Below, in pieces: positions 1 through 64,000 of a DNA stretch of 64,000 nucleotides (its first letter is position 1; each line of letters opens with the position of its first letter). This stretch comes from Pseudofrankia coriaricola (GTDB lineage Bacteria > Actinomycetota > Actinomycetes > Frankiales > Frankiaceae). Made by a program: the position numbers and the translations under genes. The stretch spans positions 1 to 64,000 of the forward strand of contig NZ_MBLO01000213.1 in NCBI RefSeq assembly GCF_001854805.1, in the 5' to 3' direction. The notes beneath the pieces are model-generated. The model saw only the letters and a list, made by a program, of their open reading frames with translations, searched no databases and was not told where the DNA came from.

Positions 1-47
1 GTTCTGGGCCGGCCGCTGTTCTGGGCCGGCCGCGGCCGGCCCAGAAC
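1..47. terminator. Direct plus inverted repeat, likely terminator of an upstream gene
   Basis: The 16-base unit GTTCTGGGCCGGCCGC occurs at 1-16 and again at 18-33. It is followed by its inverted copy GGCCGGCCCAGAAC at 34-47, giving a perfect 14-bp stem with a 2-base loop. Position 98 bases before the first gene suggests a terminator of a gene outside the window. There is no U-tract, so this is an inference from the fold. Confidence 0.5.
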
Positions 48-144
48 GGGACGGCGCGAACATCGCGCACCGCAGGATGGTGCGCGCAGTGACATTCCGC
101 TCCGTGCGACGACACAGCACCTCGGTGGGTCCGACGATGCGGAC

Positions 145-1791
145 ATGCCCGATCACGCCGCGTCGCCGACAGGCCCGTCCCGCCCGCCCGGGCAGGAGCT
201 CGCCGGTGCCACTGCCGACGCCACTGTGCCGCCCCGGTTCGCGCACACCGACTGGCGCGCGAAGCTCCTCGCCAGCGTAACGCCATCGCCACGCAGCGAT
301 CCGGCACCGAACCGTCTGCGCTGGCCCGGCTACGCCGGTATCCAGGCGGTCTGGTGGGGCGAGGGCCCGGTGGCCGGCGTCGACTGCGTTGTCGCGGTCT
401 GGGAATTTGGCGTGTACGGCGGGAGCTTCGGCGAGGTCGACGCCGCCGCGTTCGCCGCCGCGGCCGAGCACGCCGCCACCACTCGTCGGCCGTTGCTGTC
501 CTTCCTGCGCAGCGGCGGCACGCGCCTGCAGGAGGGGGTAGCCGGACTGGTCGGGCTGCCGAGGGCGACGCTCGCCGCCGCCGGGCTCGACGAGGCCGGC
601 GTGACCCACGTGGCCGTGGTCGACCACCCGACCACCGGTGGCGTGTGGGTGACGATCGCCTCCAGGGCCGACCTGCGCTGCGCGGTGGCCGGGGCGACGG
701 TCGGCTTCGCCGGCCCGCGGGTCGTCGAAGCCGTCACCGGCGCGCCGCCCGGCGCCGACAGCCACACCGCCGAGGCCGCATGGCGGGCCGGGCTGGTCGA
801 CGCCGTCGTCGAACCGGATGACATGGGCGCCTGGCTCGCGGCCGCCCTCGTCGCGGCGGCCGCCAAGCCCGCGGTGGACGCCACCGCGCCCGCCGCGCGC
901 GATGACGCCCGTGCCGGCGACGCCGCCACCGGCTCTTCGGACGGTCACGCGGCGATGGACATCCGGGCGACGGGCGGCGGCGTCGCCGCGGGAAATGGGA
1001 GCAAGGCCGCCGACGGCGGGCTGGGCTGGGCCCAGGTGCTCGCCGCCCGAGCGGCGGGCCGGGCGGGCGGCGGCGCGGCGCTCGACGCGGTGGCGGTGTG
1101 CGGGGTCGAGCTGGCCGGCGGTGACCCCGCCGTGCGGGCTCGGCTCGGCCTGCTCGCCGCCGCCCCGGCGCCCGGCGTACCGGACGGCGCGGGACCGGAC
1201 GCCCCGGGGCGCTCAGCGGCACTGGGTGTCGTCGGGGTGGCGGTCGCGGCCGAGCCGCGGGGTGCTCCCGGCCCGGCCGGCTACCGGCTGCTCGCGCGGG
1301 CGGCTCGGCTCGCTGGGAAGCTGGGTCTGCCGCTGGTCCTGTTCGTCGACACCCCGGGGGCCGACCCGAGCCCGCCGGCCGAGGCGGGCGGCGTCGCGGC
1401 GGCGATCGGCGCCGCCATGGAGGCGGTACTGCGCTGCCCGAGCCCGACCGTGTCCGTCGTCGTCGGTGAGGGCGGCTCCGGTGGAGCGCTCGCGGCGGCC
1501 TGCGCCGACGCCGTGCTGATGACGCCGGACAGCTATCTGACCGCGCTCTCGCCGGAGGGAGCGGCCGCCACGCTGCGCATCCCCGCCGAGCGGGCCGCGG
1601 GCCTCGGTGGCCTGCGGCCCACCGACCTGCTGCGGCTGGGCTTCGCCGACGAGGTGCTCCCTTCGAGCGACCCGGCCGCCATCGTCCGCGGCGTCGCCAC
1701 GACGCTGGCCCGGCTCACCCCCCTTGACCAGGGCATTCGCCTGTCCACCCGGCAGAGGAAGTGGTCGACAGCACTACCCGGCCACCTGTAA
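145..1791 (+). CDS. Acetyl-/acyl-CoA carboxylase carboxyltransferase, fused beta and alpha halves
   Basis: A 548-residue protein of the biotin-dependent carboxyltransferase (crotonase-fold) family, which moves CO2 from carboxybiotin to an acyl-CoA. The N-terminal half (about 50-250) resembles AccD, with GGSFGEVDA and FLRSGGTRLQEG segments, but shows no Cys4 zinc finger. The C-terminal half (about 370-530) resembles AccA, with LVLFVDTPGADPS and the oxyanion-type stretch VVGEGGSGGALA. An Ala/Gly-rich linker joins the halves. The substrate cannot be read from the sequence. The ATG at 145 has no clear ribosome-binding site, so the start could lie elsewhere. An alternative is an inactive or specialised paralogue of the housekeeping enzyme. 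Confidence 0.75.
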   Translation: MPDHAASPTGPSRPPGQELAGATADATVPPRFAHTDWRAKLLASVTPSPRSDPAPNRLRWPGYAGIQAVWWGEGPVAGVDCVVAVWEFGVYGGSFGEVDAAAFAAAAEHAATTRRPLLSFLRSGGTRLQEGVAGLVGLPRATLAAAGLDEAGVTHVAVVDHPTTGGVWVTIASRADLRCAVAGATVGFAGPRVVEAVTGAPPGADSHTAEAAWRAGLVDAVVEPDDMGAWLAAALVAAAAKPAVDATAPAARDDARAGDAATGSSDGHAAMDIRATGGGVAAGNGSKAADGGLGWAQVLAARAAGRAGGGAALDAVAVCGVELAGGDPAVRARLGLLAAAPAPGVPDGAGPDAPGRSAALGVVGVAVAAEPRGAPGPAGYRLLARAARLAGKLGLPLVLFVDTPGADPSPPAEAGGVAAAIGAAMEAVLRCPSPTVSVVVGEGGSGGALAAACADAVLMTPDSYLTALSPEGAAATLRIPAERAAGLGGLRPTDLLRLGFADEVLPSSDPAAIVRGVATTLARLTPLDQGIRLSTRQRKWSTALPGHL

Positions 1792-1891
1792 CGTCACGGT
1801 CCCTCCCACCCCGACTACTCGCCATACGGATCATGATTATTTGTTCCCGGCTTGGCCTCCTCGCGGGGCCGGCACCAACGGACTGCCTGGC

Positions 1892-2890
1892 GTGCGACCG
1901 GACACCGAGCTCCCTCTAGAGGGCCGCGAGGGCACCCGGCCGTGGCTGCGCCAGCTCGGAACGGTCGCCGGCCGGTACACCCGCGACGTGGCAACGGCCC
2001 CGCTCGGCGTCGGCCGGGTGCTGACGCGGCGCATCGGCGCGGCTCCAGCCGCCGTGCGCGGCCTCGTCACCGAGGCGGCGAGCATCGCCACACACGCCGC
2101 CTTCTACCCGGCCGGCGTCCGCGCGGGCCGCGCCCCCGTGGCCGACCGGTACAGCCTGGCCAGGCTCGGCCCGCTGCAGCGCGGCCTGCTGGTCGGCCAC
2201 CCGGCCGCCGCCGGCATGCCGATCCTGCTGGTGCACGGGCTGGTGGACAACCGCTCGATCTTCACCCGGCTGCAGCGCACACTGCGCCGACGTGGGTTCA
2301 GCCGCGTCGAGACGATCAACCTTCCGCTGTACGCGACCGGTGTCCCGCAGGCGGCCGTCATGCTCGAGGCCGCCGTGGGCGATGTCCTTTCCAGGACCGG
2401 CTACCAGCAGGTCCACATCGTGGCCCACTCGCTCGGCGGGGTGGTGGCCCGCTACTACGTGCAGCGGCTCCGGGGCGACGAGCAGGTCCACACGCTGGTC
2501 ACGCTCGGCACGCCGCACGCGGGCACGAGGCTCGCCCACCTGGTGCCCCGGGCCGTCCCGTACCGGCTGATCGCCTCGCTGCGGCCCGGCTCGCCGCTGC
2601 TCACGGAGCTCGCCCAGCCCGCGCCGGGCTGCCGCACCCGCTTCCTCGCGATCGGCGGCGGCCAGGACTCGGTGGTGCGCCCCGAGTCGGCGGCGCTGAG
2701 CCATCCCGATCTCGCCACGCGCAATGTGACGATCCCCGGCCTCGGCCACCACGCGCTCCCGTTCAACGGAGACGTCGCCCACGGCATCGCCGTCGCCCTC
2801 GCCCGGCTCGACGGCCCGGTCATCTGGCCATACGAACCACCCACCCAACGGACCGCACCACAGGCCCGAAAGCCCTCGGCGAACTCCTAG
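1892..2890 (+). CDS. Alpha/beta-hydrolase, triacylglycerol lipase/esterase-like
   Basis: A 332-residue hydrolase of the class-2 lipase/EstA type. It has the oxyanion stretch LLVHGLVDN, the nucleophile elbow AHSLGG (catalytic Ser), a following TLGTPHAGT segment typical of lipases, and a late His in GLGHHALPF. It probably acts on fatty-acyl esters. A GTG at 1892 is proposed because it gives family-like length. The frame is open upstream, overlapping the previous gene, and a TTG at 1841 is an alternative; none has a convincing Shine-Dalgarno. There is no clear signal peptide. The gene lies about 100 bases behind the carboxyltransferase and may be cotranscribed. Confidence 0.75.
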   Translation: MRPDTELPLEGREGTRPWLRQLGTVAGRYTRDVATAPLGVGRVLTRRIGAAPAAVRGLVTEAASIATHAAFYPAGVRAGRAPVADRYSLARLGPLQRGLLVGHPAAAGMPILLVHGLVDNRSIFTRLQRTLRRRGFSRVETINLPLYATGVPQAAVMLEAAVGDVLSRTGYQQVHIVAHSLGGVVARYYVQRLRGDEQVHTLVTLGTPHAGTRLAHLVPRAVPYRLIASLRPGSPLLTELAQPAPGCRTRFLAIGGGQDSVVRPESAALSHPDLATRNVTIPGLGHHALPFNGDVAHGIAVALARLDGPVIWPYEPPTQRTAPQARKPSANS

Positions 2891-3060
2891 GACACCGCCC
2901 AACAGGCATCCCCGGGTTTCGAGGTCATGCCCTGCGGCGGGCACGACGTCCAAGCGAGCAACACATGCGACCCAGCCACAGCTCGCGACAGCGCCCCAGC
3001 GCCGGCGCCAACCGGTCCTGTTGGGTGAGGTCGTTCTGGCGAGCAATGCGCGTAACCCGG

Positions 3061-3210
3061 CCGCAGCCGGTGACGGCGCATCGGCAACCCAGCTACCTCG
3101 CCAGCCCGGTCCCAGCCCTACCACCGTCATATGCCAGGGCCCGGAACCACGCGGGGAGGGCGCCCAGCGCCCGACACGGGGCGAGCGCGCCCAGCGCCTC
3201 GCCCCGACAG
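3061..3210 (-). repeat. Interspersed repeat family 1, copy F (orphan orientation)
   Basis: Read on the minus strand, this carries the family-1 landmarks in order: GGCGCTGGGCGCGC, the hairpin GGGCGC-TGG-GCGCCC (plus 3158-3172), a GCGTGGTTCCGGG segment, a CATATG..GGTGGT segment and a terminal GCGCCGTCACC. Unlike most copies it does not follow a stop codon on its own strand. It sits between the lipase gene and the groES promoter, and fills most of the gap from 2891 to 3273. Confidence 0.75.
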
Positions 3211-3273
3211 GCCGCGCCCGGTGGCGGGCGCGAAGCGTCCGTCACGGGACGGCCACAGATGTGACCGGGTCGG

Positions 3274-3301
3274 TTGACGAGTTCGACACTGATGCTAAGT
3301 T
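3274..3301 (+). promoter_or_regulatory. Candidate groES promoter
   Basis: TTGACG (3274-3279) and TAAGTT (3296-3301) are separated by 16 bases and resemble vegetative -35 and -10 boxes. The -10 box overlaps the left arm of the CIRCE operator, as expected for HrcA repression by promoter occlusion. The transcription start is not proven. Confidence 0.6.
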
Positions 3302-3326
3302 GGCACTCGGCACGTGAGAGTGCCAA
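3300..3326 (+). promoter_or_regulatory. CIRCE heat-shock operator (HrcA site)
   Basis: TTGGCACTC, nine bases, GAGTGCCAA: a perfect 9-9-9 inverted repeat, one G/C substitution per arm away from the canonical TTAGCACTC-N9-GAGTGCTAA. The substitutions are symmetrical, so dyad symmetry is kept. It lies 87 bases before the groES start and should bind HrcA. Confidence 0.95.
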
Positions 3327-3412
3327 CGATAAGCGACAGAGGCGCCTGTTCACCCGCGACGGCAGGCCGCCAGGGTCGCTCTCTCATCCAGCGCAGGAAG
3401 GGGAGGTCGATC

Positions 3413-3718
3413 GTGACGACCGCCACCAAGGTTGCCATCAAGCCACTCGAGGACCGCATCGTGGTCCAGCCGTCGGACGCGGAGACGACCACCGCCTCGG
3501 GCATCGTCATCCCGGACACGGCCAAGGAGAAGCCGCAGGAGGGCACCGTCCTCGCGGTCGGCCCCGGCCGGTTCGAGGATGGCAAGCGCGTCCCGCTCGA
3601 CGTGAAGGTCGGCGACGTGGTGCTCTACAGCAAGTACGGCGGCACCGAGGTCAAGTACGCCGGCGAGGAGTACCTGGTCCTCTCCGCCCGCGACGTGCTC
3701 GCGGTCATCGAGAAGTAG
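3413..3718 (+). CDS. groES: Co-chaperonin GroES (Cpn10)
   Basis: A 101-residue GroES, the lid of the GroEL folding chamber. It begins [14 protein letters not shown] and contains the mobile-loop region around [19 protein letters not shown], followed by the conserved [15 protein letters not shown] and the ending DVLAVIEK. The open frame runs further upstream, but the GTG at 3413 is chosen because GGGGAGG lies just before it and it gives the usual length. It is the first gene of the CIRCE-controlled groESL unit, with groEL 211 bases downstream. Confidence 0.97.
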
Positions 3719-3758
3719 TCGAGTGGGGGGTGTGCCCGCGATCGGGACGGTCCTGTTC

Positions 3759-3820
3759 GGCGGCCTTCGGCCGCCTCCCGGGCTCCCGCGCTATGTCTGC
3801 CCAGGGGGGCGACCCCCTGG
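3759..3820 (+). repeat. Hairpins in the groES-groEL spacer
   Basis: Two perfect stem-loops follow each other: GGCGGCC-TTC-GGCCGCC (3759-3775), and CCAGGGGG-GCGA-CCCCCTGG (3801-3820) preceded by ATGTCTGC. A further GCCGGCCTGTGGCCGGC lies just downstream, near 3830. They could tune the groES:groEL ratio by processing or partial termination; that role is inferred. The ATGTCTGCCC-hairpin unit recurs inverted near 55047-55075. Confidence 0.6.
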
Positions 3821-3866
3821 AACCCCCGTGCCGGCCTGTGGCCGGCGCGACGGGAAGACACAGTGA

Positions 3867-5573
<1,707 letters not shown>

Positions 5574-5584
5574 CCCTCGCACGG

Positions 5585-5625
5585 ACGAAGGAGCCCGACC
5601 GGTCCCACCGGTCGGGCTCCTTCGT
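5585..5625 (+). terminator. groESL terminator
   Basis: A perfect 19-bp stem (5585-5603 with 5607-5625; arms read ACGAAGGAGCCCGACCGGT and its complement) around a CCC loop, twelve bases after the groEL stop. Very stable; no long U-tract follows. Confidence 0.9.
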
Positions 5626-5905
5626 TGCCCTGGCCTTCGTCGCCTGGCCGGACCCGCTCTGCCCGGATCCGTCTTGGCGTGCTCTCGTGCGGTCGGTCCG
5701 GTACGGGCCTCTTCCTCGTCGTCCCCGGCGACGGGCCTGGCCTCCCACAGCCCGTGAGCGGCGGCATGCCCGCCGAGCAAAGGCCGGGAGCATAACCGCT
5801 CCGGTTTCCCGTCGCCATGCTCACGGCGCCTACCTGCCGCCGGCACCCGTCGCGGGTGACCCGCCCTCCGCGCGGGCGATGTCAGCATCTGACACCACTG
5901 CCCGT

Positions 5906-6184
5906 CTGTCGAGGCGAGGCGCTGGGCGCGCTCGCCTCGTGTCGGACGCTGAGCGTCCTCCCCTGCGTGGCGCCGGATACAGGCGCATGGCTGCGGTCCA
6001 CCTGATGCCGGGCCGAGGACGGAGCCAAGTTGGCACTGCGCCAATGCGCCGTCACCTCCTGTTCGGACACCGAGGGTCCTCCCCTGCGTAGTGCCCGATA
6101 CAGGCACATGGCCGTGGTCCACCCGATGCCGGGCCGAGGACGGAGCCAAGTTGGCACTGCGCCAATGCGCCGTCACCTCCTGTG
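5906..6184 (+). repeat. Interspersed repeat family 1, copies A and B in tandem
   Basis: Copy A (5906-6061) and copy B (6062-6184) are adjacent. Their final 59 bases are identical (6004-6062 and 6125-6183, period 121 bases). Copy A has the hairpin GGACGC-TGA-GCGTCC (5944-5958); the hairpin of copy B is degenerate. The block occupies most of the space between groEL and whiB, which converge on it. No open reading frame in it looks like a real gene. Confidence 0.85.
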
Positions 6185-6218
6185 GCTGAGCCGAGCGGCG
6201 CAACGGCGTCAGCCGGCC

Positions 6219-6704
6219 TCAGGCGACACTCGGCGTCTGGTGGGCCATCGAGCCCGCGGTGGAGCCGGCTGGGACAGGGGTCTGGCGGGTGCCCGGACCC
6301 CCTCGATCTCCGACCTCCCGGACCGGCTCCCGGACCTCCCCGATCGGCTCCGCAAGCTCCGCCAATCCGGCAGGAACCCCGGATCGAGCAGGAACCCCCT
6401 CGACGAGCGGGGAGGAGCCCCGACGGCGCGTGCGGCCGGTCAGGATCGCCTCACGCTCCGATTCGCTCATTCCGCCCCAGACTCCGTAGGGCTCGCGCGC
6501 GGACAGCGCGTGTTCGCCGCACTCCTTGATGACACAGCAGCGGGAACAGACGGCCTTCGCCGCCGCCTCGCGGGCGGCCCGCGCCGGGCCGCGTTCTCCC
6601 TCGGGATGGAAGAACAGTTCGGTACTCTCACCCCGGCAGGCGCCATGCAGCTGCCACTCCCACTTTTCCGCGCCGGGACCTGGTAGACGTCGGACGTCGG
6701 TCAT
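6219..6704 (-). CDS. whiD: WhiB-family iron-sulphur transcription factor (WhiD/WhiB3 type)
   Basis: A 161-residue WhiB-like regulator. Cysteines 23, 53, 56 and 62 form the C..CxxCx5C cluster that binds a [4Fe-4S] centre, followed by the GVWGG turn (74-78) and a basic TGRTRRR segment. The N-terminus RLPGPGAEKWEWQL and FFHPEGERG resemble WhiD/WhiB3, which govern differentiation and redox response. It lies after groEL, as whiB3 does in mycobacteria. The ATG at 6704 begins the family-typical sequence. About 60 residues follow the DNA-binding end. Much of this extension is encoded by a copy of the family-2 repeat and is probably disordered. Confidence 0.93.
   Translation of the reverse strand: MTDVRRLPGPGAEKWEWQLHGACRGESTELFFHPEGERGPARAAREAAAKAVCSRCCVIKECGEHALSAREPYGVWGGMSESEREAILTGRTRRRGSSPLVEGVPARSGVPAGLAELAEPIGEVREPVREVGDRGGPGTRQTPVPAGSTAGSMAHQTPSVA
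6309..6400. repeat. Family-2 repeat inside the whiB C-terminus
   Basis: Plus-strand motifs GACCTCCCCGATCGGCTCCG (6334-6353) and CCAATCCGGCAGGAACCCCG match copies at 13.95 kb, 26.7 kb and 28.1 kb. Here the element is read antisense, giving a tail of PARSGVPAGLAELAEPIGEV type. The reading frame stays open. Confidence 0.75.
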
Positions 6705-7111
6705 CGGCCTGAGCCCCCCCTTGCGACGAGCCGAAGGCACACGCGGGTACGCGCTCGCCCCGGGCGGCGACCCGCGCCGCCCGCACACCGTAGGCCGGCT
6801 CACCCCTTCAATCGATCTTGGAAATTCACCCCCCGGTGATGCCGCGCGCCGCGCGCGGCCACGGCCGCGCACCGCGCTCGAGGGGCGGCCAGACCCGCGG
6901 GCGACAACCCGTCCTGGCGTCACCAAGCCCAGAAAACGGCCCCCGAGAGCAACGGTCCTGTCGCTACCCCCCTCCGACCTGCCCAATCGGCGAGCCGGGA
7001 GGGAGTTTTCCCAGATCAGGGCGCATCCACGGGCGAACCGCCCGGCCACCTACCGATCAACGCCGCCCGCGGCCGCTACCCAGCCAGAGATCTGGGCGTA
7101 GCGTGGGCGAG
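6705..7111. other. Divergent intergenic region whiB / DUF5319 gene
   Basis: About 400 bases between the divergent starts. It must hold both promoters, but I could not pick convincing -35/-10 pairs. In mycobacteria the sigma factor gene sigD lies in this interval; there is no trace of a sigma factor here. Confidence 0.5.
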
Positions 7112-7510
7112 GTGAGCGACGAGCCCATCGACCCGTTCGCGGGCGACCCGGAGGACCCGGCGTCCGAGCTCTCCCGGCTGGACCCGGTCGAGGACGTCGA
7201 CCTGCTCGAGCCACTGTCGCTGCACGAGCGGGAAGAGGTCCTCGCCGAGCTCGGGGATCTGGACGTGTTCAGGACGCTGCTGGAGCCGCGCGGCTACCGC
7301 GGCCTGGTGGTGGACTGTGAAGGCTGCGCGGAGCCGCACTTCTTCGACTGGGACCTGCTGACCGGGAACCTGCGCCAGCTTCTCAACGAGGGGCGAACCC
7401 GGGTACATGAGCCGGCGTTCGCCCCCGACCCGAGCTGCTACGTCTCCTGGGACTACGCCCGTGGCTACGCGGACGGCGTCTGCGAGGCCTCCGAGGCATC
7501 GGAGGCGTGA
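7112..7510 (+). CDS. DUF5319 family protein
   Basis: A 132-residue soluble acidic protein of the actinobacterial DUF5319 family, found next to guaB in mycobacteria (Rv3412-like). Recognisable features are EREEVLAELGDLDVFRTLLE, the paired cysteines in VVDCEGCAEPHFFDWDLL, and the ending PSCYVSWDYARGYADG. The CxxC plus the later Cys suggest metal binding, but no function is established. The GTG at 7112 is preferred because GGGCGAGG precedes it; a GTG nine bases upstream (7103) is the alternative. Confidence 0.85.
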   Translation: MSDEPIDPFAGDPEDPASELSRLDPVEDVDLLEPLSLHEREEVLAELGDLDVFRTLLEPRGYRGLVVDCEGCAEPHFFDWDLLTGNLRQLLNEGRTRVHEPAFAPDPSCYVSWDYARGYADGVCEASEASEA

Positions 7511-7693
7511 TCCCGAGGGCCGTCACCGTGAGTGATGGCCAGGGGGGACGACGCCAGCGGCCGGCATGGGTGATGTTCCCCATGTTGTTGCCGCCGGGTA
7601 ACGCCGTATCCCCAGCAGGCACTGGGTGTGCCGAATGGAACCCTGTGGTCTTGCCTGCCTACCTGGCGTGGAGGGCCCCGCCGGGGGCCATGA

Positions 7694-9391
<1,698 letters not shown>

Positions 9392-9546
9392 GGCGGGCGG
9401 GCGCTGGACGCGCCACCCGCCGGTCGGACGCTGAGCGTCCTCCGGGCCTGGTTCCGGATACAGGTGTATGGCTGTGGTGGAGTGGCGCCGACCTGGGACG
9501 TGGTTGCGTTGGTGCAGCGCTAAAGGCGCCGTCACCCGTTGTGGTT
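9392..9546 (+). repeat. Interspersed repeat family 1, copy C
   Basis: It begins directly after the guaB stop codon with GGGCGCTGGACGCGCC. This is followed by the hairpin GGACGC-TGA-GCGTCC (9426-9440), the GGTTCCGGATACAGGTGTATGG block and the end block GGCGCCGTCACC. Orientation is the same as guaB. Confidence 0.85.
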
Positions 9547-9571
9547 GCTTTACACGTTCTAGTTGCTTCTG

Positions 9572-9862
9572 CGAAGCCCACCACGAGCGAAGCGAGGTGG
9601 TCCCACGGTCCCCGCTGTTTCGGTTTGGTGAGGCGCGGCGGTGGGTGACCACGCTGGCCCGGAGGCGCGCCTCGCGGAGGCCCGGCCCACGAGCGCAGCG
9701 ACGTGGGCTGGGCCGCAGCGAGGTCGCCGCAGGGCACGTGAGCGCAGGAGGACACAGCCCGGAGGTAGCCTGCGAGCCCCCAGGCGAGCAGGCTGCCGGA
9801 GGGCTGTGCCCGGACGGAGCGAACCAGAGAAACAGCCCGGACGGAGCGAACCAGAAAGAGAG
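9572..9862 (+). repeat. Family-3 nested hairpin element upstream of guaB3
   Basis: Hairpins with the shared loop GAGCGNAGCGA occur at 9580-9601 (ACCAC stem) and 9681-9712 (CCCGGCCCAC stem). A two-storey stem follows: CACAGCCC (9753-9760) pairs with GGGCTGTG (9801-9808), then AGCCTGC (9767-9773) pairs with GCAGGCT (9788-9794). The purine-rich internal loop GGAGGT/GCCGGA separates the two. It ends in a 26-base tandem repeat of CGGACGGAGCGAACCAGA. The same loops recur at 59.7-59.9 kb and inside pcrA. Confidence 0.75.
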
Positions 9863-9868
9863 CCAGCG

Positions 9869-10993
9869 TTGGCTGAGGTTGAGATCGGCATCGGTAAGAG
9901 CGCGCGGGTGGGGTACGACCTCGCGGCGGTCGGCATTGTCCCGTCGCGGCGGACCAGGGACCCAGCGGACGTCTCACTGGCCTGGCAGGTGGACGCCTAC
10001 CACTTCGACCTGCCCATCGTCGCGGCGGCCGCCGACGCTGTCAGCTCGCCGGACACCGCGATCACCATGGGCAAGCTTGGTGGCCTCGGGATTCTGCACG
10101 TGGAAGGACTCTGGACCCGGCACGAAGATCCGCTGCCCCTGGTCGCCGAACTGGCGGAACTCCCGGCAGAGGCCGCTACCCGCCGGCTGCGCGAGCTCTA
10201 CCAGGCGCCGATCCACCCAGAGCTGATTGCCAAGCGGCTCGGGCAGGTGCGCGACGCCGGGCTGGTCACGGCGGCCGCACTGCGGCCTCAGAAGGTCCGG
10301 GCGCTGTTCGGTGACATCCTCGCCGCCCAGGTGGACCTGTTGGTCATCCACGGCCCGGCCGTCTCGGCCGAGCACCAGTCGACGCGAACCGAGCCCCTGA
10401 ACCTCAAGCGCTTCATCGGCGACATCGACATCCCGGTACTGGTCGGTGGCTGCGCGTCGTTCTCCACCGCGCTGCACCTCATGCGCACCGGTGCGGCGGG
10501 CGTCATCGTCGGCGTCGGCACCGGCGGTGGCGACGCGAACCGCGCGGAGCTCGGAATCGGCGTGGGGCTCGCGACGGCGATCGCCGACGCCGCCGGGGCC
10601 CGGATGCGGTACCTCGACGAGTCCGGCGGCCGGTACGTCCATGTCATCGCGCACGGCGATCTGCGCACCGGCGGGGACATCGCGAAGGCCGTGGCCTGCG
10701 GCGCCGACGCGGTGATGATCGACGGCGCGCTCGCCGCCGCCGCCGACGCCCCAGGGCAGGGTGGCCTGTGGTCGATGGACATCCTGCATTCCGACCTGCC
10801 TCGCGGCCGGTGGGAGCCGGTGGAGCGGGCTGGCACGGTCGAGCAGATCCTGGTCGGGGCGGACCCGCCCGGAGCCGTCGGCGGGGTCAGCCTGGCCGGC
10901 GCGTTGCGGGCCGCCATGGCCACGACCGGCTATGCCACCCTAAAGGAGTTCCAGAAGGCCGAGATCATGCTCGCCTCCCCGCCCATCGGCTAA
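9869..10993 (+). CDS. guaB3: GuaB3, IMP dehydrogenase-family protein
   Basis: A 374-residue TIM-barrel paralogue of IMPDH, almost the same length as mycobacterial GuaB3 and in the same position behind guaB. It begins EVEIGIGKSARVGYDLAAV and keeps IVPSRRTRDPADVS and the AWQVDAY segment. It lacks CBS domains. Where IMPDH has GPGSxCxTR it has GVGTGGGDANRAE, so the canonical catalytic Cys loop is absent. The activity is uncertain. The TTG at 9869 is chosen because GAAAGAG lies about 8 bases upstream and the encoded start matches the family. Confidence 0.88.
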   Translation: MAEVEIGIGKSARVGYDLAAVGIVPSRRTRDPADVSLAWQVDAYHFDLPIVAAAADAVSSPDTAITMGKLGGLGILHVEGLWTRHEDPLPLVAELAELPAEAATRRLRELYQAPIHPELIAKRLGQVRDAGLVTAAALRPQKVRALFGDILAAQVDLLVIHGPAVSAEHQSTRTEPLNLKRFIGDIDIPVLVGGCASFSTALHLMRTGAAGVIVGVGTGGGDANRAELGIGVGLATAIADAAGARMRYLDESGGRYVHVIAHGDLRTGGDIAKAVACGADAVMIDGALAAAADAPGQGGLWSMDILHSDLPRGRWEPVERAGTVEQILVGADPPGAVGGVSLAGALRAAMATTGYATLKEFQKAEIMLASPPIG

Positions 10994-11070
10994 AGGGAAG
11001 CCCCCCAGCGCTGGACTCGCACCCTTCGTGGCACCCTTGGAGGGTCCGTCTCCACTCCGAAGGATCACAA

Positions 11071-12720
11071 ATGCGCCTCGACGAGCACGGCCGCTGGGTC
11101 AGCGACGACGGCGCCTACGTGTGGGACGAGAGCGCCCAGACCTGGCAGCCCACGTCCCGCGCGCCAGGCGGTGCGGCGGCCTCCGGAGCGGTCAACCCCG
11201 CGGCCCGCCCGGGCGGCGCCACTGGCGTGACCGGCGCCTATGGCTCCGCCGACCCCGGCCAGCGACCGGCCACGCAGGCGGACGCGGGCGGCTACGGCGG
11301 ACGGCCGGGAGCGGGCCAGCAGGCCTACAACGAGCCGAGAACTGGCAGCTTCCCCCTGTTCGGCGCCGAGGAGCGCACCGGCAGGGACCGGGAGGCGACC
11401 TGGTCTCCCGTCACCGGCCCCTACCCCCAGCCGGGCCGAACTGGCGGCTTCGCGGCCGACAGCCACCCGCTGGACGCTGGCACCGAGTGGCGCGGCGGCC
11501 CGGCCCCGGCCAGAGGCGGGACGCCGGCACGCGGCGGATCTCCCGCTGACCACGAGCCGGGCGGGCCGCCTTCCCCCGGCTCAGTGGGTGGCGGCGTGGG
11601 CTCGACCGGCCAGTCCCGTGCCTGGCCGGCCCGGGACCCGTTGGGCACCGGGCCTTATGACCGGCCCGACCCGCTCGCCACCGGCACAGGTCGCGGCTAC
11701 GACCGCGCCGACCCGTTGACGGGACCCTTCGGCCGTGCCGACCCGCTCGGCACCGGGTCCAGTACCGGCAGCTGGTCGCGCGACACGAGCCGGGGCGGCC
11801 CCGGGCGAAGCGGGCCTGGTACCGGTCCGGGGGCAAGCCGAGGCGGCCCGGGCACGGGCCCCAGCGCGAGCCGCGGTGGCGCGGCACTGACCGGGCCGCT
11901 CGACAGCCCCGGCACCGAGGCGATGAACCGACCGACCATTCCCGTGGTCGGCCGGCAGGGCATGACCGATCCGTTGCCGGAGGATCCGGCACGCACCGGC
12001 GCTCGAGGTTCTTCCCGGCTCAGCGACGCCAGTTCGGGAGGTTCGGGCCGGTTTGTCGCGGCGTCGCCCGCCAAGACCGGCGTCGGCACCGGCCCGCGCG
12101 CAGCCTCTCCCCCCGAGGGACGCACGCTCGACCGAGGCCGCGCCCGCGACCTGGACCGCGACGCACCCGGTCTGCTCGATGACGACGACCACGACGAGGA
12201 CGTCGACCCAGCGGACGGCCCCGCCTGGCGGGGCGCGCGCGACCGGCTGCGGGGCCTGACCGGTGGGCGGCTCGGCTCCGCCCGCGATGAGGACATTCTC
12301 GACGATGAGGATGACGAGGACGACGACGAGGTCGGCCAGGAGAACCGCGGTGGCCTCGCCGGGAAGCTGAAGACGGGCCGTGGCCGGACTCTCGTTTTCG
12401 GCGCGGCGGCGCTGGTCGTGGTGCTGGTCGCTGTCATCCTGCTTCTGAAGGTGACCGGCGGTGGCGACAGCTCACCCAAGGGGGACAGCGGCACGTCCAC
12501 CACGGCCGGCCGCAAGTACGACGACTCGGTCCGCAAGACCTACCTCGACACCTGCGTCGGGGGCAACAACGGGATGACGAACTACTGCAACTGCACCCTG
12601 GACAAGCTCGAGGCTGGCTACAGCCAGGACGATTTCCTGCGACTGAACGCCGACGTCCAGTCGGCCGCGGCCCAGCGTGTGATCAAGGATATTCGTCAGG
12701 CCTGCGAAAAGCTCAAGTAG
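11071..12720 (+). CDS. Single-pass membrane protein with long disordered cytoplasmic region
   Basis: A 549-residue protein of unknown function. The N-terminus (DEHGRWVSDDGAYVWDESAQ) shares an HGR..SDDG..WD motif with the next gene. Residues 30-430 are Gly/Pro/Arg-rich with repeated R(A/P)DPLGTG-type units and an acidic patch of D/E runs. One hydrophobic segment (about 438-460) is followed by a short extracytoplasmic domain whose Cys residues lie in TCVGGNNGMTNYCNCTLDK. The RBS GAAGGA precedes the ATG. Topology is inferred as N-in, C-out. A role in signalling or envelope function is possible but unsupported. Confidence 0.8.
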   Translation: MRLDEHGRWVSDDGAYVWDESAQTWQPTSRAPGGAAASGAVNPAARPGGATGVTGAYGSADPGQRPATQADAGGYGGRPGAGQQAYNEPRTGSFPLFGAEERTGRDREATWSPVTGPYPQPGRTGGFAADSHPLDAGTEWRGGPAPARGGTPARGGSPADHEPGGPPSPGSVGGGVGSTGQSRAWPARDPLGTGPYDRPDPLATGTGRGYDRADPLTGPFGRADPLGTGSSTGSWSRDTSRGGPGRSGPGTGPGASRGGPGTGPSASRGGAALTGPLDSPGTEAMNRPTIPVVGRQGMTDPLPEDPARTGARGSSRLSDASSGGSGRFVAASPAKTGVGTGPRAASPPEGRTLDRGRARDLDRDAPGLLDDDDHDEDVDPADGPAWRGARDRLRGLTGGRLGSARDEDILDDEDDEDDDEVGQENRGGLAGKLKTGRGRTLVFGAAALVVVLVAVILLLKVTGGGDSSPKGDSGTSTTAGRKYDDSVRKTYLDTCVGGNNGMTNYCNCTLDKLEAGYSQDDFLRLNADVQSAAAQRVIKDIRQACEKLK

Positions 12721-13083
12721 GGCTGGGGCGCGGAACGCCTCAGCCGTCGGACACTCCGCCCGACCGATCTGGTTACCGGGCCGGTGTAGACAGCGGGGCA
12801 ACCTTGATCAGGCTCGCCTGGGCGGTGGAGGTGGCCGGTCAGGTCATGAGGACCCCGCACGGGAGCGCTCCGTCCGGTATCGGTCGGGATGTTCCCAGCG
12901 TGCGGTGGTGGGATGCGGGGCGCCCGGTGGGTCCGGGTTCGGGCGCTGGACGGGGCAGGTCATACTGGTTAATGACCTTTAGTCGGCTTCGCCGGGACTC
13001 GTGACGTTCCCGCCTTCGAGAGATACGACATCCGCGCTCCACGGCCGCTAGACGCGTCGTGGCACTGAGCAGGGGGGCAGGGG
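12721..13083. other. Intergenic region with small dyad
   Basis: A non-coding stretch of 363 bases. The only notable feature is the inverted repeat GGTCAT-N8-ATGACC (12958-12977) in a locally AT-richer stretch, a possible operator or promoter zone for the next gene. Confidence 0.35.
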
Positions 13084-16000
13084 TTGCCCACCGACGACCA
13101 CGGCCGCTTGCTGAGCGATGACGGTGTCTGGGCCTGGGATGCCGCGTCCCATCAATGGGTTCCACGGGCGCAACAGCCTGCCGTCCCCGTCGTACCGGTG
13201 ACCGCGAGCCGCGACGACTTCTTCGCGGTCGAGCGGGTCAACACGCCCGAGCCGTCCTCCCACACCAGCCCGGCCGCGACGCCCGACGCCACGGGCGCGG
13301 CGACGTCCGAGTGGAATCCGCGCGCGGCAAGCCATCCGGCCCCCGCCGCGCAGCCCGGCGCCGCTTGGAGCGGGACGCCCTCGCCCATCGAACCGCGCGC
13401 GGACCTCGACCCGTTCGCGGTCGACTCCCCCTGGAACGGCTCCTACGGCAGCAGGGACACGGGGCTGTCCGTCACGGCAATCGACGTCGGACCGGACACA
13501 CCCGCCGCCGTCCCACCGCCGGTGGCGGCGAGCCAAGGCCCCCAGCCGGCCACCGGCCATCAGCCAGGCCCGGCTCATCCTGAAGCGCTGGGCTACGGAG
13601 CGCCGGACTATGGCCGGCTGGACTATGGCCAGCCGGACTACGGCGGGCCGGACTACGGCGGGCCGGACTACGGCGCGCGGGCCGCCCCGGCGCCATACCT
13701 TCCACCGAGGCCGTCGCCGACCGCGACTCCCTACCAGTCATCGACCGCCGCGCCCCCGCCCCCGCCGCCGGCCGCCGTACCGTCGCCGACATCGCCGTCC
13801 GCGCCGTCGTCATCGCCCTGGTCGGCGCGGCCTGGTCAAGGGGAAGCATCGGCCAGCGGCGCGGCCGCGGCGGTACCCGGTCCCCGCCCGGCGAGCGGTC
13901 CCTTCCAGCTGGGGCCGTCTCAGACCTCCTGGCAGACCTCTCGGATCGCCGACCTTCCAGCAGACCTCCCGGCAGACCTCCCAGATCGGCTTCGCCAATC
14001 CGGCAGGGACCCCGGGCTTCGCCAGTCCGGCAGGGACCCCGGGCCTGGCCGCTCCGGTAGGGACCCGATCGCGGATCCGGGAGCGACCCCGAATCTCGCC
14101 GGCCAGCCAGGCACCCCAGGCCTCGCCGGCCCGGGAGGGACCTCGGGGTCCGTGCGCGTCGGCGGCGACCCGCGCGGCCGGCCAGCCGGCACGCCAGGTG
14201 GCGGCTACCCGGCCGCGGGGAGCGCCTCGCCCTGGGAGCCCGGACCGCGGGCCGCCGGAGCGCCCGTTCCGGGAACCCCGGCCACGGGCGTGGTCGCTGT
14301 CAGCGGTCCGGCAGGGGCGGGCGCTCCGCGGGCGCGGGTGTCCCCCGTGTCCACGGCTCCCGCGTCCCCAGCGGGCGCCGGCCTTGGTTCCCGGCCACCG
14401 GGCGCGGCGGGCGACGAACGCCCGCCGAACATCTTCTTCACCCCGGCGCGGGGGCTTCCTCGGCCGACGACCGGGACGCCCGCTCCCGGCGCGCCAGGCT
14501 TCCCTGGAGCGGGTATGCCGGTCGGCGCGCCCGGCGGTCCGCGCACCCACGGCGGTCCTGAGGAGGGCCGCTCGCCTTACGGCGGCGGCCCGGGCGACCG
14601 TGCCGCCGGGGCACCACCGTCGTCCCCCTGGAGGGCACCAGGGGCGGACCCCACTTCCTCCGGGGCATCCGCGCCCGTGAGTGGCACCGGGTGGGCAGCG
14701 CCGTTCACCGGGACACCGCCGGACCCAACCGGGCGAGGCTCCGAAGGCCCGCCAGGCACAGGCTGGCGCTCGCCAGCCCCGCCGGTCACCGATCGGACCG
14801 GTACGCGGGCACCGGTGCCACACGCACGCGCCGCCAGCACGCCGGCGGGCAGGCCCATCATCGACCCACGCGACCCCTTGGGCACCGGCGACCTCGCCGG
14901 CCTGCCCCGGCGCCCTTCCCATGCCACCGGCGCGCCGAGCGGCCCGATGCCCAGCCGCCCGGCCGCCGGCGGTCCGCTGCCCGGCAGCCAAATCCCTGGC
15001 GGCCCAGTAGCCGGTGGCCCCGTCCCTGGCGGTCCGGCTCCCGGCGGACCGCCGCCCGGCCGGCGGATCGACGGACTCAGCGGGGCCCAGAGCGCTGGAA
15101 CGCTTCGTCCTGGCGCCGGGCCGGCGGAGCGGGGGCTGCCGCCGGGAGCGGCCGCCCCGGCGCCGCGGGGACGGACGGGCGGCGAGATCGCGCCGGCCGC
15201 GCGGGACGAGGCCCAGTCAGGCAGCGGACGACGGCGAGCCCGCCGCCGTGAGGGAGTGACAGGCCCCCGGGGAGCGGCGGAGCCGACGGGGTTCCCGGCG
15301 CCCGAGCGGGCCGGGACGGGGCGGCAGCCCACACCGCTGGCGCCGCGGGCCGACGGATCCTCGGCAGGCGCCTCAGCGGTCCCGCGGGAGGCTCGAGGCG
15401 GCGGGGGCAGTCCGTCGACGCCGACGGGCGAGCGGGCGACGGCGTCGCGGCGGCTCGCGCCGGTCGAGACGACGTCGATCCTGTCCAGAACGGCCGGCAG
15501 TCTGCCCCGCCGCGGCGCGACGCGCAGCGTGCCGGCGGACCGGCGCCGGACGCCGAACCCGATCACCGACTCCATGAGCCTGCAGGCGGTCACGCCCGAG
15601 GCGCTGGCCGATGCTCCCGAGCGCTCGGGGGGCCGGCGGGCGCGCGGTGGCCAGGACCAGAGCGGCACAGCGACCGGGTCGAGGCCCGGCCCCAGAACCG
15701 GCCCGAAGGCCGCCCGCAGGACGCGCGACGCCGGCGGGTCCGACGAGCCGCTCGCCGACCGAGGCCCCGCGGCCGGTCTCACCGGGGAGCCCCGCGGCCC
15801 AAAGCCCGGTGCTGACCCAGGTGGCGCCCGGGGCGGGCAGCACGAGGACGGGCCGCGGTCGCGGCTCAGCGGCCCCGCGGCGGGCCTGGATCCACTCACC
15901 GGCCCTGAGGGCAGAGGCGCCCAGGAAGCCGTTGGTTCCGGTGATGGCGCGCGGCTGGCGAGCCGGGGGCGCTCCCAGAGCGGCACGGCGGACTCGAAAG

Positions 16001-16707
16001 GTCGACCGGGCGGTTCTGGGCGTCGCTTCGCCGCCGACGGCATCGAGGACGCGTTGGAGCTGGGCGAGGCCGAAGACGAGCGCCCGCCGACATCGCGGCG
16101 GGGGCCCGCCGCGGATGGTGACGCCGCGGCGGACGATCGACTGGCGTGGTTCCGGCACGGCTGGCTCGGTCCGCTCGCGGTCGCGGTCATCGTGGCGCTG
16201 GTGTCGTTGGGGATCTACGTATTGGTCATGGGACGCGGGGGCGGCGGCCGTTCGGGCGCGAGTGACACCGCGGCAAGCGCCACGCTCTCGCCCGCCGGAA
16301 CCAACCCGGACGCGAGGGTCGGCAAGGCGCTGGCCGACGGCACCTACAGCTGCGTAGCGGGTGCCGCTCCGGCCGCCCCCTCCGCCAGCACGGCCGCGTC
16401 GACGGGCACGACCCCGGCCGCCGCGGGGCCGTCAGCCGCCGCCGGGCCCGCGCCAGGCGCTCACGCCGGCGTCCTGGTCGTCCCGACCACGAATGGGAAA
16501 TACCAGTGGAACGGGCAGCAGGGCGACTACACGATCGCCACACCGACGTTCGATGACGCCTCCAATGTCATCGCCGCCGTGGCATTCACCAGCGGCCCGC
16601 TCCAAGGGCAGGTGGGTAACAGCATCGCCGTCTGGCCCGTCGGCGGCCGAGCGCAGGCCACCGTGTACGTCACCAAGGGTGGCAACATGTCCTGCGCTCT
16701 CAACTAA
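13084..16707 (+). CDS. Very large Pro/Gly-rich single-pass membrane protein
   Basis: A 1207-residue protein of unknown function. Its first 25 residues (DDHGRLLSDDGVWAWDAASH) match the motif of the preceding gene. Residues 150-1000 are low complexity, including five YG-type repeats (about 170-195), a family-2 repeat segment (about 285-325) and PGGP repeats near 640-660. A membrane segment lies at about 1031-1050. The C-terminal 125 residues form a small extracytoplasmic domain with two Cys (TYSCVAG and NMSCALN) that may pair. TTG start at 13084 after a G-rich RBS. Codon use stays GC-rich throughout, which supports real coding. Confidence 0.8.
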   Translation: MPTDDHGRLLSDDGVWAWDAASHQWVPRAQQPAVPVVPVTASRDDFFAVERVNTPEPSSHTSPAATPDATGAATSEWNPRAASHPAPAAQPGAAWSGTPSPIEPRADLDPFAVDSPWNGSYGSRDTGLSVTAIDVGPDTPAAVPPPVAASQGPQPATGHQPGPAHPEALGYGAPDYGRLDYGQPDYGGPDYGGPDYGARAAPAPYLPPRPSPTATPYQSSTAAPPPPPPAAVPSPTSPSAPSSSPWSARPGQGEASASGAAAAVPGPRPASGPFQLGPSQTSWQTSRIADLPADLPADLPDRLRQSGRDPGLRQSGRDPGPGRSGRDPIADPGATPNLAGQPGTPGLAGPGGTSGSVRVGGDPRGRPAGTPGGGYPAAGSASPWEPGPRAAGAPVPGTPATGVVAVSGPAGAGAPRARVSPVSTAPASPAGAGLGSRPPGAAGDERPPNIFFTPARGLPRPTTGTPAPGAPGFPGAGMPVGAPGGPRTHGGPEEGRSPYGGGPGDRAAGAPPSSPWRAPGADPTSSGASAPVSGTGWAAPFTGTPPDPTGRGSEGPPGTGWRSPAPPVTDRTGTRAPVPHARAASTPAGRPIIDPRDPLGTGDLAGLPRRPSHATGAPSGPMPSRPAAGGPLPGSQIPGGPVAGGPVPGGPAPGGPPPGRRIDGLSGAQSAGTLRPGAGPAERGLPPGAAAPAPRGRTGGEIAPAARDEAQSGSGRRRARRREGVTGPRGAAEPTGFPAPERAGTGRQPTPLAPRADGSSAGASAVPREARGGGGSPSTPTGERATASRRLAPVETTSILSRTAGSLPRRGATRSVPADRRRTPNPITDSMSLQAVTPEALADAPERSGGRRARGGQDQSGTATGSRPGPRTGPKAARRTRDAGGSDEPLADRGPAAGLTGEPRGPKPGADPGGARGGQHEDGPRSRLSGPAAGLDPLTGPEGRGAQEAVGSGDGARLASRGRSQSGTADSKGRPGGSGRRFAADGIEDALELGEAEDERPPTSRRGPAADGDAAADDRLAWFRHGWLGPLAVAVIVALVSLGIYVLVMGRGGGGRSGASDTAASATLSPAGTNPDARVGKALADGTYSCVAGAAPAAPSASTAASTGTTPAAAGPSAAAGPAPGAHAGVLVVPTTNGKYQWNGQQGDYTIATPTFDDASNVIAAVAFTSGPLQGQVGNSIAVWPVGGRAQATVYVTKGGNMSCALN
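13951..14062. repeat. Family-2 repeat inside the large membrane-protein gene
   Basis: The plus strand reads CAGACCTCCCAGATCGGCTT, then CGCCAATCCGGCAGGGACCC. A partial second unit follows immediately (CGCCAGTCCGGCAGGGACCC), and a third, degraded one ends near 14062. In this gene the element is translated as DLPDRLRQSGRDPG, a different frame from the other coding copies. Confidence 0.75.
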
Positions 16708-16872
16708 AAGGTGTCCAGGGTCACCACCCCTGTGCGATACGTCAGACGTGGCTGCGACACGTTCACTCCGCACCACGCAGCGGATCTGCTCGTTCGAGCG
16801 TAGCCCGCGATAGCTGCACCGAAATGGACCCAGTTGACGAGTTTGGACCGGGGTGCGGCAGGATCAGAGGCC

Positions 16873-18411
16873 ATGCGCAGGTCTGACCGTTCGACGGGCA
16901 AGAAGCGGCCGATCTTCCAAGCGGCCGGTGGCAACGACGCCGCAGCCCGTCCTCAGCTTGCTTCGTCCCCCACGACGGCGGCCGACACCGATCACGGCCT
17001 CGCCGCACCCGCCGCCACTGGCCGGGAGGAGCCCGCCGCGGCAAGCGGCCAGGGTTTCCGGTTCGTCGACCGGCGCGCGCTGCTGCGGCTCGCGGGCACC
17101 GCCGCCCTCGCCGCGCCAGCCGGTGGCCTGCTCGCGGCGTGCAGCGGCTCCGGATCATCGACGAGCTCGAAGATCCGGCCCGTGCGCATCGGCCTCGTGA
17201 CGCCACAGTCCGGTGCGCTCAGCAGCTTCGCTGACGCCGACCTCTTCGTGACCGACGTTCTGAAGGACTTCTTCGCGAACAACGGCGGACTGTCGGTCGG
17301 CAGCACCACCCATCCGGTCGAGATCTACATCCGGGACAGCCAGTCGACCTTCGCCCGAGCGGCCAAGGCGGCGAGCCAGCTGATCTCCGACGACCAGGTG
17401 GACATCGTCCTGGTGGGCTCGACGTCGGACACCGTCAACCCGGTCGCCGACCAGTGCGAGGTCAACAGCGTCCCATGCATCTCCACCATGGCGCCCTGGG
17501 AATCGCGGTATGTCGATCCCAGCGGAAACCTCAAGACCTCCAACTGGACCTACCACTTCTTCCCCGGTCTCGCGGAGTACTTCAACGCCTACTCCTCGAT
17601 GTGGGGGCAGACCGCCGAGGTTCCGAACAACCACACGGTCGGCGCGCTGTGGCCGGATGACACCGACGGCCGGACCTTCGCGAACCCGAAGCTGCGGTTC
17701 CGCCAGGGTCTCGCGGCCACGAACCTCGAGCTGGCCAGCGCCGGGACCCCGGTCGGATTCTCGGACTACCTCCTGTACACGCCGGGCACGAAGTCCTTCG
17801 TCGACATCATTGCCCAGTTCCAGGAGCAGAACGTCCAGATCGTCACCGGCATCGCGCGCGCCGCGGATTACATCCAGTTCCAGCGGGACGCCATCAACCA
17901 GAAGTTCTTCCCGCGGATCATCACCCTGTCCAAGGGGCTGCTGTTCGAGAGCGATCTGAAGGTCCTTGGTGGCACCGTGGCCGACGGGCTGACCACGGAG
18001 ATGTTCTGGTCGAACAAGCGCCAGACCCGCAGCTTCCTGACCAACTGGACGTCGGCACAGCTCGCCGACCAGTACCAGAAAGCGAGTGGTCCGAGCGGGT
18101 CGCAGCAGCTCGGCACTTCGCTCGCGCTGTTCGACGTCGCGGCGCAGGCCCTGGCCAAGGTGAACTCGCTCGACGACCGGAAGGCGATCGCGGACGTCCT
18201 GAAGACCCTCACGGCCCGCACCATCGTCGGCGACGTGAAGTTCGGCGCCCGCAAGGACCTGCCGCAGAACGTCGCGACGATTCCGCTGAACGGCGGGCAG
18301 TGGCGTTGGCACGCGGACACGTTCACGTTCGACCTGGAGCAGGTCAACAACTCCGGCGACGGGAACATCCCGAACACCGGCACCCTCAGGCAGCTCAACC
18401 AGGACGCCTAA
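16873..18411 (+). CDS. ABC-type substrate-binding lipoprotein (type-1 periplasmic-binding fold)
   Basis: A 512-residue protein of the branched-chain amino-acid/amide/urea-type receptor family. DRRALLRLAGTAAL (Arg67-Arg68) resembles a Tat signal and LLAAC (Cys90) a lipobox, so it is probably a Tat-exported lipoprotein. A 60-residue hydrophilic extension precedes the signal, which is unusual. The mature part has IRPVRIGLVTPQSGALSSF and VDIVLVGSTSDTVNPVAD, typical of the fold. No permease or ATPase gene is adjacent, so it is an orphan receptor here. The ATG at 16873 has an AGAGG-like RBS; an in-frame start at 16834 is possible. A strong terminator follows. Confidence 0.85.
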   Translation: MRRSDRSTGKKRPIFQAAGGNDAAARPQLASSPTTAADTDHGLAAPAATGREEPAAASGQGFRFVDRRALLRLAGTAALAAPAGGLLAACSGSGSSTSSKIRPVRIGLVTPQSGALSSFADADLFVTDVLKDFFANNGGLSVGSTTHPVEIYIRDSQSTFARAAKAASQLISDDQVDIVLVGSTSDTVNPVADQCEVNSVPCISTMAPWESRYVDPSGNLKTSNWTYHFFPGLAEYFNAYSSMWGQTAEVPNNHTVGALWPDDTDGRTFANPKLRFRQGLAATNLELASAGTPVGFSDYLLYTPGTKSFVDIIAQFQEQNVQIVTGIARAADYIQFQRDAINQKFFPRIITLSKGLLFESDLKVLGGTVADGLTTEMFWSNKRQTRSFLTNWTSAQLADQYQKASGPSGSQQLGTSLALFDVAAQALAKVNSLDDRKAIADVLKTLTARTIVGDVKFGARKDLPQNVATIPLNGGQWRWHADTFTFDLEQVNNSGDGNIPNTGTLRQLNQDA

Positions 18412-18426
18412 GCCGCCCCCCCCCCG

Positions 18427-18475
18427 CACGAGAAAGCCGTCCCCGGCGAAGTTCGCCGGGGACGGCTTTCTCGTG
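18427..18475 (+). terminator. Terminator of the substrate-binding protein gene
   Basis: A perfect 24-bp inverted repeat (18427-18450 and 18452-18475) with core AAGCCGTCCCCGGCGAA, starting 16 bases after the stop. The right arm runs into GGCTTTCTCG, giving a short U-rich end. Confidence 0.92.
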
Positions 18476-18552
18476 ACGCTGACGGGCTGGCTGTCGCGGT
18501 CCGCGCGCGACGACTTCGCACGGTGACGCCGGACACCCCGCGCCTACCAACA

Positions 18553-18585
18553 ATGAAGGGGAGGGCACGATGCCCTCCCCTTCAT
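18553..18585 (-). terminator. Conservon terminator
   Basis: A perfect 15-bp stem, ATGAAGGGGAGGGCA with its complement, around a CGA loop. It lies 25 bases beyond the stop of the last conservon gene on the minus strand. Confidence 0.88.
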
Positions 18586-18610
18586 CCTTCCGGCCGCGTC
18601 GCCCCAGGCG

Positions 18611-19207
18611 CTAGGCGCGCAGGGCGGCCCGGGACATCGTGTGCTCGACCACCGCGATCAGCGCGCTCTTCGTCGAGTCGCGGTTGCGCGCGTCGCAAGT
18701 GATGATCGGCACCGACGGGCCGATCTGCAGCGCCTCCCGCACGTCCTCGATCGAGTGCCGCAGCACCCCGTCGAAGCAGTTCAGACCGATGACGAACGGC
18801 AGCTGGCGCTGCTCGAAGTAGTCGACGGCGGCGAAGCAGTCCGCGAGCCGGCGGGTGTCCGTGAGCACGATCGCGCCGATCGCACCGCGGACGATGTCGT
18901 CCCACATGAACCAGAACCGGTACTGTCCCGGCGTCCCGAACAGGTAGAGGATCAGGTCCTCGTCGAGCGACACCCGGCCGAAGTCCATCGCCACCGTGGT
19001 CGTCGTCTTGTCGACCAGGTGAGTCAGGTCGTCGACGTGCGCACCGGCCTCGGTCATGACGGCTTCGGTGCGAAGCGGGACGATTTCCGATACAGAGCCC
19101 ACGAAAGTGGTCTTCCCTGCGCCGAAACCGCCGGCAACCACGATCTTGACCGAGGTGGTCGCGACCGAGGAGTTGACCCTTCTGTTGTCAGAGCTTTCGT
19201 AGGCCAC
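18611..19207 (-). CDS. cvnD: Conservon GTPase CvnD (MglA/Rab-like small GTPase)
   Basis: A 198-residue Ras-like GTPase, the fourth component of actinobacterial conservons, which assemble at the membrane with a sensor kinase-like protein. P-loop GGFGAGKTTF; switch region with FGTPGQYRFWFMWD in place of DxxGQ; GLNCFD at the NKxD position, as is usual in this subfamily. The GTG at 19207 lies inside the end of cvnC (20-base overlap), indicating translational coupling. An upstream in-frame extension is unlikely to be used. It is the last gene of the operon, before a terminator. Confidence 0.92.
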   Translation of the reverse strand: MAYESSDNRRVNSSVATTSVKIVVAGGFGAGKTTFVGSVSEIVPLRTEAVMTEAGAHVDDLTHLVDKTTTTVAMDFGRVSLDEDLILYLFGTPGQYRFWFMWDDIVRGAIGAIVLTDTRRLADCFAAVDYFEQRQLPFVIGLNCFDGVLRHSIEDVREALQIGPSVPIITCDARNRDSTKSALIAVVEHTMSRAALRA

Positions 19208-19544
19208 TGAGAACCCTTTCGAGCAACGCGAGATCCGGTGCCTCGTCGCGGTCCGGCTGCTGGTGTACGCGGACGAAGCCCTCGTCCGCCATGTCGCCGA
19301 CCAGCACCCTCGCGACACCGAGGGGCACCCGCAGGCCGGCGGCGATCTCCGCCACAGACCGGACCTGACGGCACATGGCGGCGATGGACTGCTGCTCAAT
19401 GCTGAGGCCGATCGCGCGTTCCTCGCCGTACTGGGTGGTGATGACGAGCGCTTCGATGGCGAGCTCGTAACGCGACCGGGTCCGCCCGCCGGTCATGGCG
19501 TACGGCCGGACGACAGGCCCGGGCGGGCCCCCCATGTCGCTCAC
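19188..19544 (-). CDS. cvnC: Conservon protein CvnC (DUF742)
   Basis: A 118-residue DUF742 protein. It begins after GTG with the VVRPYAMTGGRT signature that defines the family, followed by a winged-helix-like segment (about 50-95) with SIEQQSIAAMCRQV and RVPLGVARVLVGDMADEG. The family is thought to act as adaptor or DNA-binding-like partner in the conservon complex. It overlaps cvnD by 20 bases and lies 46 bases after cvnB. Confidence 0.93.
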   Translation of the reverse strand: MSDMGGPPGPVVRPYAMTGGRTRSRYELAIEALVITTQYGEERAIGLSIEQQSIAAMCRQVRSVAEIAAGLRVPLGVARVLVGDMADEGFVRVHQQPDRDEAPDLALLERVLSGLRKL

Positions 19545-19590
19545 GTTGACTTCCCCCTAGGCCCGGAGTGATCTGGGGTGGTACCCGCGC

Positions 19591-20013
19591 TCATCGAGGA
19601 AGCGTCCCTTGCAGCTCCTGGCGCAGCTGCGGCGTAAGGACGTCCTTCGCCCGGTGCACGAGCAGTGCCATCTCGTAGCCCACGAGGCCGATGTCGCACG
19701 ACGGCGCTGCCAGCACCGCCATGCTCGCCCCGTCACTGATCGCCATGATGAACAGGAACCCGTGCTCCATCTCGACGACCGTCTGGGTCACCAAGCCGGC
19801 CTCGAAGACCCGGGCCGCACCCTGCGTCAGGCTGACGAGCCCGGAGGACACGGCCGCGAGCTGGTCAGCCCGGTCGCGTGGGAACCCGTCCGACACCGCG
19901 AGCAGCAGACCGTCGGCCGACACGACGACCGTGTGCGCGACACCCGGAACCCGGTCGACGAAATTGTTGATCAGCCAGTTCAGGTTCTGCGCCGCTGCGC
20001 TCACCGGTCTCAC
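19591..20013 (-). CDS. cvnB: Conservon protein CvnB (roadblock/LC7)
   Basis: A 140-residue roadblock/LC7-domain protein, the likely GTPase-activating or scaffold partner of the CvnD GTPase. The LNWLINNFVDRVPGVAHTVVVSADGLLLA start and the LTQGAARVF helix are characteristic. Its ATG overlaps the cvnA stop by four bases (20010-20013), so the two are translationally coupled. Confidence 0.94.
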   Translation of the reverse strand: MRPVSAAAQNLNWLINNFVDRVPGVAHTVVVSADGLLLAVSDGFPRDRADQLAAVSSGLVSLTQGAARVFEAGLVTQTVVEMEHGFLFIMAISDGASMAVLAAPSCDIGLVGYEMALLVHRAKDVLTPQLRQELQGTLPR

Positions 20014-23000
20014 CGTTCCTCCTGCCCGTCACGGCGGGCGCTTCTTGTCTCGGCACCCATGTCCCGTCCCTGCCGAACACCCTGGTAGAAGCTGGCGAGA
20101 CGCCCACCAACCGCCTCAGGGGACCTGGTTGTCGCGTCGGCTGGCCGCGGCTGCTGGGGCTTGCGATTACTGGCTGGCTCGGCGGTGCCGGGGACCAGGT
20201 TGCTCATCGGCACCCGCACCGGAAGTCCGGCCCTGGTCGTGGACGAGTCCTGCCCACCGGGCTCGCGCAACGCCTCGGCTGCCCGCCAGCCGGCATCGCC
20301 GGCCGACTCCCAGCCGTTGTCCGCGCCGCCGCCGCGCTTCGGCAGCGGCTCAACGGGCGCCTGGACGGGCCGAGGGCCAGTCGCGGAACCGTTCGAGACG
20401 TTGTCGCCATATGCGGCGGGCTGGCGGTACCCGGCGTCCGGACCGGGCCCGGGCGCCGGTGTCCGGACGGCCGCGGCCGGCCGGACCGGCATGGCGGCTG
20501 GCGCCGCCTCCTGCCGTTGGACCGGGTGCTCCGCGGTGCTGCCACCCGCGCCGCTGCCCATGATGCGCATGCCGGCCGAGGCCCGCGGCGCGGTGAACGC
20601 GGCCGGCGGCGTGACCTCGACAACCGGGTCCGGCGCGGCGGCGACAACCGGGTCCGGCGCGGCGGCGGCACGGGGCTCGTCGCTGGGCGAGCGGCGCTGG
20701 AACCAGGCAGAGACGGAGTCGAAGATCGGCGTGGTGTCCAGGTCCTCGCCGTCACCGAGGTAGATCTCGCCGGTGTCGTCGGCTTGCGGCCGCGGGTAGC
20801 CGCCCGTCGCCGGCTGCTCGTCCCAGCTTGGCTGGGGCACGTCCACCGGCGCCGGCTCAGGCCGGTGGGCGGGCCTGGCGAACACGTTCTCCTGCGGGCC
20901 CGAGTAGTCCGGCTGGCCCGCGTAGTTACGCGTGTCCGCGTAGTTCGGCGGCTCGGCGTAGTTCTGGCCGGGCTGCCCCGGTGCCCGGTAGCTACCCGCG
21001 CCGTTCGGCGCGTAGCCGCCCTGGCGGGGCATCGGGCCGGTCTGGTCCAGGGGCTCCGGCCCGTCCGGACGCTGGAAATCGCCGCTCCAGTCGTCACGCG
21101 GGCCGCGGGTGTCCGGCTGGCCGGTCCTCGGCCCGCCGGCCGGCTCGGCGTAGGCGGGCCCGTCGGGGCCCGGCTGCTGGCCGGACCTGGCGACTGGCTG
21201 CCCGCCGCTGAACGGGCTTGGGCCGAGCCGCTGCGTGTCCTGCTCGGTATAACGGCTGACCGTCTCCCGAGTCGGCAGCGGGCCGGTCATCGGGGCCGGC
21301 GGTGTGCCCTCGCGCTGACCGCCAGCCGGGCCGATCGCCAGTGGCGGCGGCCCGAACCGTCCGGCGTCCTGAGTTGTTCCCGGACCTGGATGGTCGGCGG
21401 GGCCAGGCTGGGGGGTCTGCCGGGAGGTCAGGGCCGGTAGGGGGCCGCTCGGCGGCCCGAACCGGTTCTGGTTCTGGTCGGTCATCTCCTCCAGCAGGTC
21501 GTCCGGACGCTGCCGAGGACCGCCACGTCCACCCTCGGCGCCGGACGGGGGGCCGTACTGCTGTGGCCCGCTGAAGGACGGCTGGCGCGACGGGCCGGTC
21601 AGCGCGCCCGGGATGGGACCGCTGCCAAGCTCCGGCCGGCCGCCCTGCCCGGGGCCGAAGGCGCCGAAGGCCTGGACCGGCCGGGCCGGAGCCTCGCCGC
21701 CGGGCCGGCCGATCGCCGCCGGTCGGGCTGCCCCCGCGGGGCTGGTGCCGCCGGCGCCGTCGCCGGTGACCAGCTTGGCTGGCAGCCGGATGACGGCGGT
21801 GATGCCGCGGGTCGGCGACTCGCGCAGCTGGACGCGGATGCCGTGCCGGCTGGCCAGCCGGCCGACGGCGAACAGGCCCATCGTCCGGGACACGGAGACG
21901 TCCACGACCGGCGGGTTCGCCAGCCGCTCGTTGATCCGCTCCAGGTCCTTGGCCGGCATGCCGATGCCCTGGTCGACGATCTCGATCATCGCGCCGGCGC
22001 CGGGGCCGAGGGAGTGGCTGGTGACGACGACGTCCGTCGCCGGCGGGGAGTACGCCGTGGCGTTCTCCAGCAGCTCGGCGATGAGGTGGACGACGTCGCT
22101 GACACCGTTACCGGCGATCGACACCGACGCGGCGGTGGTCTGCTTGACCCGGGTGTACTGCTCGACCTCGGAGATGGCCGCGAGGACCACCTCGTTGAGC
22201 GGGACGGGGTGGGTCCAGCGGCGGGCGGTGTCGGTGCCGGCGAGGACCAGGAGCGACTCGTTGTTCCGGCGCATACGGGTCGCGAGGTGGTCCAGCTTGA
22301 ACAGGTTGGACAGCTGGTCCGGGTCCTGCTCGCGGTTCTCCAGGTCGTCGATCAGCCGGAGCTGCCGCTCGACGAGGCCCTGGCTTCGCCGGGAGAGGTT
22401 GACGAACATCGCGTTGACGTTGTTCCTCAGCACCGCCTGCTCGGACGCGAGCTTGACCGCCTCGTGATGGACCTGGTCGAACGCCCGGGCGACTTCGCCG
22501 ATCTCCTCGTCGGTATCGATACCGACGGTTTCGATCTCGTCGTCGATCACCTGTTCGGACGAATCTCGGATCCGGCGGACGGCCTCCGGCAGACGCCGCT
22601 CGGCGATGTCGAGCGCCGCGGTCCGCAGCGCGAACAGCGGGCGGATCAGCGACTGCGCCACGACCAGGGTGATGACGAGGGCAGCCGCCAGGATCAGGAC
22701 GGTGAACAGCGCGGACAGGAGCGCCCGTCGCTGGATGTCGCCACGTAGGCTGTCGACCCGCTTGTCGATCTGGCTGAGCAGCTTGTCCACGACGTCGTAG
22801 TTCAGCTCGATGGTGGCGCGGGTGTTCTGCAGCCATTTCGTCGGGTCGATGCCATTGACGCCGGTCAGCGTTCCCTGATCGCCGGTGAGGGGCCTGTCCG
22901 GCAGGGCGTTCAGCACCAGGGCGGTGTACTGCTGGGTCTTGACGACGTCGCGGTTGGTGCGCTGGTTGACCGTCGTCGCGTACAGCGCCAGCTGCTCGGG

Positions 23001-23873
23001 CGTTGCGATCTTGGCGAACTGGTCCAGCTCGGTGCTGCGCTGGGAGTCGAGAGTCAGCGCCGCGCGGAAGTCGTCGCTGCTGAACGGCTGCTGCGACGCG
23101 AGGTAGATCTCGATCTGCGACTGCTGCTGGGCCAGCAGGTCGGTGGCAAGCACGAGGTGGGAGGTCGCCTCGACCGAGCTGTCGAGCTCACGGTCGTCGT
23201 TGCCCTGCGGGATGACGGCGACCAGGTCGAGGAGCGGCTCGATGATGGCGTCGTAGGCCTGCATCACGGAGACCGGCTCGGTCATCTTGATCAGCACGTC
23301 GCGCTTGGTCTTCAGGTCGTCCATGTGCAGGGCGACGGCGTCGAGCGCCTCGTTTACCTGGTCACCGAAAGTCCCGCGCTTGCCCTCGGCCACATCCTGG
23401 TATGCCTTGAAGTCGCTGTCGACGGTCCCACGAATGGTCTTGATCGATTCGAGACTAGCCGTCGTCGACTTGCGCGGGCTGAGCTGCAGCGCGACATAGT
23501 CGACCGTGAAGGTGCGCTCGCGCTCGAGCTCGTAGGTCAGCTTGACGGCCGCCTGGTTGATGGTGACCAGGCTGGACACCCGGTTGATGTCACGGGTGCT
23601 GGTGAGCACCGAGCTCGCGTCGATCAGCGCGTTCACGATGATCGCAACGACCGGGATCGCGAGGATCGCGATCAGCTTGGTGCGGACCCGCCAACTCGTC
23701 GGGCTGGTCAGGACGCCACCGCGCGCACGCGTCCCGTTACCGTCGTCGGGGGGGCGGGCCGCGGCGGGCCGCTCGCCGTGGCCCCCGTCGTCCACGACGG
23801 GGGATCCCGGTGCCGGCATCGGCATCGAGTCCGCGGCGATGCCCGTGCTGCTGGCCATCGGTTGTCTGCGCAC
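20010..23873 (-). CDS. cvnA: Conservon sensor CvnA: nitrate-sensing-type histidine kinase-like protein
   Basis: A 1287-residue membrane sensor. TM1 is at about 67-86, followed by an extracytoplasmic NIT (nitrate/nitrite-sensing) region with ERERTFTVDYVALQ. TM2 is at about 385-410, then HAMP, a helix with FKLDHLATRMRRNNESLL in the DHp position and a HATPase_c domain (N-box ELLENATAYSPP, G1 DQGIGMP). The usual phospho-acceptor His-Glu pair is not obvious, as in other conservon kinases. The last ~550 residues are Pro/Gly-rich with NYA/DYSG repeats and are probably disordered. GTG start at 23873; Met6 is an alternative. Ligand unknown. Confidence 0.92.
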   Translation of the reverse strand: MRRQPMASSTGIAADSMPMPAPGSPVVDDGGHGERPAAARPPDDGNGTRARGGVLTSPTSWRVRTKLIAILAIPVVAIIVNALIDASSVLTSTRDINRVSSLVTINQAAVKLTYELERERTFTVDYVALQLSPRKSTTASLESIKTIRGTVDSDFKAYQDVAEGKRGTFGDQVNEALDAVALHMDDLKTKRDVLIKMTEPVSVMQAYDAIIEPLLDLVAVIPQGNDDRELDSSVEATSHLVLATDLLAQQQSQIEIYLASQQPFSSDDFRAALTLDSQRSTELDQFAKIATPEQLALYATTVNQRTNRDVVKTQQYTALVLNALPDRPLTGDQGTLTGVNGIDPTKWLQNTRATIELNYDVVDKLLSQIDKRVDSLRGDIQRRALLSALFTVLILAAALVITLVVAQSLIRPLFALRTAALDIAERRLPEAVRRIRDSSEQVIDDEIETVGIDTDEEIGEVARAFDQVHHEAVKLASEQAVLRNNVNAMFVNLSRRSQGLVERQLRLIDDLENREQDPDQLSNLFKLDHLATRMRRNNESLLVLAGTDTARRWTHPVPLNEVVLAAISEVEQYTRVKQTTAASVSIAGNGVSDVVHLIAELLENATAYSPPATDVVVTSHSLGPGAGAMIEIVDQGIGMPAKDLERINERLANPPVVDVSVSRTMGLFAVGRLASRHGIRVQLRESPTRGITAVIRLPAKLVTGDGAGGTSPAGAARPAAIGRPGGEAPARPVQAFGAFGPGQGGRPELGSGPIPGALTGPSRQPSFSGPQQYGPPSGAEGGRGGPRQRPDDLLEEMTDQNQNRFGPPSGPLPALTSRQTPQPGPADHPGPGTTQDAGRFGPPPLAIGPAGGQREGTPPAPMTGPLPTRETVSRYTEQDTQRLGPSPFSGGQPVARSGQQPGPDGPAYAEPAGGPRTGQPDTRGPRDDWSGDFQRPDGPEPLDQTGPMPRQGGYAPNGAGSYRAPGQPGQNYAEPPNYADTRNYAGQPDYSGPQENVFARPAHRPEPAPVDVPQPSWDEQPATGGYPRPQADDTGEIYLGDGEDLDTTPIFDSVSAWFQRRSPSDEPRAAAAPDPVVAAAPDPVVEVTPPAAFTAPRASAGMRIMGSGAGGSTAEHPVQRQEAAPAAMPVRPAAAVRTPAPGPGPDAGYRQPAAYGDNVSNGSATGPRPVQAPVEPLPKRGGGADNGWESAGDAGWRAAEALREPGGQDSSTTRAGLPVRVPMSNLVPGTAEPASNRKPQQPRPADATTRSPEAVGGRLASFYQGVRQGRDMGAETRSARRDGQEER

Positions 23874-24260
23874 GTACTTCGCAACCTCTCCGCCGGCCTC
23901 CCGGAACAGGGCACTCCCAGGATGGTTCGGTATCGGACCGGATGTCCCTCGGTCGGCACCATAGCGGTACCGCGTTAGTGCGTGAAAGGCGGCTACCTTA
24001 CGCCATGTACTAGGAAGCCACGAGTTGTGCCCCTGATGCGCGCCTCATGAGGCCCGGAGACGCGCCGGACACCCCCGAGATCCGAGGACGATGTCGCACG
24101 CGTCACCGCTCGCTTACCCACAGGTCACCCACGAAGCGACCCTGGTCGCCGACCGTGGCGCATGTCGGTAACGGTACGGGGCGATCTGGGCGCCACAGGA
24201 ACTTCCCCTCCATCAATCCCCCTATGTGGTCGCCGAACGTTCCAAGTCAGATACAGATTG

Positions 24261-24280
24261 TCGGGATTTGTCAATCCCGA
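24261..24280. promoter_or_regulatory. Inverted repeat between cvnA and guaA
   Basis: TCGGGATT-TGTC-AATCCCGA, perfect 8-bp arms, lies in the AT-richest part of the 509-base divergent region between cvnA (minus) and guaA (plus). It may be an operator or promoter element for either gene. The rest of the region (23874-24382) shows no gene or known riboswitch. Confidence 0.45.
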
Positions 24281-24382
24281 AAATTCGGCCCGGCTCTTCG
24301 CCGCGGCCGCGGCCGGCCCTCGAGCATCTCGGCGGCACGCCAGCGCGGCCCCGCCATGGGCGCGTCTCCGTAGACTTGGCAG

Positions 24383-26056
24383 GTGAGCGCTCCCCACAGG
24401 CCGACATCGCCGCCTTCAGGTCAGTCGCCGCCTTCAGGCCAGTCGCCGCCTTCAGGCCAACCGGCAGGACCCGTGCCAGGAGGCCCCGCCGGCCGAACCG
24501 GCTACGACACCGCCCTGGTCATCGACTTCGGCGCCCAGTACGCGCAGCTGATCGCCCGCCGAGTGCGGGAGTGCCACGTGTACTCCGAGATCGTGCCGTG
24601 GAACACGCCGGTGGCGGACCTGCTGGCCCGCCGCCCGGCAGCCGTGATCCTCTCCGGCGGCCCCAAGTCCGTGTACTCCCCCGGTGCGCCGCGGGTGGAC
24701 CCGGCGCTGTTCGACACCGGCATCCCCGTGCTGGGCATCTGCTACGGCCACCAGGTGATGGCGCAGGCCCTCGGCGGCACCGTCGAGCGCACCGGGACCG
24801 CCGAGTACGGCGCCACGGAGCTGGCCGTCACCAGCCCCGGGGTGCTTTTCGACGGCCTGCCGGTCCAGCAGCAGGTCTGGATGTCACATGGCGACGCCGT
24901 CACCGCGGCGCCCGCCGGTTTCGAGCTCACCGCGGCGACACGGTCGACTCCGGTCGCCGCGTTCGAGGACGTCCGGCGCGGGCTGTTCGGCGTGCAGTTC
25001 CACCCCGAGGTGCTGCATACCGAGCACGGCATGGATGTGCTGCGGCGCTTCCTGCTGCACGGCGCGGGTGCCCGCCCGGCGTGGACGATGGTCAACATCG
25101 TCGACGAGGCGGTCGCCGCGGTTCGCGCCCAGGTCGGCGACGCGAAGCTGATCTGCGCGCTGTCCGGCGGCGTGGACTCCGCGGTCGCGGGCGCGCTCGT
25201 GCAGCGGGCCGTCGGCGACGCCCTCACCTGCGTCTTCGTCGACCACGGCCTGCTGCGGGCCGGCGAGGCCGAGCAGGTCGAGCGCGACTTCGTCGCGTCC
25301 ACCGGCGTCGAGCTGGTGCACATCAAGGCCGCCGACCGCTTCGCCGCGGCGCTGGCCGGGGTCACCGACCCGGAGCAGAAGCGCAAGATCATCGGGCGCG
25401 AGTTCATCCGAGTCTTCGAGGAGGCCGCCCGCGAACTGGAGGCCCGCGCGGAGGCCGCCGGCAGCCGCATCGAGTACCTCGTCCAGGGCACCCTGTACCC
25501 GGACGTGATCGAGTCCGGTTCCCCGGACGCCGCGAAGATCAAGTCGCATCACAACGTTGGCGGCCTGCCGGAGGACCTCCAGTTCGGCCTGGTCGAACCA
25601 TTGCGGATGCTGTTCAAGGACGAGGTGCGCCGGCTCGGCGAGGAGCTCGGCCTGCCCGAGGAGATCGTCTGGCGCCAGCCGTTCCCCGGCCCGGGGCTCG
25701 CCGTGCGGATCATCGGCGAGGTCACCCAGGAGCGGCTGGACATCGTGCGCGCCGCCGACCAGATCGTCCGCGACGAGATCCGCCGCGCGGGGCTCGAACG
25801 CGAGATCTGGCAGGTGTTCGCCGTCCTGCTGGCCGACGTGCGCACGGTCGGCGTCCAGGGCGACGAGCGCACGTACGGCCATCCCGTCGTGCTGCGCGCG
25901 GTGACCAGCGAGGACGCGATGACGGCGGACTGGGCGCGGCTGCCGGCGAACGTCCTGGAGCGCATCAGCAACCGCATCGTCAACGAGGTCCCCCAGGTCA
26001 ACCGCGTCGTCTACGACATCACCTCCAAGCCCCCGGGCACCATCGAATGGGAGTGA
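24383..26056 (+). CDS. guaA: GMP synthase (glutamine-hydrolysing)
   Basis: A 557-residue enzyme making GMP from XMP, ATP and glutamine. The class-I amidotransferase domain has the nucleophile Cys120 in GICYGHQ and FHPEV with its His. The ATP-pyrophosphatase loop SGGVDS is at about 261-266, and the dimerisation domain ends with KPPGTIEWE. The GTG start lies in CAGGTGAGC. The first 40 residues are an extension with three PPSGQS repeats, encoded by an 18-base tandem repeat at about 24411-24460. A family-1 repeat begins two bases after the stop. Confidence 0.97.
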
Positions 26057-26058
26057 TG

Positions 26059-26372
26059 GGGCGCTGGACGCGCCATCACTCTGTCGGGCGCTGAGCGCCC
26101 TCCCCGCGTTGGTTCCGGGTCCAGGTATATGGGGGTGGTTCGCCTGGACCCGGCGGACCATGTGGCTGGGTTGGTACTGCGCTGAAGGCGCCGTCACCGG
26201 ATGTGGCCAAGTCGCGCGACTCGCTCACCACGACCACCCCACAGCCCGACCGCCACGTAGCTGGCGGTGGCCGGGCTGGACCCGGCGGACCATGTGGCTG
26301 GGTTGGTACTGCGCTGAAGGCGCCGTCACCGGATGTGGCCAGGTCGCGCGACTCGCTCACCATGACCACCCC
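26059..26372 (+). repeat. Interspersed repeat family 1, copies D and D2
   Basis: Copy D starts just after the guaA stop (GGGCGCTGGACGCGCC; hairpin GGGCGC-TGA-GCGCCC at 26086-26100). Its distal part (26144-26240) is repeated at 26276-26372 with two differences in 97 bases and a 132-base period. The GCGCTGAAGGCGCCGTCACC landmark appears in both. Confidence 0.88.
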
Positions 26373-26463
26373 GGCACGGGACCACGGGTCGAACTTGCCG
26401 CTACTGTAAACGGTTATAGTAGCCGTTATGCGACGATGAGTAGTCGGTTTGACGGGGGTAGGG

Positions 26464-26526
26464 GTGGCGGAGCAGGCTGGAGAGGTGCAGCAGCACCTCA
26501 TGGCCATTACGTGGGCGCGCGACTAA
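26464..26526 (+). CDS. Candidate leader peptide upstream of the threonine-dehydratase-like gene
   Basis: A 20-codon frame, GTG start after a G-rich stretch (GGGGGTAGG), encodes MAEQAGEVQQHLMAITWARD. Its last codons and stop lie inside the left arm of a hairpin (26514-26554), and a U-tract terminator follows. This layout resembles ribosome-dependent attenuators, but there is no run of regulatory codons; only single Ile, Thr and Trp codons occur near the end. TATAGT at 26415-26420 is a plausible -10 box. Translation is unproven. Confidence 0.4.
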   Translation: MAEQAGEVQQHLMAITWARD

Positions 26527-26584
26527 GATCGTCACGACGATCAGGCCGCGCGCCCAGCCTTCCGCGTCTGCGGGGGGCTTTTTT
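26514..26584 (+). terminator. Candidate attenuator: hairpin plus intrinsic terminator
   Basis: First hairpin: GGCGCGCG (26514-26521) with CGCGCGCC (26547-26554), enclosing GATCGTC-AC-GACGATC. Second: AGCCTTCCGC-GTCT-GCGGGGGGCT (26556-26579, two G-U pairs) running into six T residues (26579-26584). This is the clearest U-tract terminator in the window. It lies 54 bases before the start of the downstream gene, a position typical of attenuation rather than of a gene end. Confidence 0.75.
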
Positions 26585-26638
26585 GTTTGCCGCGGCCACG
26601 GCGCACAGGTGGCCGCCCAGCCACCAGGAGCAGCCCCG

Positions 26639-27919
26639 ATGACCAAGCCAGCAGCGACAACGCCGTCGCCGCGCGCCTCCGACGCCGCCAGCAAACCGGG
26701 CGCGACCAGGGCATCCCGGACCTCCCAGCAGACCTGCTCGATCGGCTCCGCCGATCGAGCAGGAACCCCGGGCTCCGCAAGCTCCCAGACCTCCCCGATC
26801 GGCTTCGCCGATCGAGCAGGAACCCCGGATCCGGCAGGAACCCCGGCCCAGGCGTCGCCCATCGACCAAGCCGACGACGTAGAGGGAACTACAAGCCAGC
26901 CAGACGATGACGCCGAGGTCGTCGACGCCGCGGCCCTGCTCCGGACGGTCGACGTCGAGCGGGCCGCCGCCACTCTCGCCGGCGTCTCCCGGCTCACCAG
27001 GGTCGTCCGGCACCCGGGACTCGGCCTGCGCGCGGGCGCGCCGATCTGGCTGAAGTGCGAGAACGAGCAGCACACCCGGTCGTTCAAGCTGCGCGGCGCC
27101 TACAACCGGGTGGCGCAGGCCGACCCGGCGCGGCGGGCCCGCGGCCTGGTCGCGGCCAGCGCCGGCAACCACGCCCAAGGTGTCGCGTACGCGGCGGCTC
27201 AGTTCGACGTCGAGTCGACGATCTTCGTCCCAAGCGGCGCGAACCCGGTCAAGGTGGCCAGGACTCGCCGCTGGGGCGCCCGCGTGGAGCACGTGGACGG
27301 CGGTGTCGAGGCGGCGCTCGCCGCCGCCGAGGCGTTCGCCGCCGACGGCGGCCGGCTGATGGTCCACCCCTTCGACGATCCGGCCGTGATCGCCGGCCAG
27401 GGCACGGTCGGGCTGGAGCTCCTGGAGCAGGTACCCGGTCTGCGCACCGTCATCGTCGGCATCGGCGGCGGCGGGCTCGGGACCGGGATAGCGGCGGCGC
27501 TGGCAGCCCGCGACGCGGACACCAGGGTCATCGGCGTGCAGGCGCGGAGCGCGCCCGCGTTCGCCGACTCGTTCCACGCCGGCCGGCTGCTGTCGGTCGC
27601 CGCCGACACCGTCGCCGACGGGATGGCGGTGCGCACTCCCGGCCGGCTCACGCTCGCGCTCGCCGCGTCCCTGCTCGACGACGTCGTGACCGTCGACGAG
27701 GACGCGTTCTGGGAGGCGATGGTGCTGCTGCGCCGCACGGGCGGGCACGTCGTCGAGCCAGCCGGCGCCGCCGGCGTCGCCGCACTGCTGCGCCACCCGG
27801 ACCTCGCGCAGGGCCCGACCGCGGTGGTCCTCTCAGGCGGCAACCTCGATCTCGCCACCGCCGACCGCGTCACCTCCCTGGCCACCGCCGCCACCATCCC
27901 CGTCGCCCGCACCTGCTGA
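26639..27919 (+). CDS. PLP-dependent threonine dehydratase-like enzyme, no ACT domain
   Basis: A 426-residue fold-type II PLP enzyme. The PLP lysine is Lys150 in TRSFKLRGAYNR, and the phosphate-binding loop GIGGGGLGTG lies near 275-285. ASAGNHAQGVAYAA is the substrate-binding Asn loop. It resembles threonine/serine dehydratases and racemases. There is no C-terminal ACT regulatory domain, which favours a catabolic-type or short IlvA. The first ~95 residues are low complexity and mostly derived from family-2 repeats. The ATG at 26639 has AGGAG eight bases upstream; GTG 26609 is an alternative. Confidence 0.85.
   Translation: MTKPAATTPSPRASDAASKPGATRASRTSQQTCSIGSADRAGTPGSASSQTSPIGFADRAGTPDPAGTPAQASPIDQADDVEGTTSQPDDDAEVVDAAALLRTVDVERAAATLAGVSRLTRVVRHPGLGLRAGAPIWLKCENEQHTRSFKLRGAYNRVAQADPARRARGLVAASAGNHAQGVAYAAAQFDVESTIFVPSGANPVKVARTRRWGARVEHVDGGVEAALAAAEAFAADGGRLMVHPFDDPAVIAGQGTVGLELLEQVPGLRTVIVGIGGGGLGTGIAAALAARDADTRVIGVQARSAPAFADSFHAGRLLSVAADTVADGMAVRTPGRLTLALAASLLDDVVTVDEDAFWEAMVLLRRTGGHVVEPAGAAGVAALLRHPDLAQGPTAVVLSGGNLDLATADRVTSLATAATIPVARTC
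26718..26840. repeat. Family-2 palindromic repeats inside the dehydratase gene
   Basis: The first unit holds a perfect palindrome: CCTGCTCGATCGGC (26733-26746), TCC, GCCGATCGAGCAGG (26750-26763). The second has CGATCGGC-TTC-GCCGATCG. Both end in GGAACCCCGG. They are translated as SIGSADRAGTPG and PIGFADRAGTPD, a frame different from that used at 14 kb. Confidence 0.8.
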
Positions 27920-28075
27920 GGCGTGCGGCGCTGGACGCGCGCCCTGCCTGTCGGACGCTGAGCGTCCTCCCAGCGTGGTACCGGATACAGGCGTATGGCC
28001 GTGGTTGATGTGGTGCCGGGCTGAGGACGGGGCTGAGTTGGCGCTGCGCTGAAGGCGCCGTCACTTGCAGTGCTG
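27920..28075 (+). repeat. Interspersed repeat family 1, copy E
   Basis: It begins at the base after the dehydratase stop (GGCGCTGGACGCGCGCC). Hairpin GGACGC-TGA-GCGTCC is at 27953-27967, then GGTACCGGATACAGGCGTATGG and the terminal GCGCTGAAGGCGCCGTCAC. Confidence 0.88.
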
Positions 28076-28103
28076 GCGCGGGTGGACCGCCCGCCCGTTC
28101 GGC

Positions 28104-28165
28104 ACGTCCCGGACCTGCCGGATCGACGGAGCTTACGGAGTCAATCCGGCAGGGACCCGGGCCCG
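28104..28165. repeat. Family-2 repeat, intergenic copy
   Basis: CCTGCCGGAT and ATCCGGCAGG form the arms of a palindrome around CGACGGAGCTTACGGAGTCA; GGGACCCGGG follows. The only copy outside a coding sequence, lying between repeat copy E and the pcrA stop. Confidence 0.7.
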
Positions 28166-28171
28166 CCCGCC

Positions 28172-30745
28172 TCAGAGCTTGGTGAGGGGGGCGTAGCGCA
28201 GGAGGAGGTCCTTGGTGCCGGTGCCCTCGCCGAAGTCGACCTTCGCCTGGGAAGACTCGGCGACGCCGCTGGTGGCGATAACCACGCCCAGGCCGAACAC
28301 GTCGTGGGTGACCCGGTCGCCGGCCGAGAGCTGGATGATCGGGCGGCTGGCCGGACGGGAACGGGCCTGCCCTGCCGGGGAACCGGCGGGCGAGCCGCTC
28401 CTGGCGCCGGCGGTCCCGCCCGCGCCGCGGCCGGCGCCACCGAACCCGCCGCCGCCCGAGCCGAAGCCGCCGCTGGGGCTCGCCGGGGCGGGGGCCAGGC
28501 GGCGCCAGTCCAGCAGGTGCTCAGGGACCTCGGTGAGGAAACGCGACGGCGGGTTGTAGGCGGGCTGGCCCCAGGCGCTGCGGACCAGCGAGCGCGTCAG
28601 GTACAGGCGCTGGCGGGCCCGAGTGATGCCGACATAGGCGAGCCGGCGTTCCTCTTCCATCTGTGTCGGGTCGCCGAGCGTGCGCATGTGCGGGAAGATG
28701 CCATCCTCGAGCCCGGTGAGGAAAACCACCGGAAACTCCAGGCCCTTGGCGCTGTGCAGGGTCATCAGTGTGACGACGCCGTCCGAGCCGTCGTCGGACG
28801 GTATCTGGTCAGCGTCGGCGACGAGCGAGACCTGCTCGAGAAAACCGGCGAGCGTGCCCTCGGGGAAGCGCTGGACGTACTCCCGGACGACCTCGACCAT
28901 CTCCTGGAGGTTCTCCACCCGGCCCTGGGCCTCGATGGTGTCCTCGGCGACCAGCTCCGCGAGGTAGCCGGTTCGCTCCAGGATGGCCTCGGCCGTCTCG
29001 ACCAGGTCGCCGGCGGCGGTCTCGCGCAGCTCGTCGAGCAGCGTGGCGAACTCGCGGATGGCCTTGGCGGAGCGGGTCGCCAGCCCCGGCACCTCGCCTA
29101 CCCGGCCGAGCGCCTCGGCGAACGGGATGCGCTCCCGCTCGGCGAACGCGGCGAGCATCGCCTCGGCCCGGTCACCGATCCCGCGTCGGGGCACGTTGAG
29201 GATGCGTCGCAGGTTGACCGTGTCAGACGGGTTCGCCAGCACCCGCAGGTAGGCGAGCAGGTCGCGGATCTCCTTGCGCTCGTAGAAGCGCACACCGCCG
29301 ACGACTCGGTAGGGCAGGCCGACGCGGATGAAGATCTCCTCAAAGACCCGGCTCTGCGCGTTGGTCCGGTAGAAGACGGCCACGTCGGCGGGGCGGGCGT
29401 GGCCGTCATCGGTGAGCTTGTCGACCTCCTCGGCGACGAACGCGGCCTCGTCGTGCTCGTTGTCGGCGACGAAGCCGACGATCTTCTCGCCGTCGCCGGC
29501 GTCCGACCACAGCCGCTTCGCCTTGCGCTGGCTGTTGCGGGCGATGACGGCGTTGGCCGCGGACAGGATGGTCTGGGTGGAGCGGTAGTTCTGCTCCAGC
29601 AGCACGACCCTCGCGTCCGGGAAGTCCTGCTCGAACTCGACGATGTTGCGGATGTCCGCGCCGCGGAACGCGTAGATCGACTGGTCGGCGTCGCCGACTA
29701 CGCACAGCTCGGCCGGCCCCGGCATGCCCTCGTCGGCCGCCCGGCCGGCCGTCGAGACCGAGCTGTGCCCCGGGTTCACTCCGTCGCCGCCCTCGCTCCG
29801 AGGCCGTCCTCCTTCGTCGGACGTCCACTCCGCGAGCTTGCTCCTGCGCTCACTGCCGACGAGCTCGCGGATGAGCGTGTACTGGGCGTGGTTGGTGTCC
29901 TGGTACTCGTCGACGAGTACGTGGCGGAACCGGCGGTGGTAGTGCTCCGCGACGTCGGGGAACGCCTGCAGCAGGTTCACCGTCGTCATGATCAGGTCGT
30001 CGAAGTCCAGCGCGTTGGCCTCGCGCAGCCGGCGCTGGTAGAGCGCGTACACCTCGGCGACGGTCCGCTCGGGGTGGCTGGCGGCCTTGGCCTGCGCGGT
30101 CTCGTGGTCGATCAGCTCGTTCTTGAGCGTGCTGATCTGGGCGGCGAGCCCCCGGGCTGGGTGGCGCTTGGCATCGAGGTCCAGGTCGCGGCAGACCAGC
30201 GTGATCAGCCGCTGCGCGTCGGCTGCGTCGTAGATCGAGAACGAGGAGCCGAACCCGAGCCGCTTCGACTCGTTACGCAGGATCCGCACGCAGGCCGAGT
30301 GGAAGGTGCTGACCCACATGGCCCGCACCCGGCCGCCGACGAGCGCGCCGACCCGCTCCTTCATCTCGTTCGCGGCCTTGTTGGTGAACGTGATCGCGAG
30401 GATCTCGCCGGGGTGCACCTTGCGGGCGGCGAGCAGGTAGGCGATCCGGTGGGCGAGCACCCTGGTCTTGCCGGAGCCGGCACCGGCGACGATCAGCAGC
30501 GGCGAGCCCTCGTGCACCACGGCGGCGCGCTGCTGCGGGTTCAGCTCGGCCAGCAGCGCGTCCGGGTCCAGGCGCGGCGTCGGCCGCCGTCCCTCCGCGG
30601 CTGGCGCGGTGACCGGGGCAGCGGCCAGCACGGCGGGGGCGAACATGTCGTACGGGTCGTACGGCTCGTAGGCCGCATCGCCCGCCGGGACACCCGCACC
30701 GGGGGCACCCGCGCCAGGGGTCATGTCGTCGAAAAGGGTGCTCAT
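28172..30745 (-). CDS. pcrA: ATP-dependent DNA helicase PcrA/UvrD family
   Basis: An 857-residue superfamily-1A 3'-5' helicase for repair and plasmid/fork processing. Motifs: LNPQQRAAV (Q region), Walker A GAGSGKT (about 88-94), ITFTNKAANEM (Ia), VLVDEYQDTN (II), VVGDADQSIYAFRGA (III), LEQNYRSTQ (IV), TLHSAKGLEFPVVFLTG (V) and EEERRLAYVGITRA (VI). A Gly-rich linker precedes a Tudor-like C-terminus. About 47 extra residues are inserted between motifs II and III (plus 29715-29856); this stretch carries family-3 repeat sequence. The ATG at 30745 has GAGGA just upstream. The first 55 residues are a disordered extension. Confidence 0.95.
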   Translation of the reverse strand: MSTLFDDMTPGAGAPGAGVPAGDAAYEPYDPYDMFAPAVLAAAPVTAPAAEGRRPTPRLDPDALLAELNPQQRAAVVHEGSPLLIVAGAGSGKTRVLAHRIAYLLAARKVHPGEILAITFTNKAANEMKERVGALVGGRVRAMWVSTFHSACVRILRNESKRLGFGSSFSIYDAADAQRLITLVCRDLDLDAKRHPARGLAAQISTLKNELIDHETAQAKAASHPERTVAEVYALYQRRLREANALDFDDLIMTTVNLLQAFPDVAEHYHRRFRHVLVDEYQDTNHAQYTLIRELVGSERRSKLAEWTSDEGGRPRSEGGDGVNPGHSSVSTAGRAADEGMPGPAELCVVGDADQSIYAFRGADIRNIVEFEQDFPDARVVLLEQNYRSTQTILSAANAVIARNSQRKAKRLWSDAGDGEKIVGFVADNEHDEAAFVAEEVDKLTDDGHARPADVAVFYRTNAQSRVFEEIFIRVGLPYRVVGGVRFYERKEIRDLLAYLRVLANPSDTVNLRRILNVPRRGIGDRAEAMLAAFAERERIPFAEALGRVGEVPGLATRSAKAIREFATLLDELRETAAGDLVETAEAILERTGYLAELVAEDTIEAQGRVENLQEMVEVVREYVQRFPEGTLAGFLEQVSLVADADQIPSDDGSDGVVTLMTLHSAKGLEFPVVFLTGLEDGIFPHMRTLGDPTQMEEERRLAYVGITRARQRLYLTRSLVRSAWGQPAYNPPSRFLTEVPEHLLDWRRLAPAPASPSGGFGSGGGGFGGAGRGAGGTAGARSGSPAGSPAGQARSRPASRPIIQLSAGDRVTHDVFGLGVVIATSGVAESSQAKVDFGEGTGTKDLLLRYAPLTKL
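29715..29856 (-). repeat. Family-3 repeat sequence inside pcrA
   Basis: The minus strand contains GTGAGCGCAGGAG (29841-29853), identical to 9738-9750. It also has GACGGAGTGAACC (29773-29785), one base different from GACGGAGCGAACC at 9813-9825. GCGGAG and GGAGGACGGCC blocks lie between. The frame is kept, adding about 47 residues to a conserved helicase core. Confidence 0.65.
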
Positions 30746-30828
30746 GATTCCTCGATCGTACGTTCGAGAGGCCGTTCGCCCTGGCCGGCACGGAAATCGG
30801 GGGTCGGTCGCTGGCGAACTAGGCATAG

Positions 30829-30870
30829 CCCCGTGGATTCGATCCGCCGGGGCGGATCGAATCCACGGGG
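30829..30870 (-). terminator. Perfect 20-bp inverted repeat
   Basis: CCCCGTGGATTCGATCCGCC (30829-30848), GG, then its exact complement (30851-30870). It lies between the AlkD-like gene (upstream on the minus strand) and pcrA, so it probably terminates the former. Confidence 0.7.
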
Positions 30871-31013
30871 ACCCCAGCGGCTTCTGACTGAACTAGGGCA
30901 CCACGCGGCGACCTCGGGGCGCTCAGCACCGCTGGGCGCGATGCAAGCGATGCCATCTGTCGACACTACGTAGCTTTGGAGCCGTCAAGTAACTACGGCT
31001 CACCATTGCGTGA

Positions 31014-31736
31014 CTAGGGACCGACATTGCGCAGCGCCTCCCGCCGGGAGAGCGGGGAGAGCCGGTCCGCCCGCGTGGCGACGTAGCGGCGGACCTCGTC
31101 GGGGTCCGTCCAGGCATACTGCCGCAGCGCCCAGCCAATGGCCTTGCGGAGGAAGAAGTCGGGATCGTCGAGGTTCACCTCGATACAGGCGTAGAGCAGG
31201 TCCAGGTCCGTGCTCTTCTTCGCGCCGAGCTGGCAGATGATCGACGTGCGGCGCAGCCAGCGGTCGGGGTCGCGGCTCCAGCGCAGCATCACCGGCCGCA
31301 GGATCTCGGGGCTCGCGGCGAGCAGCGGCCCGACGCGGCGCGAGGCGACCTCATCGACGTAGTCCCACCAGGCGCCGGTGACGATCATCTCCTGATAGAG
31401 GGGCAGCACGTCAGGGGTCCAGTACGCCAGGTAGGGCCGGTGGCCGGTCAGCGCGATGGCGGCGTAGCGCTCCTCGCGGAACCCCGCCTCCCGCCAGAGC
31501 CGCAGCACCGCCGTCTGCCAGTCCGTCACCGTCTCCAGCCGGTGCGCGGCGAGGGCGGGCCGCAGCGCCTGCTCCCTCGGCGGCTTCGGGACACCGAGGT
31601 AGGGCATCGACGACTTCATGTAGGCCTGCATCCCCGGCGCCTTCGCCGGGTCCGCCGCCGCGGCCAGGGCCGCTCGTACCGCGTCGACCAGCCGGTCCAC
31701 CGCCGGGGAGGAGTCCACGGCCGAATTGTCGTCCAC
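31014..31736 (-). CDS. DNA alkylation repair protein, AlkD-like (HEAT repeats)
   Basis: A 240-residue alpha-helical protein of the AlkC/AlkD HEAT-like family, which excises alkylated bases. Family markers are MKSSMPYLGVPKPPRE near the N-terminus, the WWDYVDEVAS segment with the catalytic-type Asp, WLRRTSIICQL and FFLRKAIGWALRQYA. The GTG at 31736 gives the usual family length but lacks a clear RBS; the frame is open to 31871. It shares a direction with pcrA, 268 bases away across an inverted repeat. Confidence 0.85.
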   Translation of the reverse strand: MDDNSAVDSSPAVDRLVDAVRAALAAAADPAKAPGMQAYMKSSMPYLGVPKPPREQALRPALAAHRLETVTDWQTAVLRLWREAGFREERYAAIALTGHRPYLAYWTPDVLPLYQEMIVTGAWWDYVDEVASRRVGPLLAASPEILRPVMLRWSRDPDRWLRRTSIICQLGAKKSTDLDLLYACIEVNLDDPDFFLRKAIGWALRQYAWTDPDEVRRYVATRADRLSPLSRREALRNVGP

Positions 31737-31925
31737 GAGGTGGACGGGCCAGGTATCGGCAGGCCGCGGACCCGCGCCGAACAGGGCGCCATACCTCCAA
31801 ACGGCGGCACCCAACGCAAGCCCGCCTGCCCGCGCCCGCCTCGGCGGAAGGCGAGCATGCGCGGCGTACACGGCGTACCTGGCGAAGCGCCATACTTGTC
31901 ACGGATCTCTGACAAAGCGTGATGG

Positions 31926-33602
31926 GTGGGCCGCATGGGGAGCTGGCGTCGGCTGTGGCGGGTCGGCGGGAGTCCGAGCGTCGACGACGGCCATGCCGAC
32001 GACGAGATCCCGGCAGGGATGGACCCGTCGGCGCGCCCGACCTCGTCGTGGCCTCCTGGAACAGGGACCTGGGACGAGATCGGGTCGGCGCGGCAGCCGA
32101 CCAGGCCGCCGCGCAACTGGGTTGGTGGGATACCTGCCTGGGTTCGAACGCCCACCTGGGTCCGAATGCCCACCTGGGCACGCCCACGCGCCCGCACGCT
32201 GCTCGGGGCCGGGACAGCCCTCGCACTGGTGGTGGCGACGACGACCGCCCTCACGGTCACGCCCGCCGGCAGGGACTGGGCCTGCGACCAGCTCGATCTG
32301 GGGTGCCCCCCACCGTTCCGGATCGCGGTACAGGCCGACCCAGGCTCGGTTGGGCCCAGCGATACCGACGCCCCGGGGACCGCCAGCTACGTGTTCAGCG
32401 GTGAGACGCGTGACCTCGGGCCGCCGCCGGACGGCCGGGAGGACTGCCGCGGGTGGGCCGCCTGGGCGGCCTCGATCGGCGCGGCATCGGCGGGCGCCAC
32501 GCCGTTGCGCCTCGACGTTGCCGCGACCGGGCAGGACCAGGTGCGCGTGGTCGGCTTCACGCTCCGAGTCGGCGAGGACATCAAGTCTCCCTCCGCTGAT
32601 GCCTCTCCCGCCAGACTTTCGTTGACCTGCACCACATCGCCGGACGCGGAGCGGCCGACGGCGCGGCAGCCTGGCACGGAGCGGCCGACCTCGGAGCAGC
32701 CGACCGAGGTGATACCGGCCGAAGTGACGACGTTGGACCTGGACAGCCGCCTGATCACCTCTCAGGATCCGGTCGTCGCCACGTCAGGAGAGCAGGCTCT
32801 ACCGATCGCGCCCGGCATAACCACATCGTTCGCGGTCACCACGACGACATCGACCTGTGACTGCCGCTGGCGGGTCGAAGTCGAACTGCTGGTCGGCGAC
32901 GAGCGGCAGGTGGTCACCGTCGGCCCGGACGGCGCTCGCCCCGGCACCGCGGCCGACAATCCCGACCAGCCGTCCTTCGAGACGACGACAGCGGATTACA
33001 CCGGTCTCCCTGTCCACTACGTCGCCGGACGGTGGCAGTACGACCGGGGGAACGAGCCGACCACGTCATATCCGTATCCGTCCACTCCCGTGTGCCCGCT
33101 CGCGTCCACCTCCGAGGTCATCGCGGCACTGGACTCGGTGGGCGTGACGGCGAGAAGCACCACCCGGTTCAGCGCCGGAGCAAACCAGGACACGGACGAC
33201 CCTGGCACGCGGGAGACGGCGGTCTGCTCGTGGCGGCTCCCCTCCGCGTCGACGGATCTGGGCGCCGTCATCCTCGTGGGCGCCACGACGGTGGACGAAG
33301 CGGCGGCACGTACCGTGTTCGCCGCGTGGAAGCAGGCATTTTCATTCTCGGACGCCATCGTGGATCAATGTGGCTTCCTGTCCAGCAACCCTCCGGTCGG
33401 CCTCGCGGCGGTCGGGGATGTCGGCGACGAGGCGGCCGGTAATCCTGGCTGGCTGGTCGCCCGGGCCGGGAACCGGATCGTCCGCGCCAGCGTGTGCGCC
33501 CCCGCGGGCGGCGACGGCGATCCGGCTCGCGCGCCGGCGGCGCCCGGCGACCTGGCGGGGCTGCGCATGGTGACGCAGGCGGTCCTGGGCAGCACGTGGT
33601 GA
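31926..33602 (+). CDS. Membrane-anchored protein, paralogue of the 40.3-kb gene
   Basis: A 558-residue protein of unknown function. A basic/Pro-rich cytoplasmic N-terminus carries four W-V-R/P-T repeats (about 65-85), followed by one TM segment (about 90-110) and a large extracytoplasmic region. The segments DCRGWAAWAASIGAA and CDCRWRVEVELLVGDERQVV (about 311) closely match the protein at 40332. At least ten Cys in the outer part suggest disulphides. GTG 31926 or ATG 31935 may be the start; the RBS is weak. It precedes nnr by 43 bases and may be cotranscribed with it. Confidence 0.8.
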   Translation: MGRMGSWRRLWRVGGSPSVDDGHADDEIPAGMDPSARPTSSWPPGTGTWDEIGSARQPTRPPRNWVGGIPAWVRTPTWVRMPTWARPRARTLLGAGTALALVVATTTALTVTPAGRDWACDQLDLGCPPPFRIAVQADPGSVGPSDTDAPGTASYVFSGETRDLGPPPDGREDCRGWAAWAASIGAASAGATPLRLDVAATGQDQVRVVGFTLRVGEDIKSPSADASPARLSLTCTTSPDAERPTARQPGTERPTSEQPTEVIPAEVTTLDLDSRLITSQDPVVATSGEQALPIAPGITTSFAVTTTTSTCDCRWRVEVELLVGDERQVVTVGPDGARPGTAADNPDQPSFETTTADYTGLPVHYVAGRWQYDRGNEPTTSYPYPSTPVCPLASTSEVIAALDSVGVTARSTTRFSAGANQDTDDPGTRETAVCSWRLPSASTDLGAVILVGATTVDEAAARTVFAAWKQAFSFSDAIVDQCGFLSSNPPVGLAAVGDVGDEAAGNPGWLVARAGNRIVRASVCAPAGGDGDPARAPAAPGDLAGLRMVTQAVLGSTW

Positions 33603-33645
33603 CGTGACGAGCGCCTGAAGGGTGCTGGCGCGGGAGGATGACGGC

Positions 33646-35292
33646 ATGCGTGCTGCTCATACCGTGGCCCAGGTACGCGCCGCCGAGGCGCCGTTGCTGG
33701 AAGGCCTGCCGCCCGGGGCTCTTATGCAGCGGGCGGTGCACGGGCTGCTCGGTCACGCCGTGCGCCACCTCGGCCGCCGGGTCTACGGACGACGCGTCGT
33801 CGTGCTCGCGGGCGGCGGGGACAACGGCGGGGACGCGCTGTGGGCCGGGGCGCGCCTGGCCGCGCGCGGCGCCCGGGTGGACGCGCTGGTCCCTGGTCGG
33901 ACCCACCCGGAAGGTACGGCCGCGTTGCTCGCCGCCGGCGGCCGGCTGCACCGCGTCGTCGCGCCGGGCGACGTCCCAGCCGAGCCGGCCGAGGACGGCT
34001 CAGAGGCACTGCCGGATGACGCGGCCGCCGCGCTGCTGGCAAGGGCCGACCTCGTGCTGGACGGGCTGCTGGGGATCGGGGGTCGGGCCGGGCTGCGCGG
34101 GGCCTACGCCCGGCTCGCGGAGCTGGCCGCGCCGGAGCGGACGATCGCCGTCGACGTGCCGAGCGGGGTCGACGCGGACACCGGGGCCGCCCCGGGCACC
34201 GCCGTGCGGGCGGCCCTGACCGTGACGTTCGGGACGTACAAGCCCGGCCTGCTGCTCGGCGACGGTGCCGCGCACACCGGGGAGCTGGCACTCGTCGACA
34301 TCGGCCTGGACCTGCCGGCCCCCGACCTGGTCGCGCTCGACGACGCGGACGTCGCCGCGCTGCTGCCGGAGCCGGGGCCGGCGGACTCGAAGTACACGCG
34401 CGGCGTGCTGGGCCTCGTCGGCGGCAGCGACCGGTACCCCGGAGCGGCCGTGCTCGCGACCGGCGGGGCGCTGCGCGGTGGCGCCGGCTACCTGCGGGTC
34501 GTCGCCGAGGCACGGGCGGCCGAGCATGTGCGCGGCGCGCATCCGGAGACGGTGGTGACCGTCATCGAGCCGGGTGACGCCGACGCGATGCTCGCGGCCG
34601 GGCGGGTGCAGGCCTGGGCGTTCGGCCCGGGAGTCGTGCCCGACGTGGCGGCGCGCCGCCTGCTGGACGCCCTCGTCGCCACCGACCTGCCGCTGCTGCT
34701 CGACGCCGGCGCTCTCGACCTGTTCGCCGACGCGTTCGCCGCCGGCTTCCCCGCCCGGGCCGGCGCGGGCGTCGGCGTCGGTTTCACCTCCGGCTTCGCC
34801 GGGGGCGGCGGCGCGACGGGCAGCGGCACCGACGCGTCGACCGGCCGCGACGTCCTGGCCCAGCGCGCCGGGCCGGTGGTGCTGACGCCGCACGAGGGCG
34901 AGTTCGCCCGGCTCACCGCGACGGCGCTCGGCTGGGATGCCGCCGAGACCCGGCGGGAACTGGCCGGCGACCGGCTCGGCACGGCCCGCCGCGCGGCCGC
35001 GGCGCTGGGCGCGACGGTGCTGCTCAAGGGCAACCGGACGCTCATCGTCGGCCCGGACGGCGCGGCCCGGGTGAACACCACGGGCACGCCCTGGCTCGGC
35101 AGCGCCGGCACGGGCGACGTCCTCACCGGTCTCGCGGGCTCCCTGCTCGCCACCGGTCTCGGCCCGCTCGACGCGGCCAGTGCCGCCGCCTACCTGCACG
35201 GCGTGGCCGGCCAGCTCGCCCCCCGCCCGCTGTCGGCCTCGGACCTTCCCACGACGCTTCCCGCCGCGATCGCGCGCGTCCTCGCCGGGTAG
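33646..35292 (+). CDS. nnr: Bifunctional NAD(P)HX epimerase/dehydratase
   Basis: A 548-residue fusion that repairs hydrated NAD(P)H. The N-terminal YjeF_N epimerase (1-210) has VLAGGGDNGGDALW and VDVPSGVDADTG. The C-terminal ribokinase-like ADP-dependent dehydratase (about 245-548) has KYTRGVLGLVGGSDRYPGA, LTPHEGEFARL and GSAGTGDVLTG. A Gly-rich insert of about 35 residues lies near 370-405. The ATG at 33646 has GGGAGG eight bases upstream. In related actinobacteria alr follows this gene; here an alpha/beta-hydrolase does. Confidence 0.95.
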   Translation: MRAAHTVAQVRAAEAPLLEGLPPGALMQRAVHGLLGHAVRHLGRRVYGRRVVVLAGGGDNGGDALWAGARLAARGARVDALVPGRTHPEGTAALLAAGGRLHRVVAPGDVPAEPAEDGSEALPDDAAAALLARADLVLDGLLGIGGRAGLRGAYARLAELAAPERTIAVDVPSGVDADTGAAPGTAVRAALTVTFGTYKPGLLLGDGAAHTGELALVDIGLDLPAPDLVALDDADVAALLPEPGPADSKYTRGVLGLVGGSDRYPGAAVLATGGALRGGAGYLRVVAEARAAEHVRGAHPETVVTVIEPGDADAMLAAGRVQAWAFGPGVVPDVAARRLLDALVATDLPLLLDAGALDLFADAFAAGFPARAGAGVGVGFTSGFAGGGGATGSGTDASTGRDVLAQRAGPVVLTPHEGEFARLTATALGWDAAETRRELAGDRLGTARRAAAALGATVLLKGNRTLIVGPDGAARVNTTGTPWLGSAGTGDVLTGLAGSLLATGLGPLDAASAAAYLHGVAGQLAPRPLSASDLPTTLPAAIARVLAG

Positions 35293-35420
35293 GTATCACG
35301 CCGATGGGCATGGTTGATGCTCCGGTGGGCGGATAACTGGATACTCGCCGGTGCATCATCGGATGAGGCCGGTCGCGACCGGCTGGTAACCAGCTGGGTC
35401 GGCGAGCGGCGAGGTGGGCG

Positions 35421-36641
35421 GTGGCGGGCGCGGCAGCGGGAGTCGGCGGTCTCGTGCGGGGCGCCGCGACAGGCGCCGCGGATCTGGTGGGCGCGGCGGC
35501 CGGCTCGAAGGCCGTCAGGCGGACGGGCGGCGGTCTGGGCCTGGCCGGGGCGGTGATCGCCGCCGGCCTGATCGCCGAGCGCCACGCGGTCAAGCGGGCG
35601 AGAGCTCTACCGGACGTCCCCGTCGAGCAGCGGCCGGGCCCGGTCACCGGCCGCGCCACGACCGTGATCGCGACCGACGGCGTTCCCCTGCACGTCATCG
35701 TGAGCGGCCCGGATGACGTCAACGCGCGCCGCGCCGGCCGCCTGGCGCCGGACAGCCCGACGCTCGTGTTCGCGCACGGGTTCTGCAACACCTCCGCGTC
35801 GTGGTGCTTCCAGCAGCGGGCGCTGGTGGACCTCGGCCCGATGGTGTTCTACGACCAGCGGGCGCACGGCCACTCCGGGCCGTCCGAGGTGTCGCGCTGC
35901 ACGATCGACCAGATCGCCGACGATCTGTACGCCGTGCTCGAGGCGACGGTGCCGACCGGACCGGTGGTGCTGGTCGGCCACTCGATGGGCGGGATGACCA
36001 TCCTCGGCCTGGCCGAACGCCACCCGGAGTTCTTCGACGACCGCGTCGTCGCGGTGGCGCTGCTGTCGACCAGCGCCAGCGATCTGGCGCGGGTGACGTT
36101 CGGTTTCCCGGCCGGGGTGACGGCGGCGGTCCGTCGGGTGCTGCCCGGGCTCGCCGTAGGCATGCGCCACACCCCGTCGTTGTTCGAGCGCGCCCGGTTG
36201 CGCGGCACCGACCTGGCGTACTCGATCACCCGGCGGGTCGGCTTCGGCACCACCGACGTCCCGCCGTCCGTGGTCGAGTTCCTGGAGGACGAGATCGCCG
36301 GCACGCCGATCTCGGTCATCGGGTCGTTCCTGCCGACCCTGCTCTCCCACGACAAACTGGCCGCCGCGGCCGTGCTGCGCCACGTCCCCACGCTGCTCAT
36401 GGTCGGCGACCACGACCTGATGACCCCGCTGCCGCACAGCCGCACGCTCGCCGACGCCCTGCCCGAGGCCGAGCTCGCCGTCGAGGAGGGCGCGGGGCAC
36501 GCGCTGCCGCTGGAACGACCGGACGCGGTCAACGAAAAGATCCGGGCCCTCATCGCCCGCGCGCACCCGGCCCGCCCCTCTCGACTGCCCCGGCTGTGGC
36601 AGCGCGCCGCTGGCTGGTCAGGCTCCCAGCGGGAGGGTTGA
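35421..36641 (+). CDS. Alpha/beta-hydrolase fold protein
   Basis: A 406-residue hydrolase of unknown substrate, typical of the nnr-tsa neighbourhood in actinobacteria. The N-terminal 55 residues are Gly/Ala-rich with a weak hydrophobic stretch (about 38-50) that may anchor it to the membrane. The hydrolase core has [12 protein letters not shown], the elbow GHSMGG (catalytic Ser), the Asp in [10 protein letters not shown] and the His in [12 protein letters not shown] start at 35421. It converges with tsaD and overlaps its end by 24 bases. Confidence 0.88.
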
Positions 36642-37703
36642 CGAGGCGGGCAGGTCCAGCGGGGACGGGGCGACGCCGGCAGCCGCCTTCAGGGAGCCGA
36701 GGGCGGCGACCATCGCGCCGTTGTCGGTGCAGAGGCCGGGCCGCGGCACGCGCAGCGTGATGCCAGCCGCCTCGCAGCGCTCGGCGGCGAGCACGCGCAG
36801 CCGGCTGTTCGCGGCCACGCCGCCGCCGATGACCAGCGTGTCGACGCCGTGCGTCCTCGCCGCCGCGACCGCCTTCGCGGTCAGCACGTCGACGACGGCC
36901 TCCTGGAACGACGCGGCCACGTCGGCGACCGGCACCGGCTCGCCCGCGCGGCGCCGCGCCTCCACCCAGCGGGCGACGGCCGTCTTCAGCCCGCTGAACG
37001 AGAAGTCGAAGGTGCCGTCGCCGGCCTTGCCTCGCGGGAACGGGATCGTCGGTGTCCCGTCGCGGGCCGCGCGGTCGATCGGCGGGCCGCCGGGAAAGGG
37101 CATCCCGAGCAGCCGCGCGACCTTGTCGTAGGCCTCGCCGGCCGCGTCGTCGACGGTGGCTCCTAGCGAGACCACCGGTGCGGCCGCGAGGTCCTCGACG
37201 AGGAGCAGCGACGAGTGGCCGCCGGACACCAGCAGCGCGACCGACGGCGACGGCAGCGGGCCATGTTCGAGGGTGTCGACGGCGACGTGCGCGGCGAGAT
37301 GGTGGATGCCGTAGAGCGGCACCCCGAGAGCGAGTGCGTACGCCTTGGCGGCCGCTACGCCGACCAGCAGCGCCCCGGCGAGGCCGGGGCCGGCGGTGAC
37401 GGCGACGGCGTCGATGTCGGACGCCTTCGCGCCCGCCGTCGCCAAGGCCCGCTCGATCGTCGGCACCATCGCCTCCAGGTGCGCCCGGGCGGCGATCTCC
37501 GGGATGACGCCGCCGTAGCGGGCGTGTTCGTCGACCGACGAGGCGAGCGCGTCGGCGAGCAGCACGCCGTCGCGCACCAGCCCGACACCCGTCTCGTCGC
37601 AGGACGTCTCGATCCCCAGGACCAGCGGGGCCGGTGTGCGCGAGACCGGCGTACGCGGGACCGGAGTGCCCGAGGCCGTCCCGTTCGGTGCCGGCCGAGT
37701 CAT
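36618..37703 (-). CDS. tsaD: tRNA t6A threonylcarbamoyltransferase TsaD
   Basis: A 361-residue ASKHA-fold enzyme that transfers threonylcarbamoyl to A37 of ANN-decoding tRNAs. Markers: [14 protein letters not shown], metal-binding HHLAAH (134-139), ALLVSGGHS and [10 protein letters not shown]. An N-terminal extension of about 25 residues is rich in Thr/Pro. The ATG overlaps the rimI stop by four bases. It works with TsaB and TsaE encoded by the same minus-strand operon. Confidence 0.97.
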
Positions 37704-38326
37704 GTCGCTCCTTCCGTGGGTCTGCTCGCCGACGTGCCGCCGGCGCCCACCGCGTCCGCGCCCGTCGTCTCGGCCGGCGCGGCGCCGTCCTTCTGGGCAA
37801 GCGCGGCCCAGGCCGCTTCAAGCTGGGCGCCGTAGCCGGGGGTGTCGATAGGGCGGGCCCGCATGACGTAGGCGTCGCCGCCGGACGGCTGGTAGTAGTT
37901 GCGGCGCAGCCCGATGTCGACGAAGCCGAGCCGGGTGTACAAGGCGCGGGCGGCCAGGTTGTCGGTACGCACCTCCAGTCCGCAGCTGCGTGCCCCTCGC
38001 CGGCGTGCCTCCAGCAGCAGCGCGACCATCAGCCGGGCACCGAGCCCGCGGCCCCGGCAGGCCGGGTGTACACCAACGGTCTGGATGTACGCCTCGTCGT
38101 CGGCGACCGCGAGCCCGGCATAGCCGACGATCCGGCCATCCACCAGAGTCGCGAGGTAGTGCCGGCTCGCTCCCTGGGCCAGCTCGGACCAGAACATCTC
38201 CGGCGTCCACGGGTCGACGTCGAAGACGACCCGCTCCATCTCGGCGACCTCGGCGAGGTGCCACCAACGCAACGGCGCGAGCTCGACGGCGGGCCCGCCC
38301 GGGGGTGGCCCACCGCCGGCGTTCAC
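37700..38326 (-). CDS. rimI: Ribosomal protein S18-alanine N-acetyltransferase
   Basis: A 208-residue GNAT acetyltransferase. The acetyl-CoA loop is in [17 protein letters not shown], preceded by [16 protein letters not shown] and followed by [18 protein letters not shown], which is characteristic of RimI. A GTG at 38326 overlaps the tsaB stop (GTGA); the open frame continues upstream but inside tsaB. About 50 extra residues follow the domain and are probably disordered. Confidence 0.92.
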
Positions 38327-39027
38327 CCGGTCACCGCCTTGGCCGGGTGCGGCTCGGCCACGTCCGGCCGCCGCAGGTAGATCGGTGTCAGCGGCGCGGG
38401 GGCGCGGCCGGCGAGCAGGTCGGGCGCCGCGAGCGCGGCGAGAACCGCGGGATCCGGGTACTGGGCCGCCGCCACACCGGCGCCGGCGCCGGCCGCGACG
38501 ACGTTCGGGAACACGTCCGGGTAGAGCGCCAGCCCAGGCCCGACGACAACGTCCACTCCATCGGCGCGCAGCAGCTCGGCGGCACGGCCCGGCCGGTCGA
38601 CCGCCGGGCCGGCGATCCGCTCGCCGTCGGCGTAGCCCGCCCAGAACACCTCCCGGCGACGGGCATCGGTGACCACGCCGGTTCGTCCGCTCGTCACGGC
38701 GCCGATTCCGTCCAGCGAGCAAACGCCGTGACAGGTCAGGCCCAGGGCGGCCGCGAAGGTCGCGGCCGTGACGATCCCGACCCGGAGGCTGGTGAACGGG
38801 CCGGGCCCCAGCCCGACGACCACGCCGGCGAGATCCGCCGGCTTGACGCCTGCCTCGGCGAGCGTGTCCCGCATGAGCGGGCTGAGCAGCTCCCCGTGCC
38901 GGCGAGCGTCGACGACCTGAGGGGAGGCCAGTGGACGCATCGCTCCAGGTCGAGGAGCCGCGTCCGGTATCTGGACGAGCGCCACCGAGCAGGCCGGCGT
39001 CGAGGTGTCAAGGGCGAGCACCAACAC
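38323..39027 (-). CDS. tsaB: tRNA t6A biosynthesis protein TsaB
   Basis: A 234-residue inactive paralogue and partner of TsaD. Start LVLALDTSTPACSVALV; VVVGLGPGPFTSLRVGI is the TsaB signature. It scaffolds the TsaD-TsaE complex. Lies 100 bases downstream of tsaE and overlaps rimI by four bases. Confidence 0.95.
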   Translation of the reverse strand: MLVLALDTSTPACSVALVQIPDAAPRPGAMRPLASPQVVDARRHGELLSPLMRDTLAEAGVKPADLAGVVVGLGPGPFTSLRVGIVTAATFAAALGLTCHGVCSLDGIGAVTSGRTGVVTDARRREVFWAGYADGERIAGPAVDRPGRAAELLRADGVDVVVGPGLALYPDVFPNVVAAGAGAGVAAAQYPDPAVLAALAAPDLLAGRAPAPLTPIYLRRPDVAEPHPAKAVTG

Positions 39028-39127
39028 CCATCCAGCCTACGGACCGAGACCGGCGAGCTCCGCACCGATCCAATGGCCCCACGGGTCGGCTAGGTCCGCC
39101 GGTCCGCCGGTCCGCCGGTCAGCCGGG

Positions 39128-39679
39128 TCAGCCGGTCGGGTTAGCGATGAGCACGGCGGAGAGGCGGGTCGACCAGTCGGGGCCGGTGGGCGTCAGGCGG
39201 ACGCGGCGGGCTTCGCCGGCCTCGTCGCCTTCGGGGCGTTCGATGTCGACGCGCAGGTGCTCCTGCGTGAGCTGCTCGACCCGGCCCGCGCCCCATTCGA
39301 CGACGGTCAGCGCCACGTCGGTGTCCGCGTCAAGGTCCAGGTCGTCCACCTCGGCCACGCCGCCGAGCCGATAGGCGTCGACGTGCACCAGTGGCAGCCG
39401 GCCGCCGGCGTGGACCCGGGCGAGCACGAACGTCGGCGACGTCACCGGCCCGCGCACGCCGAGCCCGGCGGCGATCCCCTGCACCAGCACGGTCTTGCCC
39501 GCGCCGAGCGGACCGGCCAGCACGACCAGGTCCCCCGGCCGCGCGGCATCCGCGACCCGGGCGCCCAGCGCCCGCATCTGTTCTGGCGTCTCGACCACGA
39601 GCGGGTCCGCCCAGGCGGGTGGCGCGGTGCCCGGTGACGCGTCAGACGAGCGTGAGGTCGTCATCGGCCCATCATCCAT
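39128..39679 (-). CDS. tsaE: tRNA t6A biosynthesis ATPase TsaE
   Basis: A 183-residue P-loop ATPase that drives the t6A cycle. Walker A GPLGAGKT (56-63), SPTFVLARVHAG and LVHVDAYRLGG, and the late VVEWGAGRV are family marks. The C-terminal codons run into an 8-base GGTCCGCC/GTCAGCCG minisatellite (about 39093-39140), so the end is probably variable. ATG 39679 is used; ATG 39664 is equally possible. Confidence 0.94.
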   Translation of the reverse strand: MDDGPMTTSRSSDASPGTAPPAWADPLVVETPEQMRALGARVADAARPGDLVVLAGPLGAGKTVLVQGIAAGLGVRGPVTSPTFVLARVHAGGRLPLVHVDAYRLGGVAEVDDLDLDADTDVALTVVEWGAGRVEQLTQEHLRVDIERPEGDEAGEARRVRLTPTGPDWSTRLSAVLIANPTG

Positions 39680-39802
39680 CCGCCCGTGCCGCCAGCCGGC
39701 CGGGGCCGCCCCGCGGTCGGGGTCAGCGGGCGGATGACGGCCCGCCGGCGCGGCGGAACACCCAACGCCCCGCTGGCCGGCATACCCGGCGGCCAGGGGT
39801 GG

Positions 39803-40099
39803 TCAGTGGGAGCAGCCAGGCCCGCAGCCGCCGCCACTGGCGACGCCGCCGAAGGCGCCGCGGCCGGGACGCACCCTGATCACCTTCGGGGCGGCCTCGG
39901 CCACCGCGACCTTCTCGATCTGCTCACGGGTGGTCAGCGTGAGCATCACCGGCGCGCCGGCCCCGCCCGGCCCACCCACCGCCTCGGGCTCGTCGAACTC
40001 ATCGAGCCCGTCGAGCCCGTCGAGCTCCTCAAGGTCCATCCCACCGGCCGGGCCGGTCGCCGTGGTCGGGTGCCGGCCGTCTCGTCGCCAGAGCCTCAC
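39803..40099 (-). CDS. Small acidic protein with Cys-rich end, hypothetical
   Basis: A 98-residue frame upstream of tsaE. It has DLEELDGLDGLDEFDEPE repeats, a better-ordered stretch VMLTLTTREQIEKVAVAEA, and the ending GGGCGPGCSH that could bind metal. The GTG start has no strong RBS. The sequence looks protein-like rather than random, but no family is recognised. Confidence 0.5.
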   Translation of the reverse strand: MRLWRRDGRHPTTATGPAGGMDLEELDGLDGLDEFDEPEAVGGPGGAGAPVMLTLTTREQIEKVAVAEAAPKVIRVRPGRGAFGGVASGGGCGPGCSH

Positions 40100-40331
40100 G
40101 TCGCGCTACCTCCGCCTTCTCGTCCCGCTACGGACTTTTGTCCAGCTATGACTCCCGGCCCCATCGCCCGTCGGACCGGGCGCACTTCCAGCTCGACGGT
40201 AGGTCACTTCCACCGCCTCGTCTCGCCGACCTCGGACGCCGCGGCGTTCCGCCACAGATCTGGCGAACCGTGCGCGGCCCGGAGATGCTGATCGGGATGC
40301 TGATCGCGTCCTTCCCGGAAGGAGGGATCAC

Positions 40332-41930
40332 GTGGCGGGCACGGACGGTCACTGGCGGCCCGACGACCCGGCCGGCGCTCCTGAACGGGATCACGTCGGC
40401 TCGGCGCGAAACCCCGACGACCCGGACGGCCCACTCACACGCCTGCTGACCGCCGCGTCCGGGGCGGCGCGCCGGCTGCTCGCCCGGCCGGGCGGCCGGA
40501 TCCTGGTCACGGTGGGCGCCGTCGTGCTGCTCGCGGGCGCGGGCGGCGCCGTCTGGTTCGCCACGGCCGACCCGCCGCCCACCGGCCCCAGCTGCGACGG
40601 AGCCGGCGTCGTCTGCTCCCGCACGGCGCGGTTCGCCGCCCAGACGGACCCTGACCGCGCCATTCTGAACCTGTCCGGCGCCCCCGCCGTCGCCGGCGCC
40701 GGCGCCGTCGGCGAGAGCTACGTGACCACCCGTCCGGTCGACTCGCTGCCGCCGCCGCCCTCCGGCGGCCGGGACGACTGCGCGGGACGGGCCGCCTGGG
40801 CCGCATCGGTCGGCGCGGCCCAGGCCGACATCTCGCCGGTGCGACTGGACGTCAGCGCCCGCCGGGATGTGCCGGTCGAGGTGCTCGGCTTCGCGGTCCA
40901 CATCGACGCCAGCCGTGTCGACGAGCCCGAGGGCGCCCTGCTCACATGCACGGGTGCGGCGCGGCCGGACCGGTACTCCCACCCTGTCCATCAGCTCCCG
41001 CAGGCGCGGGCGCTGGCCCGGTCCGAGGCGGTGCTGCTCGACCTCGCGCGCACCACGTCCGAGCTGATCCCGCCGCGGCCGGACGTCGCCGCCGTCACCG
41101 TCCCGCCATCCCCGCGCACGGTCGAGGTGGCGCCGGGGCGGACCGAGTCGATCCTCGTCGCAGGCCTCGCCGGCGGCTGTGACTGCCGGTGGCGGTTGGA
41201 AGTCTCGCTGGTGGTGGACGGTGAGCGGCAGGTGGTCACGGTCGGCCGGGATGGCGCCCGTCTCGGCCCGGCGGATAGCAACCCGGGGCAACCGCCGTTC
41301 CGGACGGTGTCGTCGACGATGCTCACCCCGTACCGCTACCTCGAGGGCCGCTGGCAGCCGGCCGAGCTTCCCCTGGGCGCCGCCCAGCCGGTCTGCCCGC
41401 TGCTGCCGTCCACCGAGATCGCGGCCGCGTTCGGCTGGCAGACAGCCGACTCCGTCCCGTTCTTCCAGACCAACGCGTTGGAGAGCGACGCCGTGGGCGC
41501 CTCCGGCCGGCTGGCGCGCGGGGTGTCCTGCGCCTGGCAGGCCGACCCGGACCGTTACGGCCGGGGCAATCTCGACGTCGCCCTGCTGGAGCTCGGGGAC
41601 GTCGACGCCGCCCGCGCCGAGTTCGAGGCCCAGCGGGCGCTGCTCACGAGCGAGCCAGCCCTGTTCGACTGCGACCCGGGGTCGGCCGCCGGGAGCCTGG
41701 CGCCGGTCCCGGTCCCGGTCGCCGGGCTGGGCGACGACGCGGTCCGCACACCGGGCAGGCTCATCGCCCTGGCCGGTATGAAGGTCGTCCACGTCGAGCT
41801 GTGCTCCGCGCCGCTGCCCGACCCGAACCAGCCCTCGCCGTCCACGCCGACGCCGCCGTCGACCACCTCGGGAGTGGTCGGCGACCCGGCCGCCCTCGCC
41901 CGCCTGGCCCGTGTGGCCCTCGCCGCATAG
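40332..41930 (+). CDS. Membrane-anchored protein, paralogue of the 31.9-kb gene
   Basis: A 532-residue protein of unknown function: cytoplasmic N-terminus, one TM segment (about 55-77), then a large extracytoplasmic part. DDCAGRAAWAASVGAA and CDCRWRLEVSLVVDGERQVV (about 283) match the other paralogue. Both have about ten spaced cysteines, and the closing region is Pro/Thr-rich. The GTG at 40332 has the strong RBS AAGGAGG. The surrounding genes are unrelated, so the pair probably reflects duplication around the nnr-tsa block. Confidence 0.82.
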   Translation: MAGTDGHWRPDDPAGAPERDHVGSARNPDDPDGPLTRLLTAASGAARRLLARPGGRILVTVGAVVLLAGAGGAVWFATADPPPTGPSCDGAGVVCSRTARFAAQTDPDRAILNLSGAPAVAGAGAVGESYVTTRPVDSLPPPPSGGRDDCAGRAAWAASVGAAQADISPVRLDVSARRDVPVEVLGFAVHIDASRVDEPEGALLTCTGAARPDRYSHPVHQLPQARALARSEAVLLDLARTTSELIPPRPDVAAVTVPPSPRTVEVAPGRTESILVAGLAGGCDCRWRLEVSLVVDGERQVVTVGRDGARLGPADSNPGQPPFRTVSSTMLTPYRYLEGRWQPAELPLGAAQPVCPLLPSTEIAAAFGWQTADSVPFFQTNALESDAVGASGRLARGVSCAWQADPDRYGRGNLDVALLELGDVDAARAEFEAQRALLTSEPALFDCDPGSAAGSLAPVPVPVAGLGDDAVRTPGRLIALAGMKVVHVELCSAPLPDPNQPSPSTPTPPSTTSGVVGDPAALARLARVALAA

Positions 41931-42062
41931 CGGCAGGTGCCGCGCGGTTCCGCGGGCTGGCGACCCGGTCGGCGACGTACCCGTGTCGCTGTCGATCGTC
42001 TACGTCGCCGGCGCGCTTGCGGCGTGGCGGCCACCATGCTCGCCCAGCTCACGCGAGTCGTG

Positions 42063-44594
42063 TCAGTGGGTCACCGCCGTGTGACGGTCCGGCTCAGCCG
42101 GCGCCGATGACGGGCGAGGCACCCGCCCCGCCTGTGCGCCGGACGGCTCATGCGCCACCGCAAGATCAAGGATGCGCTCCAGCAGCTCGCGCGGCGTGGC
42201 CGGCTCCTCCTCCGCCAGTCCCTGGTGGTAGAAGACCGTCGCCGGGGTGAGGCCGGGCAGGCTGTTCGCCTCAATAACGATGATCTCGCCGGTCTCCCGG
42301 TGCATGAACGCGTCGATGCGGCCGTAACCCGCCATCCCAAGAGCATTCGCGACGCGCGCGATGCGGGTCTTCGCCGTCTCGACGGCCTCGGGCTGGACCC
42401 GTCCCAGCGGAGCGGTCGGCGGTGGAGTGATGTTGATGCCCGTACCGCCCATGAACTTCTCCTCCAGGCTGAGGATGCCCAGGTCGGCGATCGCCAGGCT
42501 GGGATTCATCGCGGCCATGTGTCCCTCGGGCCCGATCACCCCGACGGTGACCTCGATCCAGCCGGTGTCCCGTTGCCGGCCCCAGGTCAGCCTGCTCGCG
42601 CCCGTGCCGCCCGTGCCGCCCGTGCCCGTGCCGTCGGTGCCGTCGGGGCCGTCGGCCACGCGCACGTCGTCCGTCTCGATGAATTCCTCGAAAAGGAGAT
42701 GGCCGCCTCGCTGGGTCGGAAGTTCGATGATCTGCCCAGAGGTCAGCAGGGAGAACTCGTCGCCGCTCAGGCGGGTGGCGCCCGCGTTCAGGAGCCGGAG
42801 ATACCGGCCGAGATCGGCCGCCGTGCCGAGCGGGACGACCCCGGCCGAGCAGCCGTCGTCGAGCGGCTTGACAATAACCCGCTGACCGCCGCAGTGATCG
42901 AGGATTTCGCCCCACAGCGCGGCCACCGCCTCGGCATCCGCCGCCGCGGGAGTCTCCATCCGCAGCCTGCGCGCGGTGTAGATGCCCTCGTCAGCAAGCT
43001 CGCCGACGATCTCCCCGGTCGCGTATTTGTCCATGCAGCGGCGGGACGCCTCCGGGCCCGAGCCGTTGTACCGGACCCCGCGGCGGTCGAGCATCGCCTG
43101 CAGGGTGCCGTTCTCGCCCATTCCGCCGTGCAGCGCGATGAAGACCAGGTCGTTTCGGTCGAGGAACTCGTCCATGGTCATGCGCTCGGGCGGGCTCGCG
43201 GGCGCGTTCAGGGCCGCGTCCGCGAGTCCGAGACGCTTGCGGATCGGGTCCGCGAGCGCGTGCCGCTTCGGTTCGTCCCGCTGCCCGCTCCGGCACGCCT
43301 CAAGAATCTCCTCGACGGAATGACGCAGCGCCGATGAGTACGACAGCCGCCAGACCGAGCCGTCGGGGTCGAGCAGGTGGGGCCGGGGCAGGTAGCGGCT
43401 GGAGCCCAGAAGCTTGAGCCAGACGTTCGTCCCGCTCAGGACCGAGACCTGCCGCTCGGCCGTCGCACCGCCGAACAGGACCGCGACGGGACGCCGCTGG
43501 CCGGTCGCGGCCGTATCGGCTGGTTCCGGCTCCTCCCAGGTAGTTCCCGCACGCCTGGCGGCCGTACGCAGGACGAGCCGAAGGATGTCGCCGTGGGTCA
43601 GCCCGATCTGAGCGGCCTGGACGAACAGGAAGCTGTTCTGCTCCATCCCGCTGATCAGATTCACATCGGAAACCACCAGCGTGCCGTCGGGCTGCAGCCA
43701 GCCGTCGATCCGCGCGAAGTCCCGAAGGCCGAGCACCCGGAAGACGTCCTCCGAGAGGCCTCGCACCTCCGCGGTGACGTCCAGGCCCCAAGACGGCGGG
43801 CAGCGGTAGTGGACGTCGTCGCTGGCCAGGTATTTCCGCCGGTAGTCGAAGATCTCGTCGTCACTCGACATGTTGTTGAGCTGGATCTCGACCGGGATGA
43901 GAGCGACCGGTCCGGACAGCCCGTCGACCACGACGGTCGTGACCTCGGTCCCCGACATCCACGGCTGCGCCAGGACCCGCTCGTACCGCCCGAGCAGCAT
44001 ACGGAGAACCCCGCCCGCGGCGGCCAAGCCGGCGACGACGTGAACGTCGATGCTGGACCCGCCCTGGGCGGGCTTCAGGACCAGTTTCCCGGACTGCTCG
44101 AACGCCGCGGCCAGGGTGGCGTCAACGTCCGCGTCCGGCATGTCACGGGTGAAGAGCGTGGATGGCACGGTCCTGATGCCATGGGCACCGAGAGCCTGGC
44201 AGGCGCGGAACTTGTCGAAGGCCACCTCACATGCGGCGGAACCCGAGCCGACGAACGGGACGCCGACCTCTTCCAGGAGCGCCTGCAGCCGCCCGTCCTC
44301 GCCGAAGGCGCCGTGCATCGCCGGGAACACCAGATCGACCGTGCGCAGCCTGTCCGCCAGCGCCTCCGGCGAAAGCCTCGAGCCGGGGTCAAGCTTGAAA
44401 TCGAAATCCGACGGCGTGTTGCAGTACAGCAGGCTGGGCGATATCGCGTACGGGTCACAGCGGCGGTCGAAATAAATGACCTCACCCAGACGGACGGTCC
44501 CGTCGGCCAGATGGTCAGCCACCGAACGTGCCGAGTTGAGCGAGATTCCGCGCTCCTCGGACGGACCACCCAGAAGCAACGCGACGTTGATCAT
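42063..44594 (-). CDS. Tandem D-alanine-D-alanine ligase (two ATP-grasp Ddl modules)
   Basis: 843 residues made of two complete Ddl-like modules. Module 1 (about 1-365): LLLGGPSEERGISLNSA, VFPAMHGAFGEDG, LVLKPAQGGSSIDV and the metal-site SDVNLISGM. Module 2 (about 370-825): VLFGGATAERQVSVLSG, FIALHGGMGENG, VIVKPLDDGCSAGVV and IEANSLPGLTP. Both N-terminal Glu residues and the E/D-x-N metal ligands are kept. Module 1 has ISG where LPG is usual, suggesting altered substrate choice. The reaction is D-Ala + D-Ala (or D-X) + ATP. A (GT)-rich DGTDGTGTGGTGGTG loop lies in module 2. It is the last gene of the Lrp-aminotransferase-MurF/Alr set. Confidence 0.9.
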   Translation of the reverse strand: MINVALLLGGPSEERGISLNSARSVADHLADGTVRLGEVIYFDRRCDPYAISPSLLYCNTPSDFDFKLDPGSRLSPEALADRLRTVDLVFPAMHGAFGEDGRLQALLEEVGVPFVGSGSAACEVAFDKFRACQALGAHGIRTVPSTLFTRDMPDADVDATLAAAFEQSGKLVLKPAQGGSSIDVHVVAGLAAAGGVLRMLLGRYERVLAQPWMSGTEVTTVVVDGLSGPVALIPVEIQLNNMSSDDEIFDYRRKYLASDDVHYRCPPSWGLDVTAEVRGLSEDVFRVLGLRDFARIDGWLQPDGTLVVSDVNLISGMEQNSFLFVQAAQIGLTHGDILRLVLRTAARRAGTTWEEPEPADTAATGQRRPVAVLFGGATAERQVSVLSGTNVWLKLLGSSRYLPRPHLLDPDGSVWRLSYSSALRHSVEEILEACRSGQRDEPKRHALADPIRKRLGLADAALNAPASPPERMTMDEFLDRNDLVFIALHGGMGENGTLQAMLDRRGVRYNGSGPEASRRCMDKYATGEIVGELADEGIYTARRLRMETPAAADAEAVAALWGEILDHCGGQRVIVKPLDDGCSAGVVPLGTAADLGRYLRLLNAGATRLSGDEFSLLTSGQIIELPTQRGGHLLFEEFIETDDVRVADGPDGTDGTGTGGTGGTGASRLTWGRQRDTGWIEVTVGVIGPEGHMAAMNPSLAIADLGILSLEEKFMGGTGINITPPPTAPLGRVQPEAVETAKTRIARVANALGMAGYGRIDAFMHRETGEIIVIEANSLPGLTPATVFYHQGLAEEEPATPRELLERILDLAVAHEPSGAQAGRVPRPSSAPAEPDRHTAVTH

Positions 44595-45073
44595 CTTTCC
44601 TCGTCTCGAGTGTGGCCCTGGGGCCGTCCATCCGCTCGGGGTCAGTCGCGTGAGATCGGCCTAGGCCAGCTCACAGGCGTCCCAGCTCCCAGGTTCACAC
44701 CCCCGGGCCCGCTCGCACGATCCTAGGTCCGCCAGATGAAGACCGCTCCGACACCTTGCGGGAGTGCGCTACTTCCGTTACCGATGGTAACGGACCTCTC
44801 AAAGCGGCTCGGGTCGTCGATGTCGAAACGTGCCCGCGAGTGGCAGCGGTACAGCACGGTTTCAAGCACCGAGGGCCGATCCCGTTCAGGTTGATGGAGA
44901 TCTACGCCAAGCCGTGCACCGCGTACCGTTCAGAAAGACCGGGTAGCACTGCACGGTGGATGGATACGGAAACGAGGCAAAAGGTGACAGCGGACACCTT
45001 CGGCGTTCTCCAGCTCGAGATGGTGCCGCCCCGGTTTGGCGCTGTCCGCCACGCCTGGACGGAGCCCGGCTGA
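44595..45073. other. Intergenic region in the D-alanine cassette, with operator-like dyad
   Basis: 479 bases between the MurF-Alr fusion and the tandem ligase. CCGTTACC-GAT-GGTAACGG (44775-44793) is a perfect 8-bp dyad and may be a regulator site. A plus-strand frame (44756-45073) has mixed codon use and no recognisable family, so I do not call it a gene. Confidence 0.5.
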
Positions 45074-47575
45074 CTAGTGCTGTGTGAAGACCCGCTGCAC
45101 CCGCGGACCGACGCCGGTCAGCAGTTCGTGCGGGACGGTCCCCATCGCCTCGGCCGCCTGTTCGATTGGAAGCGAAAATCCGGCGTACTGGCCGAAGACG
45201 AGGACGTCGTTGCCGAGATGGGCATCGGGATGTTCGGAGATGTCGATCGCCATGGAGTCCATCGACACCGAGCCCGCGATGTTGCATCGCCGGCCGTTGA
45301 CCAGGACGAACCCGACGTTGCTGAACGACCGAGGCACCGAGTCGTAGTAGCCCGCCGGAATGAGGGCGATACGCCGTCCGGGCACCGTGGCGCGGTACCG
45401 ACCGCCGTAGCCCGCCCAGTCACCGGGCTCCATGTCGTGGATCTCGACGATCCGACTCACCAGGCCGATCGCCGGCGTGAGACTGACCATCGACGCGGTC
45501 GCCGCCGACGGATGGATCCCATATAGGCCGAGACCGATGCGGACCATGTCGAGCCGCGCCTCGGGAAAGCGCACCGTGCCGGCCGTCGCCGCCGCGTGTC
45601 GCAGCACGTTACGGAAACCGAGCTCGGAGGCCGCCGCCCACACTTTCTGGAACTTGTCGAGCTGCTCCTGGGTGAGCCCGTCGTCCTTGGGGTCGTCGGC
45701 GCATCCGAGGTGGGTCATCAGGCCTGTCAGACGCAGACCACTTCCGCTGATGCGCTTCAGGGCGTCGATGGCCAGGTCCGGGTGAAGACCGGTGCGGTGC
45801 ATCCCGGAGTCGACCTCCAGATGCACCTCGATGGGGCGGCCAAGGCGGCCCGCCGTGCTGACGACCGCGTCCAGCACCTCCTGGGAGTAGACCAGCGGCG
45901 TCAGGCCGTGCCGCACCATCTTCTCGATCTCCTCGGGCAGCCCGAGGAAAACAAGGATGGGCATCTGGACCCGGGCCCGGCGCAGCGTGATCCCCTCATC
46001 AGTGGTCGCCACGCCCAACCAGTCGACACCCGTCTCGCGCAGGCAGTGCGCCAGGCTGACCGGATTGGTGCCGTAGGCGTCGGCCTTGACCACGCCCATG
46101 AGCCTGGTGTGCGAGCCGACCATCTGGCGGAAGGCGGCGACGTTGCTTCTTACCGCCGCGAGGTCCACGAACATTCGGGTCGGTGCCGTGTTCTCCACCA
46201 GCCGGCGCCATACTCCGGTGACGAGGGTCTCCCGCACGGCGTACACGAATGCGACGTCGTCCGGTGTGAGCTCGGTTGCGACGAACTCCCTCATCCGGTC
46301 CGTGTCGGCGAACAACCGCGCCCGGGGGCCGCCGGTCTCGGTTCCGAGCCCGGCTGTCACGGCCTCGTGCGCCTTGGCCTGGAGACCGCAGACAACGTCC
46401 ACCCGCTCCGCGAGCAGGATAGATCCCACCCGGCGCAGGTCTTCCTCGGCGACCTCCCGGTCGAAAGGGTCGGCCAGCAGAACGAAGAGACGGCCCGTCG
46501 CGCCCAGCAACGTTCGCGCGGTCCGGATCGCGCTGCTGAGCGCCAGCGGGTCGATGGTCGCCACGTCACCGACGACCGTGGCGCCATCGGCGCGACGCCA
46601 CATCTCCATCCGCGTCGACGTCGGTGTGTAGTCCGCAAACGTGTCGAGCAGCGAACGAGGCTCGGCGCCCAGCAGTGTCGCGGCCGACATGGCGAGCCCG
46701 ATGTCGCCGAGCACTTCGCGCGAAGGCGTTGGCAGCACGAGATCGCGCGACAGCCCATCAGGGAGGGTGGCCGTGACCAGCAGGCCCTGCCGGACATGCG
46801 TGGGCTGGGACAGCCTTGGCAGCTCGGGGGACTCGCCGGCCACCACGACGGGAACCCCGGCCGACGCCTCGGCCCAGCCCCGCAGCTCGGCGTCGTCGGC
46901 CCCGAGCAGCACCGACCCGCCGGCCGGCAGCTCCGTCACCATGGAGAGCAGCTCGCGCGCGTAGGACTCGCGGTCCCCGAAGTTCTGCAAATGCCGCGTT
47001 CCCAGGTTGGTGAGAACGGCCATGTCCGGCCGCACCATCCGTCGGAGGCGTTCCATCTCACCAGTGCGGGTGGCGGCAGCCTCGAACACGGCGATCTCGG
47101 CATCCGGCGGACAGTCGAGCATGGCGAGCGCCACTCCAAGCTGGCTGTTGTAGCTGCCCGAACTGCCGTAGACGTGCCGCGTCGCGCCGATGGCGTGAAC
47201 CAGGGCATCCTTGGTCACCGTCTTGCCGTTGCTTCCAATGACCGCTACCACTGTCGCGGCCAGCCTGGAACGCCACCAAGCCGCCAGCCGCTGCAGCGCG
47301 GCGAGCGGGTCCGGCACCACGATCAGCGGACCGGACACAGGGTCGGGAAGGCGGAACCCGGCCGAGACGACCGCGGCGACCGCGCCGCCCGCCAGCGCTC
47401 TCGACACGAACTGGTGCCCGTCCAGACGGCCCCGCAGGGCGAAGAACACGCTGTCCGACTGAAGCCGCTCGGAATGGATCGCCACGCTGTTGATGGACAG
47501 GTCGTCGTCATCGCCGGCGGCGAGCAGCTCACCCTCGACGATCGAGACCAGCATTCCCAACGGGATCCGATCCAT
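45074..47575 (-). CDS. MurF-type ligase fused to alanine racemase
   Basis: An 833-residue fusion. The MurF-like part (1-455) has the ATP loop GSNGKTVTKD (114-123) and LTNLGTRHLQNFG; it would add D-Ala-D-Ala to UDP-MurNAc-tripeptide. The alanine racemase part (about 463-833) has the PLP lysine in GVVKADAYG (near 497), YGIHPS, IPAGYYDSVPR with the catalytic Tyr, and GSVSMDSMAID. Such fusions are known mainly from Bacteroidetes. The ATG at 47575 has AGGAGGGCGA just upstream; the longer frame is not needed. It sits between the aminotransferase and the tandem ligase, all on the minus strand. Confidence 0.9.
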   Translation of the reverse strand: MDRIPLGMLVSIVEGELLAAGDDDDLSINSVAIHSERLQSDSVFFALRGRLDGHQFVSRALAGGAVAAVVSAGFRLPDPVSGPLIVVPDPLAALQRLAAWWRSRLAATVVAVIGSNGKTVTKDALVHAIGATRHVYGSSGSYNSQLGVALAMLDCPPDAEIAVFEAAATRTGEMERLRRMVRPDMAVLTNLGTRHLQNFGDRESYARELLSMVTELPAGGSVLLGADDAELRGWAEASAGVPVVVAGESPELPRLSQPTHVRQGLLVTATLPDGLSRDLVLPTPSREVLGDIGLAMSAATLLGAEPRSLLDTFADYTPTSTRMEMWRRADGATVVGDVATIDPLALSSAIRTARTLLGATGRLFVLLADPFDREVAEEDLRRVGSILLAERVDVVCGLQAKAHEAVTAGLGTETGGPRARLFADTDRMREFVATELTPDDVAFVYAVRETLVTGVWRRLVENTAPTRMFVDLAAVRSNVAAFRQMVGSHTRLMGVVKADAYGTNPVSLAHCLRETGVDWLGVATTDEGITLRRARVQMPILVFLGLPEEIEKMVRHGLTPLVYSQEVLDAVVSTAGRLGRPIEVHLEVDSGMHRTGLHPDLAIDALKRISGSGLRLTGLMTHLGCADDPKDDGLTQEQLDKFQKVWAAASELGFRNVLRHAAATAGTVRFPEARLDMVRIGLGLYGIHPSAATASMVSLTPAIGLVSRIVEIHDMEPGDWAGYGGRYRATVPGRRIALIPAGYYDSVPRSFSNVGFVLVNGRRCNIAGSVSMDSMAIDISEHPDAHLGNDVLVFGQYAGFSLPIEQAAEAMGTVPHELLTGVGPRVQRVFTQH

Positions 47576-47772
47576 TCGCCCTCCTTCACCCTCTACCGCA
47601 AGACTAGAGCGCGTCCACGAAGGCGGCGACTCAGCCTCCGCGACGAAGCAACGGGTGGCACGGATCAACCACGGGTAGTAGTCACCTGCAGGCAACCGAT
47701 GAGGAGAGCGGCCCCTCGACGACCGCGGTCGGCAGCAGGGCGGTAGTCGCCACGACGGATGGCGGCCGTGAT

Positions 47773-48927
47773 TCAGCGCAACGTGCTCAGAAAACGATCC
47801 ATCCGTTCCAGGGCTTCCTCAATCAGCGGCAGGGCCGTCGCGTAGCAACAACGGACATGCCCCTCGCCTGAGGGACCGAAGACATGGCCGGGCACGACGG
47901 CCACCCGCTGCTCAACCAGCAACCGCTCCGCGAACTCGTCGGAGCTCAGTCCCGTCGACGCCACCGATGGGAACGCGTAAAAGGCGCCATGCGGTTCTTC
48001 GCAGCTCAGTCCTAGATCATTAAGGCCCTTCACGAAGAACCGTCGGCGGCGGTCGTAGTCGACCACCATCTCGGTCACCTCTTCACGGCCACCGCGCAGT
48101 GCCTCGAGAGCCGCCAGCTGCGACACGTGCGGGGCACACAGCATCGTGTACTGGTGGATGCGGCCCGCGAGCTCGACGATCTCGGCTGGCGCGCAGAGGT
48201 AGCCGACGCGCCACCCGGTCATGGCGTAGGCCTTCGAGAAGCCGCCGAGCAGGACGGTGCGGTCACGCGCGCCCGGCAGGCTGGGGACGCTGACATGGGG
48301 AACGCCGTAGACCAGCTGCTCGTAGATCTCGTCCGAGACGATGTAGAGATCATGGCGCACCGCGAGCTCGACCAGAGCGGTCAGCGAGTCGATGGTCTGG
48401 ACCGCGCCCGTCGGATTGGCCGGGGACGCGACGAGGATCGCCTTCGTCCGCTCCGTCACAGCCGCCTCGATCGCGTCCACGTCGACCTGAAAGGCGGAGT
48501 CGGCGGACGGCACCAGCACCGGCACGCCCCCGGCGAACGAGACGCACGGACCGTACGCGACGTAGCAGGGCTCCGGGATGATGACCTCGTCGCCGGCGTC
48601 CAGCAGCGCGCGCAGCGCGATATCGAGGCCCTGAGAGACACCCGAGGTGATGAGGCACTCTCCGTCGGGCTGATAGCTCGCGCCGCACCGCCTCTCGAGG
48701 TCGAGGCAGACAGCCTCTCGGAGCTCGATCAGACCGGCATTCGACGTGTAGTTCGTGTAGCCGTGCTCGAATGCGTAGATGGCCGCTTCGCGAACATTCC
48801 ACGGTGTCGTGAAGTCGGGTTCGCCGACGCCGAGCGAGATCACCGAGTCCATGTTGGCCGCGATGTCGAAGAATCGACGGATACCCGACGGCGGGCAGGC
48901 CGCCACGATCGAGTTCAGCGGTTTCAT
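47773..48927 (-). CDS. Class I/II PLP aminotransferase (AlaT/AspC type)
   Basis: A 384-residue fold-type I aminotransferase. LGVGEPDFTTP, YTNYTSNAGLIELREAV, ASPANPTGAV and the PLP lysine Lys232 in GGFSKAYAMTGWRVGY are intact, as is the C-terminal Arg of GHVRCCYA. The ATG overlaps the lrp-like stop by four bases. Lrp/AsnC-aminotransferase pairs of this type (yugG-yugH in Bacillus) are linked to alanine. Alanine formation from pyruvate is a reasonable guess given the racemase next door. The exact substrate is not provable from sequence. Confidence 0.92.
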   Translation of the reverse strand: MKPLNSIVAACPPSGIRRFFDIAANMDSVISLGVGEPDFTTPWNVREAAIYAFEHGYTNYTSNAGLIELREAVCLDLERRCGASYQPDGECLITSGVSQGLDIALRALLDAGDEVIIPEPCYVAYGPCVSFAGGVPVLVPSADSAFQVDVDAIEAAVTERTKAILVASPANPTGAVQTIDSLTALVELAVRHDLYIVSDEIYEQLVYGVPHVSVPSLPGARDRTVLLGGFSKAYAMTGWRVGYLCAPAEIVELAGRIHQYTMLCAPHVSQLAALEALRGGREEVTEMVVDYDRRRRFFVKGLNDLGLSCEEPHGAFYAFPSVASTGLSSDEFAERLLVEQRVAVVPGHVFGPSGEGHVRCCYATALPLIEEALERMDRFLSTLR

Positions 48928-49415
48928 GGAATGACCGGGAGGCGACGGTCGGGCTCGGGATCAAGGAAGAGCTCGCCGTCGTCCTTGTACGTCTTCAGCA
49001 CGAAGTGAGTCGACGTCGATCTCACTCGTTCGATCGTCGCGAGCTTCTGCGCGACGAAGTCCGCCACCGTGCGCATCGTGTTTCCCGACACGATGCACCG
49101 CAGGTCCTGGGTACCGGAGATCAAATATACTGCCCGCACGTCAGAGAACCGCGATATCCTGGCCGCGACATCGTCAAAGCCCACACCCCGCGACGGGGCG
49201 ACGGAGACGTCGATCAGGGCCGTGACCGTGTCCGTGCCCTCGAGCTCCCGCAACTTGTCATGGTCGATGACCGTCTTGTAGCGACGGATCACACCGCTCT
49301 GCTCCCACGACGCGATCTGGGCACGAATCTGTTCGACTGGCAGACCCGTGAGATCGCTTATCCGCTCGGGGCTTGCCTGCGCGTCGGACCGCAGAATCTC
49401 CAACACTTCCAGCAC
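48924..49415 (-). CDS. Lrp/AsnC-family transcriptional regulator
   Basis: A 163-residue regulator: winged helix-turn-helix (about 1-50; LEILRSDAQASPERISDLTG, then GVIRRYKTVID) and an AsnC/RAM ligand-binding domain (about 65-145; TALIDVSV, VRAVYLISGTQDL). It probably senses an amino acid such as alanine and controls the coupled aminotransferase and downstream D-alanine genes. The GTG at 49415 gives family length; ATG at 49472 is an alternative. Confidence 0.9.
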   Translation of the reverse strand: MLEVLEILRSDAQASPERISDLTGLPVEQIRAQIASWEQSGVIRRYKTVIDHDKLRELEGTDTVTALIDVSVAPSRGVGFDDVAARISRFSDVRAVYLISGTQDLRCIVSGNTMRTVADFVAQKLATIERVRSTSTHFVLKTYKDDGELFLDPEPDRRLPVIP

Positions 49416-49744
49416 CGGACCAGCGTACTCCGGAGCCCACGACGGCGGCCCACACGCGGGACGGCTGGCCATGGAGCACGGACGACCCCGCGCGCGGCCC
49501 GAGCTGGGCTTCGCGGACAGGGTCATCCGGCCATGGGCGACTGACCATGGAGGGCGCCGCCCAGGCCAGCCATCGAAGGTGCGCGTTTCTCAGCGCCCTG
49601 CCGGCCGCCCTCCGGCAGCCCCGGTCCCAACGATCCCCCAGACGGTGCGCCCCATCCGGCCCGCCCTGCTCTTAGGGACCTCCCATGGGCTCGGATGCCC
49701 AGCCGCGCGGCAGCCCGCGACGCCGTTCCATCGACCAGTAAGCG

Positions 49745-49910
49745 CAACTCGGCCACAACTGGTGACAGCGCATCGGCGCAGCACCAGCCCGACCACGTCG
49801 TCAGCCCGGTCCAAGCCCCACCACCGCCATATGCCAGGGCCCGGCACCACGCGAGGAGGGCGCCCAGCGCCCGACACGGGGCGAGCGCGCCTAGCGCCTC
49901 GCCCCGGCTC
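49745..49910 (-). repeat. Interspersed repeat family 1, copy G
   Basis: Minus-strand copy with GGCGCTAGGCGCGC, hairpin GGGCGC-TGG-GCGCCC (plus 49858-49872), GTGGTGCCGGGCCCTGGCAT and GGTGGTGGGGCTTGGACC, ending in GATGCGCTGTCACC. Like copy F it lies between genes rather than directly after a stop codon. It fills part of the 49416-49976 gap. Confidence 0.75.
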
Positions 49911-49976
49911 GAGATCGTGTCGCCGAACGAGTAACCCACGGAAACGGACCGTGCGGCAGGTGCGTAGGATTGGGCG

Positions 49977-50501
49977 GTGATCATCAGGGTTTCCGGGGAC
50001 GGTCCGCACGACGAGGTCATCCTCACGCCGCTCGAGGCGGCCTTCACCGAGACCGCCTGCGCGGAGCTCGCGGGCGCCGAGACCTTCAGCCGCGGGGTCG
50101 GGCTCGCGCTCCTGGGCAGGGTCGCAGACCTGCGGATCCGGCCGAGCGACGCCTCCGGAACCGTCGATGACAGCCGCGAGTTCACCGTCAAGCTGTCGGT
50201 GGGCGAGGACGGGGCGCACCAGGACTGCACCTGCGAGCTCGCGTCCGCGACGGCGCTGTGCCAGCACGGTGTCGCGGTCGCGCTGGCCGCGACCGGCCTG
50301 ATCCAGGCCGACGACGACGAGGACGACCAGGACGACTACGTGCGCGCCGCCGTCGGCGTGTTCCTGGAGAGCCTGCCCAAGGCAGAGCTCGTCGATCTCG
50401 TGCTCGGCCTCGCCGACGACAACGAGGAGCTCGCGGACGCCCTCTGGGACGAGACCGTCCGCTGGTACCACGACCGAGCCACCAGCGAAGCGGCCGACTA
50501 G
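49977..50501 (+). CDS. SWIM zinc-finger domain protein
   Basis: A 174-residue protein. CTCELASATALCQHGVA is a SWIM finger (CxC...CxH; about residues 82-97) that binds zinc and often DNA or protein. An acidic DDDEDDQDD stretch follows, then a helical tail (ESLPKAELVDLVLGLADDNEEL) similar to SWIM-associated proteins. GTG start at 49977. It converges with glmS across a strong hairpin. Function unknown. Confidence 0.85.
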   Translation: MIIRVSGDGPHDEVILTPLEAAFTETACAELAGAETFSRGVGLALLGRVADLRIRPSDASGTVDDSREFTVKLSVGEDGAHQDCTCELASATALCQHGVAVALAATGLIQADDDEDDQDDYVRAAVGVFLESLPKAELVDLVLGLADDNEELADALWDETVRWYHDRATSEAAD

Positions 50502-50533
50502 CGACCAGCCCAGGTCGGGCCCGCGGCCGAGGG

Positions 50534-50564
50534 CCGCGGCCGGGCGCTCCGCGCCCGGCCGCGG
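50534..50564. terminator. Hairpin between the SWIM gene and glmS
   Basis: CCGCGGCCGGGCGC (50534-50547), TCC, and its exact complement (50551-50564) form a 14-bp stem between two convergent stops. Probably bidirectional. A second GCGGCC-GAG-GGCCGC hairpin partly overlaps it. Confidence 0.8.
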
Positions 50565-50573
50565 GACCGCGCC

Positions 50574-52553
50574 TTACTCGACCGTGACCGACTTGGCCAG
50601 GTTTCGGGGCTGGTCGACGTCGAGGCCGCGAGCGAGCGCCAGCTCGCAGGCGAAGACCTGCAGCGGGATCGTCGTCACCAGGGGGGCGAACAGGGACGGT
50701 GTCGCTGGCACCCGGATCAGGTGGTCGGCGAACGGCTCGACCTGGTGGTCGCCCTCCTCGGCGATCACGATCATGCGGGCGCCGCGGGCGCGGACTTCCT
50801 GGATGTTCGAGACGATCTTGTCGTGCAGCACTGCCCGCCCGCGCGGCGACGGCACCACGACGACCACGGGCACGCCCTGCTCGACCAGGGCGATCGGCCC
50901 GTGCTTGAGCTCCCCGGCAGGGAAGCCCTCGGCGTGCATGTAGGCGAGCTCCTTGAGCTTGAGCGCGCCTTCCAGAGCCACCGGGTAGCCCACGTGCCGG
51001 CCCAGGAAGAGCACCGCCTTCGCGCCGGCCAGGCTGCGCGCGAGCTCGCGCACCGGGCCGACGGTGCTGAGCGTGCGGGCGACCAGGTCGGGCATCTTCT
51101 GCAGCTTCTCCACGTAGGCGCCGACCTCGTCGCCATAGAGCACACCGCGGGCCTGCGCGAGGTAGAGCCCGACGAGCAGGCAGGCGGCGACCTGGCCGAG
51201 GAACGTCTTGGTCGCGGCGACGCCGACCTCGGGGCCGCAGCGGGTGTAGAGCACCGCGTCGGACTCGCGTGGGATGGTCGACCCGTTGGTGTTGCAGATC
51301 GCCAGGACCCGGGCCTTCTGCTCGCGGGCGTGCTTGACGGCCATCAGCGTGTCGAGCGTCTCGCCGCTCTGGCTGATCGCCACCACGAGCGTCGAACGGT
51401 CCAGCACCGGGTCGCGGTAGCGGAACTCCGAGGCCATCTCGACCTCGCAGGGCAGCCTGGTCCAGTGCTCGATCGCGTACTTGGCGATCAGCCCGGCGTG
51501 GTAGGCGGTGCCGCAGGCAACGATGAACACCTTGTCGATGTCGCGGAAGTCCTCGCCGGAGAGACGTTCCTCGTCGAGGACGATCGCCCCGTCGGGCGAC
51601 AGCCGCCCGCGCAGGGTGTCGGCGAGCACCGCCGGCTGCTCGCTGATCTCCTTGAGCATGAAGTACGGGTAGCCGCCCTTCTCGGCGGCGCTCGCGTCCC
51701 AGTCGACGTGGTACGGGCGGCCCTCGACCAGCTCACCGCTGAAGTCGATGACGCTCACACCGTCGCGGCGGGCCTCGACGATCTGGTCCTGCCCGATCTC
51801 CAGCGCGTCGCGGGTGTGCGCGATGAAGGCGGAGACGTCGCTGGCGAGGAACGTCTCGCCCTCGCCGAGCCCGATCACCAGCGGGCTGTTGCGCCGGGCG
51901 CCGACGACCACGTCCGGGAAGTCCCGGTGCAGCACCACCAGGGTGAACGCGCCGGACAGCCGCTGGCAGACCCGGCGCACCGCCTCGGTGAGCGGGTGGC
52001 GCCCGCCGTCGGCGCCCTCGGCCGCCGCGGCCATACCGTTGGAGCCCCGCGCCGACTGGCCGATGGCCAGCCTGCCAGCCGACGCGGCGAGGTTCGTCTC
52101 GCCCGAGCCCGGCCGGCCGAGTTCGGCCTCCAGCAGGTGCGCGACGACCTCGGTGTCGGTCTCGCTGACCAGCTCGTGCCCGGCGGCGAACAGCTCGGCG
52201 CGCAACGCGGTGAAGTTCTCGATGATGCCGTTGTGGATGACGCCGATGGCTCCGGTGCAGTCGGTGTGCGGGTGGGCGTTCACGTCCGTCGGGCCGCCGT
52301 GCGTCGCCCACCGGGTGTGGCCCATGCCGGTCGTGCCGGCCATGCTGTCGCCGACGACGGCGCCGTCGTCGCTCTCAGCGAGTGCTTTCTCGAGGTTGGC
52401 CAGCTTCCCGGCGCGGCGGACGACCCGCAGCGCGCCCGCGCCGACCACGGCGATTCCCGCCGAGTCGTACCCTCGGTATTCGAGCCGGCGCAGTCCACCG
52501 AGGGCGACCTCGAGAGCGGACTGCTCCCCCACGTAGCCGATGATCCCGCACAT
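50574..52553 (-). CDS. glmS: Glutamine-fructose-6-phosphate aminotransferase
   Basis: A 659-residue enzyme making glucosamine-6-phosphate, first step to UDP-GlcNAc. Nucleophile Cys2 in MCGIIGYVG, HTRWATHG and NGIIENF mark the glutaminase domain. Two SIS domains carry ACGTAYHAG, AISQSGETLDTL and the C-terminal DQPRNLAKSVTVE. It is about 40 residues longer than usual because of an Ala/Gly-rich insert (about 146-186) in the glutaminase domain. The frame is open far upstream through glmM, but the Cys2 rule fixes the ATG at 52553. Confidence 0.97.
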   Translation of the reverse strand: MCGIIGYVGEQSALEVALGGLRRLEYRGYDSAGIAVVGAGALRVVRRAGKLANLEKALAESDDGAVVGDSMAGTTGMGHTRWATHGGPTDVNAHPHTDCTGAIGVIHNGIIENFTALRAELFAAGHELVSETDTEVVAHLLEAELGRPGSGETNLAASAGRLAIGQSARGSNGMAAAAEGADGGRHPLTEAVRRVCQRLSGAFTLVVLHRDFPDVVVGARRNSPLVIGLGEGETFLASDVSAFIAHTRDALEIGQDQIVEARRDGVSVIDFSGELVEGRPYHVDWDASAAEKGGYPYFMLKEISEQPAVLADTLRGRLSPDGAIVLDEERLSGEDFRDIDKVFIVACGTAYHAGLIAKYAIEHWTRLPCEVEMASEFRYRDPVLDRSTLVVAISQSGETLDTLMAVKHAREQKARVLAICNTNGSTIPRESDAVLYTRCGPEVGVAATKTFLGQVAACLLVGLYLAQARGVLYGDEVGAYVEKLQKMPDLVARTLSTVGPVRELARSLAGAKAVLFLGRHVGYPVALEGALKLKELAYMHAEGFPAGELKHGPIALVEQGVPVVVVVPSPRGRAVLHDKIVSNIQEVRARGARMIVIAEEGDHQVEPFADHLIRVPATPSLFAPLVTTIPLQVFACELALARGLDVDQPRNLAKSVTVE

Positions 52554-52696
52554 GCGGCTCAGCGTACGCAGCCTGGCCGCCGCCGCGCCGACGGACCCGC
52601 GAGTCTGCGAGCGGTTCCACGAACAGTCCGGACCAGAAGCGGCGAAGACCCCAGTCGTGTCCGTCACTTTTCTTACGGCTCCCGCCGCCATAGCCC

Positions 52697-54064
52697 CTAG
52701 GCGATGATCGCGAGTTCCCGTTCGACCGCTTCGGCGAGGTGGGTGGCGATCGCGCGGGCCTGGGCATCGGTGGGCGCCTCGACCATCACCCGCACCAGCG
52801 GCTCGGTGCCGGAAGGGCGAAGCAGCACCCGGCCCTCGTCGCCCAGTTCCGCCTCGGCGGCACGGACCGCGGCGGCGAGTCCGGGGGACGTCGACGCGCG
52901 GGCCCGGTCCACCCCGCGCACGTTGACCAGGATCTGCGGCAGCCGGGTCATCGTCTTGGCCAGCTCGCCGAGCGGCTGGCCGGTCTCGCGCATCCGCCCG
53001 AGCAGCACGAGCGCGGTGAGCAGGCCGTCGCCGGTGGTGGCGTGGCGCAGGAACACCACGTGGCCACTCTGCTCGCCTCCCAGCGCGATGCCCTGGCGGC
53101 GCATCTCGGCGAGGACGTACCGGTCGCCGACCGGGGTGGCGAGCACCTCGATCCCGGCCTCCCGCATAGCGTGGTGGAAGCCCAGGTTGGACATGACGGT
53201 CACGACCACCCGACGGTCGGCCAGCTCGCCGCGCTCGGCCAGCGCCAGCGCGCACACGGCCATGATCTGGTCGCCGTCGACGACCTCGCCCAGGGCGTCG
53301 ACGGCGAGGCAGCGGTCCGCGTCGCCATCGTGCGCGATACCGACGTCCGCGCCGTGTTCCAGCACGGCGGCCCGCAGGCTGTCGAGGTGCGTGGCGCCTG
53401 AGCCGTCGTTGATCCGCTCGCCGTCGCCGTCGGCGTGCAGCGCGACGACCTCGGCGCCGGCGGCACGCAGCACCCGCGGCGCGAGCGCCGACGCGGCTCC
53501 CTGGGCGCAGTCGACGACGACCCGCAGGCCGCCGAGCCGGACTGGCAAGGTGGACAGCAGGTGCTCGACATAGCCGTCGACGACCTTGGCGATGTAGCCG
53601 GGCTCGTCGCGGACGCGCCCGACGGCGGCCCCGGTCGGGCGCCGCGCTGGCGGGGCCGCGAGCCGGGCCTCGATGGCGTCCTCGACCTCGTCGGGCAGCT
53701 TGTGCCCTTCCGCGGCGAACAGCTTGATCCCGTTGTCGGGCATGGGGTTGTGGCTGGCGGAGAGCATCACGCCGAGGTCCGCGCCGGTCGCGGCGACGAT
53801 GTGCGCGACCGCCGGCGTCGGCACTACGCCGACGCGGACGACATCCGCGCCTCTGGACGCGAGCCCGGCGACGACCGCCGCCTCCAGGAACTCGCCCGAC
53901 GGCCGGGTGTCGCGCCCGACCACCACCACGGGCCGGTCCGCGTCCGGCGCCCGGTGTTCCGTGAGTACCTCGACCGCTGACTCCGCCAGCCGCAGGGCCA
54001 GCTCCGCGGTCAGGTCCGCGTTGGCCACGCCACGAACGCCATCGGTACCGAACAGCCGCCCCAT
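52697..54064 (-). CDS. glmM: Phosphoglucosamine mutase
   Basis: A 455-residue alpha-D-phosphohexomutase converting GlcN-6-P to GlcN-1-[14 protein letters not shown] start, phosphoserine loop LSASHNP (Ser104), metal loop DGDADR, sugar loop GGEQSGH and phosphate loop [11 protein letters not shown] are all present. ATG 54064 is chosen because it begins the family sequence. It lies upstream of glmS on the same strand, completing the pathway to UDP-GlcNAc precursors. Confidence 0.97.
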
Positions 54065-54326
54065 GGGGGTCCCCCAAAACCAGTCGCACATCGCCGAGCA
54101 CCTTCAAGGACACCGGCGGCGCGCGGGCTGCCGCATCCGTGGCAGCGCCCGCGCCTCTCGCCGGCCCGTCCCGAAGCCCGGCCCGCCCCGTCGGGCCCTG
54201 ACGTCAGGGCCCACGCTGGAACCGTGGGCGGAACCAGGCTCGCCACATCTTCGCCGACCTGGCTCCCGCTTCCTACCGAGCCCCGCCACGAGTCGCGTCA
54301 CGCGGGCAGACCCGGTGGCAGGCATA

Positions 54327-54360
54327 GCAAAACCGCCCGTCGAGCGACGGGCGGTTTTGC
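54327..54360 (-). terminator. Terminator of rplM-rpsI
   Basis: GCAAAACCGCCCGTCG, AG, CGACGGGCGGTTTTGC: perfect 16-bp stem with A/T-rich base on both sides, in the gap between rpsI and glmM (54065-54554). It can act in either direction. The remaining gap sequence shows no gene. Confidence 0.85.
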
Positions 54361-54554
54361 CGTGCCTGTAGACCGTGCCGCCTGCGTCCCGGCCGATCCG
54401 CGCCCTGCCCGTCGAGCGAGACTCGGCGGGATCTGGGTGTCCTGTCGATCCCAGCCTCGAAACCGACGGGAACGAACCCTCGGAGCGAACACCCAGCAAG
54501 CGATATGGCCACAAGCCCGCCGAAGCGCCTCTCAGCGCGACGAACAGGCCGGGC

Positions 54555-54962
<408 letters not shown>

Positions 54963-55029
54963 GTCGCGTTCCTTCCTTACGATTGGTGGTCGCGCGAGGC
55001 GCGACATCGGGGGTCCGGGGTTCCGGGGA

Positions 55030-55132
55030 TCCGCGCTAGCGGATCTCCGGGGGAGGTGCTCCCCCGGGCAGACATTGCGGCCCCCCGCGAAACTGACCGC
55101 GAGCGTTCCCCAACAGATCAGCTTCGCTGATC
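55030..55132. repeat. Hairpin cluster in the rplM-rpsI spacer
   Basis: GATCCGC-GCTA-GCGGATC (about 55029-55046), CCGGGGGAG-GTG-CTCCCCCGG (55047-55067) followed by GCAGACAT, and GATCAGC-TTC-GCTGATC (55116-55132). On the minus strand the middle unit reads ATGTCTGCCCGGGGGAG, matching the groES-groEL spacer hairpin. Possibly processing sites. Confidence 0.6.
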
Positions 55133-55178
55133 AGCGGGGACCCCTTCGGCGAACAGGGCAGGCCGGCTCGGTCCGCGG

Positions 55179-55622
55179 TTACTGCGCGACCTGGACGATT
55201 TCGAACGGCTGCGGCTGCTGCGCCTGGTGCGGATGCGTCGGACCCGCGTAGACCTTCAGCTTGCGCACCTGGGCGTGGCCGAGCTTGTTCTTCGGGAGCA
55301 TGCCCCTGATGGCCTTCTCGACCAACAGCTGCGGCCGGGTGTCGAGGAGCTCACCGTAGCTGGTGCTACGCAGACCGCCCGGGTAGCCCGAGTGGCGGTG
55401 GTACTGCGACTGCTCCCGCTTCGCCCCCGACAGCGACACCTTGCCGGCGTTGATGATGATCACGAAGTCACCCGTGTCGAGGTGCGGGGCGTAGTACGCC
55501 TTGTGCTTGCCACGCAGCAGCTGGGCAGCCTGGCTCGCCAGCTTGCCGAGGACGACGTCGCTGGCGTCAATGACATGCCACGCACGCTGGACATCCGCGG
55601 GCTTGGGCTGGTACGTGCGCAC
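55179..55622 (-). CDS. rplM: 50S ribosomal protein L13
   Basis: 147 residues, the standard length. [47 protein letters not shown], and [20 protein letters not shown] are diagnostic. The GTG at 55622 has AAGGCAG upstream; the longer open frame is not conserved. First gene of the rplM-rpsI pair. The 300-base divergent region upstream must hold promoters for rplM and the next gene. Confidence 0.97.
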
Positions 55623-55922
55623 AGATCTGCCTTCTTGGTCGGGACGACACTCGCGATATCCACCCGGGTCCGACCCAACTGGATCTGCCGCCCCGGCGGC
55701 GAGCGCGTCGAGAATGTGAGGAACGGACACGTCGACAGTCATGTCACGCGTCGCAGTCTTTGAGGTTACCAGGCTTCGGACATCTCCTGCCGGCGGCGTC
55801 TCCCGCGCCGCCCGTTCCGGTGCTCGATCCGGTGCTCGATGGCCGGCGCGAGCCATCGCCGGACATGTCCGGCAGCGGAACCGACGTCTGAATGATCAGA
55901 ATCGTCAGCTACCGTCAGTCGA

Positions 55923-57524
55923 ATGAGCGGCACGGATCCATGGCCGGACGCCGATCGGTACGACAGCGCGAGACCTGTCGGTCACGGCGGCGGGACCTAC
56001 GACACGGCGGCCTCCGCGGACCAGAACCCGATGGGCGGGCCGTCGCCGCGCGGCGGCCGGGCCTCGCGGGACGCCCGGCGAGACAGGTGGGTGGCGTCTC
56101 AGGGCCACCAGGCTCCGCCCGGCGGCTGGACGCCGGGCGATGACCCGCTGTTCGGCCCGATGCCCTCAGGACCCACCACGGGCGGCCTGCCCAGGACGCC
56201 CGGCCGCTTCGGCGGCGACGCGGTCGCCGGCGGGGACCGTGCCAGGCCCGACGGACCGCGCGAAGCCGGCCCCGGCTTCGCCCGTGCCTGGCACAACCGC
56301 GGCGGCCTCCGCCGAGGCGACGAGGGCCAGGACGACCAGGCGAGCCTCGACGAGGGGTTCGCTGACGACGGGCCGGGCGGCGACGGCTTTGGAGACGACG
56401 GTTTCGATGAGGACGGCTTCGGTGACGAACCGTTCGCCAACGAGGAGTTCGACGGCGAGACAGCCTCGCGCGTAACCGGTTTCGACGAGGGTCATGACGA
56501 GGACGAAAACCCGTACGTCCGAACAGGCGGCGGGAGTCTCGGTGGTCGGTCCAGGACCGGCGGCCGGTTCGGCGCCCGTGGCGCGCGTTTCGCGGCCCAG
56601 CGCTCGTCGGACGGCCCGTCCGACGAGGACTCATATGGCGACGCGGATGAGCCGCGTGCCGAAGGGGCCGGCGGGAAGCCGCGGCGGAAGTGGCAGCTCC
56701 TGTTCATCGCGGCCGCTGTCCTGGCGGTGGCCGGCGTGACGTACCGGACGATGACGGGCTCCCAGGGCGATGACACCCCGGCGGCCCCGATTCCCACGGC
56801 CAAGGCGGTTCCCGCCGACTTCCTGAACTCCGCCGCGACGGATGCCGACCCCGTGACCGAGAACGAGTTCTTCCGGGACGCCACGGTCACAGCTGGAAGC
56901 CACACCTACACCAGGATCGCCCGCAAGCTCGACGCCGGCTGTCCCGACCTCACCGGCCAGCTCGGGAGCGCGCTCGACCACCCGGCCGCGCCGATGCCGG
57001 CCGCCGCCCCGACCCCCGGGCCCACCTCCGTGGCCGCCGCAGCGGCACCCGCCTCGTCGGCCGGGCCGGCGTCGGCCGGGCCGGCGTCGGCCGCGCCGCC
57101 CTCGGCGGCGCCCACGCTCACGGGGCCGGCCTGCCGCCAGGAGGTCCGGGCACTCTACCTCGGTGAGCCCGACAAGAACGGGCGGCGGCTGCTCGCCGGC
57201 GTGAGTGTCCTTGTCGTCGACAACGCCGACACCGCGAAGCAGACCGCCCAGATGCTCGGGACGCGCCAGGGCGGGGTGAGCCCGTTGCCGCTGCCCGACG
57301 GGGCGCTGCCCGGCGCGAAGATCACCGGGCCGAACGGTGACAACGAGCTGCGGGCCTCGTACCGGGACGGCCACTACGCGATCATGGTTCAGCTGGCCTA
57401 CTCCGACGGGAGCCAGGGCGCGGCGAACGACAAGCAGCCATCCGACGCCGCCACCGCCCTGCACGCGCTGGCGAAGCAGCCGCTCGACGAGCGGATGCTG
57501 CTCGGCCGCGGCTACCGAGGCTGA
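55923..57524 (+). CDS. Single-pass membrane protein, hypothetical
   Basis: A 533-residue protein of unknown function. The cytoplasmic part is Gly/Arg/Pro-rich with an acidic repeat region (GDGFGDDGFDEDGFGDEPF, about 155-175). A basic KPRRKWQ stretch precedes the TM segment (about 262-280). The outer part has two Cys (AGCPDL and GPACRQEV) flanking an Ala/Pro linker. It resembles in plan the proteins at 11.1, 13.1, 31.9 and 40.3 kb, without clear sequence identity. The ATG lacks a strong RBS. Confidence 0.72.
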   Translation: MSGTDPWPDADRYDSARPVGHGGGTYDTAASADQNPMGGPSPRGGRASRDARRDRWVASQGHQAPPGGWTPGDDPLFGPMPSGPTTGGLPRTPGRFGGDAVAGGDRARPDGPREAGPGFARAWHNRGGLRRGDEGQDDQASLDEGFADDGPGGDGFGDDGFDEDGFGDEPFANEEFDGETASRVTGFDEGHDEDENPYVRTGGGSLGGRSRTGGRFGARGARFAAQRSSDGPSDEDSYGDADEPRAEGAGGKPRRKWQLLFIAAAVLAVAGVTYRTMTGSQGDDTPAAPIPTAKAVPADFLNSAATDADPVTENEFFRDATVTAGSHTYTRIARKLDAGCPDLTGQLGSALDHPAAPMPAAAPTPGPTSVAAAAAPASSAGPASAGPASAAPPSAAPTLTGPACRQEVRALYLGEPDKNGRRLLAGVSVLVVDNADTAKQTAQMLGTRQGGVSPLPLPDGALPGAKITGPNGDNELRASYRDGHYAIMVQLAYSDGSQGAANDKQPSDAATALHALAKQPLDERMLLGRGYRG

Positions 57525-57549
57525 CCCCGCGCCCTCAGCCCCCGCGCCC

Positions 57550-58491
57550 TCAGCCCGACAGGGTCGGCGAGACGCGGAACGCGCGGGTGGCCTCCGCGCG
57601 GGCCGCCAGCGCGGAGTCGGGCGGGTAGCGCACCTCGACGAGCGTGAGCCCGTGCGCGGGGAGGACGGTGACGCCCGGGTCGCGCACGGCCCTGGCCAGC
57701 ACGTGGGACACCCAGACGGGTGGGTGCCGCCCCTCACCGACGGCGACCAGGGCCCCGACGAGGGCCCGGACCATCGAGTGGCAGAAGGCGTCCGCCTCGA
57801 CGTCGGCGATCACGACCCCGTCCGCGGCGCGGCGCACGTCCAGGCGCAGCAGGGTCCGGATGGTCGTCGCCCCCTCTCGCCGGCGGCAGAACGCGGCGAA
57901 GTCATGCTCGCCGAGCAGCACCAGGGCGGCCCGCCGCATCCCGTCGGCATCCAGCGGGCGCGGCCAGGCCAGCGTGTCGTGCCGGCGGAGCGGGTCGGCC
58001 CCGTAGGACGCATCGCTGATCCGGTAGGCATAGCGCCTGGACAAGGCCGAGAACCGGGCGTCGAACCCGCGTGGCGCCGGCGCCAGCCCCGTGATCCGGA
58101 CCGCGCGGTCGAGCACCCCGTTGAGCCGGCGGGCAAGACCGCCGAGCGGGACCTCCGCGGGGATGTCGACGTGTGCCACCTGCCCGACGGCGTGCACCCC
58201 GGCGTCCGTCCGACCCGCGACGGTGAGCCGCACGGCGGGCAGCCGGGCCACCCGCATCAGGGCGTCCTCCACCTCACCCTGCAAGGTCCGCTGTCCCGGC
58301 TGGCGTGCCCACCCAGCGAAGAGCGTCCCGTCGTAGGCGATGTCAATCCGCAGCCGCTGGAGGCCGTCCGCACTGAGACTCGTCAAGGCGGCTCGTATCT
58401 CCTTGCTTCCCGCGCTTCCCGCGGCTGTCCGAATGATCCGCGTATCTATTGGCGCGCAGGACTCTGTGGACTTGGTGCCCGCATTGATCAC
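57550..58491 (-). CDS. truA: tRNA pseudouridine(38-40) synthase
   Basis: A 313-residue TruA. The core begins RLRIDIAYDGTLFAGWARQPGQRT; the catalytic Asp is in AGRTDAGVHA; FDARFSALSRRYAYRI and HDFAAFCRR follow. The GTG at 58491 leaves a 45-residue unconserved N-terminus, so a later start is possible. It follows rplQ in the usual rpoA-rplQ-truA order but is separated from it by terminator-like hairpins. Confidence 0.93.
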   Translation of the reverse strand: MINAGTKSTESCAPIDTRIIRTAAGSAGSKEIRAALTSLSADGLQRLRIDIAYDGTLFAGWARQPGQRTLQGEVEDALMRVARLPAVRLTVAGRTDAGVHAVGQVAHVDIPAEVPLGGLARRLNGVLDRAVRITGLAPAPRGFDARFSALSRRYAYRISDASYGADPLRRHDTLAWPRPLDADGMRRAALVLLGEHDFAAFCRRREGATTIRTLLRLDVRRAADGVVIADVEADAFCHSMVRALVGALVAVGEGRHPPVWVSHVLARAVRDPGVTVLPAHGLTLVEVRYPPDSALAARAEATRAFRVSPTLSG

Positions 58492-58650
58492 AAACAGCTC
58501 GCCGGGACCTGGGAGGTGCTCATGGTCGCACCTTCGGCCGCTCTCTGTCAGCCGGGACCGCGTCCGCCAGCACTACCCGCACCCGGTGCCTACCCAGGGC
58601 CCCGCCTACCGGTCAGCGGGCACCGACGCGGGACGGGCGCGAAACGGCGA

Positions 58651-58759
58651 GAGCCCGTCTCCCTCGCGGGTGACGGGCTCCCAGAGCCGTCAAGGTTGGC
58701 CCCAGACGGGCTGCCCTGGTGCCAGGCCGTCCGCCAAGGACCCTGGCGGGCGGCCTGGC
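58651..58759 (-). terminator. Two hairpins after rplQ
   Basis: GCCAGGCCGTCCGCCA with TGGCGGGCGGCCTGGC (58721-58759; one wobble pair, 7-base loop) and GAGCCCGTC with GACGGGCTC (58651-58680). They are 18 and about 97 bases past the rplQ stop and probably end the ribosomal transcript. Confidence 0.75.
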
Positions 58760-58776
58760 CGAGACGGCGGTCGCGC

Positions 58777-59391
58777 TCAGGCGTCCTTGGCGTCGCCCTC
58801 GGCCGTGTCCTCGGTCGTCTCTACCGTGGCGGGAGCCTCGGTCACCTCGGACTCGGCGGTCGTGGCTTCCGCGGTCTTGGCCTCCTCGGCCTCGACCGCG
58901 ACGGCCGCCGCGGTCGGCGATTCCTTCGCCAGGTCGGCCGCGGCCTCGGCGGTCGCGCCCGTCGGCGCCTTGCGGTCGGCGAACTGGGTGCCGCGGGCAC
59001 GCTCGGCCTCGGCGACGGCCGACTGACCGACGGTCAGCGCCTCGACGAGCTCGATGCGGGCCAGCTGGGCGTTGTCACCCTTGCGGAAACCAACCTTGGT
59101 GATGCGGGTGTAGCCACCGTTGCGGTTCTCGTAGCGCGGGCCGATCTCGGTGAACAGCTCGTGCACGACCGACTTGTCCCGGATGACTTGCATCACGTGC
59201 CGGCGAGCGTGCAGGTCGCCGCGCTTCGCGAAGGTGATCAGCCGCTCGGCGTATGGGCGTAGCCGCTTCGCCTTCGTCTCGGTCGTGGTGATCGCGCCGT
59301 GCTCGAACAGCGCGGTGGCCAGGTTCGCGAGCATCAACCGCTGGTGCGCCGGGCTACCACCGAGCCGAGCGCCCTTTGTCGGAGTGGGCAT
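58777..59391 (-). CDS. rplQ: 50S ribosomal protein L17 with acidic C-terminal extension
   Basis: 204 residues. The L17 core (1-120) has [25 protein letters not shown] (quoted in part), [16 protein letters not shown] and [17 protein letters not shown]. An Ala/Glu-rich tail of about 80 residues follows, as in several actinobacteria. Separated from rpoA by a 495-base spacer holding a family-3 repeat, unusually long for this gene pair. Confidence 0.96.
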
Positions 59392-59709
59392 CGAGTTCCC
59401 TCGTTCCTTTCACGGTGCTGAGCACCCTCGAAAGACCTCCCGATGCGAGCCGGAAACCCGATCTCGCATCGTTCGGCCACGACCGGGACGGACATTCCAC
59501 GGCCACCGGCTGTCTCCCGACGAACCGGCGACATCGGTCTGCCTGAGGCGAACGCACCGCCTCAGACGGACCGGGTCGGTCTGGTGTCCCGGCGCCCCGG
59601 TCGGCTCCGGAACACCATCCGACGTGGATCCCTGCGAACAGGTCTAGCTGGTGAAGCAGTTCTTGCTGCTTGCTGGTGGAGCTGGTCTTACTGGTGAAGC
59701 TGTACCCAA

Positions 59710-59885
59710 GGTCTTCGCGTAGTCAGGTGTGCCAGGACGCCGCGAGCGAAGCGACGCGGCGTCACTGGCACACCTGACGGAGCGAAGACCCGTTCGTGGC
59801 GGAGGACACGGGCCGGAGGTCCCGACCGGAGCGCTAGCGGAGGTCGGGGCCGGAGGCCCGTGCCCGGACGCCACGAACAAAGAGT
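59710..59885. repeat. Family-3 nested hairpin element between rpoA and rplQ
   Basis: First fold: GGTCTTCGC (59710-59718) with GCGAAGACC (59782-59790), enclosing GTCAGGTGTGCCAG/CTGGCACACCTGAC (59722-59778) and ACGCCGCG/CGCGGCGT around the loop AGCGAAGCGA. Second fold: GTTCGTGGCG/CGCCACGAAC (59792/59878), CACGGGCC/GGCCCGTG (59807/59862) and GGTCCCGACC/GGTCGGGGCC. Purine internal loops GAGGA and GGAG separate these stems. The remaining spacer 59392-59700 shows nothing clear. Confidence 0.8.
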
Positions 59886-59886
59886 T

Positions 59887-60939
59887 TCAGTACTGCTCGG
59901 TCTCGACGTACTCGGTGCCGTCCTCGTCCTGGCCCGCGGAGAACGGCGGGTTGTAGGTGTCGGTGCCGTAGGTGTCAACCGCCTGCCGCGGGTCGAACCC
60001 GGGCGGGGAGTCCTTCAGCTGCAGGCCCATGGCCCCCAGCTTGGTCTTCACCTCGTCGATCGACTTCTGGCCGAAGTTGCGGATGTCGAGCAGGTCCGCC
60101 TCGCTGCGTGAGACCAGCTCGCCGATCGTGTGGATGCCCTCGCGCTTGAGGCAGTTGTAGGAGCGGACGGTCAGGTCCATCTCCTCGATCGGCAGGGCGA
60201 GATCGGCGGCCAGCTGCGCGTCCTGCGCGGACGGGCCGATGTCGACGCCCTCCGCCTCGGCGTTGAGCTCCTGGGCCAGCCCGAACAGGCCGACCAGGGT
60301 CTTGCCGGCGCTCGCCATCGCGTCCCGCGGCGAGATCGACTGCTTGGTCTCGACGTCGACGATCAGCTTGTCGAAGTCGGTCCGCTGCTCGACACGGGTC
60401 GCCTCGACCTTGTAGGTGACCTTGAGCACCGGCGAGTAGATCGAGTCGATCGGGATGCGGCCGATCTCCTGGCCGGGCTGCTTGTTCTGCGCCGCGCTGA
60501 CGTAGCCACGGCCGCGCTCGACGGTCAGCTCGATCTCGAGCTTGCCCTTGTCGTTGATGGTCGCCAGGTGCAGGTCGGGGTTGTGCACCTCGACACCCGC
60601 CGGCGGCGCGATGTCCGCCGCGGTGACCTCACCGGGGCCCTGCTTGCGCAGGTACATCACCGTCGGCTCGTCGTTGTCCGAGCTGACGACCAGTTCCTTG
60701 AGGTTCAGGATCAGGTCGGTGACGTCTTCCTTGACTCCGGGAACCGTCGAGAACTCGTGCAGCACGCCGTCGATCCGGATGCTCGTCACCGCCGCGCCCG
60801 GAATGGACGACAGCAGGGTGCGACGCAGCGAGTTGCCGAGGGTGTAGCCGAAGCCAGGCTCCAGCGGCTCGATCACGAACCGGGACCGGAACTCGGCGAT
60901 CGGCTCCTCAGCCAGAGTGGGACGCTGAGCGATCAGCAT
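59887..60939 (-). CDS. rpoA: RNA polymerase subunit alpha
   Basis: 350 residues. The N-terminal assembly domain has [30 protein letters not shown] (part of it conserved in all RpoA). The C-terminal domain (about 250-315) contains [22 protein letters not shown] for activator and UP-element contact. The tail is acidic. RBS GGAAGGAAG precedes the ATG. Confidence 0.98.
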
Positions 60940-61294
60940 GTGCTACTTCCTTCCAACCACGACGCCCGCCATATGACGCCGTGCAAGTGCTCCCCTCGGA
61001 GCCGTCCAGCGGCTCCGAAGGAGCGGCAGCGGGGTACGGCCTCTGTCCGCCCGCCCCACCGTCTCGCGCGTCGCGGCCATACCACGACGCGCCGCCTTCC
61101 ATTGTGCTCCTGCCCCGACCCGCCAACCGGGCCGACCCGGAACACAGCCATGGCCGCCGGGTCCCCCCGACGGCCGATGACCACTCAAACCAAGCTTTCA
61201 CCACAACCAGGGAGCCCGGGCCATGCCCACCAACCTGGTACGGCGTGGCCCCGGGGCGCCCCGGCCGAAGCTAACGGCCCCAGGCTCCCCGGCA

Positions 61295-61437
61295 GCCACC
61301 GCCAACGCGACCAAGCTCCCAACCCCCGACCAGCACGGGCCCCGGACATACCCAGGAACCCGGAACCACGCTGGGGAGGGCGCTCAGCGCCCGACGGCAA
61401 TCGGCGACCGGGCGCTCCGCGCCCGTTGAGCCGATGC
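61295..61437 (-). repeat. Interspersed repeat family 1, copy H
   Basis: It starts a few bases after the rpsD stop on the minus strand: CGGGCGCGGAGCGCCCG hairpin, then GGGCGC-TGA-GCGCCC (plus 61378-61392), CCAGCGTGGTTCCGGGTTCC and a diverged distal part. It lies in the 499-base rpsD-rpoA spacer (60940-61438). Confidence 0.78.
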
Positions 61438-61438
61438 C

Positions 61439-62065
61439 TTACTTGGAGTAGAGCTCGACGATCAGCTGCTCCTGGACCTGGGTGTCGATGGCGGCCCGAG
61501 CCGGCAGCGAGTGAATCAGGATCCGCATCTGGCTGGAGATCACCTCGAGCCAGCCGGGAACGGTCCGCTGACCGGCGGTCTCCCGCGCGATGATGAACGG
61601 GGTGAGCTCCCGCGCCTTCGGCGCGATCTCGACGATGTCGCTCTCGCTGACCCGATAGCTGGGGATGTCCACCTTGTGGCCGTTCACCTGCACGTGTCCG
61701 TGCCGCACCGCCTGGCGGGCAGCGTCCCGGGACGGGGCGAACCCCGCGCGGTAGATCACGTTGTCCAGCCGCGACTCGAGGATCTTCAGCAGCTCGTCAC
61801 CGGTCTTGCCGGTGCGGCGGTTCGCCTCGTCGTAGTAGCCGCGGAACTGCTTCTCCAGGATGCCGTAGATCCGCGCGCACTTCTGCTTCTCGCGCTTCTG
61901 GAGCAGGTACTCGGAGTCCTTGGTGCGCCCACGGCCGTGCTCACCCGGCGGGTAGGGCCGGATCTCGATCGGGCACTTCGGCGACTCACACTTGCTGCCC
62001 TTGAGGAACAGCTTGGTCTTCTCGCGACGGCAACGCTTGCAGTCCGGGCCGACGTAACGGGCCAT
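61439..62065 (-). CDS. rpsD: 30S ribosomal protein S4
   Basis: 208 residues. Four Cys near the N-terminus (CKRC at 9-12, CESPKC at 26-31) form the zinc-binding C-plus form. An S4 RNA-binding domain follows (RLDNVIYRAGFAPSRDAARQAV, HGHVQVNGHKVDIPSYRV). S4 can autoregulate the alpha operon. It follows rpsK by 38 bases. Confidence 0.98.
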   Translation of the reverse strand: MARYVGPDCKRCRREKTKLFLKGSKCESPKCPIEIRPYPPGEHGRGRTKDSEYLLQKREKQKCARIYGILEKQFRGYYDEANRRTGKTGDELLKILESRLDNVIYRAGFAPSRDAARQAVRHGHVQVNGHKVDIPSYRVSESDIVEIAPKARELTPFIIARETAGQRTVPGWLEVISSQMRILIHSLPARAAIDTQVQEQLIVELYSK

Positions 62066-62103
62066 TCGTCCTTCTTCTCTCTGTCTCGTCCGGCTCGGAC
62101 TGG

Positions 62104-62514
62104 TCAGACCCGGCGCCGCTTCGGCGGGCGGCAGCCGTTGTGCGGAGTGGGGGTGACGTCCTGGATCGTGCCGACCTCGAGGCCCGCCGCCTGCAGCGAC
62201 CGGATCGCGGTCTCCCGGCCGGAGCCTGGGCCCTTCACGAACACGTCCACCTTGCGCATGCCGTGCTCCTGCGCCTTGCGCGCCGCGTTCTCGGCGGCCA
62301 TCTGCGCGGCGTACGGCGTCGACTTACGGGAGCCCTTGAAGCCGACATGGCCGGCGGAAGCCCAGGAGATCACGTTCCCGGTGGGGTCCGTGATCGAGAC
62401 GATCGTGTTGTTGAACGTGCTCTTGATGTGGGCGTGCCCATGAGCGACGTTCTTCTTTTCCTTGCGGCGTACCTTCTTGACGCCGGCGCCGCCGGCGCGA
62501 GTCTTGGGAGGCAT
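62104..62514 (-). CDS. rpsK: 30S ribosomal protein S11
   Basis: 136 residues. [39 protein letters not shown], and the closing [22 protein letters not shown] are diagnostic. It lies downstream of rpsM after a 168-base spacer. Confidence 0.98.
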
Positions 62515-62682
62515 GTGCTGTCGTGGTCTCCGTCTGCGAGGTCGTCGGTCGGCCCGGATGAGCGCCGCCCTGGCCCGGCCAGGGTCCTGAGGTGTCCCGC
62601 GGGGTCAGAACGAGCCGCCGTGAAGCCGACCAGAAGCCGGCGAGAAGGCGGCCCGCCCCGGTTGGGGCGGCGCGACCGGTGA

Positions 62683-63063
<381 letters not shown>

Positions 63064-63340
63064 GAAGGTGGTTCCTTCCTGCTTCGGAGGTATCTGGGCG
63101 TCGCCTCCCCCATCGGCTCTGTGACCGACTAGGCCCCGGCCTCCGACCGGGGGTTGCGACGCGGGCTGCCGGCCGCGCGTTCCGCGCGAACGGCCCCACC
63201 GCGCCCTGACGACGCTTCTACTCGATGAGCCTTCTCAGAAGATCTCACCAAGGGCAAGGACGAGCTTACTCCCCACCCGACCGGCTCTCCCGCACCGTGC
63301 CACGCAGGCTCCGGTCATCCACCCAGCGGACAGGTGTGAC

Positions 63341-63454
63341 TCAGCCCTGGCGCTGCTTGTGGCGAAGATTGTCGCAGATGACCATCACGCGCCCGTGACG
63401 GCGAATGACCTTGCACTTGTCACAGATCTTCTTGACGCTCGGCTTAACCTTCAC
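63341..63454 (-). CDS. rpmJ: 50S ribosomal protein L36
   Basis: 37 residues, Zn-ribbon C-plus type: CDKCK and the later VICDN..H give the four ligands. The GTG at 63454 has GGGAGGTAG upstream. The open frame continues upstream but the extra residues are not L36. Its leader and first codons are partly duplicated 233 bases upstream. Confidence 0.96.
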
Positions 63455-63645
63455 GGCTGCCGCTACCTCCCGCGCGCAGCCGCGGGCCGCGCATAGGTGA
63501 CGATGTGGAACGTTGCGCCCGCCTGATCGAGCGGAACTCGACCTCGGGGGCCCGGGACCAGGGGGTACCCACCGATCCGCGCCAGCGGACCTGTGGTGAG
63601 GTGCCTCCTGAAACACTTGTGCGGCCTGGCAAAGCTGACCACCGG

Positions 63646-63687
63646 TCAGCGACCAAGCGTACTCGCCTCGCGGCTCGGCTTGACCAT
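63646..63687 (-). pseudogene. Degenerate duplicate of the rpmJ leader and first codons
   Basis: On the minus strand GCGGGAGGTAGCGGC then GCGATGGTCAAGCCGAGC parallels the true rpmJ start (GCGGGAGGTAGCGGC, GTGAAGGTTAAGCCGAGC). The copy has its own RBS and ATG but stops after 13 codons ([13 protein letters not shown]). It is a remnant of a local duplication in the 322-base infA-rpmJ spacer. Confidence 0.65.
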
Positions 63688-63776
63688 CGCCGCCGCCGCT
63701 ACCTCCCGCGTGCGGCAGCGGGCCGCGCGCGAGCGGGAAACGCACCCGCTCGGAGGGAGGATGCCTCCGATGCGGC

Positions 63777-63998
63777 CTACTTGTAGCGGTAGACGATGCG
63801 TCCGCGGGACAGGTCGTAGGGCGACAGTTCGACCACCACCCGGTCCTCCGGAAGAATCCGGATGTAGTGCTGGCGCATCTTGCCGCTGATATGGGCGAGA
63901 ACGCGGTGCCCGTTCTGGAGCTCCACCCTGAACATCGCGTTCGGAAGCGGCTCCACTACCCGGCCCTCGATCTCGATGGCCCCGTCCTTCTTCGGCAT
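63777..63998 (-). CDS. infA: Translation initiation factor IF-1
   Basis: A 73-residue S1/OB-fold protein: [40 protein letters not shown] and [22 protein letters not shown]. It binds the ribosomal A site. The ATG lies two bases from the window edge. Order infA-rpmJ-rpsM-rpsK-rpsD-rpoA-rplQ is the classical alpha-operon arrangement. Confidence 0.98.
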
Positions 63999-64000
63999 GT

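Follow-up and report, generated by a model that had tools for sequence, protein, structure and literature searches.

A putative horizontally acquired D-alanine-branch cassette in the place of the native alr gene in Pseudofrankia coriaricola

The cassette and its genes

The window analysed here, a stretch of 64,000 nucleotides from Pseudofrankia coriaricola (GCF_001854805.1, contig NZ_MBLO01000213.1, positions 1 to 64,000), carries four neighbouring genes that make up the cassette under study:

48924-49415, minus strand: Lrp/AsnC-family regulator, 163 aa from a GTG at 49415; Pfam AsnC_trans_reg at 47.8 bits
47773-48927, minus strand: class I aminotransferase; nearest NCBIfam model PRK07682, best PDB match 1dju
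45074-47575, minus strand: MurF-like/alanine racemase (Alr) fusion, 833 aa, start at ATG 47575
42063-44594, minus strand: tandem D-Ala-D-Ala ligase (Ddl), gene ddl2, 843 aa, two Ddl-like domains

Profile searches find all four minus-strand genes intact and bear out the families that a sequence-only reading of the locus had first given them, as well as the ATGA overlap between regulator and aminotransferase. The GTG start of the regulator is backed by a homologue in Dactylosporangium vinaceum at 69% identity, the mechanical ORF reaching 49526, and homologues of the fusion begin at the ATG at 47575, behind the ribosome-binding site GGAGGG, which speaks against a start at TTG 47695 further upstream. 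The G+C content of the cassette genes, 62-69%, is lower than that of the flanks (71-79%). Within the cassette, Rfam yielded no RNA element at gathering thresholds, sigma-70 and terminator scans performed no better than shuffle level, and two intergenic folds were not unusual; plasmid records held close relatives neither of the fusion nor of the tandem Ddl.

The proposal of a single cassette under the regulator holds for the regulator and aminotransferase, which overlap, but not for ddl2, which lies downstream of the fusion across a gap of 479 nt and is absent from the syntenic locus of the sister genome G005; co-transcription is thus indicated for the first two genes only. Describing the set as a four-gene operon proved too strong, the tandem Ddl being missing from the G005 locus and the gene order differing in D. 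vinaceum. A chance grouping of the four genes is nonetheless excluded, since their homologues cluster in D. vinaceum and the core pair of fusion and tandem Ddl adjoins in four further genomes (G011, G059, G060, and G067). The regulator and aminotransferase are found with the fusion in three genomes from two genera; in other hosts they do not adjoin it.

The B. subtilis AlaR/AlaT (YugG/YugH) pair acts in alanine synthesis, AlaT making L-Ala. The cassette resembles this pair in joining an Lrp-type regulator to a class I aminotransferase of a related subfamily, but differs in that its aminotransferase, with homologues at 96% identity in G005 and 74% in D. vinaceum, scores 540 bits against PRK07682, under the model cut-off of 620. 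The nearest solved structure to AlaT is 1DJU (PMC6522883), which is also the best PDB match of the cassette aminotransferase. A supply of L-Ala by this enzyme is plausible on the strength of its family relationships.

The native alr slot

The genes around the cassette are of housekeeping character. One flank holds ribosomal S9 and glmS, the opposite flank tsaE, tsaB, and tsaD. Between them, comparison with congeners delimits the following features:

41935-49910, no strand: replaced segment, 8.0 kb against a native-alr segment of 1.4 kb in the relative G006, bounded by blastn break points
41948-45065, no strand: tandem-Ddl sub-segment, 3.1 kb, absent from the syntenic G005 locus
49968-50501, plus strand: orf177, conserved next to native alr in the congeners, on the glmS side; without a Pfam match
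40203-41930, plus strand: orf575, next to native alr on the tsaE side in most congeners but displaced in G007; without a Pfam match

Six congeners possess a single native alr between orf177/glmS and the orf575/tsa side, in the order S9-glmS-orf177-alr. The closest alr-bearing relative, G006, matches the window in its flanking gene order; G007 is rearranged beyond alr. DNA homology to G006 ends at 41934, just past the orf575 stop, and restarts at 49911, about 60 bp outside orf177. In G005 the slot measures 4.7 kb and holds the regulator, aminotransferase, and fusion at 94-96% identity, a genome search finding the tandem Ddl nowhere in that whole genome. To judge from these alignments, the native alr has been swapped out in place for the cassette.

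The fusion as the only alanine racemase found

The Alr domain of the fusion scores 299 bits against TIGR00492, above the cut-off of 168, which assigns it to the alanine racemase family (fold-type III PLP). The PLP lysine K497 and catalytic tyrosine Y723 (833-aa numbering), aligned to the lysine and tyrosine of the racemases, are invariant in nine fusions. In a quick tree of 53 Alr domains, the seven actinobacterial fusions form one clade (support 100), which stands beside the Bacteroidota fusions (87) and apart from actinobacterial Alr (99). The predicted structure of the fusion is only of modest quality (pTM 0.48), so the domain folds alone were used from it. From its sequence, the Alr half is the predicted alanine racemase of the cell.

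Two Alr family models find one Alr in this genome, namely the fusion, though the models failed a control by missing Corynebacterium glutamicum, which is known to possess an Alr, so that the sole-Alr result leans chiefly on a protein query. This query, a congener Alr, recovered the fusion alone in this genome (a draft of 280 contigs) and in G005, G011, D. vinaceum, G059, and G060, and a stand-alone Alr besides the fusion in G067, most of these other hosts being drafts or MAGs; G011 is a MAG labelled Frankia alni, of the same family as the window genome. A single-copy native alr surviving elsewhere in the window genome was considered and rejected on the results of the two family models and the congener query.

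In the complete chromosome of D. vinaceum, too, the fusion is the only Alr found. The native alr site of this organism (nnrD / hydrolase gene) measures 83 bp as against 1,273 bp in a relative, a clean deletion, while six of six other Dactylosporangium genomes have two Alr genes each. The second of these adjoins a single-domain ddl in G465 and G466, of canonical type in G465; D. vinaceum is without such a gene, and the Ddls found in it are a VanA-type ligase and the tandem Ddl. D. vinaceum carries homologues of all four cassette genes within a 10-kb stretch, 60-74% identical to those of the window and arranged in a different order. Interspersed among them are a MarR gene and a gene for an IS605-type transposase (TnpB-like, L074 15455-16771), the latter a possible trace of mobility.

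The fusion is rare: among 396 Actinomycetota genomes sampled, only that of the window has it, and none of the other 395 does. Rare co-occurrence elsewhere had been held to speak against a self-contained cassette, but the core pair recurs when the fusion is present. Among Actinomycetota hosts, the fusion and tandem Ddl together are associated with loss of the native Alr and often of the native Ddl, though the stand-alone Alr of G067 and the lack of a tandem Ddl beside the fusion of G005 indicate that the set is not obligate.

The MurF half

Against the MurF model TIGR01143 the Mur domain scores 193.4 bits, under the cut-off of 288.6. The Mur fold is retained, as are the SYNSQ motif, common to the Bacteroidota fusions, and the P-loop GSNGKT, the only MurF motif retained throughout. 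The AKxE lysine is missing in six of six actinobacterial fusions and YNANP of the D-x-YNANP motif in all seven, with the His of the AHxE motif lost in three of six. The bifunctional MurF/Alr proteins of Bacteroidota (NF008897, PRK11930) are alike in domain order over most of their length, in the SYNSQ and E-x-GEM motifs, and in the grouping of their Alr domains with those discussed here. They differ in sharing only 25-27% identity, in the score of the cassette fusion against NF008897 (529.6 bits, under the equivalog cut-off of 804), and in keeping MurF motifs that the cassette fusion has lost: they have the AKxE lysine together with a YN or FN motif. The cassette fusion, moreover, stands in a genome that keeps a separate canonical MurF.

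Such a canonical MurF is encoded elsewhere in this genome, and five other hosts (G005, G011, D. vinaceum, G059, and G067) have one too; a genome search did not find one in the G060 MAG. The MurF half would thus be a decayed, non-catalytic Mur domain, raising the question of what role a Mur-ligase fold plays without its chemistry. Loading of the dipeptide onto UDP-MurNAc-tripeptide, as the sequence-only reading had assigned to the fusion, is unsupported given the lost motifs and the ordinary MurF kept elsewhere.

G005 has, besides the MurF on C95, a second MurF-like gene (C119:21390-22691) near a VanA-type ligase, and in an Acidimicrobiaceae MAG (L075 8861-14616) a canonical murF overlaps the tandem Ddl downstream while the fusion faces the tandem Ddl.

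The tandem Ddl

The 843-aa chain contains two complete D-Ala-D-Ala-ligase-like domains at about residues 1-350 and 365-815. Against TIGR01205 the whole chain scores 276 bits, above the cut-off of 245.65, and the single halves score below it (166 and 116). Residues for ATP, metal, and substrate are invariant across 12 full-length members in both the N half (K128, K174, E217, K254-Y255, R295, D297, N312) and the C half (K523, K576, E636, K713-F714, R759, D761, E775, N777). The predicted structure shows two ATP-grasp-type halves, with a confidence below 50 at residues 706-717, which cover F714. The N half aligns with solved Ddl over about 320 residues (VIA-align Z about 37, rmsd about 2.1); these VIA matches cover residues 1-351 only, the C half being judged from sequence. 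The protein is Ddl-like in both halves but departs from known D-Ala-D-Ala ligases in bearing two domains per chain, in having Asp (D310) for the metal-binding Glu in its Tyr-type first site, and in its Phe-type second site.

The latter difference concerns the omega-loop position, occupied by Y255 (Lys-Tyr) in the N half and F714 (Lys-Phe) in the C half in 12 of 12 full-length members, a sample biased towards Phe in that one of the two search patterns contained the Phe motif; L077 and L078, found via the other pattern and without the exact Phe pattern, nevertheless have Phe. In lactic acid bacteria, Phe at this site denotes a depsipeptide ligase and Tyr a dipeptide ligase (PMC5996685). With hosts that have no other Ddl, a Tyr-type N half, and a low-confidence model at 706-717 to set against the Phe, the enzyme may be of either specificity. 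A bolder reading, in which a two-headed Ddl family with differing sites (Tyr-type for dipeptide, Phe-type for depsipeptide or another D-X) and a pseudo-MurF-tethered racemase form a mobile D-Ala module that takes over the D-Ala and D-Ala-D-Ala steps and alters the stem-peptide end, is in our judgement unlikely.

The tandem Ddl belongs to a widespread two-domain family, with members in Actinomycetota, Acidimicrobiia, Opitutia (Verrucomicrobiota), candidate phyla bacteria, and one MAG each of Clostridium and Parachlamydiales. In 10 of 17 genomes tested no other Ddl match turned up, so that the tandem Ddl must perform the essential step there unless an enzyme was missed. The Parachlamydiales gene (L090 7629-9081) is frameshifted as read, or reflects an assembly error, with no other Ddl found in that MAG.

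The suggestion that the cassette replaces the housekeeping branch fares differently for its two enzymes. It is strongly supported for Alr, the fusion being the sole Alr found and lying in the native place. For Ddl it is supported in G011, G059, and G060, which have the tandem Ddl alone, with D. vinaceum adding the VanA-type ligase. It is not supported in this genome, where a canonical Ddl is retained along with a D-Ala-D-Lac ligase of VanA type, so that the tandem Ddl may be redundant here. The VanA-type ligase (611 bits, cut-off 550) directly follows a VanH (552 bits, cut-off 540) at C77:20950-21951 (L051 1824-3979), and a VanA-type-like ligase is also found in G005 (C119) as well as in D. 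vinaceum.

Origin and proposed roles

We consider it probable, at roughly 0.78, that a horizontally acquired D-alanine-branch cassette displaced the native alr at its own locus. The arrangement, built of known parts, would then be a horizontal displacement of the D-alanine branch that took place in situ for alr. In the proposed scheme, the AlaT-like aminotransferase, controlled by the Lrp-type regulator, would supply L-Ala, from which the Alr domain would make the D-Ala of the cell; the tandem Ddl would ligate D-Ala with D-Ala, its Phe-type second site possibly accepting another D-substrate. The degenerate MurF half, probably non-ligating, may be a structural or regulatory part, and the dipeptide would still be loaded by the canonical dcw MurF.

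A different purpose would be self-protection, the cassette equipping the cell with an extra or drug-insensitive Alr and Ddl to withstand D-cycloserine or another D-Ala analogue made by the organism or its neighbours. The two targets of D-cycloserine, Alr and Ddl, are the very parts that are mobile here, the native Ddl is retained beside the tandem Ddl in this genome, and additional Ddl copies raise D-cycloserine resistance (PMC7691350). The integron-borne resistance ligases ddl6 and ddl7 of that study are likewise mobile Ddls beside a housekeeping Ddl, but are single-domain, have no Alr partner, and lie in a different context. As the native Alr has been lost rather than supplemented, and the window neighbours scanned are housekeeping genes among which no inhibitor-biosynthesis genes were recognised, we regard self-protection as rather unlikely. 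Alternatively, the tandem Ddl might make D-Ala-D-Lac, D-Ala-D-Ser, or a further D-Ala-D-X, which would alter the stem-peptide end and confer glycopeptide tolerance. This reading draws on the consistent Lys-Phe for Lys-Tyr in the second domain and on its depsipeptide association in lactic acid bacteria (PMC5996685). With a Tyr-type first domain, the search bias described above (L077 and L078 aside), a cassette that lacks homologues of VanH and VanX, and a dedicated VanH and VanA-type ligase elsewhere in this genome, it seems quite improbable.

Still further from the evidence is an active MurF-Alr that would form with Ddl a self-contained second branch from pyruvate to UDP-MurNAc-pentapeptide. 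The retained P-loop and Mur fold and the intact motifs of the Bacteroidota fusions are consistent with it, but the lysine, YNANP, and His losses and the canonical MurF, present here and in those other fusion hosts that yielded one, make it very unlikely. Aminotransferases, racemases, and ATP-grasp ligases also occur together in clusters for D-Ala-containing small molecules; a cassette at the native alr slot within the conserved glmS-tsaE housekeeping neighbourhood, containing the sole Alr found and with no tailoring or transport genes recognised nearby, renders such a biosynthetic role barely credible, and the dipeptide product once suggested for the locus gains no support.

Alr, which cell-wall building requires, and Ddl are essential antibiotic targets and usually regarded as stable housekeeping genes. 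A foreign version in the native alr place, together with a clean deletion of the native gene in a second genus, offers a natural swap for studies of gene displacement and D-cycloserine sensitivity, and hosts in which a two-domain enzyme is the only Ddl make the function of the second site directly testable. The journals covered yielded no papers on MurF-Alr in Actinomycetota, on tandem Ddl, or on AlaR/AlaT function, which is weak evidence of absence.

Annotation tools that call such racemases vanT, or that trust 'bifunctional MurF' names, would mislead. The VanG-type vanT serine racemase shares the racemase fold (4ecl is among the fold matches of the fusion), but the cassette fusion is without a membrane domain. 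In plasmid records, Bacteroidota MurF-Alr fusions (L174, L175, and L176) carry the label vanT, a glycopeptide-resistance gene, on the basis of 34% identity; this is probably a misannotation.
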